From NCBI GenBank assembly GCA_003170935.1, contig PMYA01000132.1, forward strand, positions 1 to 31,820: a DNA stretch of 31,820 nucleotides, written 5' to 3'. This document shows positions 1 through 31,820 of this stretch, one piece after another. Origin of the DNA: Methanobacteriota archaeon. Lineage in GTDB: Archaea; Halobacteriota; Bog-38; Methanoflorentales; Methanoflorentaceae. Every line of letters starts with the position of its first letter. Position 1 is the first letter of the stretch. A program made the translations under genes and the position numbers. The notes under the pieces are model-generated. The model was not told the DNA's origin. It did not search any database and saw only the letters and a list, made by a program, of their open reading frames with translations.

Positions 1-280
1 GAGATATCCGTCTGGGATGTGCACCTATATCACCACAACGAAATGCGGTGACAGTTATAAAAAACTATCGAATCGTAACACGAAAAACATATAATTATCT
101 GAAAAGTAATAACGTAGCTACAGAAGAGTTCATCATAATAACACGCGGATGTAGTTATGACGATACACTCCTCCCTTTCGGATCAATTTCGTTACCACAA
201 TGCACGAAGCCCGTTAGATCAAAGTCACAAACTAGGGCATATGTACTTTAAGCTGAGACATCGCTATATGCCCACGGTGG
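1..280. other. Left-edge segment, no supported gene
   Basis: No recognisable gene lies here. One plus-strand frame is open from the left edge to a stop at 249-251, about 83 codons, but its translation resembles no family I know and the stretch is AT-rich, so chance is possible. It could also be the tail of a gene that begins outside the window. The last bases before the methyltransferase contain a GGTGG run (275-279) that may serve as its ribosome binding site. Confidence 0.4.
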
Positions 281-1105
281 TTGTGTCATTTGACAGATCT
301 ATGGGATCCCTCAGATTACTACAAGCACTCGTATCCACAATACGCGTTCGCGTTGGGCCTAGTGGGAAGATTGGCACTTCGTGGTGACGAGCACATTTTA
401 GATGTTGGCTGTGGCGACGGGAAGATAACAGCTGTGCTTTCCGCACGCGTATCACACGGTTCCGTGCTCGGCATTGATATCTCTACTGAAATGATCGCAT
501 TTGCCCAAAATATGTTCTCTCAAACTGCGTATCCTAACCTCTCATTTAGCTATGGAGACGCTTCGAACCTCACTTTTCAAAAAGAATTTGACGTTATTGT
601 AGCATTTGCCTCTCTCCACTGGACCGCAGACCTAGTCACGGTGCTGCAAGGCATCAAGTCCAGCCTCGCGCCAGGTGGTCGGTTCGCAGCACAGCTCATG
701 GCGAAACGATTTACAACACAAGGGAAAAGTGGGTCCCCGTTGCACCAAGCGCGAAGAGAAGTCATGGCTCGTCCTGCTTGGAGACCCTATTTTCGGGAAT
801 TTAAGAAGCAAGGGTTGGTTTATAGTGCCGATGAGTACGAAAAGCTGTTGCGCGATGCTGGTTTTACCCCACACCGCGTCGAGTTCGTTACGGAAGATGT
901 GACGCACCCTGGGATAGAAGCGCTAAAGGGGTGCGCTCGAGCAACGTGGCATCGATATACTAGCCGCATTCCGGCCGAGCACCGCGACGCCTTTCTTGAT
1001 GAAGTCGTACAGCGCTTCATTGAGCAGTACCCCCCAGATAGTGGTGGCCAGATACATGTTCGTATGAAAATATTGGAGGTCGAAGCAACAGTAACGGGCG
1101 ACTGA
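281..1105 (+). CDS. Class I SAM-dependent methyltransferase
   Basis: A soluble methyltransferase of the class I Rossmann type, probably acting on a small molecule. Motif I reads HILDVGCGDGKIT, followed by an acidic loop GIDIS, and the FDVIVAFASLHW segment matches the post-II region of trans-aconitate 2-methyltransferase-like enzymes. The C-terminal third (SADEYEKLLRDAGF) is the usual substrate-lid region of that group. The start is uncertain: TTG at 281 is used here, and TTG at 290, about 10 bases after a GGTGG run, fits as well. There is no ATG near the N-terminus. The gene stands alone, with about 580 bases of gene-poor DNA before the tetrapyrrole operon. The substrate cannot be told from the sequence; the family call is firm. 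Confidence 0.8.
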   Translation: MCHLTDLWDPSDYYKHSYPQYAFALGLVGRLALRGDEHILDVGCGDGKITAVLSARVSHGSVLGIDISTEMIAFAQNMFSQTAYPNLSFSYGDASNLTFQKEFDVIVAFASLHWTADLVTVLQGIKSSLAPGGRFAAQLMAKRFTTQGKSGSPLHQARREVMARPAWRPYFREFKKQGLVYSADEYEKLLRDAGFTPHRVEFVTEDVTHPGIEALKGCARATWHRYTSRIPAEHRDAFLDEVVQRFIEQYPPDSGGQIHVRMKILEVEATVTGD

Positions 1106-1281
1106 CTTACCTCAAGCTTCAGTATAGGCAGCTAATAACACGCATCAAGGAATAGACACGGAAATGACTTGCGCGCGAGCTTTACCGCACGAACAGTCGT
1201 AATCAATCGGCCGCCATCAGGTTGTTGAGGACTTATCTGCGAGTTTTCTAAGTAGAACCGAAGTATTATTCACCTTGCCTG

Positions 1282-1596
1282 ATGGCAGTACCCTCGCTAA
1301 CTCTTGAAATTCAGCCAAATCCCTTGTGGACAATCCTATATGCGCCAGTGATAAGCAAAGACCTAACGGGGTTTCCAGAGATGGGACGGATGCTTCAGAC
1401 AGGTAAGGTCAACAATATCTCGGTTCTAATCAGGAAGGATCGGAGCAAGCACTAAGCTGAGAGCAACGTGGACGGGTAGATAGCAAAACTTGGCCTGCGT
1501 GCGTATTTTGGTTTGTTTGGCCTCAACAAGCGATGCAATGACGATCTTAGCGCCTTAGCAGCGGAGGTAACCATTTATACCAAGATGACATCGTAG
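1282..1596 (+). pseudogene. Decayed gene of unknown function (in-frame TAA and TAG)
   Basis: One frame reads as protein-like sequence from an ATG at 1282 to a TAG at 1594 but is broken by TAA at 1453 and TAG at 1477. Before the first stop it includes SKDLTGFPEMGRMLQTGKV; after the second it includes GLRAYFGLFGLNKR and an amphipathic stretch, DLSALAAEV. The character on both sides suggests a decaying gene and not three chance ORFs. I do not recognise the family. Pyrrolysine read-through could in principle explain the TAG but not the TAA. The rest of the 1106-1687 gap shows no gene. I found no convincing ribosome binding site before the ATG at 1688. Confidence 0.35.
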
Positions 1597-1687
1597 CAAT
1601 TTGAATCAGCTAACCTTTCCTAATAGGTTTGCGTTATTTCCTTGTTACAATCATTCAGCAACACACTAACTCAGAATAAGCGTTATT

Positions 1688-2353
1688 ATGGCTCACGTGC
1701 CCCTTTTTATCGATCTAAAAGACAGGTGCATCGTCATATTCGGCGGAGGGCGCGTTGGCGAGAGAAAGGCCAAGATGTTTTGCGCCTACGGGCAAACTAC
1801 AGTTATAAGCACAAGCTTTACAGCTGAATTATTAAAAATGGCAGAAAGTGGCCTAATCGACGTGATTGCAGACGACTTGAAAGATGTGAAGAAGTACCTT
1901 ACAGGTGCTTTTATCGTCGTTCCGGCAACCAACAATCGCCCCCTCAACGCGTATATCGCCGACCAAGCGAAGGCAATGAATATCCTCGTCAACCAAGTAG
2001 ATGGCATAGGCGAGGTTATCGTGCCGTCGATTATCAATAAAGACGATATCCACGTCGGGATTTCGACGATGGGGAAAAGTCCCGCATCAGCTCGATATCT
2101 CAGACTGCGTATCGAAGAGCTCATAGAAAACGTTGCCCTGATGGTGGCTCTCCAAGACAAACTGCGAACCATTTTAAAAAAGAAGATTGTTAGTCAACTC
2201 GAGCGAAAGCGCATCCTTGAAATAATTATAAACGACTCAGGAGTGTGGACCGAACTTGCGCGTAGCTACGACGCGGGACTTCAAGCGGCACTTGAGATCG
2301 TAGAAAACGAACAATTGATGCTGCAGACAAAAACAAAAGGGGGCCATACATGA
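1688..2353 (+). CDS. sirC: Precorrin-2 dehydrogenase (siroheme synthase, Met8/SirC type)
   Basis: Oxidises precorrin-2 to sirohydrochlorin with NAD+, the step that supplies both F430 and siroheme branches. The protein has 221 residues, a usual length for the single-function archaeal enzyme. An N-terminal Rossmann fold carries IFGGGRVGERKA. The segment FIVVPATNNRPLN is typical of the Met8/CysG N-terminal domain, as is the GISTMGKSPASARYLRLRIE element that leads into the helical dimerisation domain. CysG's methyltransferase half is absent; that activity is encoded by cobA later in the operon. Its stop overlaps the hemA start by four bases (ATGA), showing translational coupling. It is the first gene of a seven-gene operon. 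Confidence 0.9.
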   Translation: MAHVPLFIDLKDRCIVIFGGGRVGERKAKMFCAYGQTTVISTSFTAELLKMAESGLIDVIADDLKDVKKYLTGAFIVVPATNNRPLNAYIADQAKAMNILVNQVDGIGEVIVPSIINKDDIHVGISTMGKSPASARYLRLRIEELIENVALMVALQDKLRTILKKKIVSQLERKRILEIIINDSGVWTELARSYDAGLQAALEIVENEQLMLQTKTKGGHT

Positions 2354-3597
2354 ATGGGATATGCAACCTTTCAATAACGCACAAGTGGGCAAGCCTAAAT
2401 GACCTAGAGTGCGCACGCATTGACAACGTGGAGGGCGCATTGAAGGCGATGCACGCTACCGACGGCGTTAGCGAATGTGTTATCATACAAACCTGCAATA
2501 GGATTGAGCTCTACCTCTATGTGACGAACGAGTTCGACGTTAACTCATTTATAACGCGTTTCTTCCCATCTGTGTCGCCAGAACTCATTGGCCGATACGA
2601 GGCGCGCGAATCACTCAGGCACTTAATGCGACTGGCATCAGGCCTCGATTCTATGATTGTAGGTGAGGACCAGATACTCGGCCAGCTTAAAGAGGCGGTC
2701 GAAATAGCGACCAAAGAGGACACATTAGGTCCTGATCTGGGCTTAGCATTATCCAAAGCGATTAAAGTCGGAAAGCGTGTACGAACAGAGACGTACATCA
2801 ACCGCGGCTCAGTGTCCGTCGGCTCAGCAGCGGTTGACCTCGCCGAACGAGTCATGGGTACCCTTGAGGACAAGGCGATTCTGAGCATCGGAGCCGGTGA
2901 GCTGGGAACGCTCGTGGCGGTCGCCCTCGCCGAGCGAGAGCTCAAGGCGATGTTTTTCTCAAACCGGACCTTTCGGCGCGCGCAAACCCTCGCCAAAAGG
3001 CTTGGAGGCACTGCGGTCCGATTTGACAATATAGACGACTATCTGTGTCAAGCAGACTTGGTAATAAGCGCTACCGCAGCGCCGCACTACATACTTACCT
3101 ATGATAAAGTACGTCGCGCGATGCAACAACGACACGGCCAGTCACTCGTCATCATCGACATCGCCAATCCGCGTGACGTTGAAGAAAGTGTCGCTACGCT
3201 CGACAACGTCGACCTACACAACATCGACGATTTACGCAAGATCACCGAACAAAACCTTAAGAAGCGACGTTCCGAGATCGGAAAAGTGCTCGCGATCATT
3301 AACCAAGAGCTCGACCTGCTCGAATGGCAATACAAGAAGGATCGCGCGAATGACCTTATTGCGAGCTTGTATCAGAACGCAGAAGAGCTTAGAGCGCGCG
3401 AGCTCGAAAAAGCGTACAACCGTTTACGATGCGAGGCAGACCTAAATAACTACGAACAGATCCTTGAAGACCTTACAGGTTCAATCGTGAATAAACTACT
3501 TTTTGAGCTTACTGCATCACTCAGAGAGGCAGCCGCTAACGACGATTATGACTTGATGAGTTCAGCGCATAAACTATTCAAACGCCAGGAGGTTTAA
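2350..3597 (+). CDS. hemA: Glutamyl-tRNA reductase
   Basis: First committed step of the C5 pathway: NADPH-dependent reduction of glutamyl-tRNA(Glu) to glutamate-1-semialdehyde. The 415 residues cover all three domains. The catalytic domain contains QTCNRIEL with the nucleophilic cysteine at residue 49, and MIVGEDQILGQLK is the family signature near residue 102. The NADPH-binding domain has the glycine-rich ILSIGAGELGT. The C-terminal helical dimerisation region begins near the ITEQNLKKRR segment. It starts inside the end of the dehydrogenase gene and ends one base before the hemB ATG, so the three genes are co-translated. No unusual residues were seen. Confidence 0.97.
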   Translation: MNGICNLSITHKWASLNDLECARIDNVEGALKAMHATDGVSECVIIQTCNRIELYLYVTNEFDVNSFITRFFPSVSPELIGRYEARESLRHLMRLASGLDSMIVGEDQILGQLKEAVEIATKEDTLGPDLGLALSKAIKVGKRVRTETYINRGSVSVGSAAVDLAERVMGTLEDKAILSIGAGELGTLVAVALAERELKAMFFSNRTFRRAQTLAKRLGGTAVRFDNIDDYLCQADLVISATAAPHYILTYDKVRRAMQQRHGQSLVIIDIANPRDVEESVATLDNVDLHNIDDLRKITEQNLKKRRSEIGKVLAIINQELDLLEWQYKKDRANDLIASLYQNAEELRARELEKAYNRLRCEADLNNYEQILEDLTGSIVNKLLFELTASLREAAANDDYDLMSSAHKLFKRQEV

Positions 3598-4557
3598 ATG
3601 ACCAAGCGACCCGCACGGCTTCGTAAAAAGGGCGTCAGAAAGTTGGTCCGAGAGACGTCACTGCTCCCAAGCGATCTGATATGCCCTCTATTTGTCGATG
3701 AGAACGCACAAAAACCTATAGCTATCCCCTCCCTGCCGGGATTTTATCGTCACACCGTCGAAACGGCAGTATCTGAGGCCGAGGCGATCACGGAACTCGG
3801 TGTTCCAGCGGTCATAGTATTCGGGGTGCCACGCTCAAAAGACGAGACGGGGAGCGCTGCGCTTAGCGGCATCGTGCAAGATACTATCAGGGCGATAAAA
3901 ACGCAGGTCCCAGCAGCCACGGTCATTGCCGACGTGTGTCTGTGTGAATATACGAGCCACGGACACTGCGGCATCGTCAACGAAGATGGTACGATCCTCA
4001 ACGGCCCGACGCTTGAGATGCTACGTGGTGTCGCAACCTCATACGCTCGCGCTGGGGTCGATATCGTCGCACCTTCGGGAATGATTGACGGGATGGTCGG
4101 CGCTATACGCGCGCAGCTCGATGAGGAGCGGTTTGACGGAGTCGCGATTATGCCTTACGCAGCTAAGTACTACTCGAGCTTCTACGCACCGTTTCGCGAT
4201 GCTGTGGATTCAGGATGTGCTTTTGGAGATAGGTCCGCTCATCAAATGGACCCAGCAAATACCGACGAAGCGGTTCGTGAGGTACGTCTGGACCTAGAAG
4301 AGGGCGCCGACATTATTATGATCAAGCCCGCATTGCCTTATCTTGATATCATTTATCGAATTAAGCAGACCTTCGGCGTTCCTGTAGCCGCATATAGCGT
4401 TAGTGGAGAGTACGCAATGTTGCGAGCTGCAATAGATAACGGGAATTTGACTAATGATGCCATTCTTGAGACGCTCCTTTCCATCAAACGAGCCGGAGCC
4501 GACATGATCGTTACCTATTTTGCCAAAGAGGCGGCAAAGACCCTGGCTTATGAGTGA
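3598..4557 (+). CDS. hemB: Porphobilinogen synthase (delta-aminolevulinic acid dehydratase)
   Basis: Condenses two 5-aminolevulinate molecules to porphobilinogen. The 319-residue protein shows the zinc-dependent form: DVCLCEYTSHGHCG holds the three zinc cysteines (114, 116, 124). The two Schiff-base lysines are K190 (MPYAAKYYSSFY) and K243 (IIMIKPALPYLD). The C-terminal YSVSGEYAML element is present. The start ATG follows the hemA TAA directly, with an AGGAGG sequence overlapping the end of hemA about seven bases upstream. The stop is nine bases before the hemL ATG. Confidence 0.97.
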   Translation: MTKRPARLRKKGVRKLVRETSLLPSDLICPLFVDENAQKPIAIPSLPGFYRHTVETAVSEAEAITELGVPAVIVFGVPRSKDETGSAALSGIVQDTIRAIKTQVPAATVIADVCLCEYTSHGHCGIVNEDGTILNGPTLEMLRGVATSYARAGVDIVAPSGMIDGMVGAIRAQLDEERFDGVAIMPYAAKYYSSFYAPFRDAVDSGCAFGDRSAHQMDPANTDEAVREVRLDLEEGADIIMIKPALPYLDIIYRIKQTFGVPVAAYSVSGEYAMLRAAIDNGNLTNDAILETLLSIKRAGADMIVTYFAKEAAKTLAYE

Positions 4558-4566
4558 GAGGTGGCG

Positions 4567-5856
4567 ATGCAAACAGACGGGTCTGAGAGACTATATAAAA
4601 AAGCTTTGAAGCTCATGCCTGGTGGCGTTTCAAGCCCGGTTAGGGCGATAGATCCCTATCCGCTTTACGTCCATAAAGCAAGCGATTCGCGAATATGGGA
4701 CGTGGATGGAAACGTGTACATTGATTACTGCATGGGCTACGGCCCACTCATTCTCGGTCACGCTCACCCTGCCGTGCAGGAAGCAGTGACCCAGCGTCTA
4801 AAACTAGGATGGGACTACGGAACCCCCATTGAGGCTGAGATCGCTCTCGCAGAGCGCATTCAAAAAGACCTCCCCTCAATCGAGATGCTTCGATTCGTGT
4901 CAACGGGAACTGAGGCTACGATGAGCGCTATTCGCGCCGCCCGTGGGTTTACAGGAAAAGACATTATCGTAAAAATTGAAGGGGGCTACCATGGCGCCCA
5001 CGACGCAGTGCTCGTCAAGGCAGGATCGGCTGCAATCTCCACTGCGAGCTCACTCGGGGTGCCGGCCGAAGCTATAAAAAACACTCTTCAAGTCCCGTTC
5101 AATGACATTGATGCCCTATCTGACGTCTTAGAAAAAGCTGAACCTGGGTGCCTTATCATAGAACCGGTGATGGGGAATATTGGTCCAGTGCTGCCTGAGA
5201 CGACCTATCTCACAGAAGTTAGAAAAGTCACCGAAGAGAACGATACGCTCTTGATATTTGACGAGGTGATTACCGGATTCAGGCTGTGCACCGGAGGCGC
5301 TCAGTGTCTTTACAACGTCACTCCTGATCTCACAACGCTAGGGAAAATTGTCGGTGGCGGATTTCCGATTGGGATATTCGGAGGCAAAAAGGAGATTATG
5401 GAATGCGTTGCTCCATCAGGAGGGGTTTTTAACGCAGGTACATTCAGCGGGCATCCAGTTTCGCTTACAGCAGGAATTGCGACGCTTAACGTGCTCAACG
5501 AGGAGGGTTACAAACGCGTCAATGGTTTGGGTGACCTCCTAAGGAGGATGCTCGTCGACCTCCTCGAAGAACTTGACATCCGTGTTACGGTGCAAGGAAT
5601 CGGCACGCTGTTTCAGATCTTTTTTACCGAAAAACCCGTTAAAAACTATCAAGACGCGCTCACCAGTGACGTCGACGCTTACAAGAAATTGGCTGCTTTT
5701 ATGCGCGAAGAGGGCATTTTCTTAGCTCCTTCGCAATTCGAGACGAACTTCATCTCACTTGCACACTCAAACGAAGACGTCGAGTACACCATTCGTGCGT
5801 ACGCTAACGCGTTTAAACGGCTGTGTAACCTAGACGTCGACACTGCGGGCTACTAA
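4567..5856 (+). CDS. hemL: Glutamate-1-semialdehyde 2,1-aminomutase
   Basis: PLP enzyme that isomerises glutamate-1-semialdehyde to 5-aminolevulinate, feeding HemB. LMPGGVSSPVRA near the N-terminus is a hallmark of the family. The PLP lysine is K260 in LTTLGKIVGGGFPIG, and D232 in FDEVITGFR pairs with the pyridine nitrogen. I start it at the ATG at 4567 because a GAGGTGG ribosome binding site lies four to ten bases upstream; an in-frame GTG at 4561 overlaps that site and is less likely. The 429-residue length is normal. Gene order hemA-hemB-hemL is shuffled relative to reaction order, which is common. Confidence 0.96.
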   Translation: MQTDGSERLYKKALKLMPGGVSSPVRAIDPYPLYVHKASDSRIWDVDGNVYIDYCMGYGPLILGHAHPAVQEAVTQRLKLGWDYGTPIEAEIALAERIQKDLPSIEMLRFVSTGTEATMSAIRAARGFTGKDIIVKIEGGYHGAHDAVLVKAGSAAISTASSLGVPAEAIKNTLQVPFNDIDALSDVLEKAEPGCLIIEPVMGNIGPVLPETTYLTEVRKVTEENDTLLIFDEVITGFRLCTGGAQCLYNVTPDLTTLGKIVGGGFPIGIFGGKKEIMECVAPSGGVFNAGTFSGHPVSLTAGIATLNVLNEEGYKRVNGLGDLLRRMLVDLLEELDIRVTVQGIGTLFQIFFTEKPVKNYQDALTSDVDAYKKLAAFMREEGIFLAPSQFETNFISLAHSNEDVEYTIRAYANAFKRLCNLDVDTAGY

Positions 5857-5883
5857 CCCCAATAACGACCGCAAACAACTGGT

Positions 5884-5895
5884 AGGGCGTGATCT
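5884..5895 (+). promoter_or_regulatory. Strong Shine-Dalgarno site of hemC
   Basis: AGGGCGTGATCT matches nine of twelve bases of the ideal complement to archaeal 16S rRNA (AGGAGGTGATCC). It sits just before codons ATA (5898) and CTG (5901) of the hemC frame, and 38 bases before the first conventional start codon, TTG at 5934. Its position argues that translation begins at a non-canonical codon. Confidence 0.65.
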
Positions 5896-5900
5896 AAATA

Positions 5901-6791
5901 CTGCGTATTGGCACCAGAGGCAGCAAACTCGCATTGGTTCAAGCTAAGATGGTCAAGAGCTTACTCGCCAAGAATGGCGTTGAAAGCGAGCTCATCATCG
6001 TTCAAACGAGCGGCGATAATTTTGCCGATAAGCCCTTCCGAGAGGCAGGTATTGGCGCATTTGTGAGAGATATCGACGACCTCATGCTTAAGGGCGAGAT
6101 CGATATTGCTGTGCATAGCATGAAGGACGTACCCACAAAAAGGCCAAAAGAGATTGGCATCTGTGCCGTTATGCCACGTGCAGCCCCATACGATGTTTTA
6201 ATTTTCGAGCGTTCGTTGCCTAAAGGAGCTACTATAGGTACCTCGAGCTTGCGACGACAGGCGCAACTTGCTCGATATTATCCATCCTACAACCGCAAAC
6301 AGATTCGGGGCAACGTCGACACGCGAATAAGAAAACTAAGGGCAAACGAGTTCGACGCGGTGATTCTCGCCAAGGCGGGACTAGACCGTCTCGGCATTAG
6401 CATCAAAAAGAAACGTTTACCATTCATTCCATCACCAAACCAAGGGATTATCGCCGTGATGGCGAATCAGGAAAGTGACGATTTCGATATAGTCGCTAAG
6501 ATCAATGACGAGCAAACATTTATTGAAGGCATGGTTGAGCGAGTTATAATGGAGACTTTAGGAGGTGGGTGCCTAGTCCCCCTAGGCATTTTGGCGCACC
6601 TAGACAGTGAGTGGGTGAACGTCGTTGCCGAGGTGCTCTCGCTCGATGGAAAACGTATAGTGCATCTTACCGATCGCATACCTATTGATAGCTACGAACG
6701 AGCCTCGAAAGAGTTCGCCCAAAGAATGAAAGAAGACGGAGCAGCCTCGTTGATTGCTGAAGCTGTTGTATCTGTTTCAGCGCTTGACTGA
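5901..6791 (+). CDS. hemC: Hydroxymethylbilane synthase (porphobilinogen deaminase)
   Basis: Polymerises four porphobilinogens to hydroxymethylbilane. The cofactor-attachment cysteine lies in LGGGCLVPLG, and the family blocks AVHSMKDVP, IGTSSLRRQAQL and RGNVDTRIRKL are all intact. The first ordinary start in frame, TTG at 5934, would remove the conserved RIGTRGSKLAL segment with its active-site arginine. That segment is encoded upstream from CTG at 5901, with an in-frame TAA at 5895-5897 closing the frame. I therefore place the start at CTG 5901 (ATA 5898 is the alternative), supported by the ribosome binding site at 5884-5895. This gives 296 residues, normal for the family. A sequencing error that destroyed an ATG cannot be excluded. 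Confidence 0.92.
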   Translation: MRIGTRGSKLALVQAKMVKSLLAKNGVESELIIVQTSGDNFADKPFREAGIGAFVRDIDDLMLKGEIDIAVHSMKDVPTKRPKEIGICAVMPRAAPYDVLIFERSLPKGATIGTSSLRRQAQLARYYPSYNRKQIRGNVDTRIRKLRANEFDAVILAKAGLDRLGISIKKKRLPFIPSPNQGIIAVMANQESDDFDIVAKINDEQTFIEGMVERVIMETLGGGCLVPLGILAHLDSEWVNVVAEVLSLDGKRIVHLTDRIPIDSYERASKEFAQRMKEDGAASLIAEAVVSVSALD

Positions 6792-6809
6792 AAAAGGAAA
6801 CAAAAAAAC

Positions 6810-7565
6810 ATGTCTGAAGGGAAGGTGTTCTTAGTAGGGGCAGGACCTGGTGACCCAGGCCTATTGACCCGAAAAGCCGAACGAATCATAAAAAGCGCTG
6901 ATATTGTTCTCTACGACAAACTTGTCGATGACCGAGTAATCGCGCTTGTTCCTAGAAAGGTAGAGCTTATAGACGTGGGGAAGGACCCGAACCACCATAA
7001 GGTTCCACAGCATAAGATCAATGATCTGCTTGTCAAATACGCGAAAAAGGGCAAGACGGTAGTACGGCTTAAAGGTGGCGACCCCTACGTATTCGGTCGC
7101 GGTGGAGAGGAGGCCGAAGAGTTAGTCGCCCATGGAATCGATGTGGAGATAGTTCCCGGTATTTCATCAGCCGTGGCGGTTCCAGCGTATGTAGGTATCC
7201 CTGTTACGCACCGAAAGTACGCTTCCACATTTACTATCGTCACGGGCCACGAGGCCACGGGCAACGAGCTTAAGTGGGATGTTCTCGCTCAACTAGATGG
7301 CACGCTCGTTATCCTGATGGGCGTAGGCGCCCTCAAAGAGAACGTTGCGAATCTTATAGCTTTTGGCAAGCCTGCGCAAACACCGGCAGCGATCATTGCA
7401 CAAGGAACTACCAGCCGCCAAAAAGTCGTTTTAGGCACCTTAGATGACATAGCAATCAAAGCTGAAACAGCCAACGTGGAAGCTCCAGCGGTGCTAGTTG
7501 TCGGTGACGTTGTAAAACTCGCAAACAAATTAAGACCCCAATATGCAGACACTAGCGATCATTAG
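6810..7565 (+). CDS. cobA: Uroporphyrinogen-III C-methyltransferase (SUMT)
   Basis: Adds two SAM-derived methyl groups to uroporphyrinogen III, giving precorrin-2, the substrate of the dehydrogenase encoded first in this operon. Signature blocks are VFLVGAGPGDPGLLT at the N-terminus, VVRLKGGDPYVFGRGGEE, PGISSAVAVPAYVGIPVTHR, and a late AIIAQGTTSRQK segment. The 251 residues fit the single-domain SUMT form without a fused HemD or CysG half. An AAGGAAA ribosome binding site lies upstream of ATG 6810. The 3' end overlaps hemD by 23 bases, so the two are probably coupled. Confidence 0.96.
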   Translation: MSEGKVFLVGAGPGDPGLLTRKAERIIKSADIVLYDKLVDDRVIALVPRKVELIDVGKDPNHHKVPQHKINDLLVKYAKKGKTVVRLKGGDPYVFGRGGEEAEELVAHGIDVEIVPGISSAVAVPAYVGIPVTHRKYASTFTIVTGHEATGNELKWDVLAQLDGTLVILMGVGALKENVANLIAFGKPAQTPAAIIAQGTTSRQKVVLGTLDDIAIKAETANVEAPAVLVVGDVVKLANKLRPQYADTSDH

Positions 7566-8316
7566 ACCTGATAGACAACTAGAGGATTCAAAAAAAGTCG
7601 TCGAAGCCTTCGGTTATAGAGCGTTGGCAACCTCTATGGTCGATATCACCCCTATAAGCGGCTCGCTTTGGTCCACTTTCTTAGACGACCTAGCGAAAGG
7701 CGAGGTGGACTACCTAATACTCACGAGCGCAAACGGTGCACGTATTTGTGCGCAGCTCGGACTCAACGCTGCTAGCATCCCTAAATCCACGCGCGTCGTG
7801 GCCATAGGACCCGCAACCAGATCTGCGTTGCTTAAAGAGCAGCTTCGCGTTGATCTTATGCCGTCAGAGTATAGCTCACACGGCATCGTTCGGACGCTCA
7901 GCAACATAGCAGGAAAAAAAATCTGGGTCTTACGCAGCGCTTATGGCAGCTCTGAACTAATCCAAGGTCTTAAGAAAGGCGGCGCAGCCGTTAACGAAGT
8001 CGTGCTTTATACGCTTAAAAAGCTCTGTGGTCCACTTCAACGAAACTTTATACTGGAGGTAACAGAAGGTGATGTGGCGGGCGTGCTATTTACGAGCGCC
8101 ATGACGGTAAAGGCTTTTTTTGACTGCGCTGACCTAATGGGAACTCGCGACCGGCTCATCGCACGACTCGCGCATCAACTCGTTGGGGCTATTGGAATTC
8201 CTACAGCCGATGCGCTTCGTTCGTACAATGTGGAAGTCGACGCTTTACCAAAAGACGCCACATTCAGTGCGCTAGTCTCAGTAGCACATGCAGCCCTGAA
8301 GAATCGCGCATTGTAG
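7543..8316 (+). CDS. hemD: Uroporphyrinogen-III synthase
   Basis: Closes hydroxymethylbilane to uroporphyrinogen III with inversion of ring D. HemD proteins diverge strongly, so the call rests on the two-lobed pattern plus context. YLILTSANGARICAQL and RVVAIGPATRSAL mark lobe one, GVLFTSAMTVKAFF marks lobe two, and AIGIPTADALRSYNVEVD matches the usual IGxxTAxAxxxxG near the end. At 257 residues it is complete. It begins inside cobA and is the last gene of the operon. Downstream lies the convergent cfb cluster. Confidence 0.92.
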   Translation: MQTLAIIRPDRQLEDSKKVVEAFGYRALATSMVDITPISGSLWSTFLDDLAKGEVDYLILTSANGARICAQLGLNAASIPKSTRVVAIGPATRSALLKEQLRVDLMPSEYSSHGIVRTLSNIAGKKIWVLRSAYGSSELIQGLKKGGAAVNEVVLYTLKKLCGPLQRNFILEVTEGDVAGVLFTSAMTVKAFFDCADLMGTRDRLIARLAHQLVGAIGIPTADALRSYNVEVDALPKDATFSALVSVAHAALKNRAL

Positions 8317-8551
8317 CGCGCGAAAAATTCTCTATGAATATACCCGTAGCTATATGCACAACTGTAATGGCTCCAAATCTCGCCGATGAAGGGCGTGTTA
8401 TGTGCGACTGGCAAACATTGGCTCGCACCGCACCGTTGAACGAGAATTGCAGGAGGTATGCATAAACTATTCGGGTAGACCAGTGAAGCGCGCCGGAAGC
8501 ACAACCACAGCTACTGATCCTCCGCTTTAGCAGAGCCTAAGACGATGATTA
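8317..8551. other. Convergent intergenic region, hemD / cfbB
   Basis: A 235-base spacer between two operons that face each other. A plus-strand ORF of 43 codons starts at ATG 8335 just after hemD and contains three cysteines, but it lacks a ribosome binding site and resembles nothing I know. I saw no clear terminator hairpin. Confidence 0.35.
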
Positions 8552-9988
8552 TTAGGGAGATCGTTTACTGTGAGCTGTTCGGTCCGAAAACTTCGCGCAC
8601 GATCTTGCGAAGTTGGCAGCAAGATTGGGGTACGAGAGCGGATGGACGTGAGTGAATGAAGCTAGGGTTTGTCCTACTTGTATTCCATCGCGACCGTCTG
8701 AAATACCAGTTCCTTTTTGCAGCTGAAACGCAAATTGAGGCTTGTTATCTAGATCAGTAAGTTCGGAATAGTGAAATTCGTGGCCTCGAAACTTGGTTCC
8801 TTTTAGTCCAATGACGTTATTGCAAACAGTCGTGCCAGCAACATAACCGATAACACGCTTGTTGGCCATATCGGCATTTGCTGGAATGACGCCTACCATC
8901 TTTGAGCTTCGCCCGCCGTATGTCAGCGATTCGGTCAGATACATGAGGCCGCCGCACTCTGCGAACACGGGCAAGTCTGCTTGAGCGTGTGACGCGATCG
9001 AATCGCGCATCGAACTGTTGCGTTCCAGCTCATCAGCGAAGATCTCAGGGTATCCCCCACCTATATAGAGGCCATCAACGTCGGGAATCTCCTCATCATG
9101 TAAAGGACTAAATGGGATGATTTTTGTGCCATTGAGAGAAAAGAGGTCAAATAAATCCCGGTAGTAAAAGTTAAAAGCCTCATCGCAAGCGACGCCTATA
9201 CGCACGCGCTTCTTATTTCCAACCCCTTCTTTTGAAGAGACAAACACCTTGGGCTTAACTCTTGGCAGCTTCCCAGCGCCTTTTGCGATTTGGAGCACCT
9301 TGTCAACATCGATGCTTTGAATTGCGTCCTCAATATTATCAAGTTGTTTTCTAAAATTGCCGTCTCGTTTAAGCCCTTCAGAAGCAGGGACGAGACCCAA
9401 GTGGCGCATCGTTAGGCGCATTGAATCCTTGCGTGGGACCTGTCCTATGACCTCAATACCGGTGTAATGTTCAATGGCTTTTTTTGCCTTAGCCGCATGC
9501 GTTAGGCTGCCAATTTTGTTGAGTATGACCCCTCTTATGTCAATTCGCCTGTCAAATGAGCTATAACCCTTAACGAGTGCTGCCGTGCTCCGTGTTATGC
9601 TTCGTGCGTCGATAATGAGTATGACGGGGCAGTTGAGCATTTTAGCGATTTGCGCTGTGCTTCCAACGTCACTTAAGCTTTCTAAACCTTCGTAAAGGCC
9701 TCTTACACCTTCTATGATTCCGATATCGGCACCGCGCATTGCGTGATAGAAAGTCTCAATAATCGCATGCCGGTCCATTAAATAGCCGTCGAGGTTACGT
9801 GAAAAGCGTCCTGTAACCTCTGAGTGATAACTCGTATCAATATAGTCTAACCCGACTTTGAACGGCTGGACAGTATGTCCTTCCTTGGATAAAACTGACA
9901 TCAGCCCGGTTGCGATTGTCGTTTTTCCCGCGGAACTCCTGTCAGCGGCGAGAAGTAGTCGGGGTACGCTACTATTTGTGTGTTCCAT
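8552..9988 (-). CDS. cfbB: Ni-sirohydrochlorin a,c-diamide synthase
   Basis: ATP- and glutamine-dependent amidation of the a and c acetates of Ni-sirohydrochlorin, the second step of coenzyme F430 synthesis. It belongs to the CobB/CbiA family. The P-loop ADRSSAGKTT lies near residues 15-24, followed by PFKVGLDYIDTSYH; the GLDYID and Ser-Arg-Asn-Leu-Asp (FSRNLDGYLM) variants are those of methanogen CfbB as distinct from cobalamin-type CbiA. The C-terminal glutaminase half has the cysteine in FAECGGLMYL and histidines in FTHVHPLSYP. It follows cfbD by 41 bases on the same strand, and 478 residues is a full length. A second family member at 13487-14806 is probably the corrinoid enzyme. Confidence 0.9.
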   Translation of the reverse strand: MEHTNSSVPRLLLAADRSSAGKTTIATGLMSVLSKEGHTVQPFKVGLDYIDTSYHSEVTGRFSRNLDGYLMDRHAIIETFYHAMRGADIGIIEGVRGLYEGLESLSDVGSTAQIAKMLNCPVILIIDARSITRSTAALVKGYSSFDRRIDIRGVILNKIGSLTHAAKAKKAIEHYTGIEVIGQVPRKDSMRLTMRHLGLVPASEGLKRDGNFRKQLDNIEDAIQSIDVDKVLQIAKGAGKLPRVKPKVFVSSKEGVGNKKRVRIGVACDEAFNFYYRDLFDLFSLNGTKIIPFSPLHDEEIPDVDGLYIGGGYPEIFADELERNSSMRDSIASHAQADLPVFAECGGLMYLTESLTYGGRSSKMVGVIPANADMANKRVIGYVAGTTVCNNVIGLKGTKFRGHEFHYSELTDLDNKPQFAFQLQKGTGISDGRDGIQVGQTLASFTHVHPLSYPNLAANFARSCAKFSDRTAHSKRSP

Positions 9989-10029
9989 TGTATATTAGCG
10001 CGGCGTGCAAATAGGGGGGCTCTGAGATG

Positions 10030-11184
10030 TCATTCCGTTTTTGCAGTTCTTTCGCCCTCTTCTAAAAACACTGCTCGTAAAGTCTCTCCAAGTTCTGATG
10101 GCACGATGTGACTTACGCCGAGCGTCTTTGGATGTAGGTCTATCTCGACCGTTACGTGCTCGTGACCAAGTTGTTTTAGGGGCTCCACTTGTCGAGGTCC
10201 ATTGGTGACTGAAAAAATGGTTTTTTCCCCTAAGCTCTTCATCGGAACAGCGTGCGGAACGCCCAGAAGGACCGCAAAGTCATAGTCGCTGTAGCGCTTT
10301 TCAATCAAGCGTCCAGCATTAACCCCTGTGATAGGATACTCATCTAATCCGCCTGTGATGTAGTCAACGGATACGTCTCTTGCTGTCAAGTCGTTTAATA
10401 TATTCTCTGCGTGCTTTCTAAGTCTCGGTAATCCAACGTTAACGTCGAGATTGGCAAAAGTCTTAAGGTACCCATTGCCTAAGTCGCGTGCAATGGTTGA
10501 GATTGCAACAAGAACGTCAACAAATTGATAAGCGGTCTCTTTTTTAGCATTTAAAACGACAAGCCCTTTCTTTTTTTGTTCTAAAAGCTCAAGCAACTTC
10601 TTAGCAGTCACGTATTTGATGTCACCACGCGAAGGGGCTATGTACTCCTTGCTTGCCACTCCAGCCATTTTTTCAAGATTGGTCGCTTCGACGAGTAACT
10701 CTTTTTGTCGGAGATACTCTGCTTGATCGATCACCCCTGCTTGAACCGCCGCGGCAAGCGTCGCAATGGCGCCGTAAGTGTTGTCTCGGTAACCGGCGTG
10801 AATATCAACTTCAATTACAGGGCAGGGTGGGGTTACGTCACGCACAGCCTGATGGATATCTTCGCCAATTATCATGCTTGCACACGAGCCGATAACGCCC
10901 ATAAGTTTTGGATCGAAAAGCTCCACTGCTCGCGTAATTACCCTTGCAAGGATTTTATCGCCTCCGAACACGAAATTGGTCTCATCCATTGCTGTCGTAA
11001 TAACGCGAATCCCGTCCTCCTCGAGGAGCCGGCTATGCTTGAAGCAACAGCCTGATGGCCCGTGTATGATCACGACATCAGTTTCCAGATCTCGAAGCGT
11101 ATAAAGCGCGGCGACGATTGAGCTTGGTCGAGGATGGATTACCTGCTCAGTAGTTTTGTCTACTCCGCGCGCGTTTGATGACAC
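10030..11184 (-). CDS. cfbD: Ni-sirohydrochlorin a,c-diamide reductive cyclase, catalytic subunit (nitrogenase-like)
   Basis: Subunit of the nitrogenase-related complex that reduces the Ni-sirohydrochlorin a,c-diamide ring by six electrons and closes the gamma-lactam ring. The 384 residues show a NifD/NifK-like fold. Candidate Fe-S cysteines are C46/C47 in HGPSGCCFKH and C101 in GVIGSCASMIIGED. The start is GTG at 11184, eight bases after a GGAGGT ribosome binding site that lies inside the last codons of cfbE, so the genes are coupled. The partner reductase, the NifH-like CfbC, is not in this window and must be encoded elsewhere. Confidence 0.92.
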   Translation of the reverse strand: MSSNARGVDKTTEQVIHPRPSSIVAALYTLRDLETDVVIIHGPSGCCFKHSRLLEEDGIRVITTAMDETNFVFGGDKILARVITRAVELFDPKLMGVIGSCASMIIGEDIHQAVRDVTPPCPVIEVDIHAGYRDNTYGAIATLAAAVQAGVIDQAEYLRQKELLVEATNLEKMAGVASKEYIAPSRGDIKYVTAKKLLELLEQKKKGLVVLNAKKETAYQFVDVLVAISTIARDLGNGYLKTFANLDVNVGLPRLRKHAENILNDLTARDVSVDYITGGLDEYPITGVNAGRLIEKRYSDYDFAVLLGVPHAVPMKSLGEKTIFSVTNGPRQVEPLKQLGHEHVTVEIDLHPKTLGVSHIVPSELGETLRAVFLEEGERTAKTE

Positions 11185-11190
11185 TTTTTG

Positions 11191-12498
11191 CTACCTCCAC
11201 ATTTTTACACATGAAATAATGACGTCACTGATACCGGTAAGCTCGAGAGCCTTGCGTAACGCACTCTCGAGGTTATCCGCTTGTATGACCCCTTTCCCCA
11301 AAGTTCGTTCTTGATCGCTTACGAATACGACGTGGTCGAGTGAATCACTTTGGGCAAGTGATAAGAGAGCCTCTATAGCTATTCCTTCGCAGACGTTTGA
11401 CTCTAAACCGATTATTAAGACAACTTTATGGCCAACTTTCTTGAATGTAAGTCCATACAGTATTGCTTGTTTAATCGACGCCTCATCGAGACCAGAGTTT
11501 GAGTTATCGATGAGAAATCGTCCGTTGAATATTGCTGCTGACATCCTCCCTAATACTCCCTTGAAGTGCGACAGCTGACTGCTGATCGTATCAGGACTAA
11601 GGTTCGCCGACAGTGCTGCAGCGGTAAAACACAATAGGGCGCTTTCATAACTCTTAAAGTCAAAGTCGCCGGACAGGGCAAAGTGTATTTCTCCCGATTC
11701 CAAACTTCCATCCATACGCTCTAAATCGGAGTACGCCATCGTTGCCTCATTGCTTCTTCTATCCTCGTATCGCACGTTTGCCCCCCCATCGCCAAAGGTA
11801 TTAAGGCAGCATTTCTGTTTTATGGGGGGCGCTACATCCATTGGCGCGACAAGACACGAACTCTCCTTAGCGTTTGTTATCATCTGCAATTTTGCCAACG
11901 TTGAAGTCTTTGTATGTTGCGCAATTTCGTACTCAGGCAACAACGTCGTAATGATGTTTACATCGGCAAGTCCGGTTCCACCAAGCGACACCTCAAAGAT
12001 GTATACCTCAGGATCGAAGTCGAATTTCTTTGTTAGGTCTATCGCAGTCAATATGCTTGCGGGGGTGATGCTCAGCCGTCTTTTAGCGATATACCTGCCA
12101 TTTTCAGAAACCTCAAGTCCGAGACTCGTTAACGTAAGCAGCTTTCCATCCGCGTATGCGTTACCCAAAAGCGCTGCAGTCGACGTTTTTCCTTTGACGC
12201 CGGTCACCTCAAACACAAGAGCGTCGTTCAACTCTTCCGATTGTCGCACAAGCTGTCCTACAGCTTGGTGGTGCGTCAACACCGGGATATCCAGAGCTTC
12301 AGCGCGCGCAACAAGTGGGGTATTAGCGTGAACGGGTGTTATCACCACGTCAAAGGAGTCGACTACGTCAGGCGTCGGTGTATTGTGATAAATATTGAAC
12401 GCAACTGCGGCCGCTCCAATTTCGCGCAGTTTTTTGCAGATCTCGCGCGCCCCGTGAATTGTATCTAAAACAGCTACATTCTTTCCGCTGAAGTCCAT
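11191..12498 (-). CDS. cfbE: Coenzyme F430 synthetase (Mur ligase-like)
   Basis: ATP-dependent ligase that closes the carbocyclic F-ring of seco-F430, the last step to F430. The central Mur-ligase ATPase domain has the P-loop VTGVKGKTST at residues 98-107. A MurF-like C-terminal domain follows, with FLIDNSNSGLD and KVVLIIGLESN. I prefer ATG at 12498 because the protein then begins MDFSGKNVAVLD, as CfbE homologues do. An in-frame TTG at 12519 would overlap cfbA by 14 bases. The gene lies between cfbA and cfbD, and its last codons carry the cfbD ribosome binding site. The family and context agree well. Confidence 0.9.
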   Translation of the reverse strand: MDFSGKNVAVLDTIHGAREICKKLREIGAAAVAFNIYHNTPTPDVVDSFDVVITPVHANTPLVARAEALDIPVLTHHQAVGQLVRQSEELNDALVFEVTGVKGKTSTAALLGNAYADGKLLTLTSLGLEVSENGRYIAKRRLSITPASILTAIDLTKKFDFDPEVYIFEVSLGGTGLADVNIITTLLPEYEIAQHTKTSTLAKLQMITNAKESSCLVAPMDVAPPIKQKCCLNTFGDGGANVRYEDRRSNEATMAYSDLERMDGSLESGEIHFALSGDFDFKSYESALLCFTAAALSANLSPDTISSQLSHFKGVLGRMSAAIFNGRFLIDNSNSGLDEASIKQAILYGLTFKKVGHKVVLIIGLESNVCEGIAIEALLSLAQSDSLDHVVFVSDQERTLGKGVIQADNLESALRKALELTGISDVIISCVKMWR

Positions 12499-12505
12499 GA
12501 GGGCT

Positions 12506-12898
12506 TTAAGCCTCTTCAAGCCTTTTGAGCGCTAAATCAGCTATACAGGGGTCGATACCAAGTGGCTCAGCATAGATAACGTCAATAGTTCTATTGTCGA
12601 ACGAATGCGTGGTTCGGCGTTGGCCGTCTGTCAACCCGAGAATCTCAGGGATATCCTTCAAGGTGTGAATCCCGTGAGCGAGAAAGAGCGGAAGCACGTA
12701 AAGCGTTTTTACGTCGGTAGAGGAAAAACTTTCAATACCCTCCTCAACGGTTGGGCGATCCATATTAAGATACGCGGTTTTTATGATTGCGTCGTTCATT
12801 TTTTCTGCTAGCATGTTTGCCACAGCTTCTACGGTATTTTTGTTATAGGTTAACTTGCTCCCGTGACCTAGCACGAGTACCCCAAAGTTCTCTTCCAT
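12506..12898 (-). CDS. cfbA: Sirohydrochlorin nickelochelatase (small CbiX)
   Basis: Inserts nickel (or cobalt) into sirohydrochlorin, the entry step of F430 synthesis; the small archaeal CbiX family acts as a homodimer. The frame is open upstream to 13099, but ATG at 12898 is preceded by GGAGGAG five bases away and gives 130 residues, the normal size. Metal-binding histidines are H12 in LVLGHGSKL and H75 in LFLAHGIHTL, and the C-terminal EPLGIDP is typical. The 12899-13099 frame extension has no counterpart in the family that I know. It is the first gene of the cfbA-E-D-B run; a cbiZ remnant lies just upstream. Confidence 0.93.
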   Translation of the reverse strand: MEENFGVLVLGHGSKLTYNKNTVEAVANMLAEKMNDAIIKTAYLNMDRPTVEEGIESFSSTDVKTLYVLPLFLAHGIHTLKDIPEILGLTDGQRRTTHSFDNRTIDVIYAEPLGIDPCIADLALKRLEEA

Positions 12899-13120
12899 TA
12901 AACTCCTCCAACTAGTGTGTGCGAATTGTTCTTTTTGATATTTAACGGTAAAGCTCACCGAACATAGCGCGATTAAGCTCGAATACGTGGTTAGGTATTT
13001 TTGGATAGCATCAGCCAATTTGGGGAGCCTCTTCATGGGGATGCCGACTATAAGTTGATTTTCGCTCACTTTTGCGTATTTGCGAGAACATAAGCTCACA
13101 GAAAATTATGCTTAGATCAT

Positions 13121-13137
13121 CTATCATGAAATGATAG
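13121..13137. repeat. Perfect 7-bp hairpin at the end of the cbiZ remnant
   Basis: CTATCAT, a GAA loop, then ATGATAG form a perfect inverted repeat next to the stop codon of the cbiZ remnant. It could be a processing or termination structure on the minus-strand transcript between that remnant and cfbA. No T-run follows. Confidence 0.5.
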
Positions 13138-13309
13138 CTGCCGCTTATCCACGTCATCGGTCCCATAACAAGCCTTTAATGCTTCTTTTACCCCCGCTCT
13201 AACAAGTTTCGCAACCCTACTTCCAAACGGGGTGGCAGGTCCGCCGTATAAAATCGGGTCATCCTCGTTACTGTTTTTATATGCGATAATAATCGCATCG
13301 CTCGTCGTA

Positions 13310-13473
13310 CCTGTGAATTGCAGTCCTTTGTCGATCAGGGCGCGCGTCTTTGCTTCCGTGGCGGTAATTATCGTCCCTGCGATCGCTCCTTCGCTCAACG
13401 TTTCAGATGATATGACGATTATGTTTATAGTGCCAAATGACGATGGGTTCGTGAGCCCCGCAGTCACAAAAAC
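13310..13473. repeat. Near-identical 164-bp tract, copy 1
   Basis: Matches 15808-15971 at 163 of 164 positions; the one difference is T at 13327 against C at 15825, leaving 146 bases of perfect identity from 13328. Flanking homologous sequence on the left differs much more (by eye about a quarter of positions), so identity ends sharply. Confidence 0.92.
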
Positions 13474-13486
13474 GCGGCAATCAATT

Positions 13487-14806
13487 CTATGAGCGAGAAT
13501 AAGCGTTAGCGTTTGCGACAAACAAATTGAACTCGTGCGGCATCGAATAGGCGTGCGCGTGGAGATATGACGCCACGACATTGCCCTCTACGATGCCATC
13601 GCGTCCATCGATTCCGTCACCTTGTAACACGCGATAGACGAATCGCGCGTCAGCATCAACGGATGCAGTCGAGTAGTGATATTCGTGTCCGCGAAGGATA
13701 TCGCCGCTGCGCGCAATTGCACAATCCTCGATGGCCTCTACTGCGACGTGTCCCAATGCTTGTCTTTTCTTTGTCATTTGGACGTCCAACGGGAGCACGT
13801 TTCCAAGTGAGACTCTTTTGCCCTCAACCGTGGACAGTGAGCGCGAGAGGAACATAAGCCCCCCGCACTCGCCGTACATAGGCATGCCGTCTTCTGCGTT
13901 CGATTTAACGTCTTTAAGAAGGTGCCTATTGGTGCTCAATTGTGTGGCATAGAGTTCGGGATAGCCGCCGCCGAAGTACAACCCATCTACCTCGGGCAGC
14001 GCGTCGTGAATCGGAGAGAAATAGACCACTTGTGCACGCTTTTGTATCGATTCGATGTTTGAACGATAATAGAAGCAAAATGCGGCGTCGTATGCGATCC
14101 CGATCAGTGTATCGGTTGTGTGACGTAGCTCCTCCGGCTTATCGACCGTGATCTGCGTCGCTACCCGTTGGATGGACTCGATATCGAGTGAGTCGTAGAT
14201 TGACTTCAAGGTAGCGTGTGGCAACGACGTTTCGGACCCCATGTACAGTCCGAGGTGCCGTGACGGAATTCCTTCAACGTCCGTAGCAACGACTCCCATG
14301 AGCGGGACATTTATCGCAGCTAACGCCCGGCGAATGCTTTCAGCATGTTTTTGACTGCCGACGCGGTTTGCTATGATCCCAGCGATCGTCAGTCGGTAAG
14401 GGGTGTAAGAAGAATACTTGATGAACCCCAAGGCCTGTGCCGCAACGCTTTCAGAAGAAGCGCTCGCGTCAATCACAAGAAGAACCGGGACTCGTAGGAT
14501 GTCTGCAATCTTAGCGTCGCTTGATATCCCGTCGTACATGCCCATCGCCCCTTCTATGACTGCATAGTCCGCGTTACATTTTGCAAGCTCTCTCTTGATG
14601 CCTTCCTCACCCATCATGAACGAATCTAGATTGTAGCACGGTGCGTTGGTCACCCTTTCGAGGTGACTTGGATCGATATAATCTGGACCGACTTTGTAGG
14701 ACTGAACGCTGTATCCTGAGTCCTTAAGCGCTTTCAGGATGGCGAGTGTAATTGTGGTCTTTCCGATCCCGCTTTGAGTTCCAGCAACGAGGAGGCCGTG
14801 CATCAC
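13487..14806 (-). CDS. cbiA: Cobyrinate a,c-diamide synthase family protein (CbiA/CobB)
   Basis: Glutamine-dependent amidation of the a and c side chains of a corrin or related ring. The P-loop GTQSGIGKTT is at residues 9-18, then YKVGPDYIDPSHL and CYNLDSFMM, the GPDYIDP form usual in cobalamin-type CbiA. The class I-like glutaminase domain has YGECGGLMFL and a histidine pair in YLHAHAYSMP. At 439 residues it is complete. It is separate from cfbB, which has the F430-type motif, so I infer a cobalamin role; without biochemistry the two paralogues cannot be assigned with certainty. Upstream, TATA-like sequences near 14826-14849 and a GGGTG sequence touching the ATG suggest it starts a transcript. 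Confidence 0.88.
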   Translation of the reverse strand: MMHGLLVAGTQSGIGKTTITLAILKALKDSGYSVQSYKVGPDYIDPSHLERVTNAPCYNLDSFMMGEEGIKRELAKCNADYAVIEGAMGMYDGISSDAKIADILRVPVLLVIDASASSESVAAQALGFIKYSSYTPYRLTIAGIIANRVGSQKHAESIRRALAAINVPLMGVVATDVEGIPSRHLGLYMGSETSLPHATLKSIYDSLDIESIQRVATQITVDKPEELRHTTDTLIGIAYDAAFCFYYRSNIESIQKRAQVVYFSPIHDALPEVDGLYFGGGYPELYATQLSTNRHLLKDVKSNAEDGMPMYGECGGLMFLSRSLSTVEGKRVSLGNVLPLDVQMTKKRQALGHVAVEAIEDCAIARSGDILRGHEYHYSTASVDADARFVYRVLQGDGIDGRDGIVEGNVVASYLHAHAYSMPHEFNLFVANANAYSRS

Positions 14807-15629
14807 CCGTCCATGCAGGATTCAGGTTAATAAACGTGCCTTATTAATCCACGGCCGGCACTAACGCTTGACGCGTGCAACGGGACAAGGGCTCAAAAAA
14901 CACGCGTTTTACGGTGGGTGCTACAAAGCATTAGCTCTCGATACGTTTCCCGTGCCGCAACTTATATCGGCAAAGGTTTCACCATTCTCAATTTGTCGTT
15001 TGTCCAAGGTGAAATTTCAGCTTTTGTCGGTCTACCTCTAAACATTAATCTTAGAGTAGTCCTAAATCACCACGTTAGCGTGCACGCAATTCGGCAACCT
15101 TTCCTAGCGGCACGCTTTTTAGGTGCGCGTTAACAAACTGGATATAGCAGGTGCTTCGCTCGTGTCCGTACAGAGGCTCCAAGCCAGTCAATCTAACGTA
15201 CATCATAGACGGGACCCCTTCACTGCCTTGAAACATCTGCCAGTATACTTACAATTAACAGAACAAACAAACCTTTCGTGAGTCTCGCGTCTCGATAAAG
15301 TGGTAAATCTAGGAAGAAAGGAGCGATCCTGCTGCCGAAGACTGATGATGTCGCTTTCAAAGTGTAGCACATAGCAGCGTATACATCACCTTGTCTATCT
15401 CTCGAACGCCTTAATACACGTCGATCCGCTCAATGCGTCAGGCGAAAAGTACCACTATGTGGGTGGACGCGACTACGGCGACTTAACCACGCACCGGCAC
15501 TATAAGTGATGCCAAGCAAGTGTTAGCGGTGACAGCGGATTGCCTCGAACTGGAGACGTGAACGGACGTGCCGATAGCGACGGAAACGAGCGTTACTAAT
15601 ATCCTATAACGTAATGGTATGTTATGGCA
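14807..15629. other. 820-bp gene-poor gap between cbiA and cbiZ
   Basis: No gene is convincing here. A plus-strand frame at 14918-15133 (71 codons) resembles nothing I know. Another plus frame, 15375-15509, is protein-like and continues past a TGA in the same frame to about 15599, which might be a decayed gene. On the minus strand the last 60 bases hold TATA-like sequence for cbiA. No tRNA, transposase or cobalamin-riboswitch-like core was recognised. Confidence 0.4.
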
Positions 15630-15633
15630 TTAC
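15611..15633. repeat. Inverted repeat at the cbiZ stop codon
   Basis: GTAATG at 15611-15616 pairs with CATTAC at 15628-15633, enclosing an 11-base loop and overlapping the cbiZ stop. It may act as a 3'-end hairpin on the minus-strand transcript. A hairpin of different sequence sits in the same place in the truncated copy. Confidence 0.45.
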
Positions 15634-16226
15634 AGGGACCATTTGTTAACGTCATCGCTCCCATAATGAGCCTTTAATGCTTCTTTTACCCCCAATCTAA
15701 CGAGTTTGGCAACCCTGCGTCCAAAAGGGGTGGCAGGTCCGCTATATAAAATCGGCTCACCTTCGCCAGTGCCGTCATATGCGACTACAATAGCATCACT
15801 TGTCGTGCCTGTGAATTGCAGTCCCTTGTCGATCAGGGCGCGCGTCTTTGCTTCCGTGGCGGTAATTATCGTCCCTGCGATCGCTCCTTCGCTCAACGTT
15901 TCAGATGATATGACGATTATGTTTATAGTGCCAAATGACGATGGGTTCGTGAGCCCCGCAGTCACAAAAACCGTAACGCACGCATCGCTCAAAATCCGTA
16001 CGTGTTTCATCTCAACTGCAGTGAGAAGCGCGACGTAGCCCCCCTCAAGCGTCATTGATGCTGCCATTCCCTCAACGTAGCTCTTCGGATCGTCGTGAGA
16101 AAAATTGTGGGGTACTTGGATGTTTAGGATATTGTTTACCGCTCTTCTGCCGCCGTCGACACCACTGCTTAGGGCTTCAAAGTTGCCTTTTAGCACTAAG
16201 ACCCGGTCGAATACCTCATATTCCAC
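15630..16226 (-). CDS. cbiZ: Adenosylcobinamide amidohydrolase
   Basis: Hydrolyses the aminopropanol side chain of adenosylcobinamide (and pseudocobalamin forms) to adenosylcobyric acid, letting the cell salvage imported corrinoids. The 198-residue protein has LSSGVDGGRRAVNNI in the N-terminal part, VFVTAGLTNPSS in the middle and GTTSDAIVVAY plus SGPATPFGRRVAKLVR near the end, all CbiZ blocks. The start is GTG at 16226 with AAGGTGA six bases upstream. It lies 36 bases after btuD, at the end of an uptake operon, which fits a salvage role. A truncated copy lies 2.5 kb downstream. Confidence 0.92.
   Translation of the reverse strand: MEYEVFDRVLVLKGNFEALSSGVDGGRRAVNNILNIQVPHNFSHDDPKSYVEGMAASMTLEGGYVALLTAVEMKHVRILSDACVTVFVTAGLTNPSSFGTINIIVISSETLSEGAIAGTIITATEAKTRALIDKGLQFTGTTSDAIVVAYDGTGEGEPILYSGPATPFGRRVAKLVRLGVKEALKAHYGSDDVNKWSL
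15808..15971. repeat. Near-identical 164-bp tract, copy 2 (inside cbiZ)
   Basis: Partner of 13310-13473 in the same orientation, 2,498 bases away. Identity ends abruptly at 15971, where the truncated copy loses homology. Confidence 0.92.
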
Positions 16227-16262
16227 GTTTGTTCACCTTCAAGTAATACACATTGAAACGTG

Positions 16263-17549
16263 CTATCCGATGTGTGACTCTACGTGTTCTACGAGCGTCG
16301 CAAGCTCTGTGAAAACGAGGCATCTTTCTCGTAAGTCTCCATATAATCGTTGTGCAACGCCTGGCGTAAAATCGCGAGACTCTATAGGCGTCTCTTCCAA
16401 TATTACGAGTTTATCTCCTGCAAGAGCTGCAGCTTCGAGGTTCTTTAAGTTCGCCGGCCCGAAGCAGATATTCGGCAGCACAACGATGCATGCCTCCTGA
16501 ATGAGTTGCACGTTACGGCTGTCCACCTCACTCGAAATTGGTGAGAACGGTGCTTCGACGGCGCACTCAATGCCATAGTACTCCGCTACATCATAATCTG
16601 AGTCAAGTGTGTTGACCACGCCGGCAGAGACGCTTAAGCCCTTTTGGACAAGCGCGTGGATGATGGGCGCCCCTTTGCCCCCACCGGGAATGACATGCAC
16701 CGTTTCAGAGCTGCGCTCTCCAGGTGTGTGATGAGGGAGAAGTGTTATCGAAAAAGCGTTTGTAATCGGGTGTTTTCTGACGAGCGCCGAGACGCCAAAC
16801 GCTTCTGCGATGTGCTCTTGAGTTAACACCTCTTCGACGGCGCCGTCAGCGATGATCTCTCCACGATTTAACAGCAGCAGTCGATCACAGTACTGAGCTG
16901 CGAGATTGAGATCATGAATAGCAGCGATAACCGCAATGCCAGAAGCTGCGAGGCGCCTTACAAGGTCAAAGATCTCAATTTTGATCCCAATGTCGAGCTG
17001 AGAAGTTGCCTCGTCAAGAAGGAGTATCTTTGGTTCTTGGGCCAAAGCCCGGGCAATAATGACGCGCTGCCGCTCCCCACCTGAGAGCTCGGCAATCTTG
17101 CGATCAGCAAACTGAGCGACATCGGTCATCTCTAAGGCCTTTCGTGTCACGTCATAATCATTCGTCGATTCGGTTCCGAGGAATTTGATGTGGGGGCTCC
17201 TGCCCATAAGCACGACCTCCTCGACGGTAAAATCGAAAAAAAACGTGTCAGTACTCTGGGGCACGACCGCCATCTGTTGCGCGAGTCGTTTCGGCTTTAT
17301 TTGATAAACGTCAACACCATCGAGCGTTATGATGCCGACTTGTGGCTTCAGTACCCCGCTGATTGCTTTAATGAGCGTCGTCTTTCCAGACCCGTTAGGG
17401 CCGACGAGACCAATCACCTCGCCGGGCCTGACCGTCAGTTGTGCGTTATTGAGCGCATGCGTCTCAACGTAATAGCAGTCCACGCCATCAACCCGTACAC
17501 GTCCAGGTCCTCCTATTTCGGAGCCACCTTCTTTTTCGAGTATACCCAT
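16263..17549 (-). CDS. btuD: Corrinoid/cobalamin ABC transporter ATP-binding protein with C-terminal extension
   Basis: ATPase of the uptake transporter formed with the BtuC- and BtuF-like proteins. Walker A is GPNGSGKTT (residues 50-58), the signature is LSGGERQ (155-161), and Walker B is ILLLDE (175-180). After the ATPase, from about residue 275, there is an extra domain of some 150 residues starting VHVIPGGGKGAPIIHALVQK; such tails occur on archaeal iron-complex/B12-type ATPases and their function is unknown to me. I start it at ATG 17549 (GAGG about nine bases upstream); an ATG at 17585, adjacent to the btuC stop, is also possible but its GGAGG is 15 bases away. Family membership includes siderophore and haem importers; neighbouring cbiZ points to corrinoids. 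Confidence 0.88.
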   Translation of the reverse strand: MGILEKEGGSEIGGPGRVRVDGVDCYYVETHALNNAQLTVRPGEVIGLVGPNGSGKTTLIKAISGVLKPQVGIITLDGVDVYQIKPKRLAQQMAVVPQSTDTFFFDFTVEEVVLMGRSPHIKFLGTESTNDYDVTRKALEMTDVAQFADRKIAELSGGERQRVIIARALAQEPKILLLDEATSQLDIGIKIEIFDLVRRLAASGIAVIAAIHDLNLAAQYCDRLLLLNRGEIIADGAVEEVLTQEHIAEAFGVSALVRKHPITNAFSITLLPHHTPGERSSETVHVIPGGGKGAPIIHALVQKGLSVSAGVVNTLDSDYDVAEYYGIECAVEAPFSPISSEVDSRNVQLIQEACIVVLPNICFGPANLKNLEAAALAGDKLVILEETPIESRDFTPGVAQRLYGDLRERCLVFTELATLVEHVESHIG

Positions 17550-17585
17550 TAACCGTTTCCTCGTCCGTTGTATGTGCGGCAGCAT

Positions 17586-18590
17586 TTAAAAGATGTTTTT
17601 CCTCCTGCTCCAGACCAGATACATAAAAAACGGGGCGCCAAGTAACGCAGTGATAATCCCGACGGGCATCTCAGAACCCGGTATGGCGGACCGTGCGATA
17701 ATGTCAGCCCATATGAGTAAAATACCGCCGAAGAGCGCGGAAGCAGGAATGAGCGCTTTATGATCCGGACCCGTAAACGTCCGAACCACGTGGGGCACGA
17801 TGAGCCCGACAAACCCGATGATGCCGCAGAAGGCAACGGCAACCCCTACCACGAACGACACGGTTACCAAGAGGATTTTCTTGAGGTTCTCGACTGCCAC
17901 GCCTAGGTGCTGCGCTGATTCTTCCCCCGACAGCATCAGGTTCAAGTCACGCGCGTATGCGTAGATGACGATCGTCCCGATGAGAATCACGGGGAACGTT
18001 ATCTCCACGTACTCCCATCTGCTCGCCCACAGCCCTCCCATGAGCCAAAAAACGAGTTGGTGCAGATTCTCCCCTGCGACGAACATGAGGTACGAGATTA
18101 ACGCTGAAAAGAGGGTTGAGAGCGCAATGCCCGAAAGCAGCAGCAGCGAGACTGAGCTTCTCGGGCCGATCATGGACAGCGCGTAAACTGTAAAGGTGGC
18201 GATTACGGCGCCGGCGAATGCCGCAGGCGGGACGAAGATCGCACTAACCAGCCCAAGTGAGATGACGAGGGCCGCCCCAAACCCCGCACCGCTTGACGCC
18301 CCAAGCACGTAAGGGTCCGCCAACGGATTCTTAAAAAGGGCCTGCATTGCGACGCCTGCGACGGCAAGACCCGCCCCCACAAGGAGCGCCATGAATGTTC
18401 GGGGGAGGCGTATCTGATACACAATAATCGCCTCAGCCTCAGACCACGTGCGATTTGTAGGCACGACCAAGTTTGTAAGAATTGCTGCTATCTTTTGTGG
18501 AGGGATCCATACCGGACCGACAGCCACACCTATAACAACAGACGCGAATAGTATGCCTGCAAGCACTAAGAGCGTCGCGTTTCGTTTCAA
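17586..18590 (-). CDS. btuC: Corrinoid/cobalamin ABC transporter permease (FecCD family)
   Basis: Membrane subunit of the importer. The 334 residues contain many hydrophobic segments, as expected for the ten-helix BtuC/FecD fold. RLPRTFMALLVGAGLAVAG and the following MQALFKNPLADPYVLGASSG are the family's best conserved block. The L-loop ATPase-coupling region is GIIGFVGLIVPHVVR, and IPGSEMPVGIITALLGAPFF closes the protein. It follows btuF by 47 bases and is followed directly by btuD. Sequence alone does not separate B12 from iron-siderophore transport. Confidence 0.9.
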   Translation of the reverse strand: MKRNATLLVLAGILFASVVIGVAVGPVWIPPQKIAAILTNLVVPTNRTWSEAEAIIVYQIRLPRTFMALLVGAGLAVAGVAMQALFKNPLADPYVLGASSGAGFGAALVISLGLVSAIFVPPAAFAGAVIATFTVYALSMIGPRSSVSLLLLSGIALSTLFSALISYLMFVAGENLHQLVFWLMGGLWASRWEYVEITFPVILIGTIVIYAYARDLNLMLSGEESAQHLGVAVENLKKILLVTVSFVVGVAVAFCGIIGFVGLIVPHVVRTFTGPDHKALIPASALFGGILLIWADIIARSAIPGSEMPVGIITALLGAPFFMYLVWSRRKNIF

Positions 18591-18637
18591 GCTAATACAG
18601 TCCGCTTCTTAACGCCGGACTTCGTGCACTTGCATCA

Positions 18638-19558
18638 CTACGATGCTTGGGTTATGATTTCGATTATCTGTTCCATAGCATCGAAGGCGCGCGGCCCGGG
18701 CCGGGATATTACGTCGCTGTCCAAGATGAAAACTTTGCCGTTCTTGATGGCATCGACTGTGGCAAGGGCTGGGTCTGACTTGATCTGTTCAATTACTGTA
18801 GAATTCATCGCACTGTTCGCGATAATTACCGAAGGGTTGAGGGCCACAACCGACTCTTTGCTCATCGTACCATACCCGTTCACATTAGCCAAATTCGCGA
18901 CATTTATGCTCCCGGTACGTGCGATGATATCCCCTTCAAAGGTGTCCGCGCCTGCCGACATTATTGGGTCGTTCCACACAAGATAAAGCACACGCGTTTG
19001 AGACGCGTTGCTTGTCGCGTTGCTTTTATTCAGCCTTTGCGTCAAGTTCGCTACAAGTGCGCTGCTGTTTCCGGTACTAGCGGTCACGTTGCCGATCAAT
19101 GAGAGGTCGTTCAGTATGCCGGTTAGGCTGTGTGGGTTGAGGACGACCGTCGGTATCCCATAACCACTAAGCGTCGACAGCACAGTATCGTTGTTCAGGG
19201 AACTTGCAAAGACGATATCAGGCTTGAGGGAAACGATTTTCTCAATGTTAGGCGTGCTGAATCCGCCTACTTTCGTGATATTGACAGCCGCTGGTGGATA
19301 GTTGTCATACGTGGTGTCGCCAACAATCTTGTCGCCCAGTCCGAGGGCGAACAAGTCTTCTGTAATAGAAGGAGCGAGTGACACAATGCGATTAGGTGTT
19401 TGAGCGATGGTGACTGTTCTTCCGGCATCATCGGTAACCGTGATGCCGTCCGATTGAGTTGTTTGGTTTGAAGACAGCTGTGTGCACCCCGCCCCCAACG
19501 TAGCGAGGAGTACAGCGCAGATCACGAAGCACGTTACTTTTTTTTGTGTTACGTTCAT
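18638..19558 (-). CDS. btuF: Corrinoid/cobalamin ABC transporter substrate-binding lipoprotein
   Basis: Captures the ligand outside the membrane and hands it to BtuC. The N-terminus is a signal peptide (MNVTQKK, a hydrophobic core, then a possible lipobox LGAGC) followed by a Ser/Thr/Gln/Asn-rich linker, as in archaeal lipoproteins. The binding domain starts with the type III binding-protein motif RIVSLAPSITEDLFALG and contains NIEKIVSLKPDIVFAS. I start it at ATG 19558, about nine bases after a GGAG; the frame extends 14 codons upstream without support. It is the first gene of btuF-btuC-btuD-cbiZ and has its own TATA box. Confidence 0.9.
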   Translation of the reverse strand: MNVTQKKVTCFVICAVLLATLGAGCTQLSSNQTTQSDGITVTDDAGRTVTIAQTPNRIVSLAPSITEDLFALGLGDKIVGDTTYDNYPPAAVNITKVGGFSTPNIEKIVSLKPDIVFASSLNNDTVLSTLSGYGIPTVVLNPHSLTGILNDLSLIGNVTASTGNSSALVANLTQRLNKSNATSNASQTRVLYLVWNDPIMSAGADTFEGDIIARTGSINVANLANVNGYGTMSKESVVALNPSVIIANSAMNSTVIEQIKSDPALATVDAIKNGKVFILDSDVISRPGPRAFDAMEQIIEIITQAS

Positions 19559-19605
19559 TTTTAATACTCCAAACAATGCTCCAAAATCGATGGAGCCCAC
19601 CTTAT

Positions 19606-19617
19606 GATTTTATAATC
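19606..19617 (-). promoter_or_regulatory. TATA box of the btuF operon
   Basis: On the minus strand the sequence reads GATTATAAAATC. Its centre is about 53 bases before the btuF ATG, so with the usual archaeal spacing transcription would start near 19584 and leave a leader of about 25 bases containing the GGAG site. Confidence 0.6.
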
Positions 19618-19844
19618 TGCCACGGTTTCACAGACGGCCAGAGCCGTTTATAGATAGAGGGCTACACTCGGCCGGTGCGACAGGAGATGGCGGCGCTACA
19701 TCGTGCGAGCAATTGGAGGAGATTATGGATCCGCTCGCAGCTTGATAATGTCAAAGACATCACCCACAAAAACGATTGCAGCCGCCCGCCATTCCCGTGC
19801 GGAAGCCAGTCCTATCCAACGCTTTAGAGCACCTTATCTTATAT

Positions 19845-19884
19845 CAATTTATCTTGAGAATCCTCAATTTTACTTGATAAATTG
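19845..19884. repeat. Nested palindrome in an AT-rich island
   Basis: CAATTTATC (19845-19853) and GATAAATTG (19876-19884) are perfect 9-bp inverted arms. Inside them TTGAG and CTCAA (19854-19867) form a second hairpin with a four-base loop. The element sits in an AT-rich island within the divergent btuF/polA gap, about 300 bases before polA. It may be an operator or a structured RNA element. The remainder of the 19601-20182 gap holds no gene I can support, although GGAGGAGATT before an ATG at 19725 starts a five-codon frame. Confidence 0.6.
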
Positions 19885-20182
19885 GCAAGCAGGCGCCAAA
19901 AGTGAGGCGTACTCGTGAAGCGTTGTCAAAGTGTGTTGTCTCGTTTGCAGTTTCATGGTCCAAAGAGTCTAACACCGTTCTGAAATGACGGAACATTGGC
20001 GATTAATACTTTCATCCTTCTTTCGGACAATACATACAGCTTTAAAGAAAGAGACAAAACACCCCTAACTTTATCGTACAGTTGGGTGGATTTCCTTCGA
20101 AGCTACGTGCTTTAACAGGGCAGTACGCGCTTTGGGGGGCTGGAGGCGTTATTACACACGTATTAATCGAGCAGGTGCAGGG

Positions 20183-21937
20183 ATGACCCATCGAAGCGTT
20201 TCGCCGCCGTACGAGTATGTCACCACTGAAGGGCACCTTGCCGCCATCCTTGAGCGTATCGCGCCTTCGTCGGTTATGGCTATAGCGCTCGGAACCACGG
20301 GCCCTGACACCTTTGTTGACCGCATACGGGCCCTCCAATTGGCAGTACCCGATCACCCCCCGGTAGTTATTGATTGTGCCCAGGTGCCTCAAGGGGGATT
20401 GGCGAAGCTGCAGGAGCTCTTTGAGCTCCCGGTCGTCAAGGTAGTGCATAACGGAAAGCTCGCCCTCAAGTTCCTCTGTCAGGCCGGATTCGACCTATCC
20501 AGTCTATATTTTGATACGATGCTTGCCTCGCAACTGCTTAGTGGTGGGTTGATGGATGTACGACACGATCTGAAAACCGTGGCAAAGGCATATCTTGACG
20601 AGTACTTGCCGGAAACGTGCGGCATTATTCGGGCCGCCTCCCTTACCGATAAGCAGCTTCGAAGTGCCGGACAAACGGTCAGCGCGGTCTTGAGCCTCCA
20701 TGCGGCGTTATCCGAGCGCATCGCGAGCGCCGGCCTCACCGACTGCATGCGTTTAGAGTGCAACTGCCTCCCTGCGGTTGCGGCAATGGAGTGCAACGGC
20801 ATGCTCATGGATATGGGGCAATGGCGAACGTTGCAGGACACATATAACGAGTTAGAGGAGAGTCTCGCGCATGAGGTGCGCCGGGAGCTGACGACGTCGG
20901 GGCAGCGTACCCTCGGTGACGTTGCCGCCATCAATCTCGGTAGCCCCCATCAGGTGAAACATGCCCTCAGAAGCGCCGGGGTTCCAGTTCGCAACGTCCG
21001 CGAGGACGAGTTGATCAAGTATGAGGAGGACCATCCCGCAATCCCTTATTATATTCGCTACAAGCACGTCTTAAAGCTCAAAAACGGCTTTTTGGATGCA
21101 CTTCCCCGGCACGTCAATCCGTTGACGGGGAGGGTACACCCTACCTTTCTTCAGGTCGGCACGGTAAACGGGAGATTCGCATGCCGCGACCCTAACCTGC
21201 AGCAAATTCCGATAGACGGGGCGGTGAGGGGGTGTTTCGTTGCGGCACGCGACCATCGTCTTGTAATCGCCGACTACGCCCAATTTGAGCTGCGTGTCAT
21301 AGCGGACATCAGCGGCGACGAGACCATGACGCGGGCGTTCCAACGAGGGGAGGACTTACACAAGCTGACCGCATCGCTCGTGCTCGATACGCCCCTTGAC
21401 CAGGTGACGAAGGACGAGCGCCTTATCGCAAAGGTGCTGAACATCGGTCTTATCTACGGAATGGGCGCACGGAGCTTACGGCGATACGCGAATTACATCT
21501 ACGGTGTCCACTTCACCCTCGAAGATGCGTATGAATTTCGTAGGCGTTTCTTTGATGCGTACTCAGGCGTGCGGGCGTTCCACCGGCGTATGGGCACCAC
21601 GCCACTGGTATCTGTCCGGACCCTTAGTGGGAGAATACGTAGGTGGGCAGACGGCCAAGATCCAAAGCTGACTGAACTGCTGAACACCAGGGTACAAGGG
21701 ACTGCCGCGGATATTATGAAACAGGCCGTAACCTCCCTCCACGAAGCGCTTAGTGCGAGAGCTAAAATCGTCTGCTGTGTGCACGACGAGTTGCTGGTCG
21801 AAGCGCCACAGGCACGCGCTGCCGAGGTCGCTGAGACCGTCGCCTACCAAATGCGAGCGGCGGGGAATGAGTTTTTGCGAAATGTCCCCCTTGACGTTGA
21901 CGTGGCGATTGCCCGGAGCTGGGCAGGGAAGGCGTAA
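20183..21937 (+). CDS. polA: Family A DNA polymerase with degenerate 3'-5' exonuclease domain
   Basis: DNA-dependent DNA polymerase of the Pol I family, unusual in archaea. No 5'-nuclease domain is present. Residues 1-185 align with the 3'-5' exonuclease fold but its catalytic acids are gone: the DxE of motif I is AxG (A35, G37 in AIALGTTG), motif II HNxKxD is HNGKLA (A94), and the motif III YxxxD is lost. The polymerase domain looks functional: RDPNLQQIP (335-343), motif A DYAQFELR (D364), motif B RLIAKVLNIGLIYG with K417 and Y425, motif C VHDE (D535). Motif B has isoleucine where Pol I has phenylalanine 762. ATG 20183 follows AGGTG; an upstream TTG at 20132 is less likely. GC content seems higher than in neighbouring genes. 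The repair genes that follow suggest gap filling. Confidence 0.93.
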   Translation: MTHRSVSPPYEYVTTEGHLAAILERIAPSSVMAIALGTTGPDTFVDRIRALQLAVPDHPPVVIDCAQVPQGGLAKLQELFELPVVKVVHNGKLALKFLCQAGFDLSSLYFDTMLASQLLSGGLMDVRHDLKTVAKAYLDEYLPETCGIIRAASLTDKQLRSAGQTVSAVLSLHAALSERIASAGLTDCMRLECNCLPAVAAMECNGMLMDMGQWRTLQDTYNELEESLAHEVRRELTTSGQRTLGDVAAINLGSPHQVKHALRSAGVPVRNVREDELIKYEEDHPAIPYYIRYKHVLKLKNGFLDALPRHVNPLTGRVHPTFLQVGTVNGRFACRDPNLQQIPIDGAVRGCFVAARDHRLVIADYAQFELRVIADISGDETMTRAFQRGEDLHKLTASLVLDTPLDQVTKDERLIAKVLNIGLIYGMGARSLRRYANYIYGVHFTLEDAYEFRRRFFDAYSGVRAFHRRMGTTPLVSVRTLSGRIRRWADGQDPKLTELLNTRVQGTAADIMKQAVTSLHEALSARAKIVCCVHDELLVEAPQARAAEVAETVAYQMRAAGNEFLRNVPLDVDVAIARSWAGKA

Positions 21938-22021
21938 CGGGGGCTCCTTCGCACTATTACCGCGCTAACTCTCTGGCGCGTGGGCAACTACCGTCGGAAT
22001 AAGGTGCCCTTTCTATCAAAA

Positions 22022-22177
22022 TCACACTCTTCGGACTTTTTTGAGCTCAACTGGTTTAAACCGTGCACAACCCTCGGGACGATAAGACTCGTGGCTGGCA
22101 AACCGCCGCGTCGGCTCCATTTTTTCAGGCACCGGGCAAAGCTCATAGAAGTGCTTACATGAAAGACACAGCAACAT
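22022..22177 (-). CDS. Small Cys-rich protein (51 residues)
   Basis: A short minus-strand frame from ATG 22177 to TGA 22022 in the gap after polA. It begins MLLCLSCKHFYELCPVPEKM and ends in a Cys-Ala-Arg-Phe block, with cysteines spaced C-x2-C-x6-C and one more about 22 residues later. This resembles small metal-binding proteins of archaea, with charged residues between the cysteines and no membrane segment. No named family is recognised. The ribosome binding site is weak (GAGTAGATC before the ATG). It reads away from the flavodoxin pseudogene and towards polA. Codon quality and the Cys pattern make it a probable gene. The rest of 21938-22326 shows nothing further. Confidence 0.55.
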   Translation of the reverse strand: MLLCLSCKHFYELCPVPEKMEPTRRFASHESYRPEGCARFKPVELKKVRRV

Positions 22178-22326
22178 CGCGATCTACTCGGTTTTGCGTG
22201 CAGTTGGGTCTTTCGTAAGCAAGCGGTGAAACTGACAGGGCTGTGCGACTTCGGAGCGACGTGTTCACTCTTGTCAACATCAAAGCTCCTCGCAAATGTT
22301 ATCTCCGGTGGAGGAGGACAGAGGCT

Positions 22327-22582
22327 ATGAAAACGATCGTTGTCTGTGTTTCTGTTCACTATGGCAATACAAAACAAATCGCGGATCCAACCCTTGGTAA
22401 GAAAAGGGCTTCAAGTTGTTGCAGAGTATTCCAGTAAAGCATTGGACGCGCCAGGTGTATGCGACTACATCGGCGGCATAAACAATAATCGGCCAAACGA
22501 CAATGACTTGCACGGCGCGCCGGAGTTTGCTCGTCCGCTCCTCGAGCACCCTCACGAGAAACGGACTGAATCGCCGGCCTGA
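22327..22582 (+). pseudogene. Flavodoxin pseudogene (internal deletion and frameshift)
   Basis: The start is good: GGAGGAGGACAGAGGCT precedes ATG 22327, and the first 20 residues, with VVCVSVHYGNTKQIAD, are the FMN phosphate-binding loop of a flavodoxin. After about 22390 the frame changes. The next frame gives RKGLQVVAEYSSKALD and YIGGINNNRPNDNDLHGA, which match the C-terminal GFxVVGEFSCKGxD...GGINKGRPNxxDL block of flavodoxin-like proteins. The middle of the domain, roughly 80 residues, is missing. The gene is dead but decay looks recent. It lies 17 bases before the methyltransferase and may have once belonged to that operon. Confidence 0.8.
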
Positions 22583-22599
22583 TTTAAAGGAGTACTCAG

Positions 22600-23358
22600 A
22601 TGAAGCAATGGTACGAAGAACTATTCGAAAACTCAGCGAAGTCATATGACCAACAGCCGTTTGTCAAGGGCACACACGGCGAAGTTGACTTCATAGAAGA
22701 AGGGCTCGGATTTAATAGAAGCGCCACCATCTTGGACATAGGGTGTGGAACTGGTCGACACGCCATTGAACTTGCAAAAAGAGGGTACACCGTAACCGCC
22801 GTTGATTTGTCCGCGTCGCAGTTGGACCTTGCGCGCGAGAAAGCCGTAGCAGCAAACGTGACTGTTCAGTTTGTGGAAGCCGACGCTTGCCATCTTAACT
22901 ATAGCGGTCAATTTGACGCTGTGATTATAGTTTGTGAGGGTGCGTTTCCTTTAATGGAAACGGACGAGATGAATTTTGAGATATTAAAGAACGCATTCCG
23001 TGCACTCAGACAAGGCGGCGTGTTTATCCTTACCACGCTGAATGGGTTATTTCCTTTATTCCATTCTGTCAGGGACTACATTAACGAGCATCAAGATCAC
23101 GACAGCATCAAGGCGAGTACGTTCGATCTTTTGACGTTTCGAGACTATTTAGAATATAAACTCGTTGACGACGACGGAAACAAGCGCCCAATCAAATGCA
23201 ACCAGCGCTACTACGTTCCGTCTGAAATTATGTGGCTGCTAAAAATGGTCGGGTTCTCAGCCATCGACATATATGCGGCTGAACTCGGAAATTGGAGCCG
23301 CGACAAAAAACTGACCACAGAAGATTTGGAAATGTTAATGGTTACAAGAAATGAGTAA
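22600..23358 (+). CDS. Class I SAM-dependent methyltransferase (NHEJ operon)
   Basis: A 252-residue soluble enzyme. Motif I is TILDIGCGTGRHAIELAKRG, then TAVDLSASQLDLAREKA, with the acidic adenine contact VQFVEADACHL; FDAVIIVCEGAFPLM is the region after motif II. The N-terminal QWYEELFENSAKSYD is typical of small-molecule methyltransferases. AAAGGAG lies nine bases before ATG 22600. Only 24 bases separate its stop from the Ku ATG, so it probably shares the repair operon's transcript. Whether it acts on DNA, protein or a metabolite cannot be told; no target-recognition domain is visible. Confidence 0.85.
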   Translation: MKQWYEELFENSAKSYDQQPFVKGTHGEVDFIEEGLGFNRSATILDIGCGTGRHAIELAKRGYTVTAVDLSASQLDLAREKAVAANVTVQFVEADACHLNYSGQFDAVIIVCEGAFPLMETDEMNFEILKNAFRALRQGGVFILTTLNGLFPLFHSVRDYINEHQDHDSIKASTFDLLTFRDYLEYKLVDDDGNKRPIKCNQRYYVPSEIMWLLKMVGFSAIDIYAAELGNWSRDKKLTTEDLEMLMVTRNE

Positions 23359-23382
23359 GAGGATCGCAAAGGGTGCGTGAAA

Positions 23383-24147
23383 ATGAAATCATTGTGGAAA
23401 GGATCAATTGCGTTTGGACTTGTGAACATTCCCATAAAACTTTACTCAGCGATCGAACAAAAGCCACTTAAAACGCGGCTCTTGCACAAAGATAAGCTCT
23501 CACCGATACGATATAAGAAATGGTGCGACGCGTGCACCGAAGAGGTACCATCAGATGAGATTGTACGAGGTATCGAGGTTGCCCCTGACCAATATGTCGT
23601 CATCAGCGAAGACGAGCTCCGATCCATCAGACCGGAAAAATCAACACGGATAGAGATCGTCGAGTTTATCGACTCCCATCAAATCGACCCCATCTTTTTC
23701 AACGCCCATTACTACGCTGGTCCGGAAAGGCCGAAGGACAAGACATATTTCCTGTTTAGAGACGTGCTTCGCCAGACTGCCAAGACCGCCATTGGCAAGT
23801 TTGTCTTGCGGGACAAAGAGCATGTGTGCGCGATCGAAGCATATCGAGAGGCGTTACTTTTAACGACGCTGAACTACGAATACGAAATTAGGGACATCAC
23901 GCGAGTCGACGGTCTTGCGGAAGAGCCGCCAATTTCGCAAGCGGAAATGGATCTGGCGAGACAACTGCTCAATCAGATCACCGTCGATGAGTTTGACATC
24001 ACGCAGTTTCACGACACGTTTGAGGACGAGCTCCGGCAACTCGTTGCGAAAAAAGCTAGGGGTGAAACAATTAGCGTCCAAAAGGTCGAATACCACGCGA
24101 CTCCCGAAGAGAACCTCATCGAAGCGTTAAAGGCAAGCCTCAAATGA
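23383..24147 (+). CDS. ku: Ku DNA end-binding protein
   Basis: Homodimeric ring that binds double-strand DNA ends and recruits LigD in non-homologous end joining. The 254 residues start MKSLWKGSIAFGLVNIPIKL, the hallmark of bacterial-type Ku, followed by KWCDACTEEVPSDEIVRGIE and YYAGPERPKDKTYFLFRDVL. The Ku core beta-barrel ends in the LARQLLNQI helix, and the short C-terminal tail (about 40 residues) lacks the lysine-rich extension of some bacteria. I take ATG at 23383; GTG at 23377 is in frame but leaves no room for a ribosome binding site. The stop overlaps the ligase gene start by four bases. Confidence 0.97.
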   Translation: MKSLWKGSIAFGLVNIPIKLYSAIEQKPLKTRLLHKDKLSPIRYKKWCDACTEEVPSDEIVRGIEVAPDQYVVISEDELRSIRPEKSTRIEIVEFIDSHQIDPIFFNAHYYAGPERPKDKTYFLFRDVLRQTAKTAIGKFVLRDKEHVCAIEAYREALLLTTLNYEYEIRDITRVDGLAEEPPISQAEMDLARQLLNQITVDEFDITQFHDTFEDELRQLVAKKARGETISVQKVEYHATPEENLIEALKASLK

Positions 24148-25019
24148 TGCTTGCAGCCACCGGCACGCGTGAGACTCTGCGATCAAAGTCGTACATCTTC
24201 GAGCCTAAGCTGGATGGTTATCGGGCGCTCTGCCTAAAAAGGGGAGGGACGTTACAATTCATGTCACGAAACAACCGGGACATCACCCCTGAGTTTCCGG
24301 AACTCGCGTTTGGCGATCTCATTAAGTCCGACTGCATGCTCGATGGCGAGATCGTAATTTACGATGAGAAGGGGAACCCCTCGTTTGCGTTGATGCAGCA
24401 ACGAAAGCACCTCCGTCCGCCGCCTACCTACGTCGCTTTTGACATACTTGAGCTGGAAGGCCGGGATCTGCGCGGGCTGCCGCTGTCAGAGAGGAAGAAG
24501 CTTCTTTTGGAGACCGTCAAGGAGGGGGGGAACCTGCAGACGATGCCAAGCACCGAAAATGGGGAGGAACTCTGGAACGTCATTACGGCAAGGGGCCTTG
24601 AAGGAGTGATGGCAAAGAAAAAGGACAGCATCTACATCACTGGGCGATCCCGTGCTTGGCTTAAAATCAAGTTCGAAAAAACGGTCGATTGCGTTATCGT
24701 CGGGTATGCGACGAAGACGAGGGAGATCGCCTCGTTGGCGCTTGGATTGTATAACGCGGCGACCCTTACATATGTTGGACAGGTCGGCACCGGATTTAGC
24801 GAGTCGCTCCTTGAAAGACTAAGCAAGGAGCTCGTCCGGGCGAGCAACGACGCTGCTCTTCCCAAGAATGTACACCCCGTCGTTCCTGAGAAGGTGTGCG
24901 AGGTCAAGTACCTTGAGTATACGAAGGACGGTCGGCTAAGGGCGCCTGTGTTCTTGCGGATACGGGACGATAAGCCCCCAAGAGAATGCACGATAGATCA
25001 GGTGACAAAAGGTGCTTGA
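24144..25019 (+). CDS. ligD: LigD-type ATP-dependent DNA ligase (stand-alone ligase domain)
   Basis: Seals strand breaks during Ku-dependent end joining. Adenylation lysine K22 lies in FEPKLDGYRA; motif III appears as LDGEIVIYD and YVAFDILELEG, motif IV as GLEGVMAKKKDS and motif V as WLKIKF. An OB-fold follows, ending in CEVKYLEYTKDGRLRAPVFLR. At 291 residues it is a bare nucleotidyltransferase plus OB domain, as in the ligase part of LigD. In most bacteria this domain is fused to polymerase and phosphoesterase; here they are in the next gene, whose GTG start overlaps this stop by eight bases. Confidence 0.95.
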   Translation: MMLAATGTRETLRSKSYIFEPKLDGYRALCLKRGGTLQFMSRNNRDITPEFPELAFGDLIKSDCMLDGEIVIYDEKGNPSFALMQQRKHLRPPPTYVAFDILELEGRDLRGLPLSERKKLLLETVKEGGNLQTMPSTENGEELWNVITARGLEGVMAKKKDSIYITGRSRAWLKIKFEKTVDCVIVGYATKTREIASLALGLYNAATLTYVGQVGTGFSESLLERLSKELVRASNDAALPKNVHPVVPEKVCEVKYLEYTKDGRLRAPVFLRIRDDKPPRECTIDQVTKGA

Positions 25020-26355
25020 GGACTACCGGAAAAAAAGGGATTTTACAAAGACCGCTGAACCAGCGCCTGAACAGTTGAAAAGCGAACAAGCGATCTACGT
25101 CGTGCAGAAACATAACGCGAGGCGAATCCACTTTGACTTGCGTCTTGAGCATAATGGCGTCCTGAAGAGCTGGGCGGTTCCCAAAGGGCTCTCAGACGAC
25201 CCGCAGGACAAGCGGCTCGCGATCAGGACCGAGGATCATCCCGTTGCATATGCTACGTTTTCAGGTACGATCCCTGAAGGAGAGTACGGCGCAGGAACCG
25301 TCGAAATATGGGACAAGGGCAAGTTTGTCAACATTACCGTTAAGGGCAGCAAGGTTCAGCCCCTTAGTGAAGCGCTGGAAAAGGGACACTTCATCATCTA
25401 TCTGAAGGGCGAAAAGCTCGACGGGTCCTATGCATTCACACGAATTGAAAACGACGAGTGGATCATCGTCAAAAAAAGAGAGAAGCCTCCCCGGAGCGCC
25501 GAAATAGACGTAGGGGGGCACCACATCAAGATAACTCATCCTGAAAAAGAGCTCGATAAGGGGATAAGAAAAGCAGAGCTTGTGGAATACTATCGCAATG
25601 TCGCACCGTTGATGCTGCCCCATGTTAAGGATCGCTTCCTCTCAATGTTCAGATTTCCCGAAGGGGTGCGCGGAGAGAAGTTCTTCCAAAAGAACATTCC
25701 TGACTATTTTCCAGATTGGATTGAAAGCAAGTGTCTTGAACACGAAAGCGGCGTGACCTGCTATGCGATCGTTAAAGACGAAGCAGCGATCGTCTACATC
25801 AGTAATCAGGTTGTTGTGCCCCACATCACGGTCACACGAATTGACAAACCTGACCTTCCCGACAAGATGATATTTGACCTAGATCCGTCTCGACCTGATG
25901 TGTCATCGCTCAAGTCAGCCGCACTCAAGTTGAAGGGCTTCCTGGAGGCTTTAGGCTTTAGATCGTACATCATGACAACAGGTGGCAAGGGCTACCACGT
26001 TGCCGTGCCCGTTAAGCGCGAGCTTGATAATAGAGGCGTCCGAAATTTTGCTCTAAAGATCGCTCAGACCCTCGCAAAGCAAGACGATACTGTAACGACC
26101 GACCTGAGAGTGGAAAAAAGGGAGGGACGGATCTTTATAGACGTAAACAGGATATCACCGATGCAGACCTCTGTAGCGCCGTTTGCCGCACGGTCAGAAC
26201 CAGGGCTTCCTGTTGCGAGCCCGTTTCCTTGGGACGAGCTGCCAAACATCGACCCGCGATCGTACTCTATCCGGAATCATCTGAAAGTGGACGCTTGGAG
26301 CGACTTCTTTGCAAGCGCCGTATCAGTACTGGATGTAATCGAGAAGCTTACTTAA
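25012..26355 (+). CDS. ligD: LigD 3'-phosphoesterase-polymerase fusion (PE-Pol)
   Basis: End-processing enzyme of NHEJ with two domains. Residues about 20-160 are the phosphoesterase, with H34, H40, D42 and R44 in VQKHNARRIHFDLRLEH, SWAVPKG, and H76 in TEDHPVAY. Residues about 165-445 are an archaeo-eukaryotic primase-type polymerase: catalytic DLD at 289-291, GGKGYHV at 324-330, and a third acid, D377, in FIDVNR followed by PMQTSVAPFAARSE. All key residues are present. The start is GTG at 25012 with AGGTGA nine bases before. Known LigD orders are Pol-PE-Lig and PE-Lig-Pol, and Methanocella has the parts separate; a Lig gene followed by PE-Pol differs from all of these. Confidence 0.94.
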   Translation: MLEDYRKKRDFTKTAEPAPEQLKSEQAIYVVQKHNARRIHFDLRLEHNGVLKSWAVPKGLSDDPQDKRLAIRTEDHPVAYATFSGTIPEGEYGAGTVEIWDKGKFVNITVKGSKVQPLSEALEKGHFIIYLKGEKLDGSYAFTRIENDEWIIVKKREKPPRSAEIDVGGHHIKITHPEKELDKGIRKAELVEYYRNVAPLMLPHVKDRFLSMFRFPEGVRGEKFFQKNIPDYFPDWIESKCLEHESGVTCYAIVKDEAAIVYISNQVVVPHITVTRIDKPDLPDKMIFDLDPSRPDVSSLKSAALKLKGFLEALGFRSYIMTTGGKGYHVAVPVKRELDNRGVRNFALKIAQTLAKQDDTVTTDLRVEKREGRIFIDVNRISPMQTSVAPFAARSEPGLPVASPFPWDELPNIDPRSYSIRNHLKVDAWSDFFASAVSVLDVIEKLT

Positions 26356-26449
26356 GCACGCCAAACGCGCCCGAAAAGGATCTTTTACGGCGAATTTGGG
26401 GGATGTAAAGAAGTATCCGCATTCCGTCGAATCACTGTTCGGAACGACT

Positions 26450-27289
26450 CTAGTCGTTTAATTTCCAGTACACCCGGTGATCAGTGATGTCATAAGTCAC
26501 TTTGTACGTGCTGACAAGCCCACTCAAGTGGCCTTTTATTGTAGTAACAGAAAGCCAGTATTGAGCTAGGTTATCCTTTATGTCAAGCTCTCTGAGCACG
26601 TCGTAGATGAGCTCTTCCGTTGATTGAGGATGCGCTAAAAGTCGAAGTATCAGGGCATCGATCTGTGCAAGCCGCTCTAAATGAAGCGCGACCTGTTCAA
26701 TGCTTTCTTCCTTTGACATAACCGCGCTGTGACTCGGAACGATCCAGTCAAACGTGGCCTTCTTAATTGCGTCAAGGGAGCGGCGCGTAAGCTCGACGTC
26801 TATGGAGTAGGGCAACTTGTGTCGTTCCCAGATTGCCTTCGGGTAGAGTGCGTCTCCTGCAAAGAGCACACCGTCGCATAAATAGCCCGTGTGCCCCATC
26901 GTATGACCAGATAAGGGCAATGGGGTTATAGCCCCTTCAAACGGGTACTCTTCGGTATAGCGGTCGACCTTGCACGGCTCTCCTAGGAAAACTTTTGTCG
27001 TCATCTCAACTGGCGGACGCGCCCAGTTGAACATACCGCGCACGTTGACCTCAGGATTCTCGATCAAAAATGCGTCCTCTTTCGGAGCTACCACGAGGGC
27101 ACGCGTGCGTTTCTGCAGCGTACTCGCCCACGCAAAGTGATCGGTGTGCCCGTGCGTGATTAGAATCGCCTCAAGATTAAGGGGGGTATCGATAACAGCC
27201 GTATCTATTAAGTGATTTTCGTAAAGGCCGACGTTGGTTTTACCCAGAATGCATTTGACGCCATTCAATTCGATGAATTTTTGTCTCAC
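26450..27289 (-). CDS. Metallo-beta-lactamase-fold hydrolase with C-terminal winged helix
   Basis: A 279-residue metal-dependent hydrolase. THGHTDH (45-51) is the zinc-binding motif; further ligands are H129/H133 in SGHTMGHTGYL, D146 in FAGDALYP and H187 in VPSHSAV. After about residue 195 a helical winged-helix-like tail follows, as in LACTB2-like and glyoxalase II-like proteins; the substrate may be a thioester, a nucleic acid or a lactone. No beta-CASP domain is present, so it is not a CPSF-type nuclease. The start is GTG 27289. It converges on the NHEJ operon with 94 bases between stops, so co-regulation is not implied. Confidence 0.88.
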   Translation of the reverse strand: MRQKFIELNGVKCILGKTNVGLYENHLIDTAVIDTPLNLEAILITHGHTDHFAWASTLQKRTRALVVAPKEDAFLIENPEVNVRGMFNWARPPVEMTTKVFLGEPCKVDRYTEEYPFEGAITPLPLSGHTMGHTGYLCDGVLFAGDALYPKAIWERHKLPYSIDVELTRRSLDAIKKATFDWIVPSHSAVMSKEESIEQVALHLERLAQIDALILRLLAHPQSTEELIYDVLRELDIKDNLAQYWLSVTTIKGHLSGLVSTYKVTYDITDHRVYWKLND

Positions 27290-27864
27290 GTTATGCCGCT
27301 CTCCGAACAGTCTTCAGCGGTTAACAAGGGCCTCATTCTAGCAAGTGAAAATGCGACAAACCGCGCCGTATGTCACGACGATCGAGTGTTAGCAGGTACT
27401 TAGCGATAACTCTAACGGCTTAGAAGCTCGCGTCATCTTAGTCTAGTTCAATATAGTAACTCTTATAAGCAGTAAAAGGCCTGCGATAAGCCCCTTGGTC
27501 CGTTATCGCGCGCACGAAATGTAACAAAAACAAGTGTCGAAAACCAAAAAGATCACTCGAACAATTGAATGTCAGACGCAAGTAAAGTAAGGACTCTTCG
27601 GGCCCCTATTGACTGTTGGGGCTGTTTCTAAGCTATAGGTGGTTACATAGCTCATAACCATAAAGATTCGGCTTGATGTTTGCAGTTACACACGCTTGCA
27701 ACAACAGGGTAGCAAAAGTAAGTTGTATGTATGTGATTGCAGGCACTAAGCGCCCCCATCACGGCGATATTAAGTTGAACGACAGGTAAATAGAAAACGT
27801 TAAGCCTGATATTGTAGGCTATATTACTATACTGATACTTGTTTATCAATGGCGAGGCGATTAG
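27290..27864. other. Intergenic region, divergent MBL-fold gene and fdhB
   Basis: 575 AT-rich bases without a supported gene. A short inverted repeat, GCCCC at 27602-27606 with GGGGC at 27618-27622, may form a small hairpin. Promoter sequence for fdhB lies at the right end. No tRNA fold was recognised. Confidence 0.45.
27819..27826 (+). promoter_or_regulatory. TATA box of the fdhB-mvhD operon
   Basis: CTATATTA is centred about 42 bases before ATG 27865, placing the likely transcription start near 27848 and leaving a leader of 15-20 bases that contains GCGAGGCG, a weak ribosome binding site. Confidence 0.5.
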
Positions 27865-29034
27865 ATGTTTTACGGTAAAGCGACTGATCAAGCAACACAA
27901 GAACGAGGGGAATGTGGTGGAGCAGTCACTGCAATACTCACAGCAGCATTAGAACAGAACTTAGTCGACGGAGCGTTGGTTATAAAGAGAAGTGAAAGCA
28001 TTTACGATGGCTTCCCCTTTTTTGCAACGACTAAGGAAGAAATAGCAGAAGCTTCAGGCTCGCTGCATTGCGCACCGACGCTCAGCGCAAAGGTAATCAA
28101 GAATTACCTTGACGGCGCGCGGGATACGCGCATCGCCGTCACGTGCAAACCGTGCGACGCCCGTGCTATTGTTGAGATGGGCAAACGTAACCAAATTAAC
28201 ATGGACAACATCTATATGGTCGGTGTGAATTGCGCGGGGACTATGCCCCCCGTACCAGCACGCGAGATGATACGAAAATTCTATGAAATCGATCCCGATG
28301 ATGTGGTTAAAGAGGAGATCGCTAAAGGGAAGCTCATCATCCAGACCAAGGACGGCGAACACAAAGAGGTTTCCATAGACACGCTGGAGAAAGAGGGCTA
28401 TGGGAGGCGCAAGAACTGCCAGCGATGTGAATTTAATATCCCGAGAATGGCCGACATAGCCTGCGGCAACTGGGGCGTCATAGGCCCTGACGCAGGACAG
28501 GCAACCTTCATCGAAGTGTTCACAGACAAAGGCCAAAAGCTGCTTGATACAGCTACATCGTCGGGAGCCCTTACGCTGACGGACGCGCCACCTGAAGGGA
28601 TTGCACTGCGTGAGAAGTTAGACGGAATCATGGTGAAAATGGCGCACAAATTTATGGATGCGCAATTTGCCAAGTATGACGGCGATGATAAGTTCGAAAA
28701 GATGTTCGCTGACTTGGACAGATGTATTCTGTGTCGGAACTGTATTATTAACTGCCCGATATGTTACTGCGAGGAGTGCTTTACGAAAAAAGATTACGTC
28801 ATGGCGCAGGGCACGTTACCTCCTGAGCCGATGTTTCATCTCACGCGTTTGATGCACATAGGGCCATCGTGTGTGGACTGTGGCCAGTGTGAGGACGGTT
28901 GTCCTGCTGAGATCCCCATTGCTATGATCACCCATATGGTGCAAACGGATCTTCAAAAGGCTACAGGTTACGTGCCGGGGCGGTCATTGGAGGACCCAAT
29001 ACCTCTATCTGAATGGGAGGAGGTACAAGAATGA
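27865..29034 (+). CDS. fdhB: F420-dependent dehydrogenase beta subunit (FdhB/FrhB family)
   Basis: Iron-sulfur flavoprotein that passes electrons between coenzyme F420 and a partner, in the cytoplasm. The N-terminal FrhB-type domain has VTCKPCDARAIVEM (C94, C97), and its C-terminal half has CQRCEFNIPRMADIACGNWG. Residues 285-350 hold two [4Fe-4S] clusters, C287ILCRNCIINCPICYC and C336VDCGQCEDGCP, the arrangement of methanogen FdhB. The length of 389 residues is usual. No FdhA (formate dehydrogenase alpha) lies nearby. The next gene, mvhD, overlaps by four bases, so the natural partner is probably a heterodisulfide reductase complex and not formate dehydrogenase. Confidence 0.88.
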   Translation: MFYGKATDQATQERGECGGAVTAILTAALEQNLVDGALVIKRSESIYDGFPFFATTKEEIAEASGSLHCAPTLSAKVIKNYLDGARDTRIAVTCKPCDARAIVEMGKRNQINMDNIYMVGVNCAGTMPPVPAREMIRKFYEIDPDDVVKEEIAKGKLIIQTKDGEHKEVSIDTLEKEGYGRRKNCQRCEFNIPRMADIACGNWGVIGPDAGQATFIEVFTDKGQKLLDTATSSGALTLTDAPPEGIALREKLDGIMVKMAHKFMDAQFAKYDGDDKFEKMFADLDRCILCRNCIINCPICYCEECFTKKDYVMAQGTLPPEPMFHLTRLMHIGPSCVDCGQCEDGCPAEIPIAMITHMVQTDLQKATGYVPGRSLEDPIPLSEWEEVQE

Positions 29035-29546
29035 GCCAAGCGGAAGCTGCGCAGTCGAGCGAACAGGAATGGGAACCTCGCATCTTAACCTTCTGTTGTA
29101 ACTGGTGCTCCTATGCCGGGGCAGACTCGGCGGGGACCTCTCGAATGCAATACCCGACAAACATGCGCATCATACGCATAATGTGCTCAGGACGCCTAAA
29201 CCCAATGTTCATCGTTAAAGGGTTCCTCTCAGGCGCTGACATGGTGATGATGCTCGGCTGTCACTTTGGCGACTGCCATTACCTGAAAGGCAACTTCGCC
29301 TGCAATGCGCGCATGACCTTGCTCAAACCCTATTTGCAGGCAATCGGGATCAATCCCGAGCGGCTGTATTGGAATCAAATCTCTGCATCAGAAGCGATCA
29401 AGTTCAAGGAAACGATGGAAAATATCGTCAAAAAGGGAAAAGAGTTAGGACCTATAGCCAATGAACTTGGTGTGCATGCACAAGGCGCAGGCGCACAAAC
29501 AAGCAAGAAGACGGCAAAAGCTGTGGCAGAGGACTCCTTCAGTTAG
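29031..29546 (+). CDS. mvhD: MvhD-like electron-transfer subunit ([2Fe-2S])
   Basis: Small iron-sulfur protein that links an electron donor to heterodisulfide reductase HdrA. The 171-residue protein has ILTFCCNWCSYAGAD (C22, C23, C26), IRIMCSGRLNPMF (C52) and GCHFGDCHYLKGN (C77, C82), the MvhD cysteine pattern. It starts at ATG 29031 with a GGAGGAGGT ribosome binding site that sits inside the last codons of fdhB, and its ATG overlaps the fdhB stop. The C-terminal 30 residues are Ala/Gly/Gln/Lys-rich, probably disordered. hdrA is absent here, so the pair may serve an Hdr encoded elsewhere. Confidence 0.92.
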   Translation: MSQAEAAQSSEQEWEPRILTFCCNWCSYAGADSAGTSRMQYPTNMRIIRIMCSGRLNPMFIVKGFLSGADMVMMLGCHFGDCHYLKGNFACNARMTLLKPYLQAIGINPERLYWNQISASEAIKFKETMENIVKKGKELGPIANELGVHAQGAGAQTSKKTAKAVAEDSFS

Positions 29547-29607
29547 ATGAGCCGGCTGCATACAACCTTGCCTACAGGAGGAATCACTCAACAAGTTATC
29601 CATGCCG

Positions 29608-29693
29608 GAGAGGGTGCTAAGCAAGCTTTTTTCGGTTGAGTTGTTCTTACAATCTTGACCCAGTGGAGGACCCAACCACTTAAGCACCCTCTC
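29608..29693. repeat. Long stem-loop with 11-bp inverted repeats downstream of mvhD
   Basis: GAGAGGGTGCT at 29608-29618 and AGCACCCTCTC at 29683-29693 are perfect inverted arms enclosing 64 bases. The loop contains a run of six T (29626-29631) and a short GTGG/CCAC stem. It could be a transcription terminator or structured 3'-UTR of the fdhB-mvhD transcript, a small RNA, or a miniature mobile element; no clear target duplication flanks it. The rest of the 29547-29859 gap shows no gene. Confidence 0.6.
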
Positions 29694-29859
29694 AGTAAAT
29701 ATTTTAGACTAGGTGCTGACCGTAACGTCAGCCAAATACGTACAGTGCAAGAATATGTGTGATAGATCATGACCAGCTCTGCGCTCTGTGGGAACTGCAG
29801 AAATTTGGAGGGACTCATAGCGCGATTTTGTTTATAACGAAGATGGAGATTAGCATACC

Positions 29860-30117
29860 ATGATAACGCCGGATCAAATAGAGGGGAGTGCGTGGAGGGC
29901 TTGGAATGCCCTAAAAAGTCTCTATTGTGACCTTGAGTTTTTTAGCGATATTGACGCAAACGAGAGGGCGCAATTAAAAGAAGAGATTAGATCCCACCTC
30001 GAATTTTATGCCGATCTGTGTGAGAGGTTCGATACTACAGACGCACTAGTAGAGCGGTCTGCGCGAGCAATGCGAGAGATAGAGGAGCAGAAAACGTTTG
30101 GTCACCGCGGGTATTGA
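29860..30117 (+). CDS. Hypothetical protein, 85 residues, all-helical
   Basis: I do not recognise this protein. It is acidic and looks fully helical, with tryptophans near the start (SAWRAWNALKS), a DLEFFSDIDANERAQLKEEI stretch and an arginine/glutamate-rich tail. No cysteines, signal peptide or membrane segment appear in it apart from two cysteines in the centre. A TATA-like TTTATAAC at 29830-29837 lies about 26 bases before the ATG, the spacing expected for a leaderless transcript. A GGAG 11 bases before the ATG could act instead as a ribosome binding site. It stands alone and I infer no function. Confidence 0.6.
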   Translation: MITPDQIEGSAWRAWNALKSLYCDLEFFSDIDANERAQLKEEIRSHLEFYADLCERFDTTDALVERSARAMREIEEQKTFGHRGY

Positions 30118-30143
30118 CGATCTAACTCGAGTCAAAAAACATC

Positions 30144-30171
30144 CGCCCATAAAGGGGCGTAAAAAACAGTG
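30144..30171 (-). terminator. Putative T-rich terminator after the 30208-30573 gene
   Basis: On the minus strand, about 40 bases past the stop of the 121-residue ORF, a T-run (TTTTTT) precedes a stem CGCCC/GGGCG (30144-30148 with 30155-30159), and a second T-run follows at 30134-30139. T-rich stretches end many archaeal transcripts. On the plus strand the same hairpin is flanked by A-runs and is less likely to serve the 29860-30117 gene. Confidence 0.5.
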
Positions 30172-30207
30172 AGTTGCTCGTTTAGTTGTAACTAGCAAAC
30201 GGTCTCG

Positions 30208-30573
30208 TCACTCATCATCTTCCAATTGCGCAAGCTCCTTGTTCGCGTCGAGGCACAAACGGTACACTTGATCACTTAGGGGCGTCCCGTCTAAATATGG
30301 CTCAGCTATACTTATTGCCAAATCATGCCACTTAAGGGGTATATCCCACCGCAAGAGTTCTTCAACGCGTAGCGTGTCATAGGCTTCGATTGCTAGAATT
30401 AGGTCTAATATATACGCCTTTAGCTCTTTGTCTGCTGCCGGGCATTTTTCAGCGTGTTCTTGTGTGTTGTTCTCCACGGTATCAGCTCGATAACATATTC
30501 GGGGTGTAATAAATAACCCTTTGTGATTTGCGGGGTTGCTGTTTTTTGAGATTTTATGTGCCTGCCTTTGCAT
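30208..30573 (-). CDS. Hypothetical protein, up to 121 residues
   Basis: Unrecognised. From about residue 45 (CPAADKELKAYILDLILAIE) it looks helical and acidic, ending LAQLEDDE; the first 30 residues are basic and less convincing. ATG 30573 has a TATA-like element about 36 bases before it, which supports that start; a GTG within the frame near residue 33 is an alternative. No cysteine motif or membrane segment is evident. It sits downstream of the frameshifted MGMT/ATL-like gene on the same strand, but with its own promoter, so the two need not be related. Confidence 0.55.
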   Translation of the reverse strand: MQRQAHKISKNSNPANHKGLFITPRICYRADTVENNTQEHAEKCPAADKELKAYILDLILAIEAYDTLRVEELLRWDIPLKWHDLAISIAEPYLDGTPLSDQVYRLCLDANKELAQLEDDE

Positions 30574-30603
30574 TCTATAGTTTACTCATTAGCCCCGCTC
30601 AGC

Positions 30604-30613
30604 CTATAAATTA
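30604..30613 (-). promoter_or_regulatory. TATA-like element before the 30573 ORF
   Basis: The minus strand reads TAATTTATAG, centred about 36 bases before ATG 30573 and overlapping the stop of the upstream frameshifted gene. The predicted start leaves a very short leader. Confidence 0.45.
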
Positions 30614-31122
30614 GGATATTCGACCGCTTAGATCAACTAAATAGTCTTGATAATTTTGAACAAAATACCGTTTCCCGTTTTTTCGTATGATAAACCCCTC
30701 AGTTTCCAATAGTCGTTTCTGAGCTTCAGCTCCGCCTGGATATTTCTCGTTCAAGAATCCGTCAGCCTTCAACGTTCGCCAGTAAGGAATGTCCAAACGT
30801 GTGCCCTCTTGAATCCCCTCCTCCACTGCGTTTGCGGTAGTCATGATAAAAATACCCGTAGTAAGCGAGCAGCACGTTTTGACCCCGTGTTTCTTAGCAA
30901 TTATTTTGCAAATTTCGACAATGGTGATAAGCCTGCCCCCGGGATCTCTTTCATGACCTCTACGACCTCGCTCGGATTGACAAGAACAACGGGATCGCCC
31001 GCCTCAGCGCCCATCTTGTGTGCCGCGTTGTAGCATGGAAACCGCTCCTCTAGTTCCATCACTTTTGGCAGCCCTTTTTTATCTCCCAGTTTCTGTATCC
31101 AGGTCTTCTTTTTGTAAGTCAT
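30611..31122 (-). pseudogene. MGMT/ATL-like DNA-binding family gene with one frameshift
   Basis: Two frames form one protein. The 5' part from ATG 31122, with a GGAGGTG site eight bases upstream, reads TWIQKLGDKKGLPKVMELEE and PCYNAAHKMGAEAGDPVVLV and should continue past EIP into RLITIVEICKKIAKKHG-like sequence; that continuation lies in the next frame and runs to residues DIPYWRTLKADGFLNEKYPG. The break falls in a G5 run near 30935-30943, one base short of the right frame. The family is the alkylguanine-alkyltransferase-like DNA-binding group, in which PYWR replaces the catalytic PCHR, so it would bind but not repair alkyl-guanine. Either a recent one-base loss or a sequencing error explains the break. 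Confidence 0.75.
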
Positions 31123-31178
31123 TGTTATTCCACCTCCGCTTTCGTCCGTCGGATGAGCAAATTGTTGAAAGTGGCGTC

Positions 31179-31190
31179 TCTTTATAACTC
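31179..31190 (-). promoter_or_regulatory. TATA box of the MGMT/ATL-like gene
   Basis: GAGTTATAAAGA on the minus strand lies about 63 bases before ATG 31122; the expected transcription start near 31158 leaves a leader of some 35 bases holding the GGAGGTG site. I saw no other gene in 31123-31362. Confidence 0.5.
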
Positions 31191-31362
31191 GATTACTCTC
31201 TTAAAATGAGGGTTCCCCGTCCGTACCGTCTCTTCTTTGTTTTCTGCGTTCAATGCTGCAATTGAAACAAATGCCTGCAAGGTAAATGCTGCTAACGAAA
31301 TAAAATGCTGCACGAAGCGTTCGATCGGCTTTTTCAAACGTTTAGAGTTATTGCGATGCTTT

Positions 31363-31509
31363 CTAGGCGATAGTTGGCGTTGGCTTCCTGGGTATGATAA
31401 AGAATATGAAGAAAACAAAGAAGAGAAAGAACAGCTGCTGGTTGAGGATCACGCCTAGGAATCCAAGCAAACCGATGAGGCCCCAGTACCAGCTTATTTT
31501 TAGTTCCAT
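31363..31509 (-). CDS. Small two-helix membrane protein (48 residues)
   Basis: A minus-strand frame from ATG 31509 to TAG 31363, too short for usual gene calls. It starts MELKISWYWGLIGLLGFLGV and continues with a second, Phe-rich hydrophobic segment (FFLFFVFFIFFIIP) before a basic tail. This WYWGLIGLLGFLG plus IIPRK layout resembles the small DUF3796-type membrane proteins, though that match is from memory and not firm. A strong TATA box lies 40 bases upstream and a weak GGACG near the ATG. On the opposite strand an ORF (31237-31458) is rich in Lys and Glu but looks like the shadow of this gene. Confidence 0.6.
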   Translation of the reverse strand: MELKISWYWGLIGLLGFLGVILNQQLFFLFFVFFIFFIIPRKPTPTIA

Positions 31510-31543
31510 ATTCGTCCAATTCCAGTGCTTGTTTATCTATAGG

Positions 31544-31554
31544 CATATATATAC
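31544..31554 (-). promoter_or_regulatory. TATA box of the small membrane protein gene
   Basis: The minus strand reads GTATATATATG, centred about 40 bases before ATG 31509. Transcription should start near 31523 with a leader of about 14 bases. Confidence 0.6.
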
Positions 31555-31595
31555 AACGCCTTTACTTTTTGGTAATGCGAACACGCCCCTGCAAC

Positions 31596-31631
31596 GACCC
31601 GTGCTCGGGGTTACGGCAGCAGGGTCTTTTT
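31596..31631 (+). terminator. Hairpin with T5 run
   Basis: GACCC-G-TGCT pairs with AGCA-GGGTC (31596-31605 with 31618-31626), nine base pairs with one bulged G, followed by five T (31627-31631) on the plus strand. It looks like a rho-independent-style terminator, yet no plus-strand gene is seen ahead of it. On the minus strand it separates the right-edge gene from the small membrane protein gene but has no T-run. Confidence 0.5.
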
Positions 31632-31674
31632 ACTGACGCTACACGCAGATTTTCTGTCTCCTTAACGCGCAGTG

Positions 31675-31820
31675 CTATCTGAGCGCTTTGACATCCAAGA
31701 TCTCACTTTTCTGATGCTGCTGACCAAAAGGATTATATGGGCGCCTTTTCATGAGCCGATAGAGGTCGCTGACGCGATTATTGTTAGCGTTTAAACAGGT
31801 GTAAGGTACCGCCTGCGTTG
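31675..31820 (-). CDS. 3' end of a gene cut by the right edge
   Basis: A minus-strand frame enters from the right edge and runs 47 codons to TAG at 31675-31677. Its translation includes PYTCLNANNNRVSDLYRLMK and then a Pro/Gln/His-rich stretch before ILDVKALR. It reads like real protein and has no in-frame stop before the edge. The family is not recognised from this tail. Most of the gene lies outside the window. Confidence 0.45.
   Translation of the reverse strand, partial: TQAVPYTCLNANNNRVSDLYRLMKRRPYNPFGQQHQKSEILDVKALR

What the first reader, a model, noticed from the sequence alone, without database searches (positions are those of the whole stretch)
22600..26355. Archaeal NHEJ operon with an unusual LigD split: Ku, then Lig, then a PE-Pol fusion
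The sequence shows Ku, a stand-alone ligase and a phosphoesterase-polymerase in one tight operon (overlaps of 4 and 8 bases). All catalytic residues are intact. Known arrangements are Pol-PE-Lig (mycobacteria), PE-Lig-Pol (Pseudomonas) and fully separate parts (Methanocella). Lig followed by PE-Pol resembles a three-domain Lig-PE-Pol protein split at the domain border. NHEJ is rare in archaea, so this is a useful natural variant.
Basis: partly seen in the sequence, partly recalled or inferred. Interest (0 to 1): 0.7.

Follow-up and report, generated by a model that had tools for sequence, protein, structure and literature searches.

The report
Three-gene DNA break-repair operon in methanogens
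This methanogen carries a compact, complete-looking kit for rejoining broken DNA ends, divided among three proteins in a way that is fixed in its small group and that belongs to a little-described branch of the bacterial/archaeal repair-ligase family.

Summary
Ku (23377-24147), a ligase (24144-25019, 4-base overlap) and a phosphoesterase-polymerase fusion (25012-26355, 8-base overlap) lie in line on the + strand; family cut-offs are passed and catalytic residues intact. The host is a methanogen of a class with 7 held genomes in one genus, very probably GTDB Bog-38/Methanoflorens. All 7 have Ku|Lig|PE-Pol with the same 8-base overlap, so the split is no sequencing error. None of the 385 other sampled genomes of the phylum shows a PE-Pol protein. 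Methanocella-like sequences lie in other clades. Unexpectedly, the nearest other kin of this Ku and ligase is a natural Ku-ligase fusion protein in an ANME-1-like family. A new variant of a known kind.

The parts
23377..24147 (+). Ku end-binding protein, 254-256 aa (ATG 23383 or GTG 23377); beta-barrel core plus a short C-terminus
   Evidence: TIGR02772 264 bits against cut-off 150; Pfam Ku; three solved prokaryotic-type Ku sequences match; clade with Ku of Ku-Lig fusions 100/98
24144..25019 (+). Stand-alone NHEJ ATP-dependent DNA ligase, 291 aa, adenylation lysine K22 in motif EPKLDG, C-terminal (OB) domain present
   Evidence: TIGR02779 257 bits against cut-off 228; PF01068 and PF04679; aligned to M. 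tuberculosis LigD ligase 1vs0; clade with fused Lig-PE-Pol 100/98
25012..26355 (+). PE-Pol fusion, 447 aa, GTG start: 3'-phosphoesterase then primase-polymerase
   Evidence: AlphaFold2 model pLDDT 89, pTM 0.80; Foldseek best hits 5dmu (Pol) and 5dmp (best PE hit), both M. paludicola
25012..25482 (+). PE domain (residues 1-157); H34, H40, D42, R44, H76, Y80 invariant
   Evidence: TIGR02777; invariant columns in the 24-sequence alignment A2; naming these as the active-site set is recalled from P. aeruginosa PE work
25525..26283 (+). Pol domain (residues 172-424); D289, D291, H329, D377 invariant
   Evidence: PF21686 232 bits; invariant columns; aligned to 5dmu; naming these as catalytic is recalled
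25000..25005 (+). AGGTGA, a Shine-Dalgarno-like stretch 6 bases before the PE-Pol start, inside the ligase gene; CAGGTG kept in 7 of 7 genomes
   Evidence: sequence; junctions; the archaeal anti-SD is recalled, and the same bases also encode the conserved Q-V of the ligase end

Best explanation
A complete archaeo-prokaryotic NHEJ system encoded as a translationally coupled three-gene operon. Ku binds a broken DNA end as a homodimer. It recruits the separate ligase and the separate PE-Pol protein: Pol fills gaps (preferring ribonucleotides), PE trims 3'-phosphates and excess ribonucleotides, and Lig seals. The Lig / PE-Pol border is the linker of a Lig-PE-Pol protein. The three proteins are a distinct lineage of the system, not derived from the Methanocella-like or haloarchaeal-type versions. 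Shown here: gene order, intact residues, conservation, phylogeny. Inferred from studied relatives: the biochemical steps, homodimer, recruitment by Ku, and separate, coupled translation.
For: Family matches over cut-offs. Catalytic positions invariant and aligned to solved M. paludicola, P. aeruginosa and M. tuberculosis enzymes. The same Ku|Lig|PE-Pol order and 8-base overlap in 7 of 7 genomes. Purifying selection on all three genes. Fused Lig-PE-Pol proteins exist and are the closest ligase kin (100/98) and share the polymerase clade (100/98, 34 of 68 rows) and phosphoesterase clade (97/86, 32 of 67 rows). The fused form P0047 reads ECTADQLQVEQPLADYKKKRDF where the window reads ECTIDQVTKGA-stop and MLEDYRKKRDF, so the break falls in the linker. 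The mechanism is established for homologues (PMC4797286, and PMC9638933: passages).
Against: No biochemical or expression data for this lineage. TIGR02778 is passed by only 0.1 bit. Direction (split from fused or the reverse) is not resolved: on the tree the label needs at least 4 changes, and the root is not inferred. The fused proteins have almost no organism names, and their neighbours could not be read. In the PE tree many inner branches are weak and 2 of 21 PE-Pol proteins (P0070, P0099) fall outside the clade.
Confidence: 0.9

Rival explanations
1. The split is an assembly or sequencing error in a gene that really encodes a fused Lig-PE-Pol protein.
For: A relative, P0035 (88% identical over 72% of the query), reads from the ligase end into PE; both its termini look frame-disrupted and it sits on one contig.
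Against: The same 8-base overlap with stop and start occurs in 7 of 7 genomes, two of which match records of different peat studies. Of the 34 best database relatives (P0001-P0034), 33 are PE-Pol proteins of 446-456 aa and one is 432 aa.
Confidence: 0.01
2. Programmed +1 frameshifting at the overlap makes some Lig-PE-Pol fusion alongside the separate proteins.
For: The two frames overlap by 8 bases in the +1 register in all 7 genomes; fused homologues show that the joined protein is viable.
Against: No conserved slippery sequence: the bases before TGCTTGA differ between genomes (by eye), and PE-Pol has its own Shine-Dalgarno-like stretch and start codon.
Confidence: 0.04
3. The genes serve base-excision or single-strand-break repair (LigC/Prim-PolC-like) rather than double-strand-break joining.
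For: Orthologous LigC complexes act in excision repair (PMC5663958, start of abstract in the listings); Prim-PolC is among the structural matches.
Against: Ku is the first gene of the same overlapping operon in 7 of 7 genomes, and PE is present.
Confidence: 0.05

Closest known systems
Methanocella paludicola AP-NHEJ (Ku, Lig, Pol, PE)
   Same: Same four activities; solved Pol 5dmu and PE 5dmp are the best structural matches.
   Different: Its Lig and Pol fall among bacterial PE|Lig|Pol genes, not with Bog-38.
Pseudomonas aeruginosa-type LigD (PE-Lig-Pol)
   Same: All three domains; PE structure aligns.
   Different: One protein and another order; different Lig and Pol clades (with PE-Lig-Pol proteins as stand-ins).
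Mycobacterium tuberculosis LigD (Pol-PE-Lig)
   Same: All three domains; its Lig and Pol structures align.
   Different: One protein and another order; Pol-PE-Lig proteins, used as stand-ins, fall in other clades.
Fused Lig-PE-Pol proteins of public sequence data (10 found)
   Same: Same domain order and same Lig, Pol and PE clades.
   Different: One polypeptide of 714-753 aa; host organisms unnamed except one label 'Acidobacteriota'.
Ku-Lig fusion of an ANME-1-like family (f5)
   Same: Nearest other Ku (100/98) and nearest other ligase group (96/93).
   Different: Ku and ligase in one protein of 629-667 aa; no PE or Pol match in the three genomes with a complete fusion.

Membership tests
Archaeo-prokaryotic NHEJ (AP-NHEJ) | Ku of the bacterial/archaeal type | tested here: met
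   TIGR02772 264 bits, cut-off 150
Archaeo-prokaryotic NHEJ (AP-NHEJ) | NHEJ-type ATP-dependent ligase with adenylation lysine and C-terminal OB domain | tested here: met
   TIGR02779 257 bits, cut-off 227.75; DNA_ligase_A_M and A_C; K22 aligned to 1vs0
Archaeo-prokaryotic NHEJ (AP-NHEJ) | LigD-type 3'-phosphoesterase with intact active site | tested here: met
   TIGR02777 191 bits, cut-off 144; six positions, recalled as the active site, invariant
Archaeo-prokaryotic NHEJ (AP-NHEJ) | LigD-type primase-polymerase with catalytic aspartates | tested here: met
   PF21686 232 bits; TIGR02778 214.8 against 214.7; D289/D291/D377 invariant
Archaeo-prokaryotic NHEJ (AP-NHEJ) | Ku-dependent joining of double-strand breaks by these proteins | not testable with these tools
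   needs biochemistry
LigD (single multidomain protein) | Lig, PE and Pol in one polypeptide | tested here: not met
   two ORFs in different frames in 7 of 7 genomes
Lig-PE-Pol clade | common ancestry of Lig, Pol and PE with fused Lig-PE-Pol proteins | tested here: met
   Lig 100/98; Pol 100/98; PE 97/86; roots not inferred

The most novel reading that the evidence does not exclude
Bog-38 preserves the unjoined form of a third, independent line of prokaryotic NHEJ whose genes stand in the order Ku-Lig-PE-Pol. Related lineages fused neighbours along that order at different borders: Ku-Lig in ANME-1-like archaea, Lig-PE-Pol elsewhere, PE-Pol in Bog-38. These fusions are natural evidence that Ku, Lig and PE-Pol act as one complex, and the Ku-Lig protein would be a one-polypeptide end-joining machine.
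Probability: 0.5. Interest if true: 0.65.

Novelty: new variant of a known kind. Interest (0 to 1): 0.45.

Why it matters
It gives a tractable split version of LigD in which ligase can be titrated apart from the end-processing enzyme, and adds the order Lig-PE-Pol to Pol-PE-Lig, PE-Lig-Pol and Lig-Pol. Together with the Ku-Lig fusion it makes a testable case that Ku touches the ligase directly: M. tuberculosis Ku core binds both Lig and Pol in vitro (PMC9638933, abstract and passages). It also shows that this archaeal phylum holds at least three separate NHEJ lineages, so Methanocella should not stand for all archaea.

Tried and rejected
Rejected: sequencing error, frameshifting and LigC-like function (see rivals). 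Tried without gain: AlphaFold2 of the Ku-Lig fusion gave a useless model (pLDDT 42, 7 sequences). Viral contigs: 51 loci from 48 contigs; 42 loci had only a PE match, 8 also a ligase match (L261 and L263 with Ku beside PE-Lig(-Pol); several weak), and one (L267) a PE-Pol protein of 461 aa with no Ku or Lig found in its 8 kb. Plasmid search: 619 records, all under 60% identity, 20 listed; where annotated, the listed rows are ligD; the best row (H1, Streptomyces, L319) has PE and Pol in separate frames. Literature searches for 'Lig-PE-Pol' with LigD, 'Ku-ligase fusion' (0 occurrences in the 7 papers listed), Methanoflorens with end joining and ANME-1 with non-homologous end joining found no paper with the phrase or pair; this covers only the held open-licence library. 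One search, a broader search, listed 12 papers, none on such fusions by title or start of abstract.

Dropped before counts: P0035 was left out of the trees and of the count of fused proteins. The Pol tree used 139 rows chosen from a larger set (for example 10 random PE-Lig-Pol of 144). Careful trees used chosen subsets: 57 rows (Lig), 68 (Pol), 39 (Ku), 67 (PE). The careful Ku tree leaves out, among others, the long rows L140, L145 (the Ku of G023), L261 and L315; in the quick Ku tree L140 and L312 stood loosely near the Bog-38 group and long branches met. Seven genomes with weak Pol matches (G029, G052, G086, G096, G106, G207, G257; 73 bits or less) were not counted as LigD-type Pol. For G681 genome search gives one 697-aa frame over PE and Pol, but my translation shows a stop between them, so I counted it as separate.
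Full report
WHAT IS THERE. Three ORFs stand in line on the + strand: Ku 23377-24147, ligase 24144-25019, PE-Pol 25012-26355. The Ku/Lig overlap is ATGA (4 bases) and the Lig/PE-Pol overlap is 8 bases. All four domains pass their NCBIfam cut-offs, Pol only by 0.1 bit; Pfam gives Pol 232 bits against 27.

RESIDUES AND FOLD. Solved relatives align over the domains: M. paludicola Pol (5dmu) and PE (5dmp) and P. aeruginosa PE for PE-Pol, M. tuberculosis LigD ligase for Lig, three solved prokaryotic-type Ku sequences for the first 226-231 residues of Ku. In a 24-sequence alignment the positions H34, H40, D42, R44, H76, Y80 (PE) and D289, D291, H329, D377 (Pol) are invariant; that these are the catalytic sets is recalled. 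The AlphaFold2 model of PE-Pol has mean pLDDT 89 and pTM 0.80; Foldseek ranks 5dmu first and 5dmp as best PE hit.

HOST. The genome has McrA (996 bits), so it is a methanogen or a near relative. The class has 7 held genomes in one genus. GTDB genus Bog-38 is Methanoflorens stordalenmirensis, a peat methanogen (PMC10805028, passages); PMC10873845 names Bog-38 beside classes (passages). That the window is Bog-38 is my inference.

CONSERVATION. All 7 genomes have Ku|Lig|PE-Pol in the same order (for six, for the window). The 8-base overlap is present in 7 of 7; the ATGA overlap in 6 of 7, while G004 would use GTG or a later ATG. dN/dS against the window is 0.028-0.133 in the 16 of 17 comparisons that gave a value; one Ku comparison had saturated dS (PE-Pol of G006 is cut by the contig end and was not used). 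A CAGGTG stretch before the PE-Pol start is kept in 7 of 7, but it also encodes conserved residues. Separate, probably coupled translation is therefore the likeliest reading. No conserved slippery site was seen.

HOW COMMON. In 392 sampled genomes of the phylum, 28 have a Pol match; 21 have a full LigD-type Pol (over 200 bits): 7 in a PE-Pol frame, all in this genus; 13 with Pol alone (291-332 aa frames; G319 has two copies); 1 as Pol-PE (G125). Ku matches in 64 of 392 and PE in 152 of 392, most listed ones in frames too short for a second domain. Of 32 loci read outside the genus, 6 have Pol|Ku|Lig-PE, 4 have Pol|Ku|PE, 7 have Ku and Lig side by side without Pol, and 3 have a complete Ku-Lig fusion; the rest are other or incomplete. 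In the phylum of the Nanoarchaeota record L025, 41 of 237 genomes match PE-Pol and 1 (G419) has it in one frame, with no Lig found in 10 kb. In the phylum of the TM6 record L013, 54 of 101 match; of 16 loci fetched, 4 have PE-Pol in one ORF, none of them with a ligase in the stretch held. In the phylum of the Buchananbacteria record L024, 29 of 239 match, with no PE-Pol frame in the list. Of 23 loci named by their records (L005-L027), 11 have separate PE|Lig|Pol genes. In the protein database the 120 best of 3894 hits are 109 PE-Pol, 8 Lig-PE-Pol (P0035 included) and 3 Pol. So PE-Pol is common in the environment, while the three-gene operon with Ku was seen only here; the contigs of the database proteins could not be read, so this is a lower bound. 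[quoted passage not shown]

SPLIT OR FUSED. Ten fused Lig-PE-Pol proteins (714-753 aa) were found, not counting the frame-disrupted P0035. The linker of P0047 matches the window's border. Trees: Lig of Bog-38 plus fused Lig-PE-Pol form one clade (100/98, 15 of 57 rows; SH-aLRT 99, 17 of 104 rows). Pol of Bog-38 lies in a clade of only PE-Pol and Lig-PE-Pol proteins (100/98, 34 of 68 rows; SH-aLRT 100, 59 of 139 rows). PE agrees, more weakly (97/86, 32 of 67 rows; 2 of 21 PE-Pol rows fall outside). Within the Pol clade the joined and split states need at least 4 changes, so the border is labile and the direction is open. Methanocella-like Pol and Lig sit with bacterial PE|Lig|Pol genes and haloarchaeal-type Pol with another group: three lineages in one phylum. 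'Haloarchaeal-type' is my guess for families f11, f21, f23, f30 and f36.

THE SISTER LINEAGE. Ku and Lig of Bog-38 share the same nearest other kin: a Ku-Lig fusion protein in family f5 (Ku 100/98, together with one metagenomic Ku; Lig 96/93). Calling it a sister assumes that the root lies outside both; roots were placed at the midpoint. Holding Bog-38 Ku with the f4/f31 Ku genes is rejected (p-AU 0.0105; the grouping was chosen after the quick tree was seen, so the p-value is optimistic). Seven full-length fusions (629-667 aa) are in the protein database and three in sampled genomes, two of which are also among the seven; G311 and G136 have incomplete copies. The f5 McrA (L321) matches 3sqg at 1139 bits against 691 for the next; that 3sqg is the ANME-1 enzyme is recalled. 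A 2025 survey states that prokaryotic Ku, except in Streptomyces coelicolor, has only the core domain (PMC11936186, passages), and my searches showed no report of such a fusion.

HOW IT WORKS. By homology (PMC4797286, and PMC9638933: passages), Ku binds ends and recruits the enzymes, Pol adds ribonucleotides, PE trims, Lig seals. None of this was measured for this lineage. Splitting Lig from PE-Pol means the ligase must be brought in by Ku or DNA; the Ku-Lig fusion in the related lineage fits a direct Ku-Lig contact.

VERDICT. It is a new variant of a known system; the Ku-Lig fusion found along the way may deserve more attention than the split itself.

Noticed in passing
L143:2827-4797 (G057), L142:1337-3340 (G075), L144:2330-4279 (G188); proteins P0229-P0235: Natural Ku-DNA ligase fusion proteins (Ku about residues 1-252, ligase about 257-600, plus a conserved C-terminal tail of about 55 residues) in an ANME-1-like family; no PE or Pol match in those three genomes. 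Possibly a one-protein end-joining machine.
   Followed up: partly
20132-21937 (+): Family A DNA polymerase with 3'-5' exonuclease domain (PRK14975-like), rare in this phylum: 6 of 7 genomes of the genus and 6 of 209 others sampled, one of those six below the cut-off. It lies about 1.4 to 8.2 kb upstream on the same strand as the NHEJ operon in 5 of 5 genomes with both on one contig (G000, G001, G002, G003, G006); shared acquisition or function is possible, but so is general synteny.
   Followed up: partly
G000:C7:2295-2648 (L002): A second, stand-alone PE (151-aa frame); a second PE match is present in all 7 genomes of the genus.
   Followed up: no
L126, L128, L129, L133, L135, L138: Pol | Ku | Lig-PE operons: a fusion that joins the ligase to PE but leaves Pol separate, the complementary split to the window's; 17 further Lig-PE proteins among those, one labelled Bathyarchaeota.
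   Followed up: partly
13117-13581 and 15630-16226 (-): Two ORFs share an identical protein run (VTAGLTNPSSFGTINIIVISSETLSEGAIAGTIITATEAKTRALIDKGLQFTGTTSDAI), one of them short in front; looks like a recent partial duplication of an adenosylcobinamide amidohydrolase-like gene (family name from memory).
   Followed up: no
1688-8316 (+): A long tetrapyrrole-synthesis cluster by reading (siroheme synthase-like, hemA, hemB, hemL, hemC, cobA, hemD), next to F430/cobalamin-type genes on the other strand; names are by recall.
   Followed up: no
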